The notes under the pieces were generated by a model that was given only the letters and a program-made list of their open reading frames with translations, was not told where the DNA came from and did no database searches. Shown one piece after another: positions 1-64,000 of a stretch of 64,000 nucleotides of DNA. The stretch comes from Anaerolineaceae bacterium (GTDB taxonomy: Bacteria; Chloroflexota; Anaerolineae; Anaerolineales; Anaerolineaceae), in NCBI GenBank assembly GCA_029265815.1, contig JAJUGU010000003.1, forward strand, positions 124,001 to 188,000, in the 5' to 3' direction. Every line of letters begins with the position of its first letter. Position 1 is the first letter of the stretch. Position numbers and translations under genes: made by a program.

Positions 1-270
1 ATGGAAGCGTTGATCCATCACTTCAAACTATGGACGGAAGGCTTCACCCCGCCCGTTGGATCAGTGTATGCCACCATCGAGAGCCCGAGGGGTGAAATGG
101 GGGTGTTCCTCGAATCAAATGGAACCCCCAAGCCGTACCGCATTCATTACCGCACCCCCTCTTTGCCGTTGCTGCAGGCATTACCTCTGATGGCCAAAGG
201 GCATCTTGTCGCGGATCTAATCGGTATCATTGGCAGCATAGATATTGTTCTAGGAGACTGTGACCGGTGA
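1..270 (+). CDS. nuoD: NADH-quinone oxidoreductase subunit D, C-terminal end (partial)
   Basis: This is the last 89 residues of the 49-kDa (NuoD) subunit of respiratory complex I. The gene begins before the window, so the Met codon at base 1 is internal. The tail has the typical NuoD ending: a 'VYATIESPRGEMG' stretch, then 'KPYRIHYRTPS' and a final 'DLIGIIGSIDIVLGDCDR'. NuoD sits in the peripheral arm and lines the quinone-binding cavity. Its stop overlaps the GTG start of the next gene (GTGA), the tight coupling expected inside a nuo operon. Identity is secure; completeness upstream cannot be judged here. Confidence 0.95.
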   Translation: MEALIHHFKLWTEGFTPPVGSVYATIESPRGEMGVFLESNGTPKPYRIHYRTPSLPLLQALPLMAKGHLVADLIGIIGSIDIVLGDCDR

Positions 271-821
271 ACCAACTCCTTCGTAAACACTCACTAGAGG
301 TCGAAAAGATTCTGGCGAAATACCCGCCAGATCAAAAACGCGCAGTTGTCATGCCATTGTTACACCTGGTACAGCAGGAAGATGGATTCATTTCGCGCGA
401 GCGTATGCAGGAAATTGCTGAAATCGCTGGAATCACCACCACCGAGGTGGCATCGGTTGTCGGTTTTTATACTCTGTTTCACGATGCACCCGGCGCCCGG
501 ATCAAAATTCAGGTGTGTACCGATGTCGCCTGCGATCTGCGTGGCGCCCGAGAGTACCTCAATGGATTATGCTCTCAATTGGGCATCAACCCCGGCGAAA
601 CAACTGAGGATGGTCTGGTTTCCATCGAAGAGGTGAAATGTCTGGCGGCTTGTGACCATGCGCCTATGTTTCAGGCACACATTGGTGATGCGCTCGAATA
701 TCACGAAAATCAAACGGTCGAACGTACATTGGACTGGCTTAAATCCATGATTGCATCAATGAAATCACCTGCATCGGCAGTTGAAAAGAAAACGACTGAT
801 GATGGAGGCAGCCATGAGTGA
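267..821 (+). CDS. nuoE: NADH-quinone oxidoreductase subunit E (24-kDa, 2Fe-2S)
   Basis: Thioredoxin-fold 24-kDa subunit of the complex I NADH module, 184 residues. The 2Fe-2S (N1a) ligands are visible as C84-x4-C89 and C125-x3-C129. The start is GTG at 267, with AGGAG about 10 bases upstream, overlapping the nuoD stop. The roughly 25 residues after the last conserved region are hydrophilic and variable. The 3' end overlaps the nuoF start (ATGAGTGA), so nuoD, nuoE and nuoF are probably translationally coupled. It works with NuoF and NuoG in oxidising NADH on the cytoplasmic side. Confidence 0.96.
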   Translation: MNQLLRKHSLEVEKILAKYPPDQKRAVVMPLLHLVQQEDGFISRERMQEIAEIAGITTTEVASVVGFYTLFHDAPGARIKIQVCTDVACDLRGAREYLNGLCSQLGINPGETTEDGLVSIEEVKCLAACDHAPMFQAHIGDALEYHENQTVERTLDWLKSMIASMKSPASAVEKKTTDDGGSHE

Positions 822-2064
822 TCTGTTCCTGTTGCGTCACCGAACTATTGCGGGACTGAACCAACTTTCCATTTACCTTGAAAATGGTGGATTTAAAACC
901 TGGAAAAAAGCAGTCACAGCGCAGAAGCCCGAAGACCTGATCAACGAAGTCAAGGCTTCAGGATTGCGCGGGCGTGGCGGTGCAGGGTTTCCGACCGGAG
1001 TGAAATGGTCTTTCCTGCCCAATAATATCTGGCCGCATTATGTGGTGGCCAATTCTGATGAATCTGAGCCCGGCACTTTTAAAGACCGCGAGATCCTTGA
1101 ATACAACCCGTATCAATTCCTTGAAGGATTGATGCTTGCCTCTTACGCGGTGCAGGCAAAGGATGCTTATATTTACTTCCGTGGAGAATTCTGGCAGATC
1201 GCGCGCAGGTTCGATGAACGGATCGCCGAACTGACAGCTTCAGGTTACCTGGGTGATCACCTGTTCGGAACAGATTACTCGCTGCGCATCCATACTCATC
1301 TTGGAGCAGGCGCTTATATCTGCGGCGAAGAAACTGCTCTGTTGGAATCGATCGAGGGCAGGCTTGGTCAGCCGCGCCTGCGCCCGCCTTTCCCTGCCGT
1401 TGAAGGTCTGTTTGGACTGCCGACTGTGATCAATAACGTAGAAACGCTTACTAACCTTCCCGTGATCATAGGCGAAGGAGCGGCTCGTTTCCGCAGTGTG
1501 GGCACTGAAAAAAGTCCCGGTACCAAAATCTTCAGCCTCTCGGGCAGGGTGAAAAAACCGGGTAACTATGAACTTCCACTTGGAACGACATTCCGTGAGC
1601 TGATTTTTACCCATGGCGAAGGCATCATCAATGACGCAAAGATCAAGGCGATCATGCCCGCTGGTGCTTCATCGGCATTGATCCCTGCCACCGATGTTGC
1701 GCTGGATACTCCCATGGATTACGAATCTGTACCTGCCCTGGGTGGGCAGCTCGGTTCAGCTTCTGTGATCATTTTGGATGAAACGGTCAACATCAGTGAC
1801 CTGGTGAAAGATACGGTGCATTTCTTTAAGCATGAGTCTTGCGGCAAATGCACACCGTGCCGTGAGGGCACATATTGGATGAGCTGCATCATTGACCGCA
1901 TCGTATCGGGCAAGAGCAAGAAAGAGGATATCGATCTCTTGTTGACCGTTGCCAGGAACATGCAGAACAAATGCTTCTGTGCTCTTGGTGAGTTTTCCAC
2001 AACGGCGGTGGTTTCAGCAATCGACAAATTCCGGGCAGACTTCGAAGCCCGTTTGGAGAGTTGA
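814..2064 (+). CDS. nuoF: NADH-quinone oxidoreductase subunit F (51-kDa, NADH/FMN binding)
   Basis: Flavin and NADH-binding subunit of complex I, 416 residues from the chosen ATG at 814. That start has GGAGG at 804-808 and overlaps the nuoE stop; an in-frame start at 781 would overlap nuoE by 41 bases and is less likely. The glycine-rich nucleotide motif GRGGAGFPTG lies near residues 52-61. A second conserved block has GAGAYICGEETALLES. The N3 4Fe-4S ligands are in SCGKCTPCREGT near residue 345, with a further Cys about 40 residues later (NKCFCALG). It takes hydride from NADH and passes electrons through FMN to the iron-sulphur chain. Confidence 0.96.
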   Translation: MSDLFLLRHRTIAGLNQLSIYLENGGFKTWKKAVTAQKPEDLINEVKASGLRGRGGAGFPTGVKWSFLPNNIWPHYVVANSDESEPGTFKDREILEYNPYQFLEGLMLASYAVQAKDAYIYFRGEFWQIARRFDERIAELTASGYLGDHLFGTDYSLRIHTHLGAGAYICGEETALLESIEGRLGQPRLRPPFPAVEGLFGLPTVINNVETLTNLPVIIGEGAARFRSVGTEKSPGTKIFSLSGRVKKPGNYELPLGTTFRELIFTHGEGIINDAKIKAIMPAGASSALIPATDVALDTPMDYESVPALGGQLGSASVIILDETVNISDLVKDTVHFFKHESCGKCTPCREGTYWMSCIIDRIVSGKSKKEDIDLLLTVARNMQNKCFCALGEFSTTAVVSAIDKFRADFEARLES

Positions 2065-2068
2065 GCGC

Positions 2069-4540
2069 ATGGAAAAACTAGTCACCTTACAAATAGATGG
2101 CCGCAGCGTCACCGTTCCGGCAGGAACGATGATCGTGGATGCGGCGAAAAAGCTCGACATTATTATCCCCACATTCTGCTACCATCCCAAGTTGAAACCC
2201 GCCGGCATGTGCAGGGTTTGCCTGGTGGATGTTGGTAGACCTCAGATCGACCGTGCAACCAATCAACCTGTTCTTAACGAGGATGGAACACCAAAGATCG
2301 TTTTCGGCCCCAAACTTGAAACCGCATGCACCACGCCGGTATCAGAGGGAATGGTGGTATGGGGCGCTACTGAAAAAGTGATGGAAGCGCGTAAGGAAAT
2401 CCTCGAATTCCTGCTGACCTCTCATCCCCTTGACTGCCCGGTATGCGATAAAGGCGGAGAATGCCCGCTGCAAAACCTGACACTTAAATTTGGACCGACC
2501 GAGAGCCGCTTTGAATTCGACGAAAAGAAGCATCTGAGTAAACATGTTCCACTGGGTGAATTGATTTACCTTGACCGCGAACGCTGCATCCAGTGCGGGC
2601 GCTGTGTTCGCTTCCAAGATCAAATTGCAGATGACCCGGTAATCGGGTTTTCCGAGCGCGGGCGTTCGATCCAGATCGTAAGCTTCTCAGAACCCGGCTT
2701 CGACTCCATCTTTTCTGGCAACACCACTGATATTTGTCCGGTTGGAGCTCTCACCACGGCAGATTTCCGCTTTGGCGCACGAACCTGGGAAATGGAAAAC
2801 AAGGCTTCCATCTGTACCCAGTGCTCGGTGGGCTGCAACATTATTTACAACACCCGCCGCGAAGTAAAGTCTGGAAAGATCGTGATCAAACGTGTCATGC
2901 CGCGCCAGAATGAAGAAGTAAATGAAATCTGGATCTGCGACAAAGGACGCTTCACTTATCATTATGCGAACAGTCCAGAACGTCTGACAACCCCCCTGAT
3001 CAGGCGCAACGGCGAACTGGTTCGGGTTAGCTGGGAAGAAGCAATCGAATTTGCTGCGCAGAAAGTAAAGGCGGCCGGGTCAAAACTGGCGGTCATTGCC
3101 AGCGGGCGGTTAAGCAACGAAGATCTCTATACCTTGAAGAAATTTTCTACTGAGATTGAGGGTAAGGCTATCCTGCATACGACCATCAGCGGCGGCGACT
3201 GGGTTTCTCGGGTGGGAATGGCTCCTGGTTCTGATTTGAGCAAACTGGAAAAAGGTTCCACTATTCTGGTGTTTGCCTCTGATCTGCACGAAGAAGCGCC
3301 TCTCTGGTGGCTTCGAGTTAAAGGAGCGGCTGAACGCGGGGCGACCCTGATTGTTGCCAATGCGCGCAAGACCCGCCTGGATAAGTTCGCGACTCATACC
3401 TTGCGCTACCGGTATGGAGAAGAAGCAAAGGCTCTGGACGAGATTATTTCTGGTAAGTCAGAAATCTCAATGGCGGTTAAGGAAGCTGAAAATCTGGTGG
3501 TCTTCTACGGTTCCGATGGCCTCGGTCTGGCACAATCCGCTTATGTGGCCGAAAAATTGGCCGGATTGCTCACCAGCACCGGCCACACTGGTAAACCTAA
3601 CAACGGACTGATCGCGGTCTGGCAAAAAGGAAACGACCAGGGCGCGTGGGAACTGGGTTACAAGACAGACCAACATCTTGAAGATACGATCAGCGCTGCA
3701 ATGGGAGTTTATATCGCCGGGGCCGATCCCGTCAGTGAAGATCCCGGGTTAAAGATCGCGTTGCAGCGGGCGGGATTTATCATTGTTCAGGATTTGTTCC
3801 TGACCGATACAGCCCGGTTAGCAGATGTCGTCTTCCCGGCTCAAGCGGTCATGGAGCGCGAAGGAACAGCAGTAACGGGTGAGCGCCGTATGCAATACTA
3901 CGCCCCCGCAGTGTGTGAGCCAGAAGGTACCCGCCCAGATCATTCCATCACCTGTGCCATTGCCCAAGCGGCTGGTATGAGCCTGACCGTTGCCACTACC
4001 GCTGAAATTTTCGAGCAAATGACGGCTGCCCCCGGGGTATTTCACAATATCACGCTCAACCAGTTACGCGAAACATGCGAACAATGGCCGAGGATCGGTC
4101 GCAACGAGGTTTATTACGCGGGTACCGCTTTCGATAACAAAGACGGCCTGGGTGTAATCTTGCCGTTGAATCAAGATCAAGAGAAACCTCTACCGGCCGC
4201 GATCCCTGAAGCGGTTACTGTTCCTCAGGGTCAATTCCTGGCAGTGCCCGTCACCCGTCTTTACGACCGCGGAGGCACGGTGATCACCTCCGATATGGTC
4301 AAGGAGCGCATCACCCGTAACCTGATCAGCCTGAATCCGAAGGATGCAGACAAGATCAAGGCAGCAGCCGGCGATAGAATTCTGCTGCATCTGGCAGGCA
4401 GAGACATTGAAGGACTCCTTGGTCTTGATAATGGTCAGCCTGAAGGTGTGGTTTTAGTGACACGCAGTATGGGTGCGCTGCTCTCTACCCCGGCTCTTGC
4501 CGCGGTTTCTGTAATTGAACCCGCAACTCAAAAATCATAG
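2069..4540 (+). CDS. nuoG: NADH-quinone oxidoreductase subunit G (75-kDa, multi Fe-S)
   Basis: Iron-sulphur subunit of the complex I NADH module, 823 residues. ATG at 2069 follows the nuoF stop by 4 bases; a longer in-frame reading from 1949 only overlaps nuoF. Domains in order: an N-terminal 2Fe-2S ferredoxin (CYHPKLKPAGMCRVC), the His/Cys cluster block (HPLDCPVCDKGGECPLQN), a 4Fe-4S motif RCIQCGRCVRFQ, then a molybdopterin-oxidoreductase-like region opening with CTQCSVGC and a fourth Cys 33 residues later (WICDKGR). That last set resembles the N7-type cluster kept in some bacterial NuoG proteins. The C-terminal part lacks obvious pterin catalytic residues, as is normal for NuoG. Confidence 0.94.
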   Translation: MEKLVTLQIDGRSVTVPAGTMIVDAAKKLDIIIPTFCYHPKLKPAGMCRVCLVDVGRPQIDRATNQPVLNEDGTPKIVFGPKLETACTTPVSEGMVVWGATEKVMEARKEILEFLLTSHPLDCPVCDKGGECPLQNLTLKFGPTESRFEFDEKKHLSKHVPLGELIYLDRERCIQCGRCVRFQDQIADDPVIGFSERGRSIQIVSFSEPGFDSIFSGNTTDICPVGALTTADFRFGARTWEMENKASICTQCSVGCNIIYNTRREVKSGKIVIKRVMPRQNEEVNEIWICDKGRFTYHYANSPERLTTPLIRRNGELVRVSWEEAIEFAAQKVKAAGSKLAVIASGRLSNEDLYTLKKFSTEIEGKAILHTTISGGDWVSRVGMAPGSDLSKLEKGSTILVFASDLHEEAPLWWLRVKGAAERGATLIVANARKTRLDKFATHTLRYRYGEEAKALDEIISGKSEISMAVKEAENLVVFYGSDGLGLAQSAYVAEKLAGLLTSTGHTGKPNNGLIAVWQKGNDQGAWELGYKTDQHLEDTISAAMGVYIAGADPVSEDPGLKIALQRAGFIIVQDLFLTDTARLADVVFPAQAVMEREGTAVTGERRMQYYAPAVCEPEGTRPDHSITCAIAQAAGMSLTVATTAEIFEQMTAAPGVFHNITLNQLRETCEQWPRIGRNEVYYAGTAFDNKDGLGVILPLNQDQEKPLPAAIPEAVTVPQGQFLAVPVTRLYDRGGTVITSDMVKERITRNLISLNPKDADKIKAAAGDRILLHLAGRDIEGLLGLDNGQPEGVVLVTRSMGALLSTPALAAVSVIEPATQKS

Positions 4541-4552
4541 GCGAGGATAGCT

Positions 4553-5557
4553 ATGACATTTGGATTATTTCTTGAATGGTTCATCAAATCGCTCATTTTG
4601 ATCCTCGGTTTGACTATAGGATTCGCCTATGTAACGCTTTTCGAGCGTAAACTTGCCGCATGGATTCAAGTGCGCATTGGCCCGAACCGGGCTGGTCCCT
4701 GGGGTATTTTTCAACCGGTTGCAGACGCCGTGAAATTGATTTTCAAGGAAGAACTTATTCCCGAAAAAGCTGACAAATTCTTGTTTGTCATGGCGCCGGT
4801 AATTACGGTAATCCCTGCGTTAATCATCACCGGTGTGATTCCCATTGGCCCCCCCATCACGCTTTTTGGTAAAGAATTCACCATGCAGATCGCCGATATC
4901 AACGTCGGTGCGCTCTATCTGCTGACCGTTACCGCTATCTCCATCTATGGTATCGTACTCGCGGGATGGTCTTCGAACAACAAATATTCGATGATGGGTG
5001 GGTTGCGTGCAGCGGCTTCGATGATCAGCTATGAGCTTGCGCTGGGGTTGTCGTATATCGGACCGATCCTGCTCGCGAATTCCATGAGCATCAATGACAT
5101 CATCAACGCCCAAAAAGGCGTGTGGTTTGTCGTATTCCAACCCCTGGGTTTCATCATCTTCATCCTCGCTTCCACCGCCGAAATCAACCGTGGACCTTTT
5201 GATATGCCTGAGGCTGAGCATGAACTAACAGGCGGCTATAACACCGAATACTCTGGCATGAAGTTCGCCCTTTTCTACATGGCAGAATACATCAAGATGA
5301 TCACGATTTCGATGATCGGCGCATCACTCTTCCTGGGTGGATATCTGGGTCCGGGAGTGCATGAACATCCCTGGCTTGGACCGATCTACCTAACAATTAA
5401 AGTAGTGATCATTCTCTTCTGGCTGGTTTGGAGCCGTTGGACCTGGCCGCGCTTCCGCTATGACCGCTTAATGAAATTCGGCTGGAAGATCCTCTTCCCA
5501 CTGGCGCTTTTAAATGTATTCGTGACCGCGCTTGTGCTCTTGCTGATCGGAGGTTGA
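4553..5557 (+). CDS. nuoH: NADH-quinone oxidoreductase subunit H (membrane)
   Basis: ND1-type membrane subunit, 334 residues with about eight hydrophobic segments. The N-terminal quinone-site signature is clear: TLFERKLAAWIQVRIGPNR, followed by GPWGIFQPVADAVKLIFKEE. Later conserved acidic loops are present (STAEINRGPFDMPEAEHELTGG). NuoH forms the membrane side of the quinone channel between the peripheral and membrane arms. The start ATG at 4553 has a GAGG-containing leader. The gene is separated from nuoI by a single base. Confidence 0.96.
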   Translation: MTFGLFLEWFIKSLILILGLTIGFAYVTLFERKLAAWIQVRIGPNRAGPWGIFQPVADAVKLIFKEELIPEKADKFLFVMAPVITVIPALIITGVIPIGPPITLFGKEFTMQIADINVGALYLLTVTAISIYGIVLAGWSSNNKYSMMGGLRAAASMISYELALGLSYIGPILLANSMSINDIINAQKGVWFVVFQPLGFIIFILASTAEINRGPFDMPEAEHELTGGYNTEYSGMKFALFYMAEYIKMITISMIGASLFLGGYLGPGVHEHPWLGPIYLTIKVVIILFWLVWSRWTWPRFRYDRLMKFGWKILFPLALLNVFVTALVLLLIGG

Positions 5558-5558
5558 A

Positions 5559-6050
5559 ATGCTTCGCGGATTATACATTACCCTTAAGTCGCTATTTGAA
5601 AAAAAGATTACCATCCAGTATCCCGAAGTGAAAAGACCGGTGCGAGAGCGCTTCCGTGGAAGGCATGAACTGAAGCGTTATGATAACGGATTGGAAAAAT
5701 GCATTGGCTGTGCCCTGTGCGCAGCAGCCTGCCCGCCAGGCGCAATTTTTGTGGAGGCCGGGGAGAACACCGATGAAGAACGGTATTCTCCGGGTGAACG
5801 TTACGCTAAAACTTACGAGATCAATATGTTGCGCTGCATCTTTTGCGGGTTTTGCGAAGATGCCTGTCCGACTGAAGCGATCGTCCTGGAACACGATTAT
5901 GAACTGTCGTTCACTGACCGCAGATCAGCTATCTATACCAAGGATATGCTTCTTGTTAAGGTTCCTGAAGGCGGAAAGCCTACCCCACAGAAGACTGAAC
6001 CCGGGGTCTACACTCGTTCAGTGCCCGAAATGAAAGACCCCGTGGATTAA
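5559..6050 (+). CDS. nuoI: NADH-quinone oxidoreductase subunit I (two 4Fe-4S)
   Basis: TYKY-type ferredoxin subunit, 163 residues, carrying clusters N6a and N6b next to the quinone site. Two complete C-x2-C-x2-C-x3-CP motifs are visible: CIGCALCAAACPPGAI and CIFCGFCEDACPTEAI. An N-terminal amphipathic stretch probably lies on the membrane. The start ATG is one base after the nuoH stop, with GGAGG just inside the nuoH end, so translation is likely coupled. Confidence 0.96.
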   Translation: MLRGLYITLKSLFEKKITIQYPEVKRPVRERFRGRHELKRYDNGLEKCIGCALCAAACPPGAIFVEAGENTDEERYSPGERYAKTYEINMLRCIFCGFCEDACPTEAIVLEHDYELSFTDRRSAIYTKDMLLVKVPEGGKPTPQKTEPGVYTRSVPEMKDPVD

Positions 6051-6060
6051 GGAGGACGCG

Positions 6061-6579
6061 ATGACAACTTCAATGATCTTTTTTATCTTGCTTGCGATCC
6101 TCGCCATTGCCTCCGCTGTGGCAATGATCGCCAGCCGCAGTGCGATCTACTCAGCGCTCTTCCTTGTACTCAATTTTTTGGCGGTAGCCGTCATCTACCT
6201 GATGTTGGGTGCGCCTTTCGTCTCGCTGGCGCAGATTACGGTTTACGCCGGGGCGATCATGATCCTGTTCATTTTCGTGATCATGCTGCTTGGCACAAAG
6301 AAACTGGATTCAGAAGAACCTCTAAAATGGCAGCGGCCGTTGGCCATCATTCTCAGTGCGGCCCTCGTCATTGAGGGGGCATACGTGTTGGTCACCCGTA
6401 TCGGCTCTCATGCACTTGCCACAGCCGCCACTTCTGAGCTGGCAGATCCAAAAACGCTTGGCATGGTTCTGTTCCAAAAATATGCTCTGCCATTCGAGAT
6501 TGTATCGGTAATTCTGCTGGTCGCGGCGATTGGCGCGGTGGTGCTTTCGCGGCATGATTCAAAACCTGGAGGTAATTAA
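6061..6579 (+). CDS. nuoJ: NADH-quinone oxidoreductase subunit J (membrane)
   Basis: ND6-type membrane subunit, 172 residues with five predicted membrane segments. The conserved third-helix region [18 protein letters not shown] is intact; this helix carries the pi-bulge that gates proton transfer in known complex I structures. AAGGAGG lies just before the ATG. The stop overlaps the nuoK start (TAATG). Confidence 0.95.
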
Positions 6580-6881
6580 TGTATCCCCTCATATTTCCTC
6601 TGGCTCTGGCAGGAATTCTCTTCAGCATTGGCGTGGTTGGCTTTCTGATCCGCAAAAACGCCATCATTGTCTTTATGTCGCTTGAGTTAATGTTCAACGC
6701 TGCAAACCTGGTTTTCATTACCTTCGCCAATTATTTTCAGAATGTGAATGGGCAGGTGATTGTCATTTTTATCATGACCACGGCTGCGGCTGAAGTGGCG
6801 GTGGGGCTGGCTTTGATCGTCAGCATCTTCCGTTCCAGACACAGCATCAGCGTTGATGATTTGAACAAACTTAAAGGCTAA
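6579..6881 (+). CDS. nuoK: NADH-quinone oxidoreductase subunit K (membrane)
   Basis: ND4L-type subunit, 100 residues and three membrane helices, the normal size for the family. The conserved glutamate of the second helix is in [14 protein letters not shown], and the third helix carries [15 protein letters not shown]. These residues belong to the proton-transfer path linking NuoH/J to the antiporter-like subunits. The start shares one base with the nuoJ stop. Confidence 0.95.
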
Positions 6882-6907
6882 ACGATCCGGGAAAGGATGA
6901 ATCATTT

Positions 6908-8863
6908 ATGGAATCTGGTCAATATTTGAACCTTGTACCCTGGGTCGTCTTCATGCCGGTGATCGGGCTGGTGATCAACCTGCTCTTCGGCAAACGGTTC
7001 GGGGAAACATTTAGTGGAGTGGTGGGAAGCCTGGCTTCGGGGCTTTCTTTCATTGTCTCCGTGCTGGTGGCAATGGGGCTGGCTGCTCACCCAGAGGCCG
7101 CGATTGTGACGCTCGGTGAATGGATCACGATTGGTGCCCTTCAGGTACATTGGGCGTTTCGTGTTGATACCCTTTCAGTAGTGATGATGCTGGTGGTCAG
7201 CGGGGTCGGCACGTTGATTCATATCTATTCCATCGGGTATATGCACAGCGATGTGCGCCACAATGGAGACCCTGAACGTTTTACCCGCTTCTTTGTCTAT
7301 CTGAATCTTTTCATCGCCTCGATGATGACCCTGGTCAGTGCTGACAACTTCTTGATGATGTTCGTTGGCTGGGAAGGTGTGGGCCTCTGTTCCTACTTGC
7401 TCATTGGATTCTGGTTTGAGAAAGGTAAGAATGGAACGGGCAATGCAGAGGCGGCCAAAAAAGCTTTCATCACCAACCGCATCGGTGATTTTGGTTTGCT
7501 GATTGCCATGTTCATGATTTTCAAGTATTTTGGCAGCTTCCAATTCGATACCGTTTTCGGACAGGCCGCGCAGGTTGCTCAAGCGCACCCCGGGGCGATG
7601 CTGGCTATCACATTATTCATGCTTCTTGGTGTGACCGGTAAATCTGCGCAGATTCCGCTCTTTGTCTGGCTTCCAGATGCCATGGCAGGCCCGACACCGG
7701 TTTCTGCCCTCATCCATGCTGCAACAATGGTTACCGCTGGTGTTTATCTGGTGGCTCGCAGCTCTGCTTTCTACGCTCTTGTTCCTACCGCACAAACCGT
7801 TGTGATGTGGATCGGCGGGTTGACGGCATTCTTCGCTGCCACGATCGCTATCGGGCAGTATGACATCAAGAAAGTTCTGGCCTACTCCACCATCAGCCAG
7901 CTTGGTTTTATGGTGGCAGCCGTGGGCATGGGCGCAACGGTGGCTGGTATGTTTCACCTGGTCACGCATGCCTTCTTTAAAGGGCTGCTTTTCCTGGCTG
8001 CCGGTTCGGTCATCCAGGGAGTGGAACGCGGGCTGCATCATGCGCACGGAGCCGGGGAATTGGACCCGCAGGACATGCGCAATATGGGCGGCCTGCGCAA
8101 GGTGATGCCCGTTACGTTCTGGGTTTATCTGATCGGCGGCCTGGCGCTTTCAGGTATCGTCCCGCTGGCTGGTTTCTTCTCCAAAGACGAAATTCTCGCC
8201 GCCGCCTATCACGGACAGCCTGCGTTGTTCATTCTCCTGGTGATCTCTGCTTTCATGACGGCATTTTATATGGGGCGGCAGCTGGTGATGGTCTTCTTTG
8301 GCAAGCCGCGTTCCGCAGCCGCAGAGGGTGCCAGCGAGAGCCCAAAGGTGATGACCATTCCGCTGATCATCCTGGCTGGATTATCGATCATTGGCGGTGT
8401 GCTCAACCTGCCCGGCGTTCACACACTGGAGCATTGGCTGTCGCATACCCTGGGTGAAGGTGAACCGGCCGAATTCATCTGGCTGGTGGCCGGGTTGTCG
8501 CTGATTCTGGCGCTGGCGGGTCTGGGGTTGGGGTGGCTGGTCTACGCCGGTAAATTAAGCAAGGCAGATGCCCCGGATCCCATGAAAAGCAAGTTGGGCC
8601 CGGTTTTCACTGGAATGGAACATAAATGGTGGGTCGACGAGTTCTACCAGACCTTGATCCTGAACCCGTACAAGGCTTTTTCAGAATTCATGGCAAACCC
8701 GGTTGACCTGGGTGTGATCGACCGCATTGGTGGAGGTCTGGCAGCTGGTGCTCGATCTGCATCAGAAGGGCTGAGCAAGATTCAAAATGGCTTTGTTCGC
8801 TCTTATGCGCTCTGGATGCTCATTGGTCTGGTCGCAATCATGACGTACTTAATCTTGAAATAA
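6908..8863 (+). CDS. nuoL: NADH-quinone oxidoreductase subunit L (antiporter-like)
   Basis: Largest antiporter-like membrane subunit, 651 residues. Recognisable blocks are the N-terminal WEGVGLCSYLLIGFW, the central KSAQIPLFVWLPDAMAGPTP and HAATMVTAGVYLVAR, and the C-terminal extension that forms the lateral helix in NuoL and sets it apart from NuoM and NuoN. A proton-translocating role is known for the family. It is preceded by GGAAAGGATG and lies 26 bases after nuoK. Confidence 0.95.
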   Translation: MESGQYLNLVPWVVFMPVIGLVINLLFGKRFGETFSGVVGSLASGLSFIVSVLVAMGLAAHPEAAIVTLGEWITIGALQVHWAFRVDTLSVVMMLVVSGVGTLIHIYSIGYMHSDVRHNGDPERFTRFFVYLNLFIASMMTLVSADNFLMMFVGWEGVGLCSYLLIGFWFEKGKNGTGNAEAAKKAFITNRIGDFGLLIAMFMIFKYFGSFQFDTVFGQAAQVAQAHPGAMLAITLFMLLGVTGKSAQIPLFVWLPDAMAGPTPVSALIHAATMVTAGVYLVARSSAFYALVPTAQTVVMWIGGLTAFFAATIAIGQYDIKKVLAYSTISQLGFMVAAVGMGATVAGMFHLVTHAFFKGLLFLAAGSVIQGVERGLHHAHGAGELDPQDMRNMGGLRKVMPVTFWVYLIGGLALSGIVPLAGFFSKDEILAAAYHGQPALFILLVISAFMTAFYMGRQLVMVFFGKPRSAAAEGASESPKVMTIPLIILAGLSIIGGVLNLPGVHTLEHWLSHTLGEGEPAEFIWLVAGLSLILALAGLGLGWLVYAGKLSKADAPDPMKSKLGPVFTGMEHKWWVDEFYQTLILNPYKAFSEFMANPVDLGVIDRIGGGLAAGARSASEGLSKIQNGFVRSYALWMLIGLVAIMTYLILK

Positions 8864-8874
8864 AAGGATGGGCG

Positions 8875-10380
8875 ATGAATTCAGGCATGAATCCCCTTCT
8901 CTTGGTCACTTTCTTCCCCCTTGTAGGGGTATTGTTGATCCTTCTCTACAAAAAGACCTGGAAATCTGCCATCCGTTGGACGGCATTGATCATATCACTG
9001 GTCACCTTTGGTCTATCGTTGTGGATGCTTTCCATGTTCGATCCTGCAGACCCCAACATTCAAATGGAGATCAACCTTCCGTGGTTCAATCTGGGCGGAA
9101 ACCAGATTGGCTTTCATCTGGGTGTAGATGGCATCAGCATCCTGATGGTTCTGCTGACAGGATTCCTCACCCCCATTGCCCTCCTGTCCACCTGGAAGGC
9201 TGTGGAGGATCGTCTCGCGGGCTTCATGGCGTTCTTCTTGATGCTCGAAACCGGTATGATGGGCGTCTTCCTCTCACTGGATATGGCGCTTTTCTACATC
9301 TTTTGGGAATTCACCCTTATCCCGATGTATTTCCTGATCGGGCTCTGGGGCAGCAAACGCCGGGTTTACGCTGCGATCAAATTCGTTCTCTATACCATGG
9401 CCGGATCACTGCTCATGCTTGCCGGCATCCTGTGGGTGGGGTTGCAGTATGGCGGATTTGATCTGACGAAAATGGATGCCAGTCTGATTCCACAGTCAGC
9501 GCAGCTCTGGTTGTTCGCCGCCTTTGGTTTGGCTTTTGCTATCAAGGTTCCGATGTGGCCGCTTCACTCCTGGCTGCCTGATGCGCACACCGAAGCTCCC
9601 ACTGCGGGCTCTGTCATCCTGGCAGGTGTGCTTTTGAAAATGGGTGCCTATGGCTTCTTACGCTTCAACCTGCCGCTCTTCCCTGAAGCCACCCTCAAAC
9701 TGGTTCCATGGATGGCAGCGCTGTCAGTGATCGGAATCATCTACGGCGCGATGGTTGCCTTCAGGCAAAAGGATGTCAAGCGGCTGGTCGCTTACTCTTC
9801 CATCAGCCATCTTGGCTTTGTTGTTCTGGGTATCTTCGCGCTCAACCAGCAAGGGATCGAAGGCGCAATTTTACAGATGGTCAACCATGGTCTTTCGACC
9901 GGTGCCCTCTTCCTTATCGTGGGGCTGATCTATGAAAGACGCCACACCCGCGAGTTGGAAGAATTTGGCGGCTTGTGGAAGGTGATGCCGGTGTTGGGTG
10001 GGCTTTCACTGGTTGTGATGCTATCATCCCTTGGCCTGCCTGGTTTGAACGGCTTTGTGGGTGAATTTTCCATTCTCCTCGGCGCTTTCAACTCAGATTT
10101 CCTTGCTTCTCCCTGGTTTGCAGGTGTCGCGACCATTGGCGTGATTCTGGCGGCGGTGTACCTGCTGCACATGTTCCAGAAGGTCTTCCTGGGTCCGGTC
10201 ACGAAAGAGGAGAATCTGAAATTAAAGGATCTTTCCCTGCGCGAGATCCTTACCCTGGCACCCATTCTGGTGGTCATCTTCTGGATCGGTCTTTACCCCA
10301 AGCCGTTCTTCCTGTTGATGTCGCCCGCGGTTGAAAAATTGACTGCGGTCTTTCAAACCCTGGCGCTTGCAGCTCATTAA
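8875..10380 (+). CDS. nuoM: NADH-quinone oxidoreductase subunit M (antiporter-like)
   Basis: Antiporter-like proton-pumping subunit, 501 residues and about 14 membrane helices. Diagnostic segments include WEFTLIPMYFLIGLWG, FAIKVPMWPLHSWLPDAHTEAPT and KRLVAYSSISHLGFVVLG. An AAAAGGA element lies just upstream of ATG 8875; an overlapping open frame starting at 8868 is in another frame and lacks family features. It follows nuoL by 11 bases. Confidence 0.95.
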   Translation: MNSGMNPLLLVTFFPLVGVLLILLYKKTWKSAIRWTALIISLVTFGLSLWMLSMFDPADPNIQMEINLPWFNLGGNQIGFHLGVDGISILMVLLTGFLTPIALLSTWKAVEDRLAGFMAFFLMLETGMMGVFLSLDMALFYIFWEFTLIPMYFLIGLWGSKRRVYAAIKFVLYTMAGSLLMLAGILWVGLQYGGFDLTKMDASLIPQSAQLWLFAAFGLAFAIKVPMWPLHSWLPDAHTEAPTAGSVILAGVLLKMGAYGFLRFNLPLFPEATLKLVPWMAALSVIGIIYGAMVAFRQKDVKRLVAYSSISHLGFVVLGIFALNQQGIEGAILQMVNHGLSTGALFLIVGLIYERRHTRELEEFGGLWKVMPVLGGLSLVVMLSSLGLPGLNGFVGEFSILLGAFNSDFLASPWFAGVATIGVILAAVYLLHMFQKVFLGPVTKEENLKLKDLSLREILTLAPILVVIFWIGLYPKPFFLLMSPAVEKLTAVFQTLALAAH

Positions 10381-10394
10381 CGGAAGGTGAAAAC

Positions 10395-11837
10395 ATGACA
10401 ATAATTGATCTTTTCTCCATTCTTCCGGTACTCGTTCTTGTGGTGTGGGCGCTATTCCTGCTGTTGGCAGATTTGTGGGCTTCGCGTAAGTTGCCGGGGT
10501 TGACTCCCATCCTGGCTGTGGTTGGACTGGTATGTTCACTGGTGGTATCGATTGTTCAGGTGGGCAAACCTCAATCTTCCTTTGGTGGAATGATCCATGT
10601 GGATGGGTTCAGCGTCTTTCTGAACATTCTGTTTGCCATCACCGGCATTGCCGCGGTCGCTCTGGCTTATGAATCGTTCAAGAACCTCAAGATTCAGCGT
10701 GGTGAGTATTATGTGCTGCTGCTGTTCAGCCTGAGCGGGATGATGTTGATGGGCGCGGCTGGTGATTTGATCGTCATCTTCCTGGCTCTTGAATTGCTTT
10801 CTATCCCGCTGTATATCATGGCTGGTATGGACTTCAACCGGTTGGAGTCGAAGGAAGCATCACTGAAGTATCTCTTGCTGGGAACTTTTGCTTCGGCTAT
10901 CGTACTGTTTGGCACTGCTTTCATCTACGGCGCCGCGCAAACCACCAACCTGTATGAAATTGCTCTGGCTGTCAGCCTGGCTGAGATCAATTGGACCCTG
11001 TTCATCATCGGCGCTGCGCTGCTGGTCGTAGGTTTTGGGTTTAAAGTAGCCGCAGTGCCATTCCACACATGGACTCCTGATGTATACCACGGCGCGCCCT
11101 CTTCAGTTACCGCATTCATGGCTGTGGGTGCAAAGGCAGCCGGTTTTGCGGCTCTTATCCGTGTATTTTCGCTGGATTTCACCATTCTTTCTGAGAATCT
11201 CACCGCTGTCTTCTGGGCGCTGGCTGTTTTGACCATGATCGTAGGAAATTTCACTGCTCTGGCTCAGAAGAATCTCAAGCGCATGCTGGCCTACTCCAGT
11301 ATTGCTCACGCGGGTTATATTCTGATGGCTTTCGTAGCATTTGGCAACGAGGCCGTGCGCGTAGATTCCATTGCTTCAGCGTTGTTCTACCTGGCGGCCT
11401 ACGCAGCCACCTCCATCGGTGCCTGGGCAGTTTTAATTGCGGTCGAAAGAGAAGACGCTTCAAGGAATGAGATCGAACACCTGGCCGGGTTAGGTAAGGC
11501 CGCTCCTCTGCTGGCAGCGGCTATGACCGTTTTTATGCTCTCATTTACCGGCATTCCTGTAACCCTTGGGTTCTGGGGAAAATTCTATCTCTTCCGCACT
11601 GCGATCCAGGGCGGAAACATCATCCTTGCGGTTATTGGTTTGCTGACTTCACTTGTGTCTGCATACTACTACCTGAGAGTGGTCGTGAAGATGTATTTCC
11701 AGGAAGGGGATGTCAAAGTCAATCAGAAGGGCTGGTCGCTTGTGGTTGCGGTTGTTGCTGCTTTGATCGTGCTTGGATTGGCTTTCATACCTGAATTGCT
11801 CTATAAATTCGCTGCAAGCAGTTTAATAATCGGTTAA
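10395..11837 (+). CDS. nuoN: NADH-quinone oxidoreductase subunit N (antiporter-like)
   Basis: Third antiporter-like subunit, 480 residues. Key blocks are LELLSIPLYIMAGMD, the middle GFKVAAVPFHTWTPDVYHGAP with its conserved lysine and histidine, and KRMLAYSSIAHAGYILM. GGAAGGTG precedes the start. It is the last gene of the nuo operon: 20 bases after its stop comes a strong hairpin. The order E-F-G-H-I-J-K-L-M-N matches the common bacterial 14-gene arrangement, so A, B and C are expected upstream of the window. Confidence 0.95.
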   Translation: MTIIDLFSILPVLVLVVWALFLLLADLWASRKLPGLTPILAVVGLVCSLVVSIVQVGKPQSSFGGMIHVDGFSVFLNILFAITGIAAVALAYESFKNLKIQRGEYYVLLLFSLSGMMLMGAAGDLIVIFLALELLSIPLYIMAGMDFNRLESKEASLKYLLLGTFASAIVLFGTAFIYGAAQTTNLYEIALAVSLAEINWTLFIIGAALLVVGFGFKVAAVPFHTWTPDVYHGAPSSVTAFMAVGAKAAGFAALIRVFSLDFTILSENLTAVFWALAVLTMIVGNFTALAQKNLKRMLAYSSIAHAGYILMAFVAFGNEAVRVDSIASALFYLAAYAATSIGAWAVLIAVEREDASRNEIEHLAGLGKAAPLLAAAMTVFMLSFTGIPVTLGFWGKFYLFRTAIQGGNIILAVIGLLTSLVSAYYYLRVVVKMYFQEGDVKVNQKGWSLVVAVVAALIVLGLAFIPELLYKFAASSLIIG

Positions 11838-11857
11838 TCAATAAAATTCTTAAATCA

Positions 11858-11886
11858 AAACCCCGCCCTGACTTCGGGCGGGGTTT
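11858..11886. terminator. bidirectional terminator after nuoN
   Basis: An 11-bp perfect GC-rich stem (AAACCCCGCCC / GGGCGGGGTTT) around a 7-base loop sits between the convergent nuoN and the GYF_2 protein gene. The A-run on one side and T-run on the other let it act for both strands. Confidence 0.85.
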
Positions 11887-11903
11887 GCGTATGTGATAGC
11901 GAA

Positions 11904-12548
11904 CTATTTCTTTGCCTGGATTAACGCTATGGCTGCATTCTTGACTTTGATCGTATAGATGATCCACAGCACGATGTAGGCGATGAACCCAATTCCAGTT
12001 CCGCTGGCATACAGGCAGATGTTCATCCAGGTTGGCAGATCGAGGTTAATGCGTTCAGCGGCAATCCCATCCGCATCAAATTTGGCATTGATCTCCTTGG
12101 CCAATCCTCTGAACGCCGGGAAATACCAGTAGAAGTTCCAGCCCGGGATGAAGCAGTATGCAACTGCCTGATCCGGTGTGGCGCGGATACCTTCATGCTG
12201 GACGAGTTTCCAGGCCTTCCAGATGATGATGAAGAACAGGACACTTGACGCGATAATCGTTGCCCCAAAGGTTGGGATTGCAGCGATGAGGCTGATCCAG
12301 AACCACATAAAGAGTTTCTTTATGCAGGCAACTTCTGGATCGTCAGGAACCCCTGCGTATGCCATCACTGGAGGAGGGACAGAACCGAGCAGAGAAGCGA
12401 GAGCAGTCTGTCCGATAGGCTGCCAGTTGGGCATACCATTGGTCCAGACTAAGGTGCTGTGCGTGATGGTTCCAGCGGCTACCAGTTTCTTGATCTCTGC
12501 TTCATCTACGGGGCCGATTTGCTGGTTATTAATCGTGTAATACCACAT
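11904..12548 (-). CDS. GYF_2 (DUF4339) domain membrane protein
   Basis: 214-residue protein of unknown role. The N-terminal 55 residues form a GYF_2/DUF4339 domain (MWYYTINNQQIGPVDEAEI ... TLVWTNGMPNWQPI), a fold that usually binds peptides. A Pro-rich linker follows, then three or four hydrophobic segments (about residues 85-130 and 170-205). This layout is common in bacterial membrane proteins thought to regulate or scaffold other membrane proteins, but no partner is visible here. AAGGAGAAG precedes the start. The upstream gene on the same strand is 125 bases away. Confidence 0.75.
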   Translation of the reverse strand: MWYYTINNQQIGPVDEAEIKKLVAAGTITHSTLVWTNGMPNWQPIGQTALASLLGSVPPPVMAYAGVPDDPEVACIKKLFMWFWISLIAAIPTFGATIIASSVLFFIIIWKAWKLVQHEGIRATPDQAVAYCFIPGWNFYWYFPAFRGLAKEINAKFDADGIAAERINLDLPTWMNICLYASGTGIGFIAYIVLWIIYTIKVKNAAIALIQAKK

Positions 12549-12673
12549 ATTCTTCTCCTTGGTTAATCCTATTTATGATTACGAAACTTAAATCATTATA
12601 GGTTATTTTAAATAAATGGAATCTTAAAAACAAATAAAAAGAGATGCCATTTCTTGAATTTCTCTGGGTATGG

Positions 12674-14656
12674 TTAAGGATTTGATTCCTGGTATTCGTA
12701 AAGGTGAAAGAGAAATTCCCCGGCATCTGAATAATGATCGCTCCAGAAGCCGCCGGGGTACTGTTTTTCTACTGCAGCCTCGTCGCTCTCATGGTTGGGA
12801 AGAAATACAAAGAGGATGCGCTTACCTGAGGGTTGTGGATCGGCAGATGATCCCAACGGTTCGGTAATATCGTAATAGATGATCTGCGGCGCAAGGTAGG
12901 GAAGGCTGGAAATCGAATGGTATCCCATGTGTGGATACCCGCAGAAAACTAATTCCTGCCCTTTGGGCTCACCTTTCAGGCGTTCTGCCAATACCTGAGC
13001 CACGCGGCCGTTAAATCCTCCAAAATAGTTATTGGGCGTGTATTCCTCAAAGTAGAACCGGGCATCATGGATGGACATGAGCAATGAGATCAATATCAAT
13101 ATAGCGGGTATTTCTCTGGCACGCGAAGGCCATTTTTTAACCAGAAAATCACTGATCTGCTGCAGGCTGAACCCAATGATTAACGCAACAGCCGGGGCTG
13201 CTGCTGTGTAGCGCTGGGCAGCGGGTGCGCTTTCGCTTAATCCAACAGCTGCGGTAATGGCTGCCAGCCAGAAGAAAAGCAACTGGCTGCGGCTTTCGGT
13301 TGGTTTTAGGATCAGAAATACCAGTCCCAGCAAGAAGATGAACGCAGGGAACGCAAATAACATGGGTACGCCTGGCATGTACCAGTGGATCAGAGGGAGA
13401 TAAACATACCCCTGAATGGCTTTCCACATCTGTTCAATGATGATCAAAAAAGATGCTTTTCCGGTTTCAAGGGCGGTGTTGGCAAGCCACTCGCCCATGA
13501 TGGTGACCCGGTTATAGGGGGCCATAAACTCGTCGGGATGATTGGCGTAAAACCAGTTCAATGGCAGAGAGATGATCAGCGCGGCCCAAAACATGAGGAT
13601 GATCGACGGAAGCGCCTTGCGTAATCGTGAGTGGTTGCTGATCCCGGCAGCCGCCAGCCAGGCCAGAATGATGAGCAAGATACTGCGTCCTGTGGCATAA
13701 AAATACTGCGCCAACCCCAACCCGATACCTGCCACCAGAAAAGCCGTGCGTCTGTTTTGCTGCCATCCCAGCCAGAGAAAGCCGAGCGTGAATACAATGA
13801 AAACCCCATCCCAAATATTGTTCAATCCGATCCGGCTAAAATGGATGTGGTAATGCATCCCCGCCAGAAAGATCGCTGCTGCGAGTCCGCCGACAACACC
13901 GAACATTGAGCGCCCGATGAAAAACACCAGAACCACCGTCAGTGCGCCAGCAAATGCCGACATCAAACGCAGGGCCTGGGTGGTTTGGCCAAAAAGCACG
14001 ATAAACTGAGATTGTATGAAACTGTGCAGAGTAGGGAACGAAAACCATCCGGAAATAAAGAGGTTGTCAATTTTTCCCTGTAGAAATTCGACAGCAAAAA
14101 GGCCAGAAGAGCCCTCATCGCCAGTCAGCACCACGGGGATCGTAGCCGTGTTGATTGCCCGCAGCAGAAGGGCTGCAGTGAATAATAACACTCCTATTGC
14201 CAGTGCTGATTTCGGTAGCTTCTGGCGCTTATTGAAAACGGGATACCCCCCGTACACTGCCAGAAGGATGGATATCAGCCAGCATATTGCAGCCGCTGCC
14301 GGGCTGTACATGTGCCGTTCAAATCCGGCAGCAATTACCGTCAGCAGGCTGAAGGGCAGGCTGAACGCCAGGCTAAGGATCTGCCCGGGTGAAGTTCCCA
14401 GCCAGCCGGCTGCCTTCTGTAGAAGATGTTCCATCCATCTGAACAGGCGTCTTTTAAGAACTGAATAGATTCCAAACCAGAGCGCAACAAGGCCAAAGAA
14501 GAACAAAATCAGCGGGATTGTCCGGAATTCCTGCCTGACATCTGCATGGATGACAAAGCTGGCTATCACCAGAGATATGCTGCAAACAAGCAGTACCCAT
14601 GAAGCCGGAATCTCAATCGAACGACCCCTGGAAATGAGAGAATCTGATTCACTCAT
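12674..14656 (-). CDS. GT39-type (PMT-like) integral membrane glycosyltransferase
   Basis: 660-residue polytopic protein with about 12 to 13 hydrophobic helices and a soluble C-terminal part of about 150 residues. A Asp-Glu pair in the first large loop (VVLTGDEGSSGLFAVEFLQG) matches the catalytic DE of the GT39/ArnT/PMT superfamily, which uses polyprenyl-phosphate sugars as donors outside the membrane. The specific acceptor cannot be read from the sequence. No strong ribosome-binding site precedes the start. The neighbours on the same strand are unrelated. Confidence 0.75.
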   Translation of the reverse strand: MSESDSLISRGRSIEIPASWVLLVCSISLVIASFVIHADVRQEFRTIPLILFFFGLVALWFGIYSVLKRRLFRWMEHLLQKAAGWLGTSPGQILSLAFSLPFSLLTVIAAGFERHMYSPAAAAICWLISILLAVYGGYPVFNKRQKLPKSALAIGVLLFTAALLLRAINTATIPVVLTGDEGSSGLFAVEFLQGKIDNLFISGWFSFPTLHSFIQSQFIVLFGQTTQALRLMSAFAGALTVVLVFFIGRSMFGVVGGLAAAIFLAGMHYHIHFSRIGLNNIWDGVFIVFTLGFLWLGWQQNRRTAFLVAGIGLGLAQYFYATGRSILLIILAWLAAAGISNHSRLRKALPSIILMFWAALIISLPLNWFYANHPDEFMAPYNRVTIMGEWLANTALETGKASFLIIIEQMWKAIQGYVYLPLIHWYMPGVPMLFAFPAFIFLLGLVFLILKPTESRSQLLFFWLAAITAAVGLSESAPAAQRYTAAAPAVALIIGFSLQQISDFLVKKWPSRAREIPAILILISLLMSIHDARFYFEEYTPNNYFGGFNGRVAQVLAERLKGEPKGQELVFCGYPHMGYHSISSLPYLAPQIIYYDITEPLGSSADPQPSGKRILFVFLPNHESDEAAVEKQYPGGFWSDHYSDAGEFLFHLYEYQESNP

Positions 14657-14703
14657 ATCGAAATGATATTCCTGTAAAAACCTTTGAAACCGGAACGAGA
14701 GGA

Positions 14704-15111
14704 TTACTCGAAATCTTCAGGGGTCAAGTGCCGTTGGCGTTTGATCTCACCGTGCTGCTTTTTCTTCGCCACGCGCGCAGCCTGCGACCTTGCGCTCGGG
14801 TGAGTGGCCTTACGTTCTTGTGGTGGTGTGGCTGCTTTCTCGATCAAGGTTTGCAGCCGGCGGATCGCATCGGTGCGGTTTTGTTCCTGTGTGCGGTAGC
14901 GTTTGGCCTCGATCACCAGCACACCCGCATCCGTCATACGGCTGCCAGCGATCTTTGCCAGACGTTCTTTGATTTCAGGCTCGAGAGATGGCGAATGAAA
15001 CACATCGAAGCGCAATTGCACCGCGGTGGCCACTTTGTTAACGTTTTGTCCGCCGGGGCCTGCAGAACGAATGTAATCAAATTGAATTTCATCATCACCT
15101 ATTTCGATCAT
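14704..15111 (-). CDS. arfB: Alternative ribosome-rescue factor, peptidyl-tRNA hydrolase ArfB
   Basis: 135-residue class-I release-factor homologue lacking codon-recognition domains. The catalytic GGQ loop is intact (IRSAGPGGQNVNKV), near residue 20. The C-terminal basic tail (KATHPSARSQAARVAKKKQHGEIKRQRH) is the part that enters the empty mRNA channel of stalled ribosomes in the family. It hydrolyses peptidyl-tRNA on non-stop complexes. The start has no Shine-Dalgarno sequence; instead a -10-like TATAAA lies 8 bases ahead of the ATG, so a leaderless message is possible. Confidence 0.9.
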   Translation of the reverse strand: MIEIGDDEIQFDYIRSAGPGGQNVNKVATAVQLRFDVFHSPSLEPEIKERLAKIAGSRMTDAGVLVIEAKRYRTQEQNRTDAIRRLQTLIEKAATPPQERKATHPSARSQAARVAKKKQHGEIKRQRHLTPEDFE

Positions 15112-15119
15112 CTCATAAT

Positions 15120-15149
15120 TTTATAACATTTCAGGTCTGTCTTGAACAA
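15120..15149 (-). promoter_or_regulatory. predicted arfB promoter, possibly leaderless
   Basis: On the minus strand, TTGTTC (15144-15149) and TATAAA (15120-15125) are separated by 18 bases. The -10 ends 8 bases before the arfB ATG, so transcription would start within two bases of the start codon. Confidence 0.45.
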
Positions 15150-15153
15150 CGGT

Positions 15154-15159
15154 TATAAT
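15154..15159 (+). promoter_or_regulatory. predicted -10 element for folE
   Basis: A perfect TATAAT lies 43 bases before the folE start. The -35 region is weak. It sits back-to-back with the predicted arfB promoter, so the two divergent promoters would overlap. Confidence 0.4.
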
Positions 15160-15201
15160 TATCAGACGATTGCAAGATCCGAGAAAAAGGAGAACGATGC
15201 G

Positions 15202-15849
15202 ATGACCGAAGGTTCAGTAGACGATTTTTCTGTAGACGAGATCCTGCAGCTTAACAGACGCAAGATTAGCCCCGAAAACCTGAAAAAATACGAAAGTTAT
15301 ATGGCTGAAATATTCACCGCGTTGGGGATGGATCTGGATACTCCTTCCACACACGAGACGCCGCGGCGTTTCTTGGATGCCTTGATCGAATCGACGAGCG
15401 GATACGACGGCGACCCGAAACTGATCAAAGCCTTCCCCAAAGAATGCCGTGGTGAGCCGGATTGCCGCTTGAGCCAGGTCATTGAAGGCCCAATTTATTT
15501 TCATTCACTGTGCGAGCATCATGTGTTTCCTTTCTACGGAGAAGCATATGTGGGTTATGTAGCGAACGAGCGCATCCTGGGGATTTCTAAACTTACCCGT
15601 CTGGTACGGCTTTATGCCAAGCGATTTGCAGTTCAGGAGCGCATCGGATATCAGATCGCCGATACTCTTGAGGCTGTGATGAACCCCCACGGTGTGGCAG
15701 TCTTTTTACGTGCAAAACACATGTGTGTCGAGATGCGCGGGGTGCGTGAGATTTCACCCGCCACGCGTACAACCGTTTTCCGTGGAGTATATGCTGACGA
15801 TCCATCCATGCGCACAGAATTTCTCAACGTGTGCGGAATCGTCAAATAG
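15202..15849 (+). CDS. folE: GTP cyclohydrolase I
   Basis: Converts GTP to 7,8-dihydroneopterin triphosphate, the first step of tetrahydrofolate/pterin synthesis. 215 residues from ATG 15202, chosen because AAGGAG lies 9 bases upstream; an in-frame extension to 15142 has no such site. Zinc and active-site motifs are present: SLCEHHVFPFYGEAYVGY with the Cys-His-His set, GISKLTRLVRLYAKRF, and the later ligand Cys in RAKHMCVEMRGV. HETPRRFLDAL near the N terminus is also typical. The gene stands alone, without other folate genes beside it. Confidence 0.95.
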   Translation: MTEGSVDDFSVDEILQLNRRKISPENLKKYESYMAEIFTALGMDLDTPSTHETPRRFLDALIESTSGYDGDPKLIKAFPKECRGEPDCRLSQVIEGPIYFHSLCEHHVFPFYGEAYVGYVANERILGISKLTRLVRLYAKRFAVQERIGYQIADTLEAVMNPHGVAVFLRAKHMCVEMRGVREISPATRTTVFRGVYADDPSMRTEFLNVCGIVK

Positions 15850-15863
15850 TGGTTTGTTTCATT

Positions 15864-16082
15864 ATGACTGTCAACGGTAAGCGGGTGGATGTAGAGGATC
15901 GTTTGATCGTTGCCACCTCTGAGCTGGTACTCTCAGAAGGGTTGAACTACCTGCCTATCTCAGACGAGAAGGTCAATAACGATGCTTCGGTCATATTTCC
16001 TGAGGTGCTGGAACGTTACGTTCGAAGACACACTCCCATCAGGAATATCTTTCATGGCAGATTAGAATTTTGTGAATTTTAA
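15864..16082 (+). CDS. small hypothetical protein or TetR-like fragment
   Basis: A 72-residue open frame just after folE. Residues about 10-30 (VEDRLIVATSELVLSEGLNY) faintly recall the first helices of TetR-type regulators, but the recognition helix and effector domain are missing. There is no ribosome-binding site, so it may be a gene remnant or not expressed. The remaining 140 bases up to plsY show nothing else that I recognise. Confidence 0.25.
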   Translation: MTVNGKRVDVEDRLIVATSELVLSEGLNYLPISDEKVNNDASVIFPEVLERYVRRHTPIRNIFHGRLEFCEF

Positions 16083-16228
16083 GATAATATTGCAGATAGT
16101 TTTTTGGATTCTTCTGATGGTAACGGTTAGATCCAGGCCAAGGAGCGTATACATTACAGGTTTGTAATTTTTCCCGAATTCTGGTTTTAACCGTAACTTT
16201 AATGTTATATCTGGTGTTGTTTTACTTT

Positions 16229-16849
16229 ATGACTATCATTCAATTAATCGTAATCGCATTACTGGGTTATGCCATTGGCAACTTCTCGCCAGCTTACATT
16301 TTTGGGCAGCTTGTGGGAAAATTCGATATTCGTGAGCAGGGCAGTGGCAACGCCGGTGCGACTAATGTGATGCGCCTGATCGGGTGGCGTTATGGCGCAC
16401 TGGTGTTTATCCTCGATATGCTCAAAGGATTGCTGGCATCTGCACTTGGTTACTGGCTAGGCCAGGAGGTTGGTCTGGCAGTGGCTTCTCTTGGCGTCAT
16501 TCTCGGGCATGACTTTCCAGCGGTGTTAAACTTCCGCGGCGGAAAGGGTATCGCCTCGACCACGGGAATTTTCCTGCATCTATTTCCAGTTCCTACATTG
16601 ATCGCTATACTGATCTTTATAGCAGCGGTTCTCATCACCCGCATGGTATCCGTTGGTTCACTGGTTTTTGTTCTCGCCATGACGATCTACACTGTGGTTA
16701 CCGGCCAACCTGCAGCTTTGGTTATCCTGGCCGTGGCGGTCGCAATTTTTGCCTTCGCCAGGCACAGTTCGAATATCAAGCGCATTCTAAATGGTGTAGA
16801 AAACAAGATTTCATTAGGAAAAAAGACAGTCCTTCCTGACAGCCATTAA
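16229..16849 (+). CDS. plsY: Glycerol-3-phosphate acyltransferase PlsY
   Basis: Membrane acyltransferase that moves the acyl group of acyl-phosphate to glycerol-3-phosphate, the first step of phospholipid synthesis. 206 residues from ATG 16229; a start at 16202 would add nine residues and neither has a clear ribosome-binding site. The three family motifs are present: GSGNAGATNVMR, HDFPAVLNFRGGKGIAS, and HSSNIKRILNGVENK at the C terminus. About five to seven hydrophobic segments. A terminator follows directly. Confidence 0.93.
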   Translation: MTIIQLIVIALLGYAIGNFSPAYIFGQLVGKFDIREQGSGNAGATNVMRLIGWRYGALVFILDMLKGLLASALGYWLGQEVGLAVASLGVILGHDFPAVLNFRGGKGIASTTGIFLHLFPVPTLIAILIFIAAVLITRMVSVGSLVFVLAMTIYTVVTGQPAALVILAVAVAIFAFARHSSNIKRILNGVENKISLGKKTVLPDSH

Positions 16850-16863
16850 TGTGAAACCAATCT

Positions 16864-16899
16864 GCCCCTGAACAAGAATTGTTCCGGGGCTATTTTTTT
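16864..16899 (+). terminator. intrinsic terminator after plsY
   Basis: Stem GCCCC-T-GAACAA / TTGTTC-C-GGGGC with one mismatch and a 3-base loop, followed by TATTTTTTT. Confidence 0.85.
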
Positions 16900-16915
16900 G
16901 ACGTAATTGGTTTAC

Positions 16916-17185
16916 CTAGAGGATCATCAAGACCCGTTTGTGGCTGCTCAATTCGGCATACAGCGCATCCACCTGTTCACGGCTGTCAGCAATAAATTTA
17001 AAGGATACCGAACGGTACTTATCTCCGCTCGAAAGTCGGCTGGTAATATTTTCTTCCAATAATTCCGGTATGTGGCGTCGAACGATCTCGATTACAAATT
17101 CTTCGAAATCAGATTCATCGCGGCCGATTACCTTGAGCGGAAAGGGAATGGGATATTCAACTATAGGGATATTCTCGTCACTCAT
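16916..17185 (-). CDS. DUF493 (YbeD-like) protein
   Basis: 89-residue small protein of the DUF493 family, a ferredoxin-like ACT-resembling fold. The typical ending SREQVDALYAELSSHKRVLMIL and the YPIPFPLKVIG opening are present. The Escherichia coli member YbeD lies near lipoate genes, but no lipoate gene is near here. The precise role of the family is unsettled. It is a single-gene unit, convergent with plsY. Confidence 0.8.
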   Translation of the reverse strand: MSDENIPIVEYPIPFPLKVIGRDESDFEEFVIEIVRRHIPELLEENITSRLSSGDKYRSVSFKFIADSREQVDALYAELSSHKRVLMIL

Positions 17186-17244
17186 CTCTACACCTGCAAA
17201 ACGCTATTATACTCGTTTCGCGTCTCTTGTGAGGCAGCCAGGGT

Positions 17245-18156
17245 TTATGAAAATGTGTTGACCTCACGAAACGTGCGCTTGATTGATCTGCGATTACGCA
17301 ATGCAGGGTAGCCAAAAATCACCATCAAACCCGGCTGAATCTTTTCAGGCAGGTGATATTTCTGCCGGGCTTTACGGCTGTATCGAAAAACATACCCCGG
17401 AAAGCCGAGCATACAGGTACCAAGCCCCAGCGACTCACCGGCCAGCATGGCATACGTTGCCGGGATGATCGGATCTGCCGGATCGGAATACGAGGTACCA
17501 TAAAAATACATAGCAAGTGGCGCATGATATAAGAACCAGTCCTTGCCATCCTGTCGGCTTGCTGTAAACATTTCTATGGCAAGCGCCATGAAATCTCTGA
17601 TCATGGCGGTGTTTTCTTTTCCGATGAATGGGCGCAGCAGCGCCAGCATGAGCGGTGAGAACATCCAGCGCCATGTGCGCATTTCATTGATCAAACAGTC
17701 TCTCAATTCCTCAACCGCCTTGCGGGTTTGAAACACGCATACCCCTACTTCCGTGGGAGGAATCCCAACCGGTGCAGTGGATGCTGCTGCAACGATCTTC
17801 TGTATGATCTCGGCATCCACTTCCTGTGATTTGAACACCCGCGTACTGCGGCGTGCGACCATCAGCGAATTCAATTGTGAATAATCTGCGCGTGAAGCAA
17901 TGGGAGGAATGTTTAAAACATCTTCTGGTGAGAGGTCTCTGCCAGAAATTCGGATGGCATCTGCAGGACAAACGGCGACGCACGCGCCGCAGGCGATGCA
18001 GCCAAAGCCGCGGGTCTGATCCACCCCCAGGTGACCGTTCTCCATAAAGAGTGGATATCCAGAGCACACCTCAACACACGCTCCGCAGGCAGAGCATTTG
18101 GTGTAGTCAATCAATATCTCAGCTGTGCCGCTGACGCGGCTTCCTGGAATGGTCAA
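17245..18156 (-). CDS. Ferredoxin-nitroreductase fusion protein
   Basis: 303 residues. The N terminus carries two complete 4Fe-4S motifs (CSACGACVEVC and CIACGACVAVC); the rest is a nitroreductase-family FMN domain starting near residue 100 (VARRSTRVFKSQEVDAEII). Such fusions let the flavin domain receive electrons from iron-sulphur clusters. The start is TTG at 18156, directly after the stop of the upstream nitroreductase gene, whose last codons supply the AAGGAG site, so expression of the pair is coupled. The substrate is unknown. Confidence 0.85.
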   Translation of the reverse strand: MTIPGSRVSGTAEILIDYTKCSACGACVEVCSGYPLFMENGHLGVDQTRGFGCIACGACVAVCPADAIRISGRDLSPEDVLNIPPIASRADYSQLNSLMVARRSTRVFKSQEVDAEIIQKIVAAASTAPVGIPPTEVGVCVFQTRKAVEELRDCLINEMRTWRWMFSPLMLALLRPFIGKENTAMIRDFMALAIEMFTASRQDGKDWFLYHAPLAMYFYGTSYSDPADPIIPATYAMLAGESLGLGTCMLGFPGYVFRYSRKARQKYHLPEKIQPGLMVIFGYPALRNRRSIKRTFREVNTFS

Positions 18157-18963
18157 TTATTTCTCCTTTTGGTAATTACGATCTTGGTTCCCGGTCCAAA
18201 GATCGATCCATTTTCGCACAGAACGCGACATTTCCACCGAGAAATCTGAAACGAATTTGCGGTTGTACATGTTCTGGGCGATCTTCTTTGCAGCTTCTCC
18301 GGGCTGAATATTCGGAAACTGGTAAAGGGCATCCTTCATCATATCTGGAAAATCAGCGGGATTGATCTGTTCATAACGGTTGCGATGGATGATGTATTTG
18401 CGGTCAAAGCGGCGCGTGGGTCGTGTTTCTTCACGCACAACCGCAGGTCGGCCGAAACATAAAAGGGTGACCGGAAAGGTATATTGCGGGAGGTTGAGCA
18501 ATTCTTGATGAATTTCACAGTTTTCAAGAATGTCACCGATGTAACACGAACCGATTCCCATGGATTCTGCTGCGATGACCGCCGTCTGCGCAGCGATCAG
18601 CGCATCACAGCAGGCCAGCATCAGATCGCCCTCCTGTGGTAGTCTAGGCTGCAGGTCTTTCTTAAGGCACGCCTGGGAGGCTTCACTCCATTGAAAGAAA
18701 TCCATCCAGCGTTGATAGTCGGCAACGAAAACCAGCACAAACGGCGCCTTTGCGATGAATGGCTGATGATCGCAACTTTCTGCCAGCTTTTCTTTCAAGG
18801 CCTGATCCTCAATTTCAATAATCGAATACAACATCATATTTCCAGCAGTTGGTGCCCGCATCGCTGCGGCGAGGATGGTGTCTTTTTCTTCGCGCGTGAT
18901 GGGCGTTTCAGCGTAATTACGAATGGAACGGCGGTTATGGATCAGCATAAGAGTGGGGTTCAT
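18157..18963 (-). CDS. Nitroreductase family protein
   Basis: 268-residue FMN-dependent nitroreductase-like protein. Visible features are HNRRSIRNYAETPITREE at the N terminus, RAPTAGNMMLYSIIEI, and AAESMGIGSCYIGDILEN, all typical of the family's flavin-binding core. A C-terminal extension of about 70 residues contains a KYIIHRNRYEQINPADFPDMM region. Its ATG overlaps the stop of the phosphoesterase gene (ATGA) and its own stop abuts the TTG of the ferredoxin fusion. The substrate cannot be predicted. Confidence 0.85.
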   Translation of the reverse strand: MNPTLMLIHNRRSIRNYAETPITREEKDTILAAAMRAPTAGNMMLYSIIEIEDQALKEKLAESCDHQPFIAKAPFVLVFVADYQRWMDFFQWSEASQACLKKDLQPRLPQEGDLMLACCDALIAAQTAVIAAESMGIGSCYIGDILENCEIHQELLNLPQYTFPVTLLCFGRPAVVREETRPTRRFDRKYIIHRNRYEQINPADFPDMMKDALYQFPNIQPGEAAKKIAQNMYNRKFVSDFSVEMSRSVRKWIDLWTGNQDRNYQKEK

Positions 18964-20219
18964 GGGATCTCCTGAAGAGACATGGTAAATTCATCGAGCA
19001 GATCGCCCTGCGGTGAAAGGACCTGTGCGGTAAGCACCTCTTTTTCGATTATAAACTTGATGTAGTGAAAGGCCTTTATTCTGGCCTTTATGAACGGCCA
19101 GCCGTTTTCAGGATCGTAGAGCGGTGCACCACCTCCGCCTGTTGTGACATGTGTAACCCCTTCCACTTCGGCCCTGGCATAGTAATGATTATGCCCCGCA
19201 ATGATCATCTGCACGCCATACGCAACAGCCATTGGCTGGATGACCGTTTGTACAGTTTCGTTGTTTTCATGCGGTCCGGCTGACCATCCTGGTTCATGCA
19301 GCAAAATGAACTTCCAGGGTTTTTGCGAAGTGGAAAGATCATTCTTTAACCAGAACCAGCGTTCTGACCCCTGCACCAGGTCGATGTACTGGTCGATGAT
19401 CACAAAATGTGCCGGGCCGTAGTCGAAAGACCAGTCATAAGTTCGCGTATAGGGGTATGGAAAATACTGTTTAAACAGCGCCGTACCGTCGTGATTGCCC
19501 ATGACGTTCACAACCGGCATGACCGCCAGCAGCGCCCGGATGTCATATTGATCGTGAGCAAAAAAATTCTCCTGCAGGCTCTCTTCAGTAGCGATATTCA
19601 TCAAATCGCCGGTGTCTATTACGAAGGTTTGCGCTGAAGGGTTTGCTGCGATAGATTGCATGATGCTGGCAGTGATTTCGTTCATTGTTTCTGGACCAGA
19701 ACGGGTATCGCCAAATGCAAAAAATATTAGCGAATCTGAGTTTGCTGGCGGCATCACGAACGATCCGTGAACCTCTGCCGTGAGAGTTGATATGCGATAC
19801 AGATACCGTGTCGCCGGGATCAGCCCTGATAATCTTACCTGGAATAAAGATGTGGCAGGATCAGCACCGGGAGTGGATGAACCCAATGAGAATGAATTAT
19901 CCAGCCCCCATTCAAAAAGATAACTCTCATTCGACTCACCCTGCCAGATTACGGCCATCCCGTCGGGGGTACCGGTAAAGATGAGATAAGGGCCTTTTTT
20001 TAGGTCAAGAGGCAGGCCAGGTGTGGAGGTTGAGGGAATGGTGGATGCTGTTGCTGTGATGAAAGGTGTGAAAGTTGGTTCAATGTGAGTAGGGCTGGGA
20101 GACGGCGTTGATTGCTCTCTTGTGCTGGCCGGATATTTGCATCCGGTCAGGAGGATCGTCATCATGAACAGCAGAATCAAACCCCGAAGGTTCATATATT
20201 CATTGTAGAACATTTTCAT
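18960..20219 (-). CDS. Secreted metallophosphoesterase lipoprotein (purple acid phosphatase-like)
   Basis: 419 residues, exported and probably lipid-anchored: a hydrophobic signal ends in the lipobox LLTGC near residue 27, followed by a Ser/Thr/Pro-rich linker. An N-terminal fibronectin-like domain (ATRYLYRISTLTAEVHG) precedes the calcineurin-like metallophosphatase core. Metal-binding motifs are FGDTRSG, VIDTGDLM, VMGNHDG, ILLHEPGWS and IIAGHNHYYAR. The architecture matches purple acid phosphatases and related phosphoesterases. The start may be 20219 or 20213, both close to AGGA. It is the first gene of a three-gene unit with two nitroreductases. Confidence 0.85.
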   Translation of the reverse strand: MKMFYNEYMNLRGLILLFMMTILLTGCKYPASTREQSTPSPSPTHIEPTFTPFITATASTIPSTSTPGLPLDLKKGPYLIFTGTPDGMAVIWQGESNESYLFEWGLDNSFSLGSSTPGADPATSLFQVRLSGLIPATRYLYRISTLTAEVHGSFVMPPANSDSLIFFAFGDTRSGPETMNEITASIMQSIAANPSAQTFVIDTGDLMNIATEESLQENFFAHDQYDIRALLAVMPVVNVMGNHDGTALFKQYFPYPYTRTYDWSFDYGPAHFVIIDQYIDLVQGSERWFWLKNDLSTSQKPWKFILLHEPGWSAGPHENNETVQTVIQPMAVAYGVQMIIAGHNHYYARAEVEGVTHVTTGGGGAPLYDPENGWPFIKARIKAFHYIKFIIEKEVLTAQVLSPQGDLLDEFTMSLQEIP

Positions 20220-20254
20220 CGTCCTGCGTGACCGGGTTGAGATAAAATTGATTG

Positions 20255-21277
20255 ATGACTTTCGATTGGGAATTCTCCTTAACCGATTTGATCGAATCTA
20301 CCCTTTGGCAGCGGCTGCCGCTGCTCGATGAACCCCACCAGGGTGCTTTTCGACTGTTGAATGGTTTTACCGAGGGTCTGCCAGCACTGGCGGCTGACGT
20401 CTACGGTCAAACGCTTGTCTTATTCACGCATAAGGTTACTGGTATTGAATCAGAAAAATTACTGCGTTTGGCTTGCGAGCAATACACCAGATTGCTTCCT
20501 TGGGTGCAGTGTGTGATTGGCAAGCAGCGCTCCGCCGAGACCACAGCGCTTAAACGTGGAGTAATCATCTTTGGCAATAACCCGGCGCAGCATATTATCG
20601 AGAATGGCATCAAGTATTCCATTGACCTCCTGATGAATCAAGATGCCAGTTTTTATATCGACACACGCAACCTGCGTGCCTGGCTGGTGCAAAATACACG
20701 CGGTATGGATGTTCTGAACACTTTTGCTTATACGGGCAGCCTTGGGGTGGCCGCCCTTGCCGGTGGGGCAAAGCGCGTGGTGCAGATTGACCGTAACAGC
20801 AGGTTTCTTGAGCTGGCAGCGCGTTCCGCAGCTGCGAATCATCTCGACCTGGGGCGCATGAAGTGCCGGGCAGTCGACTTTTTCGTGGGTGTGGGGCAAA
20901 TGAAAAAGAACAAAGAAGAGTTTGATATCGTTATTCTCGATCCACCATATTTTTCGATTACAGAAAAAGGAAAGGTGGACCTCGCGGTTGAAAGCGGACG
21001 GCTGATCAATAAAGCGCGCCCGCTGCTGAGGGATGGAGGAAAACTGGTGGTGGTCAATAACGCTCTGTTTCTGAGCGGGAGAGATTTCATGGCTGCTCTA
21101 GACGAACTGGCGAAAGACGGCTACCTGAGGCTGGAGGAATGCATTGATATCCCGCAGGACTTTACAGGGTATGCGAATACGCAAAAGGGAGCTCTTCCAG
21201 CCGATCCCGCGCCCTTCAATCATTCCACCAAGATCGCAGTGCTGAGGGTCAAACGAAAGCACCCATCATCGAATTGA
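20255..21277 (+). CDS. RlmI-like class I SAM-dependent methyltransferase
   Basis: 340 residues. The C-terminal two thirds form a Rossmann methyltransferase: the SAM-binding block TRGMDVLNTFAYTGSLGVAALAGGAKRVV and the catalytic NPPY-like FDIVILDPPYFS. The N-terminal part (AFRLLNGFTEGLPALAADVYG) matches the PUA-side region of RlmI/YccW-type 23S rRNA cytosine-5 methyltransferases, but the PUA domain itself seems short or absent. The target base is not certain. ATG 20255 is preceded at 6 bases by TAAAAT rather than a ribosome-binding site. Confidence 0.8.
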   Translation: MTFDWEFSLTDLIESTLWQRLPLLDEPHQGAFRLLNGFTEGLPALAADVYGQTLVLFTHKVTGIESEKLLRLACEQYTRLLPWVQCVIGKQRSAETTALKRGVIIFGNNPAQHIIENGIKYSIDLLMNQDASFYIDTRNLRAWLVQNTRGMDVLNTFAYTGSLGVAALAGGAKRVVQIDRNSRFLELAARSAAANHLDLGRMKCRAVDFFVGVGQMKKNKEEFDIVILDPPYFSITEKGKVDLAVESGRLINKARPLLRDGGKLVVVNNALFLSGRDFMAALDELAKDGYLRLEECIDIPQDFTGYANTQKGALPADPAPFNHSTKIAVLRVKRKHPSSN

Positions 21278-21278
21278 A

Positions 21279-22160
21279 TTATTTCGCGAAATAATCCACT
21301 ATTTTGCACAATCTGCAGGATTCCTCCCATAACCTCTTTGCAAGCTCAGTGTTAATTGCTGCGCGGCTGGGTTGTTTAGGCTGGCTGTCCTTCCAATATA
21401 AATATCCATTGAGGTTTTCATGGCTCTCTGATGTGAGGTGCAGGATGGTACGTACGGGCACCTCTGCATCGGTGCCGCCTTTCTGACGGAGGCTCCAGAT
21501 CCATTTTGCCAGGATGCCGTTGCTCTTGAGACCGATATCCGTGTTTACCAGCCCCGGGTCGACCGCGTAAGCATGGATGTTGAGATCAGGGTTGCGCCGG
21601 TTAAATTCAGCTGTAAAAAGAACGTTAGACAACTTCGATACTTTATATGCCCACAAGAGATTGTAGAGCACCGGGTTACTGGCGCGTTTCGGGTTAAACC
21701 AGGTGTTGTAGTGGGAATTGGAACTCACCGTGATGATGCGCGCATCAGGTGATAGTGTTAATACCGGCAGCAGACGGTGAGTAAGCAAGAACGGAGCCAG
21801 GTGATTCACAGCAAAGGTCAGCTCAATGCCGTCTTCTGTAAAGCGCTTCTTTTCGGAAACGAGTCCTGCGTTATTGATGAGGATATCCAGGCACGCAGTT
21901 GAGTTCTTTTGAATGAGATTCTGCACATTCTCAGCCAGAAATATCACCTGATTTTGTTCTGAAAGATCTGCCACCAGATAGATAATTTTAGCCCGCGGGT
22001 AATGCGAGAGGATGCGCTGCCGGGCAGATTCGCAGCGCGCTGCGTCGCGGCCAGCACCGATCACGTTTGCCCCTTTGCCTGCCAGGTCTAGCGCCGCGCG
22101 GAACCCGATTCCGGAGGTTGCACCGGTAACCAGAATATTTTTTTCTTGGAGGATATTCAT
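21279..22160 (-). CDS. Short-chain dehydrogenase/reductase
   Basis: 293-residue classical SDR. The cofactor motif is TGATSGIGFRAA (TGxxxGxG), NNAG occurs as INNAG, and the active-site Tyr/Lys pair is YKVSKL, preceded by VSSNSHY. The sequence style resembles retinol dehydrogenase/WW-oxidoreductase-like SDRs. The coenzyme is probably NADP(H), judged from Arg residues after the second beta strand (GAGRDAARC). AGGAG precedes the start. It is convergent with the methyltransferase and divergent from the MFS gene; the substrate is unknown. Confidence 0.85.
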   Translation of the reverse strand: MNILQEKNILVTGATSGIGFRAALDLAGKGANVIGAGRDAARCESARQRILSHYPRAKIIYLVADLSEQNQVIFLAENVQNLIQKNSTACLDILINNAGLVSEKKRFTEDGIELTFAVNHLAPFLLTHRLLPVLTLSPDARIITVSSNSHYNTWFNPKRASNPVLYNLLWAYKVSKLSNVLFTAEFNRRNPDLNIHAYAVDPGLVNTDIGLKSNGILAKWIWSLRQKGGTDAEVPVRTILHLTSESHENLNGYLYWKDSQPKQPSRAAINTELAKRLWEESCRLCKIVDYFAK

Positions 22161-22238
22161 TAAACATACTCCTGCAAGGTTATTTTGGATTGCTTATGTA
22201 TAATAATCTATATTATCCACGAAAGGTACAACAATAAG

Positions 22239-23429
22239 ATGATTATCCAAAGCAAAACGCTACGGTTTTCAATGTTCGGGCTCCTATACTTCACCCAGGG
22301 TACCATCCTGGGTTATTTTGCCTCACTGAATGCGCTCTACATGCTTGCCAACGGGCTTGATATGTCACAGGTGGGGATCTTTTCCACGATCGCACTGATC
22401 CCATTTGTAATCAAGATCCTTTTTGGAATCATCAGCGACCGATATAACCTGCTGGGGCTGGGCCATCGTAAGCCATACATCCTGATTGGTTTATTCGTGC
22501 AAATCATCTGCCTGGTCGTTGTGGCCAATATCAATCCGGGTGAAATGTACTGGGGATATGTAGCGCTGGCTTTCCTTTTACAGCTCGGCATGGCGTTTTA
22601 TGATACCTGCACAGATGGTCTGGCTCTCGATATAACCCCTGAAAATGAAAAAGGACTCCTTCAGGGCTTTATGGTTGGCGGCAGGTCGGTAGGCGTGATT
22701 GTTGCGGCTTCGCTGGCAGGTTTTATCGCGCAGCACGTTTCATGGCAGGCGGTCTTTTATTTCCTAGCGGTATTAACCCTTGTTCCTGTTCCGCTGCTCT
22801 TCTTTGTCAAAGAAATGAAACGCAGCGCTGACATGCGCTTCAACTGGGCAGCCTTTGGTGCATTCAAAAATCGTCAGGTTTTGGCCGTGGCAGCTGTGGG
22901 TTTGATCGTGTTTTTGGTTATCGTTGGCTCCAACCAATTGGTCAATCCCTCCTATGCTGCCAAACTTGAAATTGATCTAAGCACTGCCGGGTTGATCACC
23001 ACCGTTTGGGGGATCGGCTGTGTGGCGGGTGCTCTCGTTGGCGGTGGGGTGATGGATAAACTTGGCAACCAGAAAGCACTTGCCCTTTCAGTGTTGCTGG
23101 TGGTGCCAGCTATGGTCTTGCTGGCATTGGTAAAGTCGCTTCCTATGATGTGGGTTGTGACAGTATTCTTCGGCATCGCCTACGGTCTTTCTCAGGCCAT
23201 CTACTTTGCGTTGGCCATGAAATACACCCGGCCGGATATCGCTGCTTCCATGTATTCAATCCTGATGGCGGTCACCAATATCGGCCAGGGGATCGGGTTG
23301 GGTGTCGGTGGTGGAATCTCCGACGCGGCAGGCTTCCCGACGGCTTTCCTCATCTTTGGTGCGTTGATGTTGCTGGTGCTGCCGTTCTTCCCGGTGATTT
23401 TTCAGAAGAAAGAATTGGCCACAGCTTAA
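22239..23429 (+). CDS. Major facilitator superfamily transporter
   Basis: 396 residues with 12 predicted membrane helices. ATG 22239 was chosen over an upstream frame extension to 22185 because family homology begins at the first helix (FSMFGLLYFTQGTILGYFASLNALYM) and AAAGG lies 12 bases upstream. The loop between helices 2 and 3 is GIISDRYNLLGLGHRKPYIL, a clear MFS motif A variant. Specificity is unknown. It lies 76 bases before the putrescine carbamoyltransferase gene on the same strand, so a role in polyamine or agmatine exchange is possible, but the known exchanger of this pathway belongs to a different family. Confidence 0.8.
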   Translation: MIIQSKTLRFSMFGLLYFTQGTILGYFASLNALYMLANGLDMSQVGIFSTIALIPFVIKILFGIISDRYNLLGLGHRKPYILIGLFVQIICLVVVANINPGEMYWGYVALAFLLQLGMAFYDTCTDGLALDITPENEKGLLQGFMVGGRSVGVIVAASLAGFIAQHVSWQAVFYFLAVLTLVPVPLLFFVKEMKRSADMRFNWAAFGAFKNRQVLAVAAVGLIVFLVIVGSNQLVNPSYAAKLEIDLSTAGLITTVWGIGCVAGALVGGGVMDKLGNQKALALSVLLVVPAMVLLALVKSLPMMWVVTVFFGIAYGLSQAIYFALAMKYTRPDIAASMYSILMAVTNIGQGIGLGVGGGISDAAGFPTAFLIFGALMLLVLPFFPVIFQKKELATA

Positions 23430-23505
23430 GTAAAAGCGTTCCATCATTACCGGTCTTCATTATTGGAAGAAATAATTATTCTTTCGTTAATTTCGAGGAG
23501 ACAAT

Positions 23506-24519
23506 ATGGAACTCAGACATTTCATTGACACGCAGGATTTTTCAAAGGCTGAGCTGCTCGACCTGATCGAATTGATCCGCATGATTAAGATGGCGGATAA
23601 AGAAGGCGCTACCCCCAAATTACTGCAGGATGTGTCGCTGGCGATGCTCTTTGAAGAACCATCAACGCGCACGCGCATCTCTTTCGAGGTCGGCATCACC
23701 GAACTCGGAGGGCATGCGCTGTATCTCAAGCCAGGTGAGATTCATCTGGGGGTGCGTGAATCGCTTTCTGATACCGCAAAGGTGATTTCGCGTTATGTGG
23801 ATGTGATCATGGCGCGCACGCTTAAACATGAAACCATGCTTGGGCTGGCTGAACACGCCACGGTTCCTGTGATCAATGGCCTGACCGACTATAACCATCC
23901 CACACAGGTTGTATGCGATGTTTTAACCATGATCGAACACGCCCAACCCGGGAAAAAACTGGAAGATTTCAATGTCACCTTCATTGGAGACGCCACAAAT
24001 GTCCTGAGTTCTTTGATGTTGATCTGCACCCGGCTGGGAATGCATTTTACACACGCGGCGCCAAAAAAATATCAGGCGCCACAGCAGTGGCTGGACTGGG
24101 CAAATGAAAACTGCCGTGAATCAGGCGGTACGGTTTGTGTCACAGATGACCCTGTTGAGGCGGTAAAGGAAGCCGATTTCATTTACACAGACTTGTGGTG
24201 GTGGGTTGGACAGGAAGCCGAAATACCCGAGAGGCGGGCTGCGTTTATGCCCAGATACCAGGTCAACATGGAATTGCTCAAGAAAGCGCCGGCTCACTGT
24301 AAATTCATGCACTGCCTGCCCGCTTCACGCGGTGTGGAAGCCACTGATGAAGTCATGGACTCTCCACAATCGGTGATCTTTGACCAGGCTGAGAACCGTC
24401 TGCACACCGAAAAGGGATTGCTGGTGTGGCTGGTATACCCCCGGCTGAAAAAAACAGATGAAGGATTCAAAAAGCAAAAAGCGGATGAAATTTTGAAGTT
24501 TTTAGAAAAGATGGGCTAA
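23506..24519 (+). CDS. ptcA: Putrescine carbamoyltransferase
   Basis: 337-residue transcarbamylase. The carbamoyl-phosphate motifs are STRTR (residues 53-57) and HPTQ (131-134), and the second-substrate loop is MHCLPASRG. Overall the sequence reads closer to putrescine carbamoyltransferase than to ornithine transcarbamylase, including the [16 protein letters not shown] and [13 protein letters not shown] stretches and the C-terminal helix. In the agmatine deiminase pathway it phosphorolyses N-carbamoylputrescine to putrescine and carbamoyl phosphate. The next gene encodes agmatine deiminase, which supports this assignment. No carbamate kinase lies beside it. GAGGAG precedes the start. Confidence 0.82.
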
Positions 24520-24547
24520 GCAATCCAGAGTAAGAAAGGGAGGAAAT

Positions 24548-25636
24548 ATGTCCCGCTTGATTCATTCAACACCCAGGGCAGATGGTTACCGTATGCCTGG
24601 AGAATTTGAGCCCCACGCGGGTATCTGGATGCTGTGGCCAGAGCGCCCCGATAACTGGCGGAATAAGGCAGTTCCGGCTCAAAAGGCTTTTACAGAAGTG
24701 GCCAGGGCGATCAACCGCTTCGAACCGGTGACGATGGGTGTTCTGCAGAGTCAGTATAAAAATGCGCGCGCGATGCTGCCCGAAACCGTGCGCGTTGTGG
24801 AAATATCATACAACGACTCGTGGATGCGCGATTGTGGACCCACATTTGTAACCAATGGCACTGAGCTGCGCGTTGTGGATTGGATCTTCAACGCCTGGGG
24901 TGGCGAATCTGGCGGGTTGTACGCTCCGTGGGATCTGGATGATCTAGTGGCACAAAAAGTAGCCGAGATCGAACGCGTGGCGCGTTATAAGGCTCCGCTG
25001 GTTTTAGAAGGCGGTTCGATCCATGTAGACGGGCAGGGAACGCTGCTCACCACGCGGGAATGTCTGTTAAATCCCAACCGTAATCCAGGAAAGTCTCAAT
25101 CGGATATTGAGGGCTTGCTCACAGAATATCTCAATGTGGAGAGTTTTATCTGGTTGAACCGTGGAATATACAATGATGAAACCAGCGGGCATGTGGATAA
25201 CATTTGCTGTTTCATCCGCCCCGGCGAAGTTGCTCTGGCCTGGACGGATGACCGATCTGACCCGCAATACGAGATTTCACAGGAAAATTACGACATTCTT
25301 TGCTCTGCAGTGGATGCCAGAGGAAGACGTTTGAAAGTGCATAAAATCCCACTGCCGTCTCCAGTCTATATCACCAGAGAAGAAAGCGAGGGGGTTTTAT
25401 CAGTCGAAGGGACTCTTCCACGCAGAGAGGGAGACCGTTTGGCTGCCTCGTATATCAATTTTGTTTTCTGCAACGGCGGGGCGGTTGTGCCGACCTTTGG
25501 CGATGCCAATGATAATCTGGCGCTGGTGGCACTGCAGAACCTGATGCCCGAGCGCAAGATCATGGGCGTGTACGCGCGCGAGATTCTGCTTGGCGGTGGG
25601 AATATCCACTGCATTACCCAGCAGCAGCCGAAATGA
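24548..25636 (+). CDS. aguA: Agmatine deiminase
   Basis: Hydrolyses agmatine to N-carbamoylputrescine and ammonia in the cytoplasm; guanidine-modifying enzyme superfamily. 362 residues. The N terminus has the family start [24 protein letters not shown], the substrate Asp/Arg region is [13 protein letters not shown], the catalytic His region is [15 protein letters not shown], and the nucleophilic Cys is C355 in [12 protein letters not shown]. It follows ptcA by 28 bases with AAAGGGAGG before ATG. Together the two genes convert agmatine to putrescine and carbamoyl phosphate. Confidence 0.95.
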
Positions 25637-25680
25637 TCGAGATTGGTCTGAGATCAGGTCGTCTGTGAGAACAATAAACC

Positions 25681-25699
25681 GCCGGGAGTAAATCCCGGC
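25681..25699 (+). terminator. hairpin after aguA
   Basis: GCCGGGA / TCCCGGC stem with a 5-base loop, followed by a modest T-rich stretch. It separates aguA from the convergent phosphodiesterase gene. Confidence 0.6.
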
Positions 25700-25720
25700 G
25701 CAATTATTTCTAGAAATAAA

Positions 25721-26815
25721 CTACTTGATGGGAATTGCAATCAAAGGGATCATCATCTCCTGCCCGGTCATTCCGGCATGATCTGACTGGAATTTGATCA
25801 CCGCGTCAGAATAGACGATGCCCTTATCGGAAACTGAGACCGCGAGAAAATCCCCGATAAAATCGTCAAACTTCGCGTGCGCGATACCATCACCAAACAA
25901 CTTTTCTCGTTTCACGTCTTCCTTTGAGAATAAAATGAAATCATCCCCAAAGGTATTCTTGAATACACCTGGGAATTGTTCTAAATACTCATCCCGAACA
26001 TAAAAAACAGAAGCGCGGCTTTCGATCGAGGTCGGCCTTTTCATCATATTGATGATCTCTGGATAATCGGTTAACGTGTAATAGGTTAAGTTTTTATGAC
26101 CGTGGTCAGCAGTCACAACCATCAGTGTGTCTGATAGTTTTTCAGCCAGTTTTTCAACTTCGCGTTCAAGACCTCGGAGTTCGTGGGTGATGGATTCGTC
26201 ATAACAGCCATTCATGTGCATCATCGTGTCTGGCTGATGCCAGTAGGCATAAATCAATTTCTTTTCATTGGTTCGGCAAAGATCTGAAACCGTCACGGTC
26301 AGTTCTTCAAAGGTATCAATGTGCGTGGTTCCGAACATTGATACATAATATGCCTTACCCATACCGGCTTCATTGATCCTGTTGAATATGGATTGATACG
26401 GCAAATACCGCGACGCCACGTTAAAACTGGCTGCGTTCTCTCCCGAATAGAAGTCGGTATTCCTGAAAGGGATGACGATCCTGTCAATTTCACTGAAATA
26501 TTGCTTCCAACCGAGCCAGCCGTGTTCGGCTGGCGTGAGCCCGGTCATGAACGAAACTGTGGCCGAGGTTGTGGTGGGTGGAAATACGGAAGAATAACCA
26601 CAGAGCAGGTGTCGCGCAAAAAATCCGTCCGGGGCCAGATGGTGCTGAATGGCATCAACTCCCATTCCATCCAGCAAAAGGATGACCACATTGCGATATT
26701 TTCTTTCCAGCAGGCGGTCCATATGCGGCAGAGTAGAGTGCGAATGAGGAGCGCCAAATTCTTTCAGGATGGAACAGGCCAGGTTCACCAGGCAATTTGA
26801 GTAATCCGGGTACAT
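25721..26815 (-). CDS. Alkaline phosphatase superfamily protein (type I phosphodiesterase-like)
   Basis: 364 residues without a signal peptide, so probably cytoplasmic. Metal and nucleophile motifs of the alkaline phosphatase/nucleotide pyrophosphatase superfamily are visible: NVVILLLDGMGVDAI with the first Asp, PPTTTSATVSFMTGLTP with the nucleophilic Thr, MVVTADHGHKNLTYY, and SDHAGMTGQEMMIPL near the C terminus. Substrates in such proteins range from nucleotides to phospho- and sulpho-esters. AAGGGAAAA precedes the start. Two palindromes lie upstream. Confidence 0.8.
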   Translation of the reverse strand: MYPDYSNCLVNLACSILKEFGAPHSHSTLPHMDRLLERKYRNVVILLLDGMGVDAIQHHLAPDGFFARHLLCGYSSVFPPTTTSATVSFMTGLTPAEHGWLGWKQYFSEIDRIVIPFRNTDFYSGENAASFNVASRYLPYQSIFNRINEAGMGKAYYVSMFGTTHIDTFEELTVTVSDLCRTNEKKLIYAYWHQPDTMMHMNGCYDESITHELRGLEREVEKLAEKLSDTLMVVTADHGHKNLTYYTLTDYPEIINMMKRPTSIESRASVFYVRDEYLEQFPGVFKNTFGDDFILFSKEDVKREKLFGDGIAHAKFDDFIGDFLAVSVSDKGIVYSDAVIKFQSDHAGMTGQEMMIPLIAIPIK

Positions 26816-26852
26816 TTTTCCCTTTTTACAACTGGTTTTGGTTTCGATAATT

Positions 26853-26881
26853 GGTAAACATTACCTGATAACGAATTCGTT
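26853..26881. promoter_or_regulatory. two adjacent palindromes upstream of the phosphodiesterase gene
   Basis: GGTAA-ACA-TTACC (26853-26865) and the perfect palindrome AACGAATTCGTT (26870-26881) lie 38 to 66 bases before the start of the gene at 26815. The spacing suits repressor or activator sites, but no regulator is known. Confidence 0.35.
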
Positions 26882-26959
26882 GAGCGCCAGAGCATCTTTT
26901 TGGAATGATTACCGATGTCAACCGAAATCGATCACGCGAGAAAAGTTTCATTTCCCGGG

Positions 26960-27583
26960 TTATGGTTGATGGCCGTTCGTTCCAAGAATCCCCAGTGTTT
27001 TCAACTCAACCCGCAAGGCATCAGGTGATTGAAACAGGATCCCCGTGAAACCCACACGTTCAGCAGTCGCGATATTCGCAGGATTATCGTCGATAAAGAT
27101 GCAATCTTCTGCAGCCTTGTCAAAGTGCGCGAGAAACGAATGAAAGATCTCTTCGCCGGGTTTGATCTGCCCCACCATACCTGAAAGCAGGTAACCATCG
27201 AGTTCGTCGATAAAACCAAAGCGGTCTTTGATCCGCACAAAGGTTTCATCAGACCAGTTGCTCAACCCATAGAGGGGGTAACCTTTCGACTTTAATTCGT
27301 ACAAGATTTCCACTGTGCCCTGCACGCAGTCACCAACAGATTCAGGAAAGCGCTCATGATACGCGGCGATCAAATTCCTGCGGTGGGGGTATTTCTGCGA
27401 ATATTCTGCTACCCAGTCCGTCAGGGGCATGCCGGCATCGATCCGGGGGTTGATATGCGCAAAATCGATCTCTTCGAGGAAGGATTTAATAGCTTCATCA
27501 TTTGGAAGCAGTTTGCGGTACAGGTAGTAAGGGTTCCAGTCGATGAGGACTGCACCGAAGTCGAATACAATGGTTCTCTTCAT
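26960..27583 (-). CDS. HAD superfamily hydrolase (HAD-IA)
   Basis: 207-residue haloacid-dehalogenase-like phosphatase. Motif I is VFDFGAVLIDWNP, which has one Asp then Gly-Ala, so the second acidic residue of DxD is replaced, as in 'DFGGVL' members of the family. Motif II is LYGLSNWSDE, the lysine is in GQIKPGEEIF, and motif IV is CIFIDDNPANI. The helical cap is of C1 type. Such YihX-like members often dephosphorylate small sugar phosphates. The bases ahead of the ATG read ACCTCCT, not a ribosome-binding site. Confidence 0.85.
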   Translation of the reverse strand: MKRTIVFDFGAVLIDWNPYYLYRKLLPNDEAIKSFLEEIDFAHINPRIDAGMPLTDWVAEYSQKYPHRRNLIAAYHERFPESVGDCVQGTVEILYELKSKGYPLYGLSNWSDETFVRIKDRFGFIDELDGYLLSGMVGQIKPGEEIFHSFLAHFDKAAEDCIFIDDNPANIATAERVGFTGILFQSPDALRVELKTLGILGTNGHQP

Positions 27584-27717
27584 AGGAGGTAATTTTACCC
27601 GGAAAATGAAGGAAAACCCTGAATTTTTCCGAATTTACGTCCTCCTGGCACCCACTTCTTTGACTTTATGGGTCAGAAAAGACCTTTGGTTATTTCGCTT
27701 TTTTTCATTGCGGGCAG

Positions 27718-28575
27718 CTAGAACTCCCTCACCGCCTCCATTGGCACCTCGGGGTAGATCTGCACCGGTTTGGGCGGCATGGAGTTGTAAACCCAGTCCA
27801 GTTTGACCACGCCGAATTTCATCCCTGCCAGGTTTTTGATCCCCTCGAAGGTGCCGCGCACGAGCACATCCTCCATACTCAGCGCCATACCAAAAAACGC
27901 CACGGTTGTATTCGCGGTGATCTCTTCCAGTTCTCTGCCATACGCGCCGAGCGAGAAGATCAGGTGCTCACGGTCAAGTGACTGCGCCTGAATAACCGGA
28001 ATGATCTCAGGGTAGCCGTCGGCATTGATATACGATAAAAACTTGAGATTGTCAATCTTGTCAAAGAAAGCCTGTGTCCACGGGTTGAGCACCACATTTT
28101 TTTCTTTCTTGCCGTTCAGCGCCTTGCCAATCATGGTTTGAATGGCTGCGAGCACGATCTTATTCATTGGCAACGGATATTTTCCGGAGTGCGCGACCAG
28201 ATCCATGTAGTGCACCCTGTGCACACCGAAATACGAGTTGTACCTGAAGAGCGGTGTGTTGTTATAGAAGTCATAATCCTTGCCAGCGTTTGTGGCGTGG
28301 TCATAATTAGCAAAGCCGCGCCGGTAGCTCTTATCGAGGCCCATCACCAGAAACCCCGTTTTTGGATTCTGCAGGACGTGTTTCTTGCTCACCCCTTCCA
28401 TGAATTGACCCCACACGACCTTTTCTGGTGTGCTGGCCATCAGCGTTGTAATGAGGGTGAGATGCGGCAATCCCTGCGGGTTGACCGTACCGAGGATGCC
28501 GATTTTCATCGATGCTGAAAGATCGATCATATCCTGGTCAGAAAACTGGGTGTGCGGATAGCGGGTGGTGTTCAT
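27718..28575 (-). CDS. PPOX/flavin split-barrel family protein in the glycyl radical enzyme cluster
   Basis: 285 residues. The N-terminal half begins with SMKIGILGTVNPQGLPHLTLITTL, the usual opening of the pyridoxamine-phosphate-oxidase-like split barrel that binds FMN or a related flavin. A second region (KFLSYINADGYPEIIPVIQAQ) repeats the pattern, suggesting two split-barrel modules. The gene ends the four-gene unit, 17 bases after the activase stop, so it is probably co-transcribed with the glycyl radical enzyme. Its role there is unknown; reducing a product or serving as a flavin carrier are possibilities only. Confidence 0.7.
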   Translation of the reverse strand: MNTTRYPHTQFSDQDMIDLSASMKIGILGTVNPQGLPHLTLITTLMASTPEKVVWGQFMEGVSKKHVLQNPKTGFLVMGLDKSYRRGFANYDHATNAGKDYDFYNNTPLFRYNSYFGVHRVHYMDLVAHSGKYPLPMNKIVLAAIQTMIGKALNGKKEKNVVLNPWTQAFFDKIDNLKFLSYINADGYPEIIPVIQAQSLDREHLIFSLGAYGRELEEITANTTVAFFGMALSMEDVLVRGTFEGIKNLAGMKFGVVKLDWVYNSMPPKPVQIYPEVPMEAVREF

Positions 28576-28592
28576 GGTTCACTCCTGATTCT

Positions 28593-29579
28593 TTATTTCT
28601 CGAATTCATTTTCGGCTCTGGCAGCCCCGGTGATGAACGTGCGCTGCGGATCAAAACCACCGCTGGTTGCCCAGGAGCGCGCCTGTTCAAGAGCAGCGGT
28701 TGTCATCAGACCGGTATCAGAAAAATTCCAATCCATATCCAGACGTGTGTATTTGTCACGACAGAGGTTGTTAAATGCGCAAAGCTCCCAGCGCTCAACA
28801 CTGCTTCCCAGCGCCATGCGCAGATGAAAACCAATGGCTTTAAGATTCTCTTCCGTGACGGTCGCCCCGGGAATTAGAGGGGTGCGAATCCACATTTGCT
28901 TGCGGCCGCCTGCCTGTGTGACAAGATCGCGCGCTGATTCAAGGTTATGCAGGATGCGCTTGTTGTCAACGCCGGTCCATTTTTGATGCTCTTCACCTTT
29001 GATCAATTTCACATCAAAGAGGATCAGGTCAGCTTTCTCGGCCAGCGAGTTGAAGGTCTCGGGTGTGCATAATCCGCAGGTGTCTAGCGCCACGTGCACG
29101 CCCTCCTGCTTTAGTGCGTCTATCAGATCACCACAGAAGTTTGGCTGCAGGGTGGGTTCACCTCCTGAAAGCGTGACCCCGCCGTCTGATTTTTGATAGT
29201 AGGCGCGGTCTTTCAGTAATTCAGCCGCCAGTTCATCGACCGTGATCTCTCTACCCAGCATCTCCATGGCTCCAGATGGACAGGCTTCCACACATTTCCC
29301 GCAGACCGTACACAGGGTGCGGTCGCGCTGAATACCATTTCGGGTGTGTGTCAGAGCGTTCTGATCACAGGCTTCGATGCACGAATCGCAGCCGATACAG
29401 CGGTTGCCGATCCACTGCACCTGCTTTTTGGGTGAAATGCTTTCAGGGTTGTGGCACCACTGGCAGCGCAGGGGGCAGCCCTTAAAGAAAACCGTGGTGC
29501 GGATGCCCGGGCCGTCTTCAGTGGAAAGGCGCTGCAAATGAAGGATGGTGCCTGTGGTGGTTTTCGTTTGTGTCATCAT
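28593..29579 (-). CDS. Glycyl radical enzyme activase with two ferredoxin clusters
   Basis: Radical-SAM activating enzyme, 328 residues from ATG 29579, which overlaps the stop of the glycyl radical enzyme (TAATG). The radical SAM cluster motif is GCPLRCQWCHNPES. Two further 4Fe-4S motifs, CIGCDSCIEAC and CTVCGKCVEAC, form the ferredoxin insert that pyruvate formate-lyase activase lacks and that activases of dehydratase, decarboxylase and C-X lyase type enzymes carry. GGVTLSGGEPTLQP is the SAM-binding 'GGE' block. It generates the glycyl radical on its partner by H-atom abstraction with 5'-deoxyadenosyl radical. Confidence 0.93.
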   Translation of the reverse strand: MMTQTKTTTGTILHLQRLSTEDGPGIRTTVFFKGCPLRCQWCHNPESISPKKQVQWIGNRCIGCDSCIEACDQNALTHTRNGIQRDRTLCTVCGKCVEACPSGAMEMLGREITVDELAAELLKDRAYYQKSDGGVTLSGGEPTLQPNFCGDLIDALKQEGVHVALDTCGLCTPETFNSLAEKADLILFDVKLIKGEEHQKWTGVDNKRILHNLESARDLVTQAGGRKQMWIRTPLIPGATVTEENLKAIGFHLRMALGSSVERWELCAFNNLCRDKYTRLDMDWNFSDTGLMTTAALEQARSWATSGGFDPQRTFITGAARAENEFEK

Positions 29580-32095
29580 TACATGTTGTGACTTTCGCGC
29601 GCGATGATTTCGTCTTGCAGTTCTTTGCCGATGGCGGTGAAGTATGCGTTGTAACCTGTCACGCGCACCAGCAGATGGCGGTATTCCTCGGGGTGCTTCT
29701 GGGCATCGCGCAGCATATCGGCGTTGATCATGTTGATCTGCAGCGCGCTGCCGCCGTTTTCGATGTAACCGCGCAGGTACGCCTTGAATTTTTGCTTGTG
29801 TTCGGGGTCGCGCAGCAGCGATGGGTTGAAGGTAATCGTGTGGCTGCCGCCATTGGGCAGCAGGTTGAAATACTCTTCCCAGTCGCCCTGCCCATCTGCT
29901 GCCTTGCCGCCCAGGGCTTTGCCCACCGAGTTGGCGTTGGCGGTTGGGCCGTTGGTGTCTGCGCCGTTGGAGGGGCAAAGCGCATTCGAGAGAAACTTCC
30001 CTTTTGCCCGCCCGTCGGGGCTGGCGGGCAGAATATCAGAATAGGCGATCCAGTAATTCCAGCTCAACATTCCAGGACGGAATTGACGACCAGTGGAGAT
30101 CGTTTTGTACTTCCAGGTTTCTCCTGTCCACAGTTCCATCACCTGCTTTGCCATTGTGTCGGCTTCGTCGTCATCCCGGCCGTATTTGGGCGCTTTGTGC
30201 AGCGCGATCGCCTGCAGTTTCTCGTGGCCAACCCAGTTGTCGAGCAGTGCCTGCACCAGTTCCTGCATGGTGCAAATCTTCTTATCGAATACCAGATACT
30301 TAATAGCGAGCAGCGAATCCACGGTGGTGGCGTAGGTGACACCCTCAACCGTGACGAAACCGATTTCGGCACCGCCTTCGTTGATATCTTTGCCGCTTTC
30401 TGCGCAGCCTTTCACCAGACAGGAGAGGTACGGCGTCTGGAAGAATTTGGCTCGCACCGCTTCGGATTTTTCATAGGTCTCAACGCTGCGTTTGACGATG
30501 CAGCGGGTCTGCGCAGCATATGCTTGCCAGAACTGCTCCCAGGAAGTGAATTTCGACGGGTCGCCGGTGTCTTCGCCGTCGCGATGGATCTTTTCAACGT
30601 GACCGGTCAACGCATCCGTCACCGGGTTGAGATCATACCCGCCGGTGAGCGCCAGTTCAACCGCCTTAAGCAAATTCAAGTTATCGTCCACCGTGCCAGA
30701 ACGGTCATTGCCAGCCATGGTGTTTTCAAGGCAGCCGACCGGGGCATAATTGAACACGTTGTCTTTGTTGATGAGCTTCTCGATGCCGGTTTTACGGCTT
30801 TCGAGCATCATGCCCGCCAGCGAACGCTCATCAAAATTCAACAGGAAGGGCGCACCCTGACTGCTGGAGATCATATCGACCACCTTGTCGAGCAGCCTGT
30901 CAGGCGTTCCGCGGTGCAGGCGCACATTGGGTTTGGGTTCAAGGATGGGGCTCATCTCGTCAACGACCTCCAGGATGGCATAAGTGAGATCGTTGGTAAG
31001 ATCGGTTCCACCCTGGCCCATCCCGCCGATGGTCAACAGCTGGCCGTAACCGGCGGTGATGCCCTGGTTTCCTCCGGTCTGGATCATGCCGTCGTAGGCG
31101 GTATTGCAGTGCACCCAGAAGCATTTGAGGATTTCCTTGCCAAATTCGCGGTCCATGCCCTCTGCGAGCGATTTTTCCCATAACGGGTTGAGATACTGAT
31201 CGATGCGCCCGAAGGAGACACCTGGGCCGGGATAATTTTCATCAGACATGACCAGCATGTGTGTCAGCCACAGGGATTGCACCGCTTCCCAGAAGGTCTG
31301 GGCGGGCTCCCATGGCACACGGGTGAGGTTATCAGCCATTTGCGCCAGTTCGGCTTTGCGGGTGGCATCGGGCTCGTTTTTTGCCATTTCTTCTAAGATC
31401 ACGCGATATTCCTGCGCCAGATCGCGGGGCATGGTGGAAGAAGTGAGCATGGCGCGCAATTGAGCGCCTTTCTTGCCCTTCCGTTCGGCAGGAGAAAGCG
31501 CATCGTAGCGCTGTTGCAGGTTTGCGTGAATGCCCTTCCAGCCCTGGGTGATCACGCGGTCATAGCCGGGCACGAGGTGACCGCTGGTTGCGCCGGTGTT
31601 GCCGTAACCATGATTGTGGAACCAGAGCATAGCAGCGCGCGCTCCGTTCTTCCCTTTCACCAGGCGGTCATATTCCTTTGTCTGGGCTTCGGTGAGGCAG
31701 TGGGAGGTCATAATATTAAACCGCGCCCCTGCCAGCAGATCGCCGGGCAGGATCTCCTTGGGTACGTAGTGCACCATGGTTTCTCTGACGAACCAGGCGC
31801 GCCGCTCCGGCAGGCTCCAGCTCCAAAAATCTGGATGGAGCTTCACCGGTTTGGCTACCTGTTTAAACGACGAGCGGAAGGTGGGAATGTAGAAGTAGGT
31901 TTCGGGCACGATGTAAAAGGAAAGCTCGTTGTACTGGAAATCCCAGGGTGTACCCGTGGTCCAGGCGCTGTACTCGTTGTTCCATTTACGGTTGACGCCC
32001 TGGAAGTAGTAATCGCGCAGCCAGCGGATGCGATCGGATAGGAACTTGGGTTCCTTGATAGTGAAACGCGGTTTTTCAGTAGTCATTGTGGTCAT
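29579..32095 (-). CDS. Glycyl radical enzyme, substrate unassigned
   Basis: 838-residue PFL-fold enzyme. The glycyl radical site is G814 in the C-terminal RVTGYNAYF motif, and the thiyl-forming cysteine is C455 in APVGCLENTMAG. Formate acetyltransferase has two adjacent cysteines here, so this is not pyruvate formate-lyase. Many dehydratases and C-N lyases read GCVEP; the leucine and the Asn after Glu differ from that. No small subunits of the benzylsuccinate synthase or hydroxyphenylacetate decarboxylase types and no microcompartment genes lie nearby. AAGGAG precedes the start; the ATG overlaps the regulator stop (ATGA). The reaction cannot be named from the sequence. Confidence 0.93.
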   Translation of the reverse strand: MTTMTTEKPRFTIKEPKFLSDRIRWLRDYYFQGVNRKWNNEYSAWTTGTPWDFQYNELSFYIVPETYFYIPTFRSSFKQVAKPVKLHPDFWSWSLPERRAWFVRETMVHYVPKEILPGDLLAGARFNIMTSHCLTEAQTKEYDRLVKGKNGARAAMLWFHNHGYGNTGATSGHLVPGYDRVITQGWKGIHANLQQRYDALSPAERKGKKGAQLRAMLTSSTMPRDLAQEYRVILEEMAKNEPDATRKAELAQMADNLTRVPWEPAQTFWEAVQSLWLTHMLVMSDENYPGPGVSFGRIDQYLNPLWEKSLAEGMDREFGKEILKCFWVHCNTAYDGMIQTGGNQGITAGYGQLLTIGGMGQGGTDLTNDLTYAILEVVDEMSPILEPKPNVRLHRGTPDRLLDKVVDMISSSQGAPFLLNFDERSLAGMMLESRKTGIEKLINKDNVFNYAPVGCLENTMAGNDRSGTVDDNLNLLKAVELALTGGYDLNPVTDALTGHVEKIHRDGEDTGDPSKFTSWEQFWQAYAAQTRCIVKRSVETYEKSEAVRAKFFQTPYLSCLVKGCAESGKDINEGGAEIGFVTVEGVTYATTVDSLLAIKYLVFDKKICTMQELVQALLDNWVGHEKLQAIALHKAPKYGRDDDEADTMAKQVMELWTGETWKYKTISTGRQFRPGMLSWNYWIAYSDILPASPDGRAKGKFLSNALCPSNGADTNGPTANANSVGKALGGKAADGQGDWEEYFNLLPNGGSHTITFNPSLLRDPEHKQKFKAYLRGYIENGGSALQINMINADMLRDAQKHPEEYRHLLVRVTGYNAYFTAIGKELQDEIIARESHNM

Positions 32096-32832
32096 GATCT
32101 CTCCTTATAAATCCCTTCCAAAAGCTGTTGTTCGCCCCTGACAAGCATCTCCTCCATCACGGCGGCGGCCTCATCAGGCTGCCGGTTGGCGAGGGCATCG
32201 ATCAGGCGCCGGTGGTACTGGATCACTTCATCAATTACGTCAGTATCCGCCCTCTGGCGGAAAAAAGCTGCGGTGAAGTGGATGTAGATTTTCTTGAAAG
32301 AATTGAGGATGAGCGGGTACACAAGGTTGGCGGATGCCAGCGCGAGCTGGCTGTGAAAGGTGAAATCGAGATCGGTCAGGCGTGTGGCGTCTGCCCTCGA
32401 GGTCTTGATCTCTTCCTGCAGAATTCGGCGCAGGCTTTCGATTTGTTCCGGTGTGGCGTTGACCGCGGCCAGGCGGGCGGTCTCGCGCTCGACGAGTATG
32501 CGCATCGCCAACAGGCTGTTCTGGAACTCGGGGGCAAGCGCGCCGTTATTGTAGTTGAGCAGTGAAGACAACACTGCCAGCGAACCCGATTGACGAAAAT
32601 CGTTGATCACCACCCCGCGGCGCGGCAAAATGGATACCAGCCCCTTGGCTTCCAGGTCCACCAGCGCTTCATGCAGCACAGGGCGGCTGACGCCCAGCGC
32701 GGCCGCGAAATCGCGCTCAGAAGGTAGCTTCTCGCCGGGCTTCAACCCGCCGGAGAGGATCATGCCCTCCAGGCGTTCGATGCAGGCTTGCTTGAGGCTG
32801 CTGACTTGCAGCGGTTCAACAGGGATGACCAA
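32092..32832 (-). CDS. FadR-subfamily GntR transcriptional regulator
   Basis: 246 residues. An N-terminal winged helix-turn-helix has the GntR signature GEKLPSERDFAAALGVSRPVLHEAL, followed by a helical FCD effector domain with the metal/ligand residues spread over about 100-235 (DLDFTFHSQLALAS, EVIQYHRRLIDALANR). FadR-type proteins with FCD domains usually sense organic acids or their metals. Being first in the operon with the glycyl radical enzyme, it probably controls that enzyme in response to its substrate. A matching palindrome lies just upstream. Confidence 0.9.
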   Translation of the reverse strand: MVIPVEPLQVSSLKQACIERLEGMILSGGLKPGEKLPSERDFAAALGVSRPVLHEALVDLEAKGLVSILPRRGVVINDFRQSGSLAVLSSLLNYNNGALAPEFQNSLLAMRILVERETARLAAVNATPEQIESLRRILQEEIKTSRADATRLTDLDFTFHSQLALASANLVYPLILNSFKKIYIHFTAAFFRQRADTDVIDEVIQYHRRLIDALANRQPDEAAAVMEEMLVRGEQQLLEGIYKERS

Positions 32833-32851
32833 AGCTCACCTCGTAGAAATC

Positions 32852-32862
32852 TGGTAAAACCA
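32852..32862. promoter_or_regulatory. putative operator for the FadR-type regulator
   Basis: TGGTAAAACCA is a perfect TGGT-N3-ACCA palindrome and fits the TNGTNNNACNA consensus known for FadR-subfamily GntR proteins. It lies 20 bases before the regulator start and just downstream of a predicted promoter. Confidence 0.6.
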
Positions 32863-32875
32863 CCAGCCAATTAAT

Positions 32876-32903
32876 AGTATAGAGATATTCTGAAAAAATG
32901 CAA
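32876..32903 (-). promoter_or_regulatory. predicted promoter of the glycyl radical enzyme operon
   Basis: On the minus strand TTGCAT (32898-32903) and TATACT (32876-32881) are 16 bases apart. The predicted start of transcription near 32869 leaves the palindrome at about +7 to +17, where a bound repressor would block. Confidence 0.45.
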
Positions 32904-33003
32904 TTGGTTAAGTGCAATCATGATGTGTATAGATCGATTTGCAGTGAAAATCGGCGACTTTGATTATTCCCCCGCTTTCTCTTTCAACGGAAAGGTTTAA
33001 TTC

Positions 33004-33065
33004 CGCGTGCGTGGGCTTTCACTCTGGTCGGGGCGTTCAACAATGGCTGAAAATCACACCCTTGA
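33004..33065 (-). pseudogene. remnant copy of the HEAT-like gene 3' end
   Basis: This piece of an otherwise gene-free stretch is about 85 percent identical over 50 bases to 34320-34370, the 3' part of the HEAT-like gene, in the same orientation. Read on the minus strand it gives FSAIVERPDQSESPRTRN, matching FTFVERHAQSDSPRTRK of the intact gene, with stops on both sides. The rest of 32904-33134 shows no gene that I recognise. Confidence 0.65.
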
Positions 33066-33134
33066 CCTTTTCATTGTGAAATCAACACGTCGCGAGTCTT
33101 GTGGCTCGAACCTTTGGCAAAATGGATAGAACAC

Positions 33135-34217
33135 TTACAGTTGAATGACTTTCCTTGTTATGGCCCGTGGAATGACATAATCAACTCCTCTGAAATTCCA
33201 TCTCGGTACCAGTTGTTTTTCCTTGATCATGGATTGAACCAAAGACATGCTTTCATCTTTTGATATTTTTAAGATTTCCTGGATCTTTTCAAGGTTAATT
33301 CTTCTATTCAGCCATACGTACTTCAGAATGAGTTCAACTGCATCCAGGGTTGGCTTGCATGTTCCATACGTGGGGAAAGTTTTCTTGTTCACCTCTCTGG
33401 CATATTTCGCGGACTGATTTTGAATGGCTTTCTTGGCCCAAACGGACATTCTCATCCATTTCTCGATGGGTAACAATGAAGATAATTCTTGAAGGTGTTT
33501 GTTTTCTTTTGAAATCAAACGCCAGTCAAATGAGTCGCTATTGCCATCATCTTCTGTCCCTGGAACCAGGTAATCGATGTTTATGTCTCGATCATAGCAA
33601 TTGTCTGGATTCTCGTTTATTCCATGATCAAGAAGCCATGGCTTCACAATATCAGAACGCCATTCAAAAAAATCTCCTGCGACCATTCTGACTTCACTAT
33701 CTGGGTAGATCGAGTTGAGCAGGGTAAGCGCAATGCGGTAAGTTCCACCCAGCCAGGTTGTATCGTCCATGACGAGGATTCGTTCCGGTATTCGTCCATC
33801 AAGCAGGTGGATGATCTGTTTCCGGAGGGAGTACTGCCAGTCTGTTTGTTGGGATACCCAGGCCAGGAAGAACCCATTTTCTATCGCATTGGCATACAAC
33901 GCATCATAAGGGTAACATTCGTAGCACCTATAGATTCGATAGCGCTGCTTTTCATATCGATCCAATTTTTCATTTCCAATATTTGTCACCAGCAAAGGTG
34001 GAAATGATGTTTTTTGTAATTCTTTCCAGAGCGCCTGGAGTGCCCATAAAGGCCCCCAGCCTCCATGAGCCAAAAAGATTACAATTTTTGGATCAAAATC
34101 CAATATTTCCCTGTAAGCGAGAATGGCAATTCGATATAGACCCTTAACTGCAAGTTGAAACCTTCGCTCGGCGTCTTTTCTTGCTTCATTGGAATGCTTC
34201 AATGTGGTTCCTTTCAT
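33135..34217 (-). CDS. PRTase-like protein with C-terminal winged-helix-like region, function unknown
   Basis: 360 residues; not a family I can name. IVIFLAHGGWGPLWALQAL (residues 46-64) and RILVMDDTTWLGGTYRIAL (about 145-163) resemble the substrate-binding loop and PRPP loop of type I phosphoribosyltransferases, although the usual 'DDVxxTG' is altered to DDTTWLG. The last 80 residues look like a small helical or winged-helix domain (LEKIQEILKISKDESMSLVQ). The DNA is much more AT-rich than its surroundings. There is no ribosome-binding site before ATG 34217. Direct repeats lie on both sides, suggesting acquisition. Confidence 0.6.
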   Translation of the reverse strand: MKGTTLKHSNEARKDAERRFQLAVKGLYRIAILAYREILDFDPKIVIFLAHGGWGPLWALQALWKELQKTSFPPLLVTNIGNEKLDRYEKQRYRIYRCYECYPYDALYANAIENGFFLAWVSQQTDWQYSLRKQIIHLLDGRIPERILVMDDTTWLGGTYRIALTLLNSIYPDSEVRMVAGDFFEWRSDIVKPWLLDHGINENPDNCYDRDINIDYLVPGTEDDGNSDSFDWRLISKENKHLQELSSLLPIEKWMRMSVWAKKAIQNQSAKYAREVNKKTFPTYGTCKPTLDAVELILKYVWLNRRINLEKIQEILKISKDESMSLVQSMIKEKQLVPRWNFRGVDYVIPRAITRKVIQL

Positions 34218-34279
34218 AACGAATAATGATTAATAAAAATTTAACTTTTAACCTGTTAAATATTAGTGAGTAGCCGTAG

Positions 34280-34906
34280 TTAACCCCCTACCTTTTCTAA
34301 AAACGCCTTGGCCTGCTTGCGCGTGCGCGGGCTGTCACTCTGGGCGTGGCGCTCCACAAAGGTGAAGATCTCGCCTTTGTTCTGCGCCGTGTCAAAGAGC
34401 AGGTCGAGGGCTTCAATGACGTACCCCACCATCAGCCCCATGTTCTTGCCGCGGTGGATGGATTCGATGGCCAGCAGATCTTGCAGGATCGCCTCGCGAT
34501 ACTTGGGGCAGGCCAGCGCAATGCGTGCGGCGCAGCGGATGGCATGCCCCGCGACCATTGTTTTCTCTGTAGCAAACAGGTCTAGGTAATCGCGGCACAC
34601 CGCGGCGAAGCGGTCTTCCGTGTCAATGGCGGCCAGTGCGGCAATCACATACATCGCCACATAGATTGAAAAGCCGTTGTTTGACCGCAGGCAGGTGACG
34701 AAATGCTCCCAGTGTGGCAGCAGCACTTGGGGTTCCTTTTCCGCCAGCCACAACAGCGCCTGTGAGCAATTCTGCCGCCGCGTTTCGGGCTGCGGACCGG
34801 GCACCACGCCCTCCAGTAGCTCGCGCAGCAGGTCCGGATCACCGAGAGCCATGGTTGCCAGGTGTTCGGGTTCAAAAGTCTGGTTAGTTAAGTCGATTAT
34901 GGTCAT
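34280..34906 (-). CDS. HEAT-repeat-like hypothetical protein
   Basis: 208 residues from ATG 34906, chosen for GGAG eight bases upstream; an in-frame extension to 34960 has none. The protein is almost entirely helical, with regularly spaced pairs such as SIYVAMYVIAALAAIDTEDRFAAVCRDYLD and HAIRCAARIALACPKYREAILQDLLAI, as in HEAT/ARM-type scaffolds. No catalytic motif is visible. Part of its 3' end is duplicated at 33004-33065. Confidence 0.6.
   Translation of the reverse strand: MTIIDLTNQTFEPEHLATMALGDPDLLRELLEGVVPGPQPETRRQNCSQALLWLAEKEPQVLLPHWEHFVTCLRSNNGFSIYVAMYVIAALAAIDTEDRFAAVCRDYLDLFATEKTMVAGHAIRCAARIALACPKYREAILQDLLAIESIHRGKNMGLMVGYVIEALDLLFDTAQNKGEIFTFVERHAQSDSPRTRKQAKAFLEKVGG
34320..34380. 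repeat. direct repeat copy inside the HEAT-like gene
   Basis: Second member of a direct repeat pair with 33004-33065, about 1.3 kb apart, bracketing the AT-rich PRTase-like gene. The first 50 bases differ at about seven positions plus one inserted base; beyond that similarity fades. Confidence 0.65.
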
Positions 34907-34956
34907 ACAAGCTCCGAATGAAAACAAATGATATGCATCGATGGTGTAATGATGGA

Positions 34957-35109
34957 TCACGCAGCAATCCAGAAAAACCAGCTGATACTGCCCTGGTAGC
35001 GGTGGTCGGTCTCCAACCGGTGTTTGATCTCTTTGACCTGAGCATTGTCAACTGACGGCGAAACGAAATCGTTCGTGATTTCCTCCCTGGTAGGTCGTTT
35101 GATGTTCAC
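34957..35109 (-). CDS. possible 50-residue small protein
   Basis: A GTG-initiated frame in the 305-base gap between the HEAT-like gene and cydB. It encodes a charged N-terminal part (KRPTREEITNDF, VKEIKHRLETDH) and ends in a short hydrophobic tail (SISWFFWIAA). There is no ribosome-binding site; TGCTATAAA lies close upstream. It could be a small protein, the end of a decayed gene, or chance. Apart from this and the terminator next to cydB the gap shows nothing. Confidence 0.25.
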   Translation of the reverse strand: MNIKRPTREEITNDFVSPSVDNAQVKEIKHRLETDHRYQGSISWFFWIAA

Positions 35110-35182
35110 TCATTTTATAGCAATGCTTCACTTTGGTACAAACGAAAGCAAAGAATTTCTTACTTGAGTTGATAAAAATAAT

Positions 35183-35201
35183 CCCCGCATTTTGCGCGGG
35201 G
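35183..35201 (-). terminator. intrinsic terminator after cydB
   Basis: CCCCGC / GCGGGG stem with a 7-base loop; on the minus strand it is followed by ATTATTTTTATC, right after the cydB stop. Confidence 0.75.
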
Positions 35202-35211
35202 AGTTGGGTTG

Positions 35212-36228
35212 TCAGTAGGTCAATGACTTCGGGTCAGCCTTCACCCGTTTGCGGAACACCCAGTACGTCCAAACCTGGTAAGCCAGCACGATGGGCACCA
35301 TGATCGCTGCCACAATCGACATCACCTTCAGTGTGTACGGCGAAGACGACGCGTTATGGATGGTCAGGTTATAGGCAGCGTCAGTGGAAGAGATCATCAC
35401 GTTAGGGAAGAGCGCGATGAAGATCGCGGCCACCGTAAAGACCACCGCCGCGCTGGAAAGGATGAACGCCCACCCCTCTTTCTTTTGACCGCCAAGCACG
35501 CGCGAGAGCACCAGCGCAGCGGCCGCCAGCAACGGCAAGACCAGCGTCAGCGCGCCTTTTTCACTGAAAGCGGAACCGGTGAAGTAGAGCGCAGCAAATA
35601 ATCCCACAGCGAAGATCAACGCTGCCGGAAAGTTCCGTACAGCAGCGTTGTGCGCTTTCACCCGCGGGCCTTCAGTGAGTTTGAGGCTGAGAAAATTGGC
35701 GCCGTGGAAGATGAACACGAACACCACTGCCAGCCCGCCCAGCAGGCTGACGGGGTTGAGCAGGGTGAGGAAGGTGCCGGTGTACTGCATGTCGGCATCG
35801 ATGGGCACCCCTCTCACCAGGTTGGTGAACACCACTCCCAGCAAAAAGGAAGCCACGAAACTGGCCACCGCGATCGCCCAATCCCAGCCGAAGCGCCAGC
35901 CGGGGCTGGAGATTTTGCTGCGAAATTCGAATGCCACGCCACGTACGATCAACGCCAGCAGCAGCAGGAACATGCCCAGGTAAAAACCGCTGAATAGGGT
36001 GGCGTACCAGTGCGGGAAGGCGGCAAAGGTCGCCCCGCCGGCCACGATCAACCAGACCTCGTTGCCGTCCCAGTGAGGTCCGATGGTGTTGATAATGGCG
36101 CGGCGTTCCACATCCTTCTTCCCGATCATGGGCAGAAGCATGCCCACCCCAAAATCGAATCCTTCAAGAAAGAAGAAACCGGCATAAAGCACAGCGATTA
36201 AGACAAACCACAGGGTGTTGAGGTCCAT
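35212..36228 (-). CDS. cydB: Cytochrome bd quinol oxidase subunit II
   Basis: 338-residue polytopic partner subunit of cytochrome bd, with about eight hydrophobic helices. The N-terminal block is LYAGFFFLEGFDFGVGMLLP and the conserved GPHWDGNEVWLIVAGGATFAAFP is intact, as is the FRSKISSPGWRFGWDW stretch. The ATG shares one base with the cydA stop (TAATG). Together with CydA it reduces oxygen with high affinity, drawing electrons from quinol. No CydX-like small subunit is evident downstream before the terminator. Confidence 0.95.
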   Translation of the reverse strand: MDLNTLWFVLIAVLYAGFFFLEGFDFGVGMLLPMIGKKDVERRAIINTIGPHWDGNEVWLIVAGGATFAAFPHWYATLFSGFYLGMFLLLLALIVRGVAFEFRSKISSPGWRFGWDWAIAVASFVASFLLGVVFTNLVRGVPIDADMQYTGTFLTLLNPVSLLGGLAVVFVFIFHGANFLSLKLTEGPRVKAHNAAVRNFPAALIFAVGLFAALYFTGSAFSEKGALTLVLPLLAAAALVLSRVLGGQKKEGWAFILSSAAVVFTVAAIFIALFPNVMISSTDAAYNLTIHNASSSPYTLKVMSIVAAIMVPIVLAYQVWTYWVFRKRVKADPKSLTY

Positions 36229-37622
36229 TATTTGCCTCCCTTCTTGGTTTCTGGCCTGTCACCTTGCATGAGCACCGAGTCTGTATCTGCGGCAGGCAGG
36301 CCGGCTTTGGCAAACTTTAAGAGCAAGAAGAGATCGACCCCCATCAGCACGGCATAGATCAGAACGAAACCGATCAGGCTGATGAGCACAGTGCCAGCCG
36401 TGAGATTGGGGCTGATCGCACTTTGAGTCTGCATCAGACCGTGCACCACCCAGGGCTGGCGGGCGGTTTCGGTCAAAATCCAGCCGGTAGTGTTGGCGAT
36501 GTACGGCAAAACGATCATCCACACCAGCCACCCTGAACGCGCCAACCACTTTTCGGGGTATTTTTTCCAGGTGACAAAGAGTGCGCCGAGAGCCAGCAAT
36601 ACCATCAGCATACCGACAGCCACCATGATACGGAAAGTCCAATAGTCCAGTGCCACGAGGGGAATGTAATCGCCTGGGCCGTACTGCTCTTCGTATTTTG
36701 CCTGCAGATTGTCAATGCCCTCCACTTCGCCGCTGAATTTGAAATAATACAGGAAACTCTGTGCCTTGGGAATTTTAATATCCCAGATGACCTTTTTACC
36801 GGTTTTATCAAAGAAAGCGATCACCGACCAATCTGCCGGGTCTGAGGTCTGGTAATGCGCTTCGGCCGCTGCGGCTGCCATGGGCTGCACCTGGCGCAGG
36901 TAAACCGCCTGGGCATGGCCTGTGCCAACCGCGCTGATGGTGGCAATGAGCCCGATGATGGCTGAAAGGCGGAAAGTCTTCTGGAAGGCTTCTACCTCAT
37001 GTTTGCGCACCAGATGATAAAGGCTGAACCCGAGAACAAAGAACGCGCCGGTGACCAGACCGGAGGTGAAGGTATGCAGAAAGAGGTAAATTGCCCTTGG
37101 GTTGCCCAGCAGCGCGCCAAAGTTGATCATTTGAGCGCGGTCGTTGACGATCTCGAATCCGACCGGGTGCTGCATGAAGCCATTAGCAACCAGGATCCAG
37201 TATGCGCTCAGGTTGCCACCTATGGCCACCAGCCACATGACTGTGGCGTGCAGTTTCTTTGAAATGCGTTCCCACCCGAAAATCCAGACCCCGAGCAGGG
37301 TGGATTCAAGGAAGAACGCCAACAAACCTTCGATCGCCAGTGGGGCGCCGAAGATGTCTCCCACAAAGCGTGAGTAAGAAGACCAGTTCATACCGAACTG
37401 GAATTCCATGACGATGCCGGTCACCACGCCCATGGCATAGTTGATCAGGAACAACTTGCCCCAAAATTTGGTCAGGCGTTTGTAAACCGGGTTGCCGCTG
37501 CGCACGTACAGCGTCTCGAGCACAGCGACGAAAATGCCCAACCCGAGTGTGAGCGGAACGAAGAAAAAATGATAGATCGTGGTGAGCGCGAACTGCCACC
37601 GGGAGAGTGCAACGAGGTCCAT
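36228..37622 (-). CDS. cydA: Cytochrome bd quinol oxidase subunit I
   Basis: 464-residue haem-bearing subunit. The first helix carries the likely b595 axial His (H18 in TTIYHFFFVPLTLG). Further blocks are NYAMGVVTGIVMEFQFGMNW, FFLESTLLGVWIFGW, and the C-terminal TARQPWVVHGLMQT. At 464 residues the quinol-binding Q-loop is of the short type. AAGGAG precedes the start. It follows the UbiA-family gene by 22 bases, so the three genes are probably one transcript. It allows oxygen respiration or oxygen scavenging alongside complex I. Confidence 0.95.
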   Translation of the reverse strand: MDLVALSRWQFALTTIYHFFFVPLTLGLGIFVAVLETLYVRSGNPVYKRLTKFWGKLFLINYAMGVVTGIVMEFQFGMNWSSYSRFVGDIFGAPLAIEGLLAFFLESTLLGVWIFGWERISKKLHATVMWLVAIGGNLSAYWILVANGFMQHPVGFEIVNDRAQMINFGALLGNPRAIYLFLHTFTSGLVTGAFFVLGFSLYHLVRKHEVEAFQKTFRLSAIIGLIATISAVGTGHAQAVYLRQVQPMAAAAAEAHYQTSDPADWSVIAFFDKTGKKVIWDIKIPKAQSFLYYFKFSGEVEGIDNLQAKYEEQYGPGDYIPLVALDYWTFRIMVAVGMLMVLLALGALFVTWKKYPEKWLARSGWLVWMIVLPYIANTTGWILTETARQPWVVHGLMQTQSAISPNLTAGTVLISLIGFVLIYAVLMGVDLFLLLKFAKAGLPAADTDSVLMQGDRPETKKGGK

Positions 37623-37644
37623 AGCAGGCTCCTTGAAAAAAAAC

Positions 37645-38703
37645 TCACCGGGCAGGCCAGAAACCCGGCATAAAAGTACGTACCAGAATATCTAAAACGA
37701 GGGCGATCAACAGCAGGTTGCTGAACAGCCGATTATGATAAAAGGTGAACCCTGAAAACCACGTTGGCCAGTATGCCCAGTCCTTGGGTGGTTCCTGCGG
37801 GCGCGGTTTGGCATGCACCCCTACCGCATAAGCCACACGCTGGCCGGCAAAGAACACGATGAGCATGATAGGAGAAAAGTAACGGGTGATGAATACCATA
37901 TAGAGGATCAGGATATAGATGAGCGAGAGCACCACCATATTCAGAATGCGCGCGGCTTTCTCTCCGATCAGAACTGGCAGCGTGATCACCTTTCGCTTTT
38001 TGTCTTCCTCAAGTTTGTCAATGTGTTTACCCAGGTTAATGCTCACCACACTCAGCCCCCAGGGAATCGCCGCCAGAACCACTTTCCAAATATCGTCAGC
38101 CGTGCCTTTTGAGAGCACGAGGTAAACAGCCGAGATCATGATCGGGCCCCAGATGAGGAAGATGGAAATTTCCCCCAGGGCAATATGTTTCAGCGGCCAG
38201 GTGTAGAGCAGCAGCACAGCTGCGCCGATGAAGAAAAGCACGATGACCGACATCGAAAAATGGGTATAAAAAAGAGCAAAGACTCCCGTGAGCACCGCCA
38301 GGGTTCCACTGACGGCAAACCACCTGAAGTGCTGTTCCTTGCTCCAAAATTTTTGAACCAGGGGGTGAACGCCGTATTGGGTGCGGAAATAATTGTCGGT
38401 GTCGACACCGCGCGAGAAATCGGTGTAATCATTCAGAAAATTGTTTGTTCCGTGTGCGATGAAAAGACCGATGGTCACAATTAACCAGGCGACGATCGAC
38501 ATGCCCCAATTCTCTCTAAAGTATCCGTCGCGGATCGCGAGCAGCCCGCCAATGGCACACGAATATAGCGTAACGATGGTAACTGCGGATCGGGTTGCCA
38601 CCAGCCATTTTGAAACGATATCCAGCCTGTCCCATTCCTCTTTGCTGTCCATCTTTACAAGTTCAGAAAGAGCCTTACGCCACATGGAGAAGTTGATCTT
38701 CAT
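37645..38703 (-). CDS. UbiA-family prenyltransferase, possibly MenA-like
   Basis: 352 residues with eight or nine membrane helices. Both Asp-rich UbiA motifs are present: NDYTDFSRGVDTD near residue 90 and GKHIDKLEEDKKRK near 225. These bind the prenyl diphosphate through magnesium. The family includes MenA (menaquinone), UbiA and other prenylating enzymes. Placement immediately before cydAB favours a quinone-synthesis role, but that is inference. GCGAAAGGAGG precedes the ATG. Confidence 0.8.
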   Translation of the reverse strand: MKINFSMWRKALSELVKMDSKEEWDRLDIVSKWLVATRSAVTIVTLYSCAIGGLLAIRDGYFRENWGMSIVAWLIVTIGLFIAHGTNNFLNDYTDFSRGVDTDNYFRTQYGVHPLVQKFWSKEQHFRWFAVSGTLAVLTGVFALFYTHFSMSVIVLFFIGAAVLLLYTWPLKHIALGEISIFLIWGPIMISAVYLVLSKGTADDIWKVVLAAIPWGLSVVSINLGKHIDKLEEDKKRKVITLPVLIGEKAARILNMVVLSLIYILILYMVFITRYFSPIMLIVFFAGQRVAYAVGVHAKPRPQEPPKDWAYWPTWFSGFTFYHNRLFSNLLLIALVLDILVRTFMPGFWPAR

Positions 38704-38806
38704 GAACTATCCTCCTTTCGCTTGTTAATGGATGTTCAGGATTCTCATTATCTATTTGAAGTTAAATAGATTATATACATGAACCTGAAGCGCAAAACCA
38801 GTGAGT

Positions 38807-40036
38807 TTACTTGCTGGCTGAGGAAAGACCTGGAACAACACAGGTCGGGCGATCAGTCGGGAGTTTGATCTTCCTTGCCACGAAGAAGTTGATGGTTGCA
38901 ATGACTACCCCCACGAGGAAAACATACTGGAAGCCGAAATGGTTCCAGATCACACCTCCCAGCAGAGCGATGCCAATGGAAAAGAAATGATCGATGCTGA
39001 TCGAAGCCGAGAGCGCGGGTTGAATGTCTTCGGGCTGCAGAGCGATCTTCTTCATGTAGGTTGAACGAGCCATGCTGACCGACATCAACACCTGGTCGAG
39101 CAGGTAGCAAACGCAGGTGATGATGAACGCGATGTTTTCCGGGAAGATCGACCTTGAAAAGCCGTATGCAAAACAAACCAGAACCAGCAGCACTGCTTCG
39201 GCGCAGAGGATCATCCTTTCTCCGAATCGGTCGATGGCTCTACCCAGGATGGGTTGGAAAAGGATGCCAATCACACCACCAATGGTCATCAGGGTGGCGA
39301 GGGTTTGAGTGGGTTTGTGGAAGATGGTCACGATCACCCAGGGTGCAAAGGTCATGAAGATCTGCTTTCGTGATCCATATAACACCGCCAGCGCGTAAAA
39401 GCGGGTGTATTCCTTGCGCAGCTGCAGGAACTTTCTGGGTGGAGCAGAAGGAACGCGCTGCATCAAAAACATCATCACCGCAGCAATGGCAAAAATGAGC
39501 GCGGCAATGGTGAAACTGTGCTGATAAGTGAAATGTAGGTATTTGAAACCAATGAAAACAATGAAGCTCCCAACGATCACCGCCAGGTTGCGGATGGCGT
39601 TGAGCTGCCCCAGGCGCCTGCCCGTCCGGCCGTCTGCTGCCAGTTCCATGCCGATCGTCGTGGAGACTGGCATGAAGAGGTGGTTTCCCATGCTGAAGAT
39701 GAACAGAAAAACAACCATAACGGCGTAGCTTGAACTTGAAAAACCGAGCAGGAATATGCCGGCGGCCGCCATCAGCATGGCAAGTGCACCCAGGCGGCGG
39801 CTGCTGAGGAATCCAAACGCGGCCGAAACGAACAGGACGATAAAACCCGGAAACTCACGCGGAAATTCAAGGAAGGAGCGCTGGAAACCGTTGAGAGAAA
39901 AGGTATCGTTGAGAAAATTGTTGAGAGTGGAATCTACCAGGCTGCCCGCCATACCCACTGCAAACGAAGCCAGAATGAACAGGAGAAGTTCACGTGAGAT
40001 GTTGGAAAGGCGTGATTTCAATGACGAGGTCTGCAT
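38807..40036 (-). CDS. Major facilitator superfamily transporter
   Basis: 409 residues and 12 predicted helices, with a central loop (QRVPSAPPRKFLQLRKEY). The motif-A-like loop is seen in the second half as ILGRAIDRFGERMIL. It starts 11 bases after the uridine phosphorylase stop on the same strand, so the two are likely co-transcribed. A role in nucleoside uptake or product export would fit but is not shown by the sequence. Confidence 0.8.
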   Translation of the reverse strand: MQTSSLKSRLSNISRELLLFILASFAVGMAGSLVDSTLNNFLNDTFSLNGFQRSFLEFPREFPGFIVLFVSAAFGFLSSRRLGALAMLMAAAGIFLLGFSSSSYAVMVVFLFIFSMGNHLFMPVSTTIGMELAADGRTGRRLGQLNAIRNLAVIVGSFIVFIGFKYLHFTYQHSFTIAALIFAIAAVMMFLMQRVPSAPPRKFLQLRKEYTRFYALAVLYGSRKQIFMTFAPWVIVTIFHKPTQTLATLMTIGGVIGILFQPILGRAIDRFGERMILCAEAVLLVLVCFAYGFSRSIFPENIAFIITCVCYLLDQVLMSVSMARSTYMKKIALQPEDIQPALSASISIDHFFSIGIALLGGVIWNHFGFQYVFLVGVVIATINFFVARKIKLPTDRPTCVVPGLSSASK

Positions 40037-40047
40037 TGGAGAGGCTT

Positions 40048-40827
40048 CTATTTTTTATCGTTGGTGATCAAAATTTCTAACCCCTCGATGGCTACCTTAA
40101 TGACGCGGTCGGCATCGAACTCCGCCATGTGTTTCTTCGCGTCCTCCTCGGAAATTTCCGAAAGGTCAAACTCATTAATAACGAGCATCACGCCACCGGC
40201 ACGCTTGCGGTAAATGGAAGAAAGGATAAAGATGGCCGCTGATTCCATTTCAGAGCACATGGCACCGCCTGCGATCAACGCGTTCCAGTGTTCTTCGAGT
40301 TGCTGAGCCAGGGGCATGCGCGTGCGTTCCACCTCGCCGTAAAAGGAATCTTTGGATTGTGAAATGCCCGTATGAACTCTGAGCCCCAGTTTTTGCGCGC
40401 CTTCACGTAAGGCATTGACCACTTCGAAATCTGCCACAGCCGGGAATTCAATGGGAAGGTAGTGAGGTGTGGTTCCTTCATCGCGAATGGAACCGGTCAC
40501 CACTACCACGTCACCGGTGTGTATGTAAGGCTGCATCGAACCAGACGATCCCACTCGTATCAGGGTATCCGCGCCATGTTCGATCAATTCTTCAACCGCG
40601 ATGGCTGCCGATGGGCAGCCAATTCCGGTAGATACCACAGAAACCTTCTCACCCAGGAGTGTTCCTGTCCAGGTGACGTATTCGCGGTTCTGGGCTACAA
40701 AATGAGGATTATCGAAGTAACGCGCGATCTTCTCGCAGCGGCCGGGGTCGCCAGGCAGGAGGACGTAACGACCGATATCACCGTCCTTGATATGCAGGTG
40801 AAAAGCCAGCCCTTCTTCGTTTTTCAT
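40048..40827 (-). CDS. udp: Nucleoside phosphorylase, probably uridine phosphorylase
   Basis: 259 residues from ATG 40827, chosen because GAGGTC lies upstream and the family starts here; a frame extension to 40884 is not needed. Phosphate-binding motifs are LLPGDPGRCEKIA and STGIGCPSAAIAVEEL, followed by IRVGSSGSMQP, the nucleoside region SKDSFYGEVE, and the ribose-binding MCSEMESAAIF. It cleaves uridine or a related nucleoside with phosphate for salvage. Purine preference cannot be fully excluded. Confidence 0.88.
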   Translation of the reverse strand: MKNEEGLAFHLHIKDGDIGRYVLLPGDPGRCEKIARYFDNPHFVAQNREYVTWTGTLLGEKVSVVSTGIGCPSAAIAVEELIEHGADTLIRVGSSGSMQPYIHTGDVVVVTGSIRDEGTTPHYLPIEFPAVADFEVVNALREGAQKLGLRVHTGISQSKDSFYGEVERTRMPLAQQLEEHWNALIAGGAMCSEMESAAIFILSSIYRKRAGGVMLVINEFDLSEISEEDAKKHMAEFDADRVIKVAIEGLEILITNDKK

Positions 40828-40860
40828 GTTTGACCTCGGTAGTTCGTTTAGTGGAATAAG

Positions 40861-40869
40861 ATTATAGCA
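40861..40869 (-). promoter_or_regulatory. extended -10 promoter of the nucleoside phosphorylase gene
   Basis: On the minus strand TGCTATAAT, an extended -10 element, would start transcription about 27 bases before ATG 40827. No good -35 is seen, as is normal with extended -10 sites. Confidence 0.5.
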
Positions 40870-41084
40870 AAAAAACAATATCATGCGGATATGCAGGTTC
40901 TTTTATCATAACGAAGCCTGGTTTTTAATTAAGTTAAAACAATCCCCAATTAAAATTGTGGTTAGGTTACCTGGTGATTACTTCACTCATAAAAACATTC
41001 TCTTGAAATGACATCATGTATGTGTTGGTCCTTTCAAACGATTTATGCACCCTGGCTATTTACACGCGCGTATGTAAAAATTCA
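40870..41084. other. intergenic region without a recognised gene
   Basis: Most of the 328-base gap between the nucleoside phosphorylase and ABC ATPase genes. It is AT-rich. Apart from the phosphorylase promoter at one end and the ABC gene terminator at the other, I see no gene, repeat or RNA structure in it. Confidence 0.5.
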
Positions 41085-41110
41085 ACCCTCCTCTGTAAAG
41101 GGAGGAGGGT
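41085..41110 (-). terminator. intrinsic terminator after the ABC ATPase gene
   Basis: ACCCTCCTC / GAGGAGGGT perfect 9-bp stem with an 8-base loop; on the minus strand it is followed by TGAATTTTTA. Confidence 0.75.
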
Positions 41111-41155
41111 ATAAGTAAAAATGCTCTCAAATTTACACAGATCTGAACAGTTTGA

Positions 41156-42052
41156 TCACACCGTCTTGATTCCATAGGTGTCAGCCAGCACCTGCTCAAG
41201 GCTGGGCTGGGTGCTCAGAAGGTCGGTAACATGCTGCTGGCAGGCGATCTTGAGCAGGCGGTCAGGTTCACCCTGCACGATGCAGCGCATTTTATTGTCT
41301 TCGATCGACAGGTTGCGAATATTGGGGATTCCTGCAAAAACTTCTTTGGAAATTGAGTTGGCAAAACGCATTTCAACGATACGCAGCGCGCGTGAACGCA
41401 GCTGAACACCACGTTCGACGGCGATGAGTCTGCCACGGTGCAAAATCGCGACCCGGTCACAGATCCTTTCCATCTCTGCCAGCGAGCGAGAGGTGATGAA
41501 AACCGTGCGGCCCTCCTGACGTGCTTCCATGATCAAACGATAAAATACATCCTGAATGGCGGGTTTCAGTTCGTAAGTTGGCTCATCCAGGATCAGTAGT
41601 TCTGGACGTGGGATAAAAGCCTGCAGCAAGTCGAATACCTGGCGGTCGTGAGTGGAAAGGGTGGCCGCTGGTTGCGAAAGATCCAGATCAAGCTGGCCGG
41701 CTAAATTCTGAATTTCCGTCCACAGCATGCCCCCGGGCTGGTGGCCCTCGTAGCGCAGCAGTTCCGCTACTGTATGGCGGCTGGGTGAGGGATAGTTGCC
41801 GGGATAAAGGCCGATCCTTTCACGGATGGCACGTGAATCCCGCTGGCAGTCCAGTCCAAAAACCTTGAGGTCTCCGCTGCTCGGCCGGAAGTATCCCGCG
41901 AGCATGCTCACGATGGTACTTTTGCCGGCATGATCTGTTCCGAGCAGGCCGAAGATCTCTCCTGGTTCAACCTCAAAAGAGACATTATCAATTCCCTGTC
42001 GGTGACTGTATTTTTTTGAAACGTTTTCTGCTTTGATCACGAAGTAGCGCAT
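41156..42052 (-). CDS. ABC transporter ATP-binding protein with degenerate signature motif
   Basis: 298 residues from ATG 42052, which has GGAGG five bases upstream; the ATG at 42064 lies before that site. Walker A is intact (GTDHAGKST) and Walker B reads LLILDEPT. However the ABC signature LSGGQ is replaced by LSTHDRQ, and the H-loop His is replaced by Arg (FITSRSLAEME). The C-terminal 80 residues resemble the DUF4162-type extension. No permease gene is next to it. It may be a regulatory or inactive ATPase, or hydrolyse ATP only with a partner subunit. Confidence 0.8.
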   Translation of the reverse strand: MRYFVIKAENVSKKYSHRQGIDNVSFEVEPGEIFGLLGTDHAGKSTIVSMLAGYFRPSSGDLKVFGLDCQRDSRAIRERIGLYPGNYPSPSRHTVAELLRYEGHQPGGMLWTEIQNLAGQLDLDLSQPAATLSTHDRQVFDLLQAFIPRPELLILDEPTYELKPAIQDVFYRLIMEARQEGRTVFITSRSLAEMERICDRVAILHRGRLIAVERGVQLRSRALRIVEMRFANSISKEVFAGIPNIRNLSIEDNKMRCIVQGEPDRLLKIACQQHVTDLLSTQPSLEQVLADTYGIKTV

Positions 42053-42137
42053 ACCGGCCTCCATTAAGAATGTTCAATATCCCTTGTTGATCAAAGGGAT
42101 AAATTTTTCACTTGTTACCGTTAGCCGGGAAAAAAAA

Positions 42138-42164
42138 CCGGCTGGTAGCGGAAGTACCAGCCGG
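42138..42164 (-). terminator. strong intrinsic terminator (minus strand)
   Basis: Perfect 10-bp stem CCGGCTGGTA / TACCAGCCGG with a 7-base loop; on the minus strand it is followed directly by eight T residues. It would end transcripts from the small gene at 42202 or from the acetyltransferase gene. Confidence 0.85.
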
Positions 42165-42201
42165 CAGTGTTAACATGCCGAGATGATCAGCGAATCACTG
42201 A

Positions 42202-42390
42202 TCAGACCAGTACTCCCTGGTTGGCGCCTGACCGATATAAAGCAGAGAATCGACAGCAATCATCGATGTCGAGAAACTCGCTTTGAGTGTGAAGCGCCGT
42301 ATTCTTTTCAACGTACCTGGATAGCGTTAAGATTCCTCTGCAACTAAGAGGAGGGACATCGTTGGCACTATCCGTTTCTTCCAACTGCAT
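42202..42390 (-). CDS. possible 62-residue small protein
   Basis: ATG 42390 is preceded by AGAAAGGG with seven bases between, a fair ribosome-binding site. The product is acidic at its N terminus (MQLEETDSANDVPPL), has a single Cys near residue 17 and a Cys-Cys pair near the middle of the second half (FLDIDDCCRFSALYR), and ends in GANQGVLV. No family is recognised. A very strong terminator 37 bases after the stop supports a real transcript end here, but it may also belong to the upstream acetyltransferase gene. Confidence 0.4.
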   Translation of the reverse strand: MQLEETDSANDVPPLSCRGILTLSRYVEKNTALHTQSEFLDIDDCCRFSALYRSGANQGVLV

Positions 42391-42504
42391 TTGAGACCCT
42401 TTCTGCTTAAATTTATTATCCATTAAGCTGACTACGAGTATATCGATTTTAGTAAAGCCTGAGGAGGATGTCAATAGTGAAAACTGCACAGTTTGGTAAT
42501 GTAA

Positions 42505-43014
42505 TTATTCCTTGCGAAGTTGATAACTGATTCCGGTGCCGTCAGCTTTTACTTCAGTAAACCCGCACTTCACCAGGACTTTCTGAGATGGATAATTATC
42601 TGGCCGTACGTCTGTCGCGTTGATGGCTTTGCATTCCGGGTGAGAGAACGCCCAATGGATGAGCGCTTTTACAGCTTCACTCATGTAGCCGCGGCTCTGG
42701 TAGATTGAATTGATGCCGTAACCGATTTCGACCTCGCCGTTTTCATCCGGATTTCCTTTGAACCCCACCATTCCGGCACCAATATGCTCACAATCAATCA
42801 CTACCAGCCAATAAGTGAACCACGGGTGAAGGGAGGCTGAAACCGAACGCATTTTTTCGATCTTCATGCGCACTGCCCGTTCGGCAACTCCTGACATCAG
42901 ATCTTCGACGATTGGGATATTGAGATCGGTTGCCAGCGACTTAATAGATTCCAATCCTGATTCCAGTTGCTGGGGCGTCAGCGGAATCAAGGTCAATCGT
43001 TCGGTCTTGATCAT
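42505..43014 (-). CDS. GNAT family N-acetyltransferase (RimJ-like)
   Basis: 169 residues from ATG 43014, chosen for GGAGGAG directly upstream; a frame extension to 43035 has none. It opens with MIKTERLTLIPLTPQQL, typical of RimJ/RimL-like acetyltransferases. The acetyl-CoA region is EIGYGINSIYQSRGYMSEAVKALIHWAF, with the Q/RxxGxG-type loop altered to QSRGYM. A later NYPSQKVLVKCGFTEV segment is also typical. Its acceptor is unknown. It diverges from the DUF362 gene. Confidence 0.85.
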   Translation of the reverse strand: MIKTERLTLIPLTPQQLESGLESIKSLATDLNIPIVEDLMSGVAERAVRMKIEKMRSVSASLHPWFTYWLVVIDCEHIGAGMVGFKGNPDENGEVEIGYGINSIYQSRGYMSEAVKALIHWAFSHPECKAINATDVRPDNYPSQKVLVKCGFTEVKADGTGISYQLRKE

Positions 43015-43043
43015 TTCTCCTCCCGCTTTATTCAATTAAAAAT

Positions 43044-43072
43044 AGTCTAAATCACACCAAAGCCAAAGTCAA
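43044..43072 (-). promoter_or_regulatory. predicted promoter of the GNAT gene
   Basis: TTGACT (43067-43072) and TAGACT (43044-43049) on the minus strand are 17 bases apart, about 30 bases before ATG 43014. Confidence 0.5.
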
Positions 43073-43090
43073 CCATCTAGAGCAATTTGA

Positions 43091-43096
43091 TATAAT
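43091..43096 (+). promoter_or_regulatory. predicted -10 element of the DUF362 gene
   Basis: A perfect TATAAT lies 33 bases before ATG 43129. The -35 region overlaps that of the divergent GNAT promoter and is weak. Confidence 0.4.
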
Positions 43097-43128
43097 TTTC
43101 TTGTGTTTCATATATAGAGGAGCTGCTA

Positions 43129-44295
43129 ATGACTTCAACTGTGTATTATGGGTCACCCAGACAGGCAAGACTTAACGCAAAAGAGACCCTTCCGGCAAAA
43201 TTAGATTTGATTCTTGAAGCGCTGCATTTGCGAGACCGGGTTAAAAATGAAATGGTATGCTTGAAATTGCACGTCGGTAATAACATTGGTTATTCCACCA
43301 TTCATCCGGTCTTCGTGCGCAAGGTTGTGCAGGCGATTAAAGATGGCGGTGGAAAACCGTTCATTGCTGATGTAGATTGGGATGTGGCTGGCTGCGAACA
43401 ACGCGGTTATACCAGCGAAGTGCTGGGCTGCCCGGTTTATCCTGCCGCCGGTCCGCGTGAGAATTACTTCTTCGCTCATGAACGCGATTATAAAAACCTG
43501 AAAACCTGGAAAGTCGCGGGCATGGTAGAGGAAGCCACTTTCCTGGTCAATTTTGCGCATATTAAAGGGCATCCAGCCACTGGTTTTGGCGGTGCGTTCA
43601 AAAATATTGCCCTTGGTTGTATGGTTGGCGAGACGCGGTCACAGATGCATGATGTTAACCATTACGACAAATACTGGTTCAAAGAAAATTGCCCCGATCG
43701 CGCGGTAATGCAGCAAATTGTGGATTCCTGCCCGTTTGGCGGGATTGTGTTTGACAAGTACGATCCAGATGAACTTCACATCCATTTCGAGCCGTGCAAT
43801 CAGTGTGGGCGATGCCTGAAAGTTGCACCTCCAGGCAGTCTGAAGATCGATCCGGTCAATTTTCACTCTTTCATGGAAGCCTGTGCCATATCGACTGATA
43901 TCGTTCTATCGACTTTCGATAAATCCAAGGTTACCCACCTGGCATTGGCGACCCAGATGACGCCTGTTTGTGACTGCTTTGGTTTCACCAGTATGCCGAT
44001 CATGCAGGATGCCGGCATCTTTGGGTCAGATGATATCGTGGCCGTCGATACAGCGGTGCTCGATCAAACGGCAAACAGCAGCCTGTTTCTTGAAAACCTG
44101 CCAACCTGCATGGAAGCCCAACCAAACGGTGGGCATCCCTTTGCACAGCTGCACGGAAAATTCAAAGACCCCTATATGGTGGTACGCTATGGCGAAAAAC
44201 TGGGGCTTGGTAGTATGAAATACAATCTGGTGGACGTTTTCCCCTTAACAGAAATAGGCCCCCAATCGCAGGGGTACTATATTTCAGCTAAATAA
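43129..44295 (+). CDS. DUF362 domain iron-sulphur protein
   Basis: 388 residues matching the DUF362 family across its length: KLHVGNNIGYSTIHPVFVRKVVQAIKDGGGKPFIAD, NFAHIKGHPATGFGGAFKNIALGC, and a C-terminal ferredoxin-like region. That region reads CNQCGRCLKVAPPG, giving only three of the four cysteines of a 4Fe-4S motif: the position before Pro is Ala (codon GCA). Function of the family is unknown. GAGGAG precedes the start and a hairpin terminator follows, so it is a single-gene unit. Confidence 0.85.
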   Translation: MTSTVYYGSPRQARLNAKETLPAKLDLILEALHLRDRVKNEMVCLKLHVGNNIGYSTIHPVFVRKVVQAIKDGGGKPFIADVDWDVAGCEQRGYTSEVLGCPVYPAAGPRENYFFAHERDYKNLKTWKVAGMVEEATFLVNFAHIKGHPATGFGGAFKNIALGCMVGETRSQMHDVNHYDKYWFKENCPDRAVMQQIVDSCPFGGIVFDKYDPDELHIHFEPCNQCGRCLKVAPPGSLKIDPVNFHSFMEACAISTDIVLSTFDKSKVTHLALATQMTPVCDCFGFTSMPIMQDAGIFGSDDIVAVDTAVLDQTANSSLFLENLPTCMEAQPNGGHPFAQLHGKFKDPYMVVRYGEKLGLGSMKYNLVDVFPLTEIGPQSQGYYISAK

Positions 44296-44316
44296 TTTGA
44301 AAAACAATACTTTTGA

Positions 44317-44345
44317 CCGGAGAGGATCCCTCTCCGGTTTATTTT
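44317..44345 (+). terminator. intrinsic terminator after the DUF362 gene
   Basis: CCGGAGAGG / CCTCTCCGG perfect 9-bp stem with a 3-base loop, followed by TTTATTTT. Confidence 0.85.
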
Positions 44346-44361
44346 AAAAATTTCCCCAGAC

Positions 44362-44559
44362 CTACACGCGTGGTTTGCTGGCTTCTGCAATTTGGAGGGC
44401 TTCAAGCAGCTTTGAGACCACGGCTTTTCGTCCCTTGAGCATCGTCTTGTAATCGGGGTTGTCTGTTGCTGAAATTTCATCGTGCAGATCGTTGATACAG
44501 CTCTCTAGAAGTTGATGTAAAACCTGTCGTTCGTTTTCATCCAATTGCAGGCGAATCAT
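44362..44559 (-). CDS. small helical protein of unknown function
   Basis: 65 residues: LDENERQVLHQLLESCINDLHDEISATDN then DYKTMLKGRKAVVSKLLEALQIAE, two predicted amphipathic helices. A strong ribosome-binding site (AAAGGAGG) lies seven bases before the ATG, which supports expression. No family is recognised; small helical proteins of this type are often regulators or DNA-associated, but nothing shows that here. A terminator of the upstream gene lies between it and the acetyltransferase-like gene, so it has its own promoter. Confidence 0.6.
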   Translation of the reverse strand: MIRLQLDENERQVLHQLLESCINDLHDEISATDNPDYKTMLKGRKAVVSKLLEALQIAEASKPRV

Positions 44560-44587
44560 GCCAACCTCCTTTCAAAGGGTCAAAAAA

Positions 44588-44609
44588 GGCTGTCCATTTT
44601 TGGACAGCC
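44588..44609 (-). terminator. intrinsic terminator (minus strand)
   Basis: GGCTGTCCA / TGGACAGCC perfect 9-bp stem with a 4-base loop; on the minus strand it is followed by six T residues. It ends the unit containing the gene at 44708-45820. Confidence 0.85.
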
Positions 44610-44707
44610 CTGTAATGACGGATTGGATTATTAGATATGAGCCGTCAGCAATGTTCTCTATATTCAGTATAGAAAGTTGAATCCTTCAAGTCAAGTATTG
44701 ACGCTCT

Positions 44708-45820
44708 CTAAATAGCCATTTCATACACCCGGTAGCGGCGCAGGTTTTTTACTCCAAGTTTTAATAGGGCGTTATTCATCCGGTCGTTGTCTTCGAGAAC
44801 ATAATTGATCTCGAGTCGAATGCGGTCTGAATAGATGGCCTCGTAAGTTGCTCGATAAAGCAGGGTGTCAATGGCTTTTCCCTGGTATTCAGGGATGACT
44901 CCGAGCGCCCACATGCGGTACTGTTCCAATCTGGGAAGTTTAAAGATCATTCTCAATAATCCTGTCGGAAACAGGTGCCCATTTAATCCCTTAATAATCT
45001 GGTTGATATCCGGCAGGCTCATGGCGAACCCCACCGGGCGCCCGTCACTGGTCTCGGCGATAAGAACCGCCGCCGGATTGATGACCTGCTTCAGGTCGCG
45101 TGCCATGGCTTTTGCTTCGTCTCGAGTAACCGGATAAAACCCCCAGTTGTCGGCGATCGATACATTGGCTAGATCGGTGATGGTGATCACGTCTTCCTCA
45201 AGGTGGTTCATATCTACTTGCCTGACGTGAACCCCATACCGTGCCTGTATCCGGTCGGTGAGCCGCAAAATTCGTTCGGGGATCTGATAACCCTGCGAGG
45301 CGTCGATGACGTAAACCAGCAGATCCTTTGCCTTAACGAAACCAAAGCCCGTGAGCAAATCGTTGTAGTATGGCGGGTTATAAGGGGCCATAATCACAGG
45401 CTGCGGCTCATACCCTTCAACCACCAGCCCCCATTCCTGCGAAGCGAAACTCCACGGACCGCGCATGACGCTCATCCCTTTGGAGCGCAGCCACTCTCTG
45501 GCTGTGGCCAGCAGCGCGTTTGCCACTTCTGGATCATGGATGCTCTCAAACGAACCAAATAAACCGATAGGTTGTTTCCAGTGCGCCAGTGCCAGATGAT
45601 CGAGAAAAGCGGAGATCCTCCCGACGGTTCGGCCATTTTTGTGTGCAGTGAAAAGGATATGTTCGCAGTGATCCAGCATCGGATTCTTGCTTGGAACGAA
45701 CTGCGCTTTTTGTTCACTGCGCAGCGGCGCCACCCACAGCGGATCATCGCGGTAGAGGGTATAGGGCAATTCCATGAATTCGCGTAAATCCTTCTTTGTG
45801 TGTACCGTTTTGATCTCCAT
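44708..45820 (-). CDS. Large GNAT-like N-acyltransferase family protein
   Basis: 370 residues. The N-terminal part (LREFMELPYTLYRDDPLWVAPLRSEQKAQF) and the C-terminal acyltransferase half with an acetyl-CoA-type loop (ALGVIPEYQGKAIDTLLYRATYEAI) match a family of bacterial 'GTP-N-acetyl/ N-acyltransferase' YghO-like proteins of unknown substrate. The NPPYYNDLLTGFGFVKAKDLLVYVID stretch is typical. GGAGG precedes the start. It lies 25 bases after the SAM methyltransferase stop on the same strand, so the pair may share a transcript. Confidence 0.75.
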   Translation of the reverse strand: MEIKTVHTKKDLREFMELPYTLYRDDPLWVAPLRSEQKAQFVPSKNPMLDHCEHILFTAHKNGRTVGRISAFLDHLALAHWKQPIGLFGSFESIHDPEVANALLATAREWLRSKGMSVMRGPWSFASQEWGLVVEGYEPQPVIMAPYNPPYYNDLLTGFGFVKAKDLLVYVIDASQGYQIPERILRLTDRIQARYGVHVRQVDMNHLEEDVITITDLANVSIADNWGFYPVTRDEAKAMARDLKQVINPAAVLIAETSDGRPVGFAMSLPDINQIIKGLNGHLFPTGLLRMIFKLPRLEQYRMWALGVIPEYQGKAIDTLLYRATYEAIYSDRIRLEINYVLEDNDRMNNALLKLGVKNLRRYRVYEMAI

Positions 45821-45845
45821 CGATCCTCCGTTGGCGATGAATAAC

Positions 45846-46619
45846 TTATCGTTTTATTGCCGTGATGACGAGGTTACCGCTGGCAAGAGGATCAAATTCC
45901 TCTCCACTCATACTTCCAAAAGAACAGATGTTGCCGAAGCCAGAAGCGGTTAACGCTTGATTTAATTCATTAGCCAGCTGCGGATAGAGGTATGTGCTGC
46001 TCACGCTGCTGATCCAATCACCATGATCTTGTCGTTTAAGGGTAATGATATTGAAGCGGATCAGCCCATCAGGTTCGAAATCATAGAAGCGTTGGAAAAC
46101 CCACTCCTCATCTCCTTGCTGGATGGCCTGTGGTTCCATCCAGCGGTCTTTCTTTGCCATCACCGCATCAAAATTACGATTCTGGATGAGCAGCATTCCG
46201 CCAGGGCGGAGGACAGCACCAAAATCATCCAGGGCTTTCGATAACGCGGAACTGGTTAGAAGATGCGGGAGTGAATTACCCAGGCAAAGCACGAGATCAA
46301 AGTTTTCGCTGACAAAAGCGGACTTGAGTTGACCAAAACCGGCGATTTTAAAGTTGATGCTGACCTTTGCCGTCTGCGCGTTGAACCTGGCACCTTCTAC
46401 CATTTCAGGAATCAAATCGGCCGCGCAAACGTGGTGGCCGTGCTGTGCTAAAGCCACAGCGTGCATGCCCGTGCCGCAGGCGGCATCAAGGATATGCAGC
46501 GGCTGACCGCTGAATTGCTGCAGGGCGGCAGTTTGTTTCTCAATGAAAGGCATCTCGTAGGCCAGGCGGCTATCCCAGTTATTAAATTTATCGTAATCAA
46601 CAGAAAATGAAGAATACAT
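45846..46619 (-). CDS. Class I SAM-dependent methyltransferase
   Basis: 257 residues. The SAM-binding motif I is ILDAACGTGMHAVALAQHGHHV and motif II-like acidic position follows in CAADLIPEMV; the post-motif IV FDLVLCLGNSLPHLL is conserved among small-molecule methyltransferases. The substrate is unknown. Its ATG directly follows the stop of the ICMT-like gene (TAAATG), so they are translated from one message. Confidence 0.82.
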   Translation of the reverse strand: MYSSFSVDYDKFNNWDSRLAYEMPFIEKQTAALQQFSGQPLHILDAACGTGMHAVALAQHGHHVCAADLIPEMVEGARFNAQTAKVSINFKIAGFGQLKSAFVSENFDLVLCLGNSLPHLLTSSALSKALDDFGAVLRPGGMLLIQNRNFDAVMAKKDRWMEPQAIQQGDEEWVFQRFYDFEPDGLIRFNIITLKRQDHGDWISSVSSTYLYPQLANELNQALTASGFGNICSFGSMSGEEFDPLASGNLVITAIKR

Positions 46620-47114
46620 TTAATTTCTCTTGCCAATAATTTTATAAAAGCCTGGCAGCCAGCGTGGCACTTCGTTTACATAATGGCGATAAGGCTCACC
46701 AAAACGCCTGTACAATGAGGGTTCTTCATAAAGTACGACGAAAAGATGTAATGCAGTCAGTACGGCCGCAGCATAAGCCAGCAGTTTCCATGATCCAAAA
46801 AGGAGGGCTTCGCCAAGGATAACCGTGACCGCTCCGAGGTACATTGGGTTGCGCACAAAACGGTACAACCCGATTGCAACAAACTTTTTGGGTGGATCAA
46901 AGGGGGCAGGTGTGCCTTTGCCAAACCTGGCAAAAGCCTGACTGACCCATGAAAACCCGCAAATTCCCAACGCTATGAGCAGAATGCCCACCACGCGGAT
47001 CACTGGGCTGTGAACCATCTCCAACCCGGCGGGTTTCAGAATAAAGTAGGGGATCAAAAAACAGGCAATCCCTGGAACAAGAAGAGTCAATAGGATCGTT
47101 TTAATCCACAACAT
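46620..47114 (-). CDS. Isoprenylcysteine carboxyl methyltransferase-like membrane protein
   Basis: 164 residues from ATG 47114; a frame extension to 47195 adds an unconserved leader. Four or five hydrophobic helices. The cofactor region of the ICMT/PEMT family is present: GLYRFVRNPMYLGAVTVILGEALLFG, and the C-terminal EEPSLYRRFGEPYRHYVNEVPRWLP. Bacterial members methylate unknown lipids or small molecules. It heads a unit with a soluble SAM methyltransferase. Confidence 0.82.
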   Translation of the reverse strand: MLWIKTILLTLLVPGIACFLIPYFILKPAGLEMVHSPVIRVVGILLIALGICGFSWVSQAFARFGKGTPAPFDPPKKFVAIGLYRFVRNPMYLGAVTVILGEALLFGSWKLLAYAAAVLTALHLFVVLYEEPSLYRRFGEPYRHYVNEVPRWLPGFYKIIGKRN

Positions 47115-47281
47115 AGGTTCACCAGAAGCCTTTTCTATCCAACAGTGTACAACAAAAAAAGAATATTTGCCGTAGAATAAGGTCGAATTGATCAATGCCC
47201 GGCAATAACTTCCTTAAAAGGCAAAACTTTTTGATAACGAACGCCTGAAGAATTCCTGGAATTATTCACGCGGGAGGGTAT

Positions 47282-47959
47282 ATGGCACATGATGGAATTC
47301 TCTTAACTTTGCAGAAGATTTACCCCCTTTTTGGCTGGCTGGGGTGCCTGCTTATTTTCTCGGCTTCGTTTATCGCCGCGCTGGCTTACCGCGGGAAAGA
47401 CGGCGAACGTTACTCGGTGTTCAATCATTACATTTCTGAACTGGGTGAATTTGAGGTTTCAAGACTGGCGTGGGTATTTAATTTTGGCCTGATTTTCGGC
47501 GGGGTTCTCTTTGTGTTGATGATGATTGGCCTTGGGCTCAGGATGGCATCCGTGTGGGGATTGGTTGCCTCGAGTATGGGAGTGATCGCCGGTGTTTTCT
47601 GTGCCCTGGTCGGTATATTCCCAATGAACCAGATGAAGCAGCACTCCTTTGTTGCGATGACTTATTTCAGAGCCGGCCTGTTGACTGTTCTGTTCTATAC
47701 CATTGCGGTTTTTACTCAACCTGGTGACAGCCGCGTATTGCCTTTGTATGTGAATATCTTTAGCCTGCTCGCGTTCCTCTCGTATGCTTTGTTTATCATT
47801 CTCGTAGATCGAGCCGAAAAGCAAAAGAATTCAGACGAGACAGTTCTGGATACCGGCGAAGTCATCACGCGTCAAAAATTTTGGCTCATCCCCTTCCTTG
47901 AATGGCTTGTCTTTCTCACCACGTTATTGTGGTTCCTGGCTGTGGCTATCGCTGGCTGA
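47282..47959 (+). CDS. DUF998 family membrane protein
   Basis: 225 residues with six predicted membrane helices. The signature after helix 1, YSVFNHYISELGEF, is the mark of DUF998 proteins, and the later VGIFPMNQMKQHSFVAM region is also conserved. Function is unknown. GGGAGGG precedes the ATG by five bases. It lies 59 bases before the chagasin-like gene on the same strand, without an obvious link in function. Confidence 0.8.
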   Translation: MAHDGILLTLQKIYPLFGWLGCLLIFSASFIAALAYRGKDGERYSVFNHYISELGEFEVSRLAWVFNFGLIFGGVLFVLMMIGLGLRMASVWGLVASSMGVIAGVFCALVGIFPMNQMKQHSFVAMTYFRAGLLTVLFYTIAVFTQPGDSRVLPLYVNIFSLLAFLSYALFIILVDRAEKQKNSDETVLDTGEVITRQKFWLIPFLEWLVFLTTLLWFLAVAIAG

Positions 47960-48018
47960 TTACAAGGAACAATCCATGTGACGCAGCGTCTTAAGAACAA
48001 AGCCGGATGGAGGTAAAA

Positions 48019-48408
48019 ATGAAAAAGAAGATGATGATCGTCCTGACAATCATTGTGCTTACCTTGGCCATGGCCGCATGCAGTTCAAACGCAGTAAAAA
48101 TTAGCGCTGATGACAATGGCCAGACCATCGAATTGACTTCTGGTCAAAAACTGGTTCTGTCTCTTGAAAGCAATCCCACCACAGGGTTCGATTGGGAGGT
48201 CAGTGAAATCGACGAAGCGGTCATTAAACAGTCGGGTGAATCAGAATTCAAATCCGAATCGGACCTGCTTGGGGCGGGCGGAGTCAGAACCTTCACCTTT
48301 GAAGCCGTAGAAGAGGGCACCAGTACCCTTAAGTTGGTCTATCACCGCTCTTGGGAAAAGGATATCCCTCCTGAACAGGAGTTCACGGTTACGATCAATG
48401 TGAAATGA
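48019..48408 (+). CDS. Chagasin-type cysteine protease inhibitor lipoprotein (I42)
   Basis: 129 residues from ATG 48019, chosen for GGAGG seven bases upstream. A signal peptide ends in a lipobox-like MAAC, so the mature protein is probably a membrane-anchored lipoprotein. The I42 inhibitor loops are recognisable: NPTTGFDWEV (loop L4, NPTTG), GAGGVRTFTF (L2-like, GxGG) and YHRSWEK (L6, variant of RPW). The family blocks papain-like cysteine proteases. Target and location outside the cytoplasm are inferred. Confidence 0.85.
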   Translation: MKKKMMIVLTIIVLTLAMAACSSNAVKISADDNGQTIELTSGQKLVLSLESNPTTGFDWEVSEIDEAVIKQSGESEFKSESDLLGAGGVRTFTFEAVEEGTSTLKLVYHRSWEKDIPPEQEFTVTINVK

Positions 48409-48428
48409 TCACCTGAAAGCGTGGGTGT

Positions 48429-49796
48429 TTACTCCGCTGGTTGGGTGTTGCGAGCCACAAGTTCAGCGTGTTTCTGGCGCGTGATCGGATACCAGATCAA
48501 GAGCGGCAGGGCAACCATGAAAGCGATCACCGGTACGATCGCAAAAAAGAACCGGATGCCGAACAGCGCATGCTCAGTCTGTGCCACATTGGGAACATAC
48601 CCATAAAGTTTCAGCGCCCAACCGCTGGCAGCCACGCCCAGCGCACCGGTGAGCTTGCCCAAAAGAGAATTTACCCCAAAATAGATGCCCTCGTGCCGTT
48701 CACCGGTCTGTGCCTGATCCACTTCAATCACGTCTGGGATCATGCTCCACGGGAACACGTATTGCGCTGAAAATCCCAAACCGGCGACGAAGGCGATTAC
48801 GTAGATCAAGGGCGTGGGGCCTTTTGGCAGCAGAAATGCGCCGACGATGGCTGCCGAAGCGATGCCCAGCCCTAAAGCGTAAGCTGGCCCTTTGCTCATT
48901 CTCTTTGCCAGCAACCGCCAGGGAATGAGAAAAATTCCAATCGTGCCCAGCATCACCAGCATGATGGGAGAAATTTGGTCTGCCATTTCCAGCTGATAGG
49001 TTAAGAAATAGGGCAGCAGGCTGGTGAGCAGCGTGAAACTGATGCTGATGATGGTGCTCATGATCATGTATTGAACAAAGGGTTTGTTCTTGAAAACCTG
49101 AGCGATCTGAGAGAATGGCGGCATCTTTGCCGGCTGAAGGTCTGGATTCGGTTTTTCCTTCACACACAGCGCGGTGACCAGAACGGTGGCGATGGCAACC
49201 GCGCCAAAAACGGCGCCCGTGGCGCTGTAAGCCGCGGTTTTCGCCAGCCCCATCCCTTCAAAAATCCCGGCCAGAAGGGTCGTGGATGCCGCCCCCAGAA
49301 TGTAGCCAACCACGGTGAAGATCATCCGAATGGAGATGAGTGAAGTGCGCTCATCGTAGTCATACGTGAGTTCAGCCGAAAGAGCGTAGTAAGGAACACT
49401 CACCAGCGTCTGGGCTGTATCTACCAGAAGGAAAGTGCCGAGCACGGCTAGGAATGCGGTGACGCCGGTCATCCCCGCGGGAAGAGAAAACATCAGCCAG
49501 ATCGTGAGCCCGAATGGAATTGCTCCGAAAAGAATATAGGGTTTGCGCCTTCCCCAGCGGCTGCGCGTGCGGTCAGAGAAATAGCCAAAGAGAGGGTCGT
49601 TAATGGCATCCCAGGTCAGTTTGGCCACCAGCAAAGCGGTGCCGGCCAAGCCGGGGTCAATTCCCAGAATGTCGGTGTAATAGAACAACAGAAAAAACTG
49701 AATCGAGGCAGTGACCAGAGCGATTCCAAGGTCGGCGGTACCGTAGGCAAATTTTGTGCCGAGGCTTAACTTGCCAGATTGATTATTCTTTTCCAT
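48429..49796 (-). CDS. GPH-family sugar cation symporter (MFS)
   Basis: 455 residues and 12 helices. The glycoside-pentoside-hexuronide family opening is clear: LGTKFAYGTADLGIALV, then KLTWDAINDPLFGYFSDRTRSRWGRRKPYIL with the conserved Asp and Arg residues of the cation/sugar site. It begins inside the last 14 bases of the upstream GxGYxYP protein gene, so both are co-expressed. Probable substrate is a glycoside or oligosaccharide. Confidence 0.88.
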   Translation of the reverse strand: MEKNNQSGKLSLGTKFAYGTADLGIALVTASIQFFLLFYYTDILGIDPGLAGTALLVAKLTWDAINDPLFGYFSDRTRSRWGRRKPYILFGAIPFGLTIWLMFSLPAGMTGVTAFLAVLGTFLLVDTAQTLVSVPYYALSAELTYDYDERTSLISIRMIFTVVGYILGAASTTLLAGIFEGMGLAKTAAYSATGAVFGAVAIATVLVTALCVKEKPNPDLQPAKMPPFSQIAQVFKNKPFVQYMIMSTIISISFTLLTSLLPYFLTYQLEMADQISPIMLVMLGTIGIFLIPWRLLAKRMSKGPAYALGLGIASAAIVGAFLLPKGPTPLIYVIAFVAGLGFSAQYVFPWSMIPDVIEVDQAQTGERHEGIYFGVNSLLGKLTGALGVAASGWALKLYGYVPNVAQTEHALFGIRFFFAIVPVIAFMVALPLLIWYPITRQKHAELVARNTQPAE

Positions 49797-51489
49797 TTTT
49801 TCTTCTCCTCATGGCCTGGCTGGCGAGCAGTAGAAATTCATCTCCACGTACCACATGGAGATGAGGAATATCCAATACGTTGACAAAATTGACCACATCC
49901 TCGATCGTTGTGCGGTATGCAAAAAGATGTACACCAATAAAGCATGGTCTCTCGTTTGATTCGGTTATTTTCTGTCTGACGGTTTCAAGCAGTTCGTTTG
50001 ATTGCAGGACAATTTCGTTGACCAGTGGAGAACGATTGGCAATGACCGGCACGCCGTCGATGAGATGCATGGGTGCACGCGTGACCACAGCGTACCCGCA
50101 GAGATACCCCAGCAGGTTGCCGCGGTGACGCGCCAGCGTGCGCAGCGTGTGCCGTGGCGGATCGGCAACATAAGAAGTGACGACCTGAATGCCCGACTGA
50201 TGACAGATTTTGTCAGTCTCATCCATATACTTCGCAAGGTGAGGTGCCAGCGGAGGGACGATATACCCGGCGCCCGACGGGCCGGCGACCAGGCAGTCGT
50301 TTTCGGTCGCGGAGCTGATGTATTTTTCAAGCAGCCCGGGGGCCAGTTCTGCCAGCAAGGGTTGAACTTCCCAGTTGAACGGCACCTTCCCGCGGGCAGG
50401 GTGATACCAGTTGCCCAGCTCGCCGGTGTGCATCATCATCAACTGGTCTCCATCTGAGAGGGTGAAGGTCAGATAAATTCCTTCGGGGTCAAGTTCTGCA
50501 GCTTGCCTTCTCGATTTTTGCCGGATGCCACTGGCTTTCAACTTACTGTGGAAGGAGTAGTTTCCTCCCAGGTGTGAAGGAACCAGCCGCAGCCCGTTGG
50601 CAGAAAGCTGGAACATGAACGAGAGTTCATCATCGCGGCGCGTGTGCCAGCCAAAAATGGTGGGGTATGGTTCGCCTTTCACCGCCTTTTGAATGCGGTT
50701 TGCCAGCGCGGTTTCGCCAGATATCTTTCCCATTTGCCTTAATGCATATCTCCGCAGGCAGCCGTCGAGGCGCAGCCCAAAGATCAATTCGCGGATAATT
50801 GGAGGCCCAAACGCCAGCAGCATCAAGAGGGTATGTCCGGCCCCCTTTGCGCCGCTGGCAAGACTGTAAGTAAAGATTTGATTTTGAACGAGGTAGTCAA
50901 TGAATTCTGGCCGCTGCCACTCAGGTTCAACACAGGCAACAACACCAGATTTGCAGCGTCGAAAGAGGTTGTCAAACGCCCATTGATACAGGCCGACCCG
51001 GTCTGACCAGCGTCCGCGCAGGTCTTCCTTAACCATGAGCCCGAGAGAGCCCACTTGCTGAGCCAGAGAGAAGGTTACCGGCAGCAACCCCTCGAGGCCG
51101 GCGAGCATCACGGCAATGTTGGCTGTGTCAGGCAGATCCTCATCCCAGATCACAAGCCCTGAAATTGACTCGCGATGTTTACTGATGAATCCGATCAGAT
51201 CGGTCTCTTTCGTGATGGTCAGTTGATATCTCTGGCGATATTCCTCGAGGTTGCGCTGATCCTGGTTGCCTAAAAGGGAGCGGTACTTGCCAAACCACAG
51301 TTCATCATCGAAAAAGACTTCGTTTGTGCGCCGGGCGTCAGGGTCGTCATAGATTCCATAGTCAAGATAAATTTTTGGTCCGCTGCGGTTGATTAATCCC
51401 TGCAGCGCTGCCGCGCACAGGCGTTCCGTGTAAGGCAGGCGGCTCACATCCAGAGAGGTCACAGTTTCAGCTTTTGCGCGTGGCAACAT
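49783..51489 (-). CDS. GxGYxYP-type putative glycoside hydrolase
   Basis: 568 residues from ATG 51489. A GPSGAGYIVP stretch corresponds to the name-giving motif of the GxGYxYP domain family, and LTFTLSDGDQLMMMH (residues about 350-365) is another conserved site with acidic residues. The family is annotated as putative glycoside hydrolases; direct activity data are scarce. No signal peptide is seen. A TTG start at 51513 would place the gene over its own promoter, so ATG 51489 is preferred. It precedes and overlaps a GPH sugar transporter gene. Confidence 0.8.
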   Translation of the reverse strand: MLPRAKAETVTSLDVSRLPYTERLCAAALQGLINRSGPKIYLDYGIYDDPDARRTNEVFFDDELWFGKYRSLLGNQDQRNLEEYRQRYQLTITKETDLIGFISKHRESISGLVIWDEDLPDTANIAVMLAGLEGLLPVTFSLAQQVGSLGLMVKEDLRGRWSDRVGLYQWAFDNLFRRCKSGVVACVEPEWQRPEFIDYLVQNQIFTYSLASGAKGAGHTLLMLLAFGPPIIRELIFGLRLDGCLRRYALRQMGKISGETALANRIQKAVKGEPYPTIFGWHTRRDDELSFMFQLSANGLRLVPSHLGGNYSFHSKLKASGIRQKSRRQAAELDPEGIYLTFTLSDGDQLMMMHTGELGNWYHPARGKVPFNWEVQPLLAELAPGLLEKYISSATENDCLVAGPSGAGYIVPPLAPHLAKYMDETDKICHQSGIQVVTSYVADPPRHTLRTLARHRGNLLGYLCGYAVVTRAPMHLIDGVPVIANRSPLVNEIVLQSNELLETVRQKITESNERPCFIGVHLFAYRTTIEDVVNFVNVLDIPHLHVVRGDEFLLLASQAMRRRKNGKE

Positions 51490-51495
51490 AAATTG

Positions 51496-51523
51496 ATTAT
51501 AGAGGAGAAACAAACAGCGTCAA
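51496..51523 (-). promoter_or_regulatory. strong promoter giving a leaderless message for the GxGYxYP gene
   Basis: On the minus strand TTGACG (51518-51523) and TATAAT (51496-51501) are 16 bases apart. The -10 ends six bases before ATG 51489, so transcription should begin at or next to the A of the start codon. No Shine-Dalgarno site exists. Confidence 0.7.
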
Positions 51524-51713
51524 CGAAAAATGACTAGAGAAACTACGGGCATTGATGTGTGCCCTGAACTGGAATGAATCGATTACAAGTTAGGTTGGTC
51601 GTTTTTTCAGTTGCTTTCTAAAAAACATTTCCTCAAAAGCTGCTTCTGGATTTCGTATTTTTCCGTGCTGGGTATAGAATAGTATCGTAATTCTTATAAA
51701 GGGGAACTCACCG

Positions 51714-54554
51714 ATGCCTGCACCTGAGATCATCCATCAACTTGTTGCTAAATTCGAAGAAAATCGCGAAGCCTACCGCTCCGGTAAGTACAACGAAGCC
51801 CGCCTGCGCCAGGAATTTCTCGACAAATTTTTTATCGCCCTCGGCTGGGACGTGTACAACGAGAAGGGCGTTGCGCCTGAATACTGCGATGTGATTGTCG
51901 AGGATTCGCTTGATATTGAAGGCACTTCAAAAGCGCCAGATTACGCCTTTAAGATCGGCAGAGAACGCAAATTTTATGTTGAAGCAAAGAAGCCAAAGGT
52001 GGATATTCAGTACGATATCCACCCCGCCTACCAGCTCAGGCGCTACGCATGGAACGCTCATTTACCCCTGAGCATTCTGACCGATTTTGAAGAGTTCGCT
52101 GTTTACAACTGCAAGAGCAAGCCCAGCCCCTCGGATAGCGCCGCCACCGCGCGCGACAGGTTCTATCGTTACACAGATTACATCGAAAAGTGGGACGAGA
52201 TCGCCGCTGTTTTCTCGCGCGACGCTGTCTGGAAAGGTTCGTTTGACCGCTTTGCAGAGACATCCAAAGGCAAGAAGGGTACCACCGAGGTTGACGATGA
52301 ATTCCTGAAGGAAATGAGCGAGTGGCGCATGAACCTGGCGCGCAACATCGCCCTGCGCAATCCCCAGGTGACTGATGAAGCCCAACTCAATTATGCAGTG
52401 CAGATGACCATTGACCGCATCCTCTTCCTGCGCATTTGTGAAGACCGCGGCATTGAGCCTGAAGAGCAGCTGAAAACCATTGCCTGTAAGCCCGCCATCT
52501 ATCCCCGTTTGCTTGAGCTTTTCAGGCGCGCTGACGTGAAGTACAACTCGGGGCTGTTCCACTTCAACCACGAGAAGGGCAGCGACATTTCCGCTGACAC
52601 TTTCACCCCTACCCTCAAGATCGATGATAAGGTCCTTAAAGAAATCATCGCCAGCATCTACTACCCCTGTCCCTACATATTCAAAGAGATCCCGGTGGAA
52701 ATTTTGGGGCAGGTCTATGAGCAGTTTTTGGGCAAGGTCATCCGCCTTACCCCCTCGCACCAGGCGAAGGTCGAAGAAAAACCCGAGGTGCGCAAGGCGG
52801 GCGGGGTGTATTACACCCCCAAATACATCGTGGATTACATCGTGCAGAACACGGTTGGTGAACTGCTGAAGGACAAAACCCCTGATCAGGCGGCGGAGCT
52901 GAAGATCGTTGACCCGGCCTGCGGCAGCGGTTCCTTCTTGCTGGGGGCTTACCAGCACCTGCTCGATTGGCACCTCAAGTGGTACACGCAGAACGACCCC
53001 GAAAAGTGGATCAAAGGTAAAACCCCCGCCCTGGTGCAGGTGACCGGTGGTTACAGGTTGACAACCCAGAAGAAAAAGGAAATTTTACTGAACAACATCC
53101 ACGGGGTGGATATTGATGCTCAGGCGGTCGAGGTGACCAAGCTGAGCCTGCTCTTAAAGGTGCTGGAGGAGGAAAGCGGGCAGTTGAGCCTGGGGTTCGA
53201 GCGCACCCTGCCCGACCTGGGCAGGAACATCCAGTGCGGCAACTCGCTGATCGGGTGGGATTACTTCGAAGGGCGGTTGGCGGTGGATGAGCAGGAGCGC
53301 CGGCGTGTCAACCCGTTTGATTGGCAGGTAGCTTTCCCGCAGGTGTTCGCGAGAGGAGCGAGTGGCGGGTTTGATGCAGTGATTGGCAATCCGCCTTACG
53401 GTGCAATGGTAAGCGATAATGAAAATAACTATTACCAAAAAAAATTTATTTCAAAAGACAAAGATACATACGCTTTGTTCATTGAAAAAGCAATTGGTTC
53501 TTGCAAATCCGGGGGTTTGATTTCAATGATCGTTCCAACAGGGTGGTATTCTGGAGCGAGCTACAGTAAATTACGAAAACACTTTATGGTTACAACTAAT
53601 CCAAAAGTATTTGTTAATCTTCCTTATGATATTTTCCATGCTTGGGTTGATACAACAATATTTATCACAAGTAAACGTGCAAATATTATTGTTTGGCCCA
53701 GTTTTGGTAAGAGCACAACTCTACTTATTACTTTTCCAAAAAAGTTTAAAATTCAGTCATTGAACGATTTTAATAACATTTCAAGAAATATCGACGTTTC
53801 GTTATGGTTTAAAAACAATGCAAACGAGTTTATTACATATGCAGATAGCGATTCACTAGGGATTTTAAGGAAAATAGAAAAAACAACTGTCCCTTTGTCA
53901 GCGATTGCAGATGTTCAAAGAGGTGTGACACCCTTCCACCTTGACGATGAACCGATATACAAAACTAGTCAATTTGCTTTTGATGGATCTGTAAGAAGAT
54001 ATATCTGCGAAAAGGCAAATATTAAATATATAAAGTATGATGAATCGCTTGCAGAATATAAACCAAAAAGATATTTTGAAGGCAATAGGATTTTATTACG
54101 AGAATTAATAAGTCGGCAATTTCGCTTACAAGCTGTAATTGTTGAGGAAAATTTTATAACGAACAAATCAATGCAAAGTATCCTTAATTTACAAGAATCA
54201 CCAAACCTTGCTTATATTCTAGGAATTCTTAATAGCAAATTTTTGTCTTGGTATTTCCTAAAAAAATCCAATATCGGTCAAAGGGATGACTTTCCAAAAA
54301 TTGTTTTAAAAGAGACGAGAGGATTACCTATCCGCCCTATCGACTTCAATAGCCCTGGTGACGTTAAACGCCACGACCTCATGGTTAGTCTCGTCCAACG
54401 CATGCTTGACCTGCACAAACGCGTCCCCGCCACCCCGCAGGAAGCCGAGCGAATCAAACGCGAGATCGAGTCCACCGACCGCCAGATCGATCAACTGGTG
54501 TATGAGCTGTACGGTCTAACTGATGAAGAGATCGCCATTGTTGAAGGTGCCTGA
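51714..54554 (+). CDS. Type IIG-like restriction enzyme/N6-adenine methyltransferase
   Basis: 946-residue single-chain restriction-modification protein. The N-terminal nuclease region has the PD-(D/E)xK pattern APDYAFKIGRERKFYVEAKKP (residues about 80-100). The methyltransferase has motif I VDPACGSGSFLLGAYQHL and motif IV IGNPPYG of N6-adenine enzymes. A TaqI-like C-terminal target-recognition domain follows and ends in a helical tail. From about 53405 to 54335 the DNA becomes far more AT-rich than the rest, covering the end of the catalytic domain and the recognition domain. AAAGGGGA precedes the start. It likely cleaves and methylates a specific site. Confidence 0.88.
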   Translation: MPAPEIIHQLVAKFEENREAYRSGKYNEARLRQEFLDKFFIALGWDVYNEKGVAPEYCDVIVEDSLDIEGTSKAPDYAFKIGRERKFYVEAKKPKVDIQYDIHPAYQLRRYAWNAHLPLSILTDFEEFAVYNCKSKPSPSDSAATARDRFYRYTDYIEKWDEIAAVFSRDAVWKGSFDRFAETSKGKKGTTEVDDEFLKEMSEWRMNLARNIALRNPQVTDEAQLNYAVQMTIDRILFLRICEDRGIEPEEQLKTIACKPAIYPRLLELFRRADVKYNSGLFHFNHEKGSDISADTFTPTLKIDDKVLKEIIASIYYPCPYIFKEIPVEILGQVYEQFLGKVIRLTPSHQAKVEEKPEVRKAGGVYYTPKYIVDYIVQNTVGELLKDKTPDQAAELKIVDPACGSGSFLLGAYQHLLDWHLKWYTQNDPEKWIKGKTPALVQVTGGYRLTTQKKKEILLNNIHGVDIDAQAVEVTKLSLLLKVLEEESGQLSLGFERTLPDLGRNIQCGNSLIGWDYFEGRLAVDEQERRRVNPFDWQVAFPQVFARGASGGFDAVIGNPPYGAMVSDNENNYYQKKFISKDKDTYALFIEKAIGSCKSGGLISMIVPTGWYSGASYSKLRKHFMVTTNPKVFVNLPYDIFHAWVDTTIFITSKRANIIVWPSFGKSTTLLITFPKKFKIQSLNDFNNISRNIDVSLWFKNNANEFITYADSDSLGILRKIEKTTVPLSAIADVQRGVTPFHLDDEPIYKTSQFAFDGSVRRYICEKANIKYIKYDESLAEYKPKRYFEGNRILLRELISRQFRLQAVIVEENFITNKSMQSILNLQESPNLAYILGILNSKFLSWYFLKKSNIGQRDDFPKIVLKETRGLPIRPIDFNSPGDVKRHDLMVSLVQRMLDLHKRVPATPQEAERIKREIESTDRQIDQLVYELYGLTDEEIAIVEGA

Positions 54555-54555
54555 T

Positions 54556-54586
54556 TGTCATTGCGAGCGTTTTATGCGAAGCAATC
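54556..54586. repeat. REP-like palindromic element
   Basis: ATTGC and GCAAT arms enclose GAGCG...CGAA in a short imperfect hairpin just after the restriction enzyme stop and before the RAYT transposase gene. Its form resembles short intergenic repeats with an 'attgcgag...gaagcaat' pattern seen in many bacterial genomes. I find no second clear copy in the window. Confidence 0.45.
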
Positions 54587-54751
54587 CCTAATTCAGGCTT
54601 CAAGTCCATCTGTTGCTGATCGCACACATCACGAATCGCATTGTCATCAGAACTGGAATCACCTCCACAGAACAGCAGATTGACACCCTGATGATGAACT
54701 TTAGAGCCTCACCCTTTACCACCCCTTTGTAAACGGGTAACCACGAGATCC

Positions 54752-55348
54752 ATGATAACCAACAACCATTCTCATCATCGCCGTTCGATCAGGCTCAAAG
54801 GATTTGATTACTCCCAACCAGGCGGATATTTCATCACCATTGTTACCTGTAACCGTGAGCACCTTTTTGGTGTAATCAACCATTGCGGAGTGATCTTAAA
54901 TCCATTGGGCAGGATCGTGTGGGATTGTTGGTCTGCGATACCTGATCATTTTATGCATGTAGATTTGGGAGAATTTGTGGTCATGCCCAACCATATCCAT
55001 GGAATCATCAACATATTTGATGATCATCGTAGGGGCATGATACATCGTGCCCCTGCGTTGGAAAAACATGCCCCTGCGTTGGAAAAACATGCCCCGGCGA
55101 TGGAGCGGTTTGGGCAACCTGTGGCAGGATCAATACCAACCATCATCCGCGCCTTCAAGGCTGCAGTTACAAGAAAAGCGTCTCAAGAATTGAATATTTC
55201 CAGAGTTTGGCAACGGAATTACTTTGAACACATCATCTCCTCTGATCGCGAATATGAACGGATCGAGGCTTACATCGCCAATAACCCCTCCAATTGGTTG
55301 GGTGACGATGAAAATCAATCATTCACCGTAGATATAAGAGGTTTGTGA
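54752..55348 (+). CDS. REP-associated tyrosine transposase (RAYT, Y1_Tnp)
   Basis: 198-residue HUH-type single-strand transposase relative of IS200/IS605. The His-hydrophobic-His motif is MPNHIHGII and the catalytic Tyr region is RVWQRNYFEHIISSDREYERIEAYI with the RAYT-type C terminus NNPSNWLGD. The N-terminal YFITIVTCNREHLFG is typical. RAYTs process palindromic REP elements and are usually single-copy domesticated genes. Between the HUH and Tyr parts is a repeat-bearing insert (APALEKH twice). There is no strong ribosome-binding site. No flanking IS ends were seen. Confidence 0.9.
   Translation: MITNNHSHHRRSIRLKGFDYSQPGGYFITIVTCNREHLFGVINHCGVILNPLGRIVWDCWSAIPDHFMHVDLGEFVVMPNHIHGIINIFDDHRRGMIHRAPALEKHAPALEKHAPAMERFGQPVAGSIPTIIRAFKAAVTRKASQELNISRVWQRNYFEHIISSDREYERIEAYIANNPSNWLGDDENQSFTVDIRGL
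55028..55057. repeat. palindrome inside the RAYT gene
   Basis: Two 14-base arms (CGTAGGGGCATGAT and ATCGTGCCCCTGCG) pair with two mismatches around a 2-base loop. The element lies in frame within the coding sequence, in a variable hydrophilic stretch between the two catalytic parts of the transposase. Confidence 0.6.
55049..55111 (+). repeat. 21-base tandem repeats in the RAYT gene
   Basis: Two exact 21-base copies (55049-55069 and 55070-55090) and a third degenerate copy encode APALEKH, APALEKH and APAMERF. The repeats begin in the right arm of the palindrome and keep the reading frame. Confidence 0.8.
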
Positions 55349-55479
55349 CATTTCTTGTGTTCGATCTTTCTTTATTGATACAGCACCCGTTCATCCGGTT
55401 ATGACATCTTCTGTACCCCCCTTCTGGTTTTTTGAAAGGTATCGCGCAGAGCATCCAGAAAAGGAAAAATAGAATTAAA

Positions 55480-55499
55480 AACAACCCGTTGGGGTTGTT
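55480..55499 (-). terminator. terminator downstream of the tRNA-Ser genes
   Basis: AACAACCC / GGGTTGTT perfect 8-bp stem with a 4-base loop; on the minus strand it is followed by TTTAATT, 12 bases after the end of tRNA-Ser(GCT). Confidence 0.7.
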
Positions 55500-55511
55500 T
55501 CAATTTTCTGG

Positions 55512-55601
55512 CGGGGAGGGAGGGATTCGAACCCTCGGTCGAGTTTAAAGCCCGACAATCACTTAGCAGGCGATCCCGTTCAGCCACTCCGGCACCTCCC
55601 C
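55512..55601 (-). tRNA. tRNA-Ser (anticodon GCT)
   Basis: 90 bases. The acceptor stem GGGGAGG pairs with CCTCCCC and the discriminator base is G. The anticodon loop reads CTGCTAA, giving anticodon GCT. The long variable arm marks a class II tRNA, and the T-loop GGTTCGAATCC is intact. CCA is not encoded. It lies 34 bases after the second tRNA-Ser. Confidence 0.95.
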
Positions 55602-55635
55602 GAGTATTCAATTGTTGTCCTGCAGAAAGATCTGG

Positions 55636-55720
55636 CGGAAGGGGAGGGATTCGAACCCACGTTGGCTTTCACCAAACCTGTTTTCAAGACAGGCGCCTTA
55701 AACCGCTCGGCCACCCTTCC
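55636..55720 (-). tRNA. tRNA-Ser (anticodon TGA)
   Basis: 85 bases. The acceptor stem GGAAGGG pairs with CCCTTCC and the discriminator base is G. The anticodon loop reads CTTGAAA, giving anticodon TGA. A long variable arm and GGTTCGAATCC T-loop are present. CCA is not encoded. It is the first of two adjacent serine tRNA genes. Confidence 0.95.
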
Positions 55721-55782
55721 GTTTCTTATACAGGGCGGAGTCATTTTATCACGACTGACACCGGCGGGCAAGACATAAAAAT

Positions 55783-56382
55783 CTACCCCTCTGTTTTTGG
55801 TGAATAAAAATTGACCTCGTCACCCTTATCCAGAGTCAGCGTTCCTTTTGGCAAACGCGCCAGGCGTAGCGCCACGATCACATCACCCGCACAGCCTGAA
55901 GCATTGAACAGGATGAGCAGAGAAACAAAAAACCTGACCGGCTGATGGAGCGCAGGCAGCAGCAGTAAACCCGCGGTGGTGATCGCCGCCAGTGGAAGCA
56001 GCGTGGCAGTGAGAAACGGCCCCCGCGGCAGGTACCAGCCCTCTGCACAGGCAGAAGCGTAATACCATTTGAAGGCAAATTTGGGCCGTTCGTGGGTCGC
56101 GAGCCAAAACACCAATCCATGCAGTCCTTCGTGGATTACGATCATCCCAATGGTTACTGCTGCAATCCCGCCAAGTACGACGAGTAAGTCTGTGAGAGAA
56201 CTGACCGAAAACATGATCGGGCTGCCCCCGTCGTTGCGTGCGGCCAGATAGATCAGCGGTATGGGAAGAATGAACAAAATCACGCTCCAGACCAGCATCT
56301 GGAGTACATCCGAACGATTGTGGATATTCACAGTTCCGCGGTGCACATAATTGGGCGGTAGAGTCTTCGTTGGCTGAATCAA
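55783..56382 (-). CDS. DUF3267 family putative zinc metalloprotease membrane protein
   Basis: 199 residues with four to five membrane helices. The zincin motif HExxH is seen as VIHEGLHGLVFWL (HEGLH) near residue 85, followed by a KWYYASACAEGWYLPRG segment usual in DUF3267. These proteins are thought to be site-2-protease-like intramembrane peptidases. The start is TTG with GGAGGAAA upstream. It is divergent from the CitE-like gene. Confidence 0.8.
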   Translation of the reverse strand: MIQPTKTLPPNYVHRGTVNIHNRSDVLQMLVWSVILFILPIPLIYLAARNDGGSPIMFSVSSLTDLLVVLGGIAAVTIGMIVIHEGLHGLVFWLATHERPKFAFKWYYASACAEGWYLPRGPFLTATLLPLAAITTAGLLLLPALHQPVRFFVSLLILFNASGCAGDVIVALRLARLPKGTLTLDKGDEVNFYSPKTEG

Positions 56383-56445
56383 TGATTTCCTCCTGAATGT
56401 ATAATCATTTTATCGCATAACACCACGACTTAAAAGGAGAAGTCC

Positions 56446-57336
56446 ATGGCAGGACTGATTTCAAGAGCAAGACGGGCATTGATGTATGTACCGGGGAACG
56501 ATGAGCGCAAGATTACCAAAGCTGCCGGGCTGAATGCCGATGGCATCATCCTTGACCTCGAAGACGGGGTATCTGCCAACCGCAAAGACGAAGCGAGAGA
56601 AGGGATTCTAAAAGCTCTGCAAGAGGTCAATTTTGGCCGGTCAGAGCGCCTGGTGAGAATCAACTCGCTCGCCAGCGGCCGGGCGACGGGCGACCTGCTG
56701 GCGGTAATGCCCGGTAAACCAGATGCGATTCTGGTTCCCAAGGCTGATTCTGCAGCGATTGTGCAGGAGATCGACAGTCTGATCACCGAAATGGAGCGGG
56801 ATCTCGATATCGAATCTGGCCGCACGGCCATCATCCTCACCATTGAAAGCGCCAGGGCATTTCTTGATCTGCAGGAAATCTGCCGTTCAAGCCAGAGAGT
56901 TGAGGGTCTCGTATTTGGGGCAGAGGACTTCACCGCCGATACTGGTATCACCCGCACGCTCGACGCGCGCGAATTACTTTACGCCCGCAGCCAGCTGGTC
57001 ATGCACGCCGCCGCCTTCGGATTTAACGCGATTGACATGGTGCAGACCAACTATTCAGATCTTGCGCTGCTCGAAAGAGAATGCCGCGAAGGTTCCGAAC
57101 TGGGGTTCACCGGTAAGCAGGTGATCCACCCCGCGCAGGTAGAGATCGTACAGGCAGCGTTTACGCCCAGTGCAAAATTGATCGAATATGCGCGCAGAGT
57201 GATGGAAGCAGCCCGGGAAGCCATGAAGGAAGGGAAAGGTGCATTCTCACTCGACGGTCAGATGGTGGATACACCTGTGATCAAGCGGGCTGAAAAGATC
57301 CTTGCGCGAGCACGTGCGGCAGGTGCAATCGAATAG
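56446..57336 (+). CDS. HpcH/HpaI-family lyase (CitE-like)
   Basis: 296-residue TIM-barrel lyase. RARRALMYVPGNDERKITKA is the typical N terminus, metal-binding positions lie in LDLEDGVSANRKDEAR and in LTIESARAFLDLQEI, and VFGAEDFTADTG carries a further acidic ligand. C-terminal GFTGKQVIHPAQVEIVQAAF is conserved. Related enzymes split malyl-, citramalyl- or beta-methylmalyl-CoA. The other citrate lyase subunits are absent, so a CoA-thioester lyase is more likely than classical citrate lyase. AAAGGAGAAG precedes the start. Confidence 0.85.
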   Translation: MAGLISRARRALMYVPGNDERKITKAAGLNADGIILDLEDGVSANRKDEAREGILKALQEVNFGRSERLVRINSLASGRATGDLLAVMPGKPDAILVPKADSAAIVQEIDSLITEMERDLDIESGRTAIILTIESARAFLDLQEICRSSQRVEGLVFGAEDFTADTGITRTLDARELLYARSQLVMHAAAFGFNAIDMVQTNYSDLALLERECREGSELGFTGKQVIHPAQVEIVQAAFTPSAKLIEYARRVMEAAREAMKEGKGAFSLDGQMVDTPVIKRAEKILARARAAGAIE

Positions 57337-57365
57337 GTCAATTGAAGGCATTTCGAAATGGAAAA

Positions 57366-59282
57366 TCAATCTTCGCGGTAAGGCAGAACCTGAACCCGTT
57401 TGGGAACCGCACCGTGTACTTCGAATATATAAGACACCCGCCCAAACTGAACGAGGTCGCCGTGTTCGAGCCGTGCCCCGTGCGAGGAGACAGGCGCATA
57501 ATTGACCCATGTTCCGGCGTTCGATCCCAGGTCGGCTACCCTGAAATTCCCTTCAGAATCCTTGAAAATGCGTGCATGTACGGCGCTGACAGTATTATGG
57601 GTCAGAACAATGTCAACCTTCTTTCGTTCAGAACCGAAACTGACCTCTTCGCCGCTTAGGGCGATCTCCTGCGGCTGAAGTGCATCCTGGGGTGTGCTTC
57701 CTTTTCTTAAGAGTCGTGCAGCGGCCAGGCCAGTTCCGCGGATCACCGGCCATTCGCTGGTTTCCTCAACTTTTACGGGTGATAAACTGTATTCACCGTT
57801 GATTTCCACCGGCTGAGTTAAAGGATCGATCGAAACTTTGCGAATCGATTTTCGGGGTCTCTTTTTAAGCATTCGGAATAGAGCTGCAATCCCTCCCACT
57901 AATAGCAGAATAAGCGTGCCGCCAATAATTCCATTAACAATATTGATACGGGCAAAGATCCGTTCCAGCAGGGTTTTGGGTTGTTCCAGAACGATGACAT
58001 CGACAGGGATAATGATGGTTTCACCCTGTAAACCGGCGACATCTTCAACAGTCACCTGCAATTTGTGACTTCCTGATTCTGTGATCTTGGATATGTTCCA
58101 GGTGAAAGTGTTGAATGGTTCAGCGGTGTTTTCGCTCACCAGCATGTTGTCAACAAACAGGCGGCTGTAAGTGAGATCGCGCTCCATCCCGTCAGGGAAC
58201 TCAACCATAATCTGGATCATGGCATTATCTGGGATGAGAACAGAATCTCGTTTTCTTTTCGTCTCAGACCAGCTGCGAGTGATCTCAGCGGGCGGCGAAA
58301 GAAATATGGGATTTGGAGGAGCCACATTTAATGAAAAAGCCACCACTTCTGATTCGAGTATCAGTTGGTCTTTTTCGATCTTTATCCCCAGCGAATAATC
58401 GCCGCTGGTGTTAAGAAAGGTTTTATAGGATAGACGGTAGTAATAGGCATAAGGATCAAGTAGATCAGTTAATTTTGGCAGTTCTTCTGATCCGGAAAAG
58501 AGGAAAAACTTACCGCCCGTCTGTTCAGAAAATCCTTGTAATTTGAGAGCGTTCTCTGCGGCTGCGTATTCCTTAGGCCCTATGAGCCAGACGAAAATAT
58601 GAATGCCCTTTTCACTGGCCCGGGTAAAAATAGTTTCTAATTCGTCAAACTGGTCAACAGTGGGTAACGGTGTGATATATAGAATAGCGCTGGGTTTTCC
58701 TGCAAGGTTAACTTCGTTTACTATTCCATCCACCGCGCTGGTGAGACTGGCAAGACCTGGCTGAAGATTACGCAAATCGGGCTGATACGCTTCAATTGCT
58801 TTTGACCAATCTGCAGGATCTGTAGGCGAAAAATTTACACTGCCCTGGTTGGTAACAAGACGGAATTCGTCCATTGTCTGGCTGTCATGACCAGATATCC
58901 AGGTGTAGAGGGCTGTCTTAATGCGTTCGAAGCGCGACACACCTGAATAGCGGTTGGCAAGCGTCGGCCCTTCATTAACTGCCACTGTAAGTTGCACACC
59001 CGAATTGACCAGTTCGAGGTTGCTCGCAGATAACTTTAGATCGTTTTCGATTACCTCGACATTGATCGCCTGTAGATCTTTGAGGAATTCTCCTGAAGCA
59101 TTCACAGGCCGAAAATTGAGATTGATCTGTGGATACTGACTGAGGTCAGGTTTGGATAGTTCAACACTCCCGGCAGATTGTGCGTTCCCCGTGTTCGTAG
59201 ACACCGACAATAGAATAATTGCCGTTAATAGAATTCGCAGAATCCGGGTGCCGCCAGGTTTGAGTTTCTTCACAATCATCAT
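57366..59282 (-). CDS. Membrane protein with external vWA-like domain and cytosolic FHA domain
   Basis: 638 residues. A signal/anchor near the N terminus (ILRILLTAIILLSVST) leads to an extracytoplasmic region resembling a von Willebrand A domain (VNEGPTLANRYSGVSRFERIKTALYTWI; KPSAILYITPLP). A membrane helix near residue 470 (IIGGTLILLLVGGIAALFRML) is followed by a basic stretch and a C-terminal FHA domain with the phosphothreonine-binding residues GSERKKVDIVL...VSAVHARIF...DLGSNAGTWVN. FHA domains bind phosphothreonine, so a Ser/Thr kinase partner is expected but none is visible. Its promoter also suggests a leaderless message. Confidence 0.82.
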   Translation of the reverse strand: MMIVKKLKPGGTRILRILLTAIILLSVSTNTGNAQSAGSVELSKPDLSQYPQINLNFRPVNASGEFLKDLQAINVEVIENDLKLSASNLELVNSGVQLTVAVNEGPTLANRYSGVSRFERIKTALYTWISGHDSQTMDEFRLVTNQGSVNFSPTDPADWSKAIEAYQPDLRNLQPGLASLTSAVDGIVNEVNLAGKPSAILYITPLPTVDQFDELETIFTRASEKGIHIFVWLIGPKEYAAAENALKLQGFSEQTGGKFFLFSGSEELPKLTDLLDPYAYYYRLSYKTFLNTSGDYSLGIKIEKDQLILESEVVAFSLNVAPPNPIFLSPPAEITRSWSETKRKRDSVLIPDNAMIQIMVEFPDGMERDLTYSRLFVDNMLVSENTAEPFNTFTWNISKITESGSHKLQVTVEDVAGLQGETIIIPVDVIVLEQPKTLLERIFARINIVNGIIGGTLILLLVGGIAALFRMLKKRPRKSIRKVSIDPLTQPVEINGEYSLSPVKVEETSEWPVIRGTGLAAARLLRKGSTPQDALQPQEIALSGEEVSFGSERKKVDIVLTHNTVSAVHARIFKDSEGNFRVADLGSNAGTWVNYAPVSSHGARLEHGDLVQFGRVSYIFEVHGAVPKRVQVLPYRED

Positions 59283-59290
59283 TTATCGCA

Positions 59291-59318
59291 ATTGTAAGTC
59301 AAAACGCAGGAGTTTCAA
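59291..59318 (-). promoter_or_regulatory. predicted promoter giving a nearly leaderless FHA-gene message
   Basis: On the minus strand TTGAAA (59313-59318) and TACAAT (59291-59296) are 16 bases apart. The -10 ends eight bases before ATG 59282, so the transcript would begin at about the start codon. No Shine-Dalgarno site is present. Confidence 0.55.
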
Positions 59319-59338
59319 CCCCGTTATTCATTTCTCCA

Positions 59339-60895
59339 TTATTCCCACTCGATCGTGGCCGGGGGTTTTGAGGTGATATCATAAACCACGCGATTAATCC
59401 CCGACACCTCGTTAACGATACGATTGGCGACTTTTCCGAGCAGTGCATGTGGCAGATGTGCCCAATCTGCGGTCATAAAATCTTCAGAAGTCACAGCTCG
59501 TAAAACTGCGGTTTCCTGGTAGGTACGCTGGTCTCCCATGACACCCACCGAGCGCACAGGAAGAAGAGCCACAAAAGCCTGCGCCAGTCTATATTGGCCT
59601 TCGACTGGTTGTTGGTTGATCAGACCTTCACGTTCCAATTCGGCAATAAAAATGGCATCAGCCTGCTGCAGGCAGCGAATTCGTTCAGGTGTGATCTCAC
59701 CCAGGCAGCGCACCGCCAGACCTGGTCCGGGGAAAGGCTGCCGCCATACCATTTCAGAAGGTATACCGAGGGCTTCGCCGATCTTGCGTACCTCATCCTT
59801 GAAAAGGTAGCGCAGTGGTTCGATCAGTTTGAAATTCATCTTTTCAGGCAGACCGCCAACATTGTGGTGAGATTTAATCTTCTGAGCCTTGCTCCGGTCA
59901 GGTGCAGATGACTCGACGACGTCAGGGTAAATTGTCCCCTGCACCAGGAAAGGAGGATTACCGGCGCGGGCAGCTTCTTGTTCAAAGAACTCGATGAATT
60001 TTGCGCCGATGATCCGACGCTTGGTTTCTGGGTCTGAAATCCCTTTGAGGGCAGCAAAGTATTGTTCCTGGGCGTTCACCCTGCTGAACTGGATTCCCAG
60101 ATTGTGCTTGAGGGTAGCCTCGACCTGGTCGGCTTCTCCCAGCCGCAGCATACCGGTATCTACAAAAACTGCGCTCAACTGGCTGCCGATTGCGCGATGC
60201 ACCAAGACGGTCGCCACGCTGGAATCCACTCCGCCGCTGACCGCGCTGATCACTTTCTGGTCACCAACCTGTTCGCGAATGTTCGCGATTGCCGAAGCGA
60301 TAATGTTTTTCGCAGTCCAATTTGGATTCAATCCGCAAATATTAAAAAGAAAATTCTGCAAAATTTCCAGACCGCGCGGCGTGTGATGCACTTCAGGGTG
60401 GAATTGCACGCCGTAAATCCGTTTCTGAATGTTACCCATAGCAGCGATAGGCGTGTTCGCAGAGCGTGCCAAAACTTCAAATTCTGACGGAACCGCGCTA
60501 ACCTGGTCGCCATGTGACATCCATACAGATTGGCTGCCGCAGGGTAGCAAGGGATTTGAAAATGAGCAGTCAATTTCAGCCAGTCCATATTCCCGGTTTT
60601 CTGATGCAGTCACACTCCCCCCCAGCGCTAACCCAAGGAGCTGCATACCATAACAAATACCCAGCACCGGAAGACCGCTCTCCAGGATATACGGAAGAAG
60701 TCTGGGCGCGCCGGTTTCATAGACAGATGAAGGCCCACCGGAAAGAATATAGGCTGCAGGATCAAATTGCTTAAGAAGTTCCGGGTTTACGTCCCAGGGA
60801 AAAATTTCGCAATAAACGTTCAATTCACGCACACGTCTTGCGATCAACTGCGTGTATTGTGATCCGTAATCAAGAATGGCAACAGATTGAGACAT
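59339..60895 (-). CDS. guaA: GMP synthase (glutamine-hydrolysing)
   Basis: Amidates XMP to GMP with glutamine and ATP. 518 residues from ATG 60895; a TTG at 60901 is the alternative start. N-terminal class I amidotransferase: DYGSQYTQLIARRV, the nucleophilic Cys in GICYGMQLLG, and GVQFHPEVHHT with His-x-Glu. The ATP pyrophosphatase P-loop is SGGVDSSVAT. The C-terminal dimerisation domain has RQPFPGPGLAVRCLGE and ends in KPPATIEWE. It follows xpt by about 14 bases on the same strand. Confidence 0.97.
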   Translation of the reverse strand: MSQSVAILDYGSQYTQLIARRVRELNVYCEIFPWDVNPELLKQFDPAAYILSGGPSSVYETGAPRLLPYILESGLPVLGICYGMQLLGLALGGSVTASENREYGLAEIDCSFSNPLLPCGSQSVWMSHGDQVSAVPSEFEVLARSANTPIAAMGNIQKRIYGVQFHPEVHHTPRGLEILQNFLFNICGLNPNWTAKNIIASAIANIREQVGDQKVISAVSGGVDSSVATVLVHRAIGSQLSAVFVDTGMLRLGEADQVEATLKHNLGIQFSRVNAQEQYFAALKGISDPETKRRIIGAKFIEFFEQEAARAGNPPFLVQGTIYPDVVESSAPDRSKAQKIKSHHNVGGLPEKMNFKLIEPLRYLFKDEVRKIGEALGIPSEMVWRQPFPGPGLAVRCLGEITPERIRCLQQADAIFIAELEREGLINQQPVEGQYRLAQAFVALLPVRSVGVMGDQRTYQETAVLRAVTSEDFMTADWAHLPHALLGKVANRIVNEVSGINRVVYDITSKPPATIEWE

Positions 60896-60909
60896 ATTCA
60901 AGCAACTGC

Positions 60910-61482
60910 CTAATCTTCAAACACGATTTGATTGCCGTCAAGGCTGGATATTTTTACCAGCGCTTCGATCGGTACATTGTAAGATTGCAGCGCTTCGCGG
61001 CCGCCTTCGAATGTCTTTTCAATCAAAGCACCCACACCGCAAAGGGTCGCGCCAGCAGCTTTGGTAAGTTGAACGAGCCCAAGGATTGTGGCACCTGTTG
61101 CGAGGAAATCGTCAATAATCAGCACCCGTTCACCAGGTTTAAGGTATTCAGGAGAGACGATCAATTCCACCATATGACCCTTGGTATGAGACGGGGCAAC
61201 CGTCAGATAGACCGTATCTGGCATGGTGACAGGACGGGTTTTTCGAGCATAAACAACTGGAAGATTCATGTGCCGGGCTGTCATTAATGCCGGGGCGATG
61301 CCTGAAATCTCTGCAGTGAGAATACGAGTGGCGCCGACATTGGCAAAGCGCCTGGCAAATTCAGCGCCGCATTCATCCATCAGGATGGGGTCAACCTGAT
61401 GGTTGATCAAACTGTCTACTTTCAATATTCCCCCGCCCAGATTCTTACCTTCTTTGAGGATCTTTTCTTTGAATGACTGCAT
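60910..61482 (-). CDS. xpt: Xanthine phosphoribosyltransferase
   Basis: 190 residues, type I phosphoribosyltransferase. The PRPP loop is VLIIDDFLATGATILGLVQL, and the N-terminal KEGKNLGGGILKVDSLINHQVDP is typical of Xpt. It salvages xanthine to XMP, the substrate of GuaA, so the two-gene unit channels xanthine to GMP. AGGAG precedes the start. No purine riboswitch was recognised in the 96 bases between xpt and maf. Confidence 0.93.
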   Translation of the reverse strand: MQSFKEKILKEGKNLGGGILKVDSLINHQVDPILMDECGAEFARRFANVGATRILTAEISGIAPALMTARHMNLPVVYARKTRPVTMPDTVYLTVAPSHTKGHMVELIVSPEYLKPGERVLIIDDFLATGATILGLVQLTKAAGATLCGVGALIEKTFEGGREALQSYNVPIEALVKISSLDGNQIVFED

Positions 61483-61578
61483 ATATCAGACTCCTGACCG
61501 ATTTATTCTGTAAACCATTTTACTCTATTGTACGAACAACTGAATCAAGGTTTCGGTTATGTTAGAATATTTCATATT

Positions 61579-62247
61579 ATGGATACACCTTTGCTTGTCC
61601 TTGCTTCCAATTCTCCGCGCCGCCGGCAGCTTTTGGGTTGGCTCGGTCTACCGTTTAGCACCACCTCGGCTGATATTGATGAAACCCCTGCTGCGGGTGA
61701 AAAACCGGTTGATTACGTTTTGCGTCTAGCAGTAGAAAAATCAAGGGTCTGCGCACGTTTCGCCCCCTTTGGCGGGATTGTACTGGCTGCAGACACTACT
61801 GTTACCGATGGTGACCAGATCATTGGAAAGCCGTTGGATTTAGATGATGCGAGAAAAATCTTAAATAAATTGCGTAATCGAACGCACATGGTTCACACAG
61901 CGATTGTCCTTACGATACCGTCGCGTGGAATCAGTGTGACCGAATTGTGCTCAACTGCGGTGAAAATGCGCGCCTACACTCAGGAAGAAATCACGGCCTA
62001 CATTGCCACTGGCGACCCGCTCGATAAAGCAGGAGCGTATGCCATTCAAAATGAGGACTTTCATCCGGTGAGCAAAATTTCTGGCTGCTATGCCAGCGTG
62101 ATGGGGCTGCCACTCTGCCATCTCGAGCGTTCATTGCGAAAATTAGGCTTCGGCAGCCGCAACTCAGTTCCCTTTCGCTGCCAGCGTGAATTGGCTTATA
62201 CTTGCCCTATCTATCGGAAAGTTCTCTCTGGTGAAAATGTTGGGTAA
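61579..62247 (+). CDS. maf: Maf-family nucleotide pyrophosphatase
   Basis: 222 residues from ATG 61579; a frame extension to a TTG at 61528 adds unconserved residues. Maf motifs are LASNSPRRRQLLGWLGL at the N terminus, VLAADTTVTDGDQIIGKP with the conserved Asp/Glu, and KAGAYAIQNED near residue 155. The family cleaves non-canonical or UTP/dTTP-type nucleotides and is linked to septum formation. A C-terminal tail of about 30 residues goes beyond most homologues. No ribosome-binding site is seen; TAGAAT lies ten bases upstream. Confidence 0.9.
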   Translation: MDTPLLVLASNSPRRRQLLGWLGLPFSTTSADIDETPAAGEKPVDYVLRLAVEKSRVCARFAPFGGIVLAADTTVTDGDQIIGKPLDLDDARKILNKLRNRTHMVHTAIVLTIPSRGISVTELCSTAVKMRAYTQEEITAYIATGDPLDKAGAYAIQNEDFHPVSKISGCYASVMGLPLCHLERSLRKLGFGSRNSVPFRCQRELAYTCPIYRKVLSGENVG

Positions 62248-62274
62248 CCCGGGAAAATAACCGGGAGGAAAATG

Positions 62275-64000
62275 ATGAATAAAATTTGGCGAGTAATCCT
62301 TGTTGCAATTGTGTTATTAACTGCATGTTCGAACGGTATAAGTCCGACTGAGAAACCCAGCGAAAGCCTGCCTACACCGGTGATACAAACCACCAGTCTA
62401 CCAGATGCTTCGGCAACAGCACTGGAGTTTCTCGAAAAGTGGAATTCCGCTGATTACGCAGGCATGTATCAAATGCTTGCTCCAACCAGCCGAGACGCGA
62501 TAACTGAAGAAGACTTCATAAAAACCTATTCCGATGCCGCCATAAACCTGACGCTGACCGAAATTGAATATGGTGTATTAACTGCGCTGATCAATCCAAC
62601 ATCAGCGAAGATCGGCTACCAGGTTAATTTTAAAACCAGATTGTTTGGAGATCTCCAGCGTCAAATGGAAATGAACCTGGTGGCTGTTAATGGTTCGTGG
62701 CAAGTCCAATGGGAAAGTGGAATGATTTTACCTGAACTTAGCGGCGGAAAAAAGCTAGCGCTGCAGGTTACCCAACCCGCTCGAGGGGAGATCTATGACC
62801 GCAATGGAAATATCATTGCGACAAACACCGACGCCGTCTCGTTGGGCGTTGTCCGTGGACAGATTTCAGATAGCCAGGAAGAATCGCTCGTCGTGCAATT
62901 GAGTGAAATGACCGGCATTCCGCGAAATATGATTATTGACCTGTATGAAAACTCGGATGCTGAAGCCTACACAGCTATTGGCGAAGTCTCAAAAGAAGGG
63001 TATGACAAACGTGCTGCCACACTGGAACAATTTTCAGGACTGGTCGTAAACGAATACTCTTCCCGTTACTACTATAATGGCGGGATCGCGCCGCAGGTAA
63101 CGGGGTATCTGCGCTACATCTTCCCGGAAGAATATGACGAATACCGTCGAATGGGATACGCAGGTGATGAAAAGATTGGTGCCTCTGGTCTGGAAAAATG
63201 GGGCGAGGATTATCTAAAAGGAAAACCAGCTGCTGAATTGTATGTGGTGAATCCAGATGGAACTTATTCCACACGCCTCGAAAATTCCGATCCTCAGGCA
63301 GCCGATATAATCTACACCACCTTCGACAAGGATTTTCAGCTTCTTGTTCAAAAAGCTCTTTACGGATTTACTGGCGCGATTGTGGTGCTAGAACGGGATA
63401 CCGGACGCGTACTGGCAATGGCCTCATCACCGGGGTATGACCCGAACGCTTTTCAATCAGAGAATTACAACAGTCAATACGTGTTAAATGATCTGTTGAA
63501 TGATGAAGACACGCCCATGTGGAACCGCGCGACGCAGTCCGCATATCCGCTTGGGTCTGTATTTAAACTCATTACCATGGCCGCCGCGTTAGAATCGGGT
63601 TTATATACACCTGATTCGATTTATGAATGCACAAGCCAGTATACCGAGCTGCCTGGATTTGTGGGTAACGATTGGACGTATGACAAGGAATTACCTCCGT
63701 CAGGCACACTGACCCTTGTTGATGGATTGATGCGTTCGTGCAATCCCTGGTTCTACCACCTGGGTCTGGATCTATACCGCCAGAAGGGTGCCACATACCT
63801 TTCCGACTTTGCCCGTGAATTTGGTCTGGGAGAGGCTACCGGCATTGAAGCCGTAGCAGAAGAAGTGGGAAGTATTAACGACCCAACCACTGAAGGAGCG
63901 GCTGTGCAGATGGGAATCGGCCAGGGTGATATGCTGGTTACACCTCTTCAGGTGGCAAGCTTCGTTGCAGCGATTGGAAATGGCGGTACATTATACCGAC
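62275..64000 (+). CDS. MecA-type penicillin-binding lipoprotein (partial, runs off the window)
   Basis: A frame without stop to the window edge; 575 residues are visible. GGGAGG lies six bases before ATG 62275. The signal peptide ends in the lipobox LTAC with Cys18. Residues about 40-150 resemble the NTF2-like MecA N-terminal domain (ATALEFLEKWNSADYAGMYQ), followed by a PBP dimerisation region (QPARGEIYDRNGNIIA) and the transpeptidase. The catalytic SxxK is S428-V-F-K431 and SxN is S488-C-N490; the KTG motif would lie beyond the edge. It cross-links peptidoglycan outside the membrane. Confidence 0.88.
   Translation, partial: MNKIWRVILVAIVLLTACSNGISPTEKPSESLPTPVIQTTSLPDASATALEFLEKWNSADYAGMYQMLAPTSRDAITEEDFIKTYSDAAINLTLTEIEYGVLTALINPTSAKIGYQVNFKTRLFGDLQRQMEMNLVAVNGSWQVQWESGMILPELSGGKKLALQVTQPARGEIYDRNGNIIATNTDAVSLGVVRGQISDSQEESLVVQLSEMTGIPRNMIIDLYENSDAEAYTAIGEVSKEGYDKRAATLEQFSGLVVNEYSSRYYYNGGIAPQVTGYLRYIFPEEYDEYRRMGYAGDEKIGASGLEKWGEDYLKGKPAAELYVVNPDGTYSTRLENSDPQAADIIYTTFDKDFQLLVQKALYGFTGAIVVLERDTGRVLAMASSPGYDPNAFQSENYNSQYVLNDLLNDEDTPMWNRATQSAYPLGSVFKLITMAAALESGLYTPDSIYECTSQYTELPGFVGNDWTYDKELPPSGTLTLVDGLMRSCNPWFYHLGLDLYRQKGATYLSDFAREFGLGEATGIEAVAEEVGSINDPTTEGAAVQMGIGQGDMLVTPLQVASFVAAIGNGGTLYR

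Follow-up and report, generated by a model that had tools for sequence, protein, structure and literature searches.

Restriction-modification enzymes such as BpuSI and DrdV unite a nuclease, an N6-adenine methyltransferase and a recognition domain in one chain. CamA and M.BseCI are not known to contain a nuclease domain. Integron gene cassettes are a further system with which the locus described below can be compared. For Helicobacter pylori, the relevant passages of PMC3077401 describe the replacement of the target recognition domains (TRDs) of specificity genes via recombination in the conserved flanks.

General Features of the Type IIG Gene

The gene under study, a single-chain Type IIG restriction-modification gene, is located at 51714-54554 (+) of the window, by which the whole analysed stretch of 64,000 nucleotides is meant. 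The frame of 946 aa is uninterrupted, as the earlier note on this DNA had reported. The Pfam matches in the encoded protein include Eco57I (126 bits), N6_Mtase, TaqI_C and HSDR_N, the last scoring 30.9 bits against a cut-off of 25.1. The PADLOC model REase_MTase_IIG gave 614 bits, and its best stretch (residues 7-624) ends where the variable module has already begun.

The nuclease motif residues D76, E90 and K92 (51939-51989, +), which we take to form a PD-(D/E)xK pattern, are invariant in 36 aligned members of the family. The same holds for D400, A402, C403, G404, S405 and G406 of DPACGSG (residues 400-406; 52911-52931, +), the SAM-binding motif, and for NPP of the catalytic motif NPPY (residues 559-562; 53388-53399, +), the left border of the exchangeable module. 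The N6-adenine methyltransferase motifs I (DPACGSG) and IV (NPPY) are both present in the chain. The AT-rich exchangeable module occupies 53403-54311 (+), as delimited by change points, fourfold-site GC (GC4) and loss of identity, and consists of the end of the methyltransferase core and the target recognition domain. The TaqI_C-like recognition domain was placed at residues 760-873 (53991-54332, +; Pfam TaqI_C 54.8 bits), in agreement with the earlier statement that the AT-rich segment spans the methyltransferase end past motif IV and the recognition domain. The right anchor is a GC-rich conserved helical tail, residues 881-946 (54354-54551, +), with helices predicted at 881-902, 908-932 and 937-945.

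The AlphaFold2 model of the 946-aa protein (pLDDT 83.9, pTM 0.79) has fold matches to CamA, BrxX, BpuSI, M.BseCI and DrdV, among others, and sequence matches to solved proteins cover parts of the chain only. Judging from sequence matches and the model, the product is an ordinary Type IIG enzyme in its predicted anatomy, with nuclease, methyltransferase and recognition domain in one chain. By its motifs, this chain would both methylate and cut DNA.

A short inverted repeat at 54555-54588, which by eye we take to resemble a REP element, follows just past the stop codon. Directly downstream, at 54752-55348 (+), lies a gene similar to those of REP-associated tyrosine transposases (Y1_Tnp and NF047646, both below cut-off), and tRNA genes on the opposite strand are situated just past it, at 55512-55601 (-) and 55636-55720 (-). 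REP-type transposases were also detected near orphan copies of the gene's tail in L165, L095 and L093, of 19 loci searched. A link of these transposases with Type IIG genes was considered and set aside, as they stand beside the intact gene at 2 of 63 loci only, the window and L105. PF01420, the family of Type I specificity genes, had no match in the genome that holds the window.

Base Composition of the Gene

GC content along the gene changes from 0.543 to 0.313 and returns to 0.551, with the best change points of a two-change-point fit at 53415 and 54311. The log-likelihood gain on a 30-nt grid was 63.5, versus a maximum of 15.3 among 300 codon shuffles. Such a plot had been proposed in the earlier note, and the borders named there were closely reproduced: the switch from GC-rich to AT-rich just after NPPY was found approximately 10 nt from 53405, and the return ahead of the helical tail approximately 25 nt before 54335.

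The segment 53403-54335 has a GC content of 0.322, which corresponds to a z of -4.1 relative to 930-bp windows of the own genome (mean 0.484, sd 0.039). The scan comprised 12,339 such windows, placed every 30 bases along a 389,484-base sample of this genome, and nowhere else in the sample was a window at or below 0.342 found. At fourfold sites the difference is larger, with a GC4 of 0.751 in the core and 0.185 in the module. A GC4 as low as that of the module was met in 0 of 552 other 270-codon ORF windows of the genome. The mean of these ORF windows is 0.537, so the core lies above the host average and the module below it.

Base Composition across the Family

In 34/34, 46/46 and 62/62 genes of three overlapping, non-independent samples, the window gene being part of each, the module has a lower GC content than the core; at fourfold sites this applies to 62/62 genes. 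The window gene is 12th of 46 by the size of the GC step (residual z -0.62). For the fourfold counts, one of the 63 intact genes (L133) was dropped since the NPPY motif was missing in the range, leaving 62. On average, GC4 reaches 0.855 in the core and 0.838 in the tail, compared with 0.726 for neighbouring ORFs and 0.467 for the module. When the 62 genes are pooled, GC4 falls from 0.82 to 0.58 at NPPY, and a second step is located approximately 70-90 codons from the C-terminus. Ordinary within-gene composition drift was rejected as a cause, since a GC4 step of -0.39 (the family mean) or more was found in 0/121 ORFs of the own genome and in only 2/228 flanking ones, all of them 350 aa or longer.

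Module GC4 correlates with that of the core (r 0.52) and of the neighbours (r 0.47), which indicates that modules adapt to the host at a lower level, and anchors at a higher one. Modules that are at least 50% identical may differ widely in GC4, e.g., 0.32 versus 0.75 in different hosts, and such differences track those of the core (r 0.52) and of the neighbours (r 0.46). Since the GC4 of related modules follows the host, the step is not merely imported composition.

The earlier note had explained the AT-rich segment as a recognition module swapped in from a low-GC donor, and had named beforehand, as contrary to this explanation, the same composition change throughout the homologues. This change was found in 62/62 genes. 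The idea of module exchange holds at family level (in 21 of 23 close pairs, see below). The inference of a low-GC donor is not supported, because every family member examined has the same step, and composition here does not indicate an import. Rather than marking a single recent import, the AT-rich step is a long-standing property of this family.

Exchange of the Recognition Module

The closest relatives of the window gene are L015 and L016, from the same genus, and L017, from the same family. Over residues 1-560 they are 79-81% identical to it. The identity is 36-41% at residues 561-617 in all three; residues 618-833 of the window gene are unmatched in L016 and L017 and 30% identical in L015. 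The tail is 49% identical in L016 and L017, and L015 is truncated by the edge of its contig.

Among the 62 members, 23 pairs, which are cross-species rather than strains, have cores at least 80% identical. When matches covering at least 70% were counted, the modules were below 30% identity or unmatched in 21 of these pairs and shared (at least 50% identity) in 2. In the 21 pairs pooled, the pair of the window gene and L176 among them, the fraction of identical nucleotides falls from 0.86 over the last 15 nt through NPPY to 0.30 over the following 15 nt. The identity border thus coincides with the composition border at NPPY, and the alignment of homologues proposed in the earlier note does reveal a sharp drop there.

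The module is closer than the core in 18 of the 1891 pairs of the 62 members. The gene L179 is a mosaic: most of its core and its tail are similar to L178, and residues ~750-960 are similar to L004, with an onset from ~660. In AU tests, the core of L179 rejects the grouping L004+L179 (p-AU 0.0014) and its module rejects L178+L179 (p-AU 0.0004), the groups having been picked after the identities were known. The switch in this trio lies some 90-180 residues past NPPY, not at NPPY. On these sequence comparisons, the recognition module is a unit exchanged between cores in this Type IIG family, with exchange seen across genera. As for the window gene, long matches to its module in other genomes are only 22-33% identical, so the gain of its own cassette by exchange is inferred from the family rather than observed directly.

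A search with the module alone gave matches in 12 of 147 family genomes including the own one, the best other match being 33% over 245 residues. Among 400 phylum genomes there were 19 with a match, again including the own one, and the best other match (32%, query residues 18-300) belongs to a 1613-aa protein. Neither a donor nor a near-identical module was found elsewhere in the 147 family and 400 phylum genomes, and one viral scan with the module gave no match. The 1613-aa protein shows 32.5% identity to the module end and 26.6% to the core, which may be a weak hint, not proof, of exchange between non-orthologous enzymes.

Copies of the 3′ End in Related Loci

In a part of the related loci, the 3′ end of the gene is repeated. 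Extra copies of the own C-terminal 62 residues were found downstream on the same strand in 17/52 intact genes for which 1 kb or more of downstream sequence was available, a set partly chosen for orphan tail copies. Upstream there were none (0/56), none was on the opposite strand, and pieces of the N-terminal part or the middle of the core had no copies. In 40 regions taken regardless of tail copies (complete genes among the class-search matches, mostly in the listed order), a downstream copy was present in 12/36 and an upstream copy in 0/35, with at least 1 kb required on each side. The remaining loci, partly chosen for orphan tails, had a downstream copy in 5/16. Copies of their own 3′ end were absent from 532 control ORFs (0/209 and 0/323), which were taken from both strands, include some overlapping stretches and may in part not be real.

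Of 34 tail matches listed at the DNA level, most are 75-96% identical and one is 64% identical. In the median, the repeat runs from position -128 to position -2, counted from the stop codon's end. In the 147 family genomes, 47 tail matches were detected in 27 genomes, 24 of them within open frames no longer than 116 aa. No downstream tail copy accompanies the window gene, whose tail has a single match in its own genome.

Tail-repeat arrays are located downstream of or around the homologous gene in L091, L090, L092, L093, L003, L179, L182, L188, L190 and L192. The repeat corresponds to the terminal ~125 bp of the enzyme gene, and the copies are mostly split by unrelated accessory genes, often of the same direction. 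The products encoded between tail copies include RhuM in L179, DUF6414 in L192, PIN in L199, a protein with a DUF4062 match just under cut-off in L190 and DUF3800 in L091 (in L003 by likeness only). L091 also carries two genes that score as HEC-01A and HEC-01B, which together make up a candidate anti-phage system. For several other genes in such positions there was no family match. The order in L091, on one strand, is a start fragment with tail, HEC-01A/HEC-01B, tail, DUF3800, tail, a 259-aa gene and tail. We read the 3′ end as a recombination anchor where accessory genes dock.

Remnants of the gene are also present. At L091:5692-5847, L096:5305-5529 and L095:6151-6846, the enzyme's opening 26-40 residues lead on to the tail, and the body is lost; the two pieces are ~200 bp apart in L095 and almost adjoining in L091 and L096. 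The locus L098 (G024:C8:374000-393000) contains the N-terminal half (residues 1-465) twice, at 4220-5623 and 10279-11682. These half-copies are ~6 kb apart and both end early, and a 927-aa ORF lies between them.

A limited literature search found no published account of such 3′-end copies or arrays, and turned up few papers bearing on the base composition of recognition domains.

Origin of the AT-Rich Module

It is very probable that cassettes are swapped in frame between conserved core and tail anchors and that AT-richness is a standing condition of the accessory pool. The exchangeable cassette would begin right behind NPPY and end shortly ahead of the tail. Cassettes would be swapped in frame by homologous recombination, a route that we infer, within the conserved core on one side and the conserved tail on the other, and the swap presumably alters specificity. 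The cassettes would constitute an accessory pool with fast turnover that is not homogenised with the core, and the shared core and tail anchors would remain GC-rich. Such a standing pool is the likeliest cause of the low module GC. Of 16 ORFs that precede the tail copies or lie among them, 14 have a fourfold GC closer to the module value than to the core value; one of the 16 overlaps with a tail copy, and some could be spurious.

A single recent swap of the window gene's recognition module from a low-GC donor would agree with the module GC of 0.322, far outside the genome range, and with a module that finds no match, or a weak one, in the closest relatives, whose cores are ~80% identical. This seems unlikely, however, as the same step is present in every member of the samples of 34, 46 and 62, among which the window gene is no outlier, and as the nearest long module matches, at 22-33% identity, point to no recent donor. 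The dip also extends to non-orthologous enzymes of ~1530-1630 aa (n=4), being strong in L130 and L131 and slight in L129 and L132. A dip that is family-wide and recurs, partly weakly, in these Eco57I-type proteins could be intrinsic, that is, due to selection at the amino-acid or DNA level which renders recognition domains AT-rich. Such a cause is decidedly unlikely. The step persists at fourfold synonymous sites within every amino-acid box, which rules out amino-acid make-up as the sole cause, and the GC4 of modules with neighbour data spans 0.17-0.81, so a low value is not needed for the fold. An assembly chimera might be imagined in a genome of 26 contigs, but it is scarcely conceivable with an unbroken frame and the same structure in all 62 measured genes. 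Low GC has been reported for whole Type I systems (36-39% in a 41% genome) in passages of PMC5198162 that are silent on domains within genes.

GC-biased gene conversion acting on the shared anchors competes seriously with the pool explanation and is alone in predicting anchors above the host level. Anchors that recombine often would become GC-rich, and the unmatched module would drift to an AT-biased mutational state. Relative to neighbouring ORFs, GC4 is higher in the core in 48/53 genes and in the tail in 45/53, and lower in the module in 51/53 (9 of the 62 genes had too few neighbouring ORFs); these counts are not independent because the members are related, which weakens the argument. Core GC4 is near-equal at the most variable (0.85) and the most conserved residues (0.88-0.89), and the step is seen in all 8 fourfold boxes. 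These values disfavour codon-accuracy selection behind the GC-rich core. Besides, the module GC of 0.322 is below the 0.428 of non-ORF DNA in the window. On the other hand, a low module is equally predicted by continuous import from AT-rich sources, although high anchors are not. PMC4450053 claims that recombination and GC are linked across bacteria, and the GC bias of bacterial gene conversion is disputed in the literature (PMC4450053, PMC8153448, PMC6867656). Gene conversion as the source of the step is possible, if doubtful.

With a similar degree of doubt, these genes could be two-anchor exchange loci, in which the core up to NPPY and the final ~125 bp act as converted GC-rich anchors that enclose an AT-decaying cassette, and the 3′ anchor serves as a docking repeat for partly anti-phage tail-gene-tail arrays downstream. 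If the anchors are kept GC-rich above the host and the cassette decays, the composition within one gene would read out GC-biased gene conversion.

An AT-rich dip inside a restriction gene is no sign of recent foreign import unless relatives lack the dip, and all relatives examined here have it. The composition profile is a possible record of recombination, and the general interest of the locus lies there and in the tail arrays of its relatives. Adjoining segments with and without homologous partners, available in many genomes, could test the GC bias of bacterial gene conversion. The tail copies with accessory genes between them suggest one route by which defence gene clusters may grow.

Comparison with Known Systems

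CamA (7lni_A) is the best structural match of the window protein (E 3.6e-26), and M.BseCI matches with an E of 9.8e-20; the solved chains of both comprise 525-576 residues, versus 946 in the window protein. The fold matches to BpuSI (PDB 3s1s) and DrdV (7lo5) have E values of 8.1e-20 and 2.3e-18, with an identity of only 12-13% in the fold alignments. The BREX protein PglX/BrxX has a related methyltransferase core, as indicated by the NCBIfam BREX-1 PglX match of 117 bits and the fold match 9ewz, but is ~1200 aa long. Membership in BREX PglX was rejected, since 117 bits is under the cut-off of 500 bits and the other listed BREX PglX models were below their cut-offs too.

The exchangeable recognition module of this Type IIG family is real and is of a known kind. 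As in the TRD substitution described for Helicobacter pylori in the passages of PMC3077401, a recognition domain is swapped within conserved flanks. The H. pylori domains belong to separate S subunits with two TRDs and move between positions within the species, whereas in the Type IIG family one module is fused to the enzyme and is exchanged across genera.

The loci of some relatives are similar to integron gene cassettes in that accessory genes lie between direct repeats of the same orientation. They differ from integron cassettes in that the enzyme gene's own coding 3′ end forms the repeat, and the window gene stands without such a repeat.
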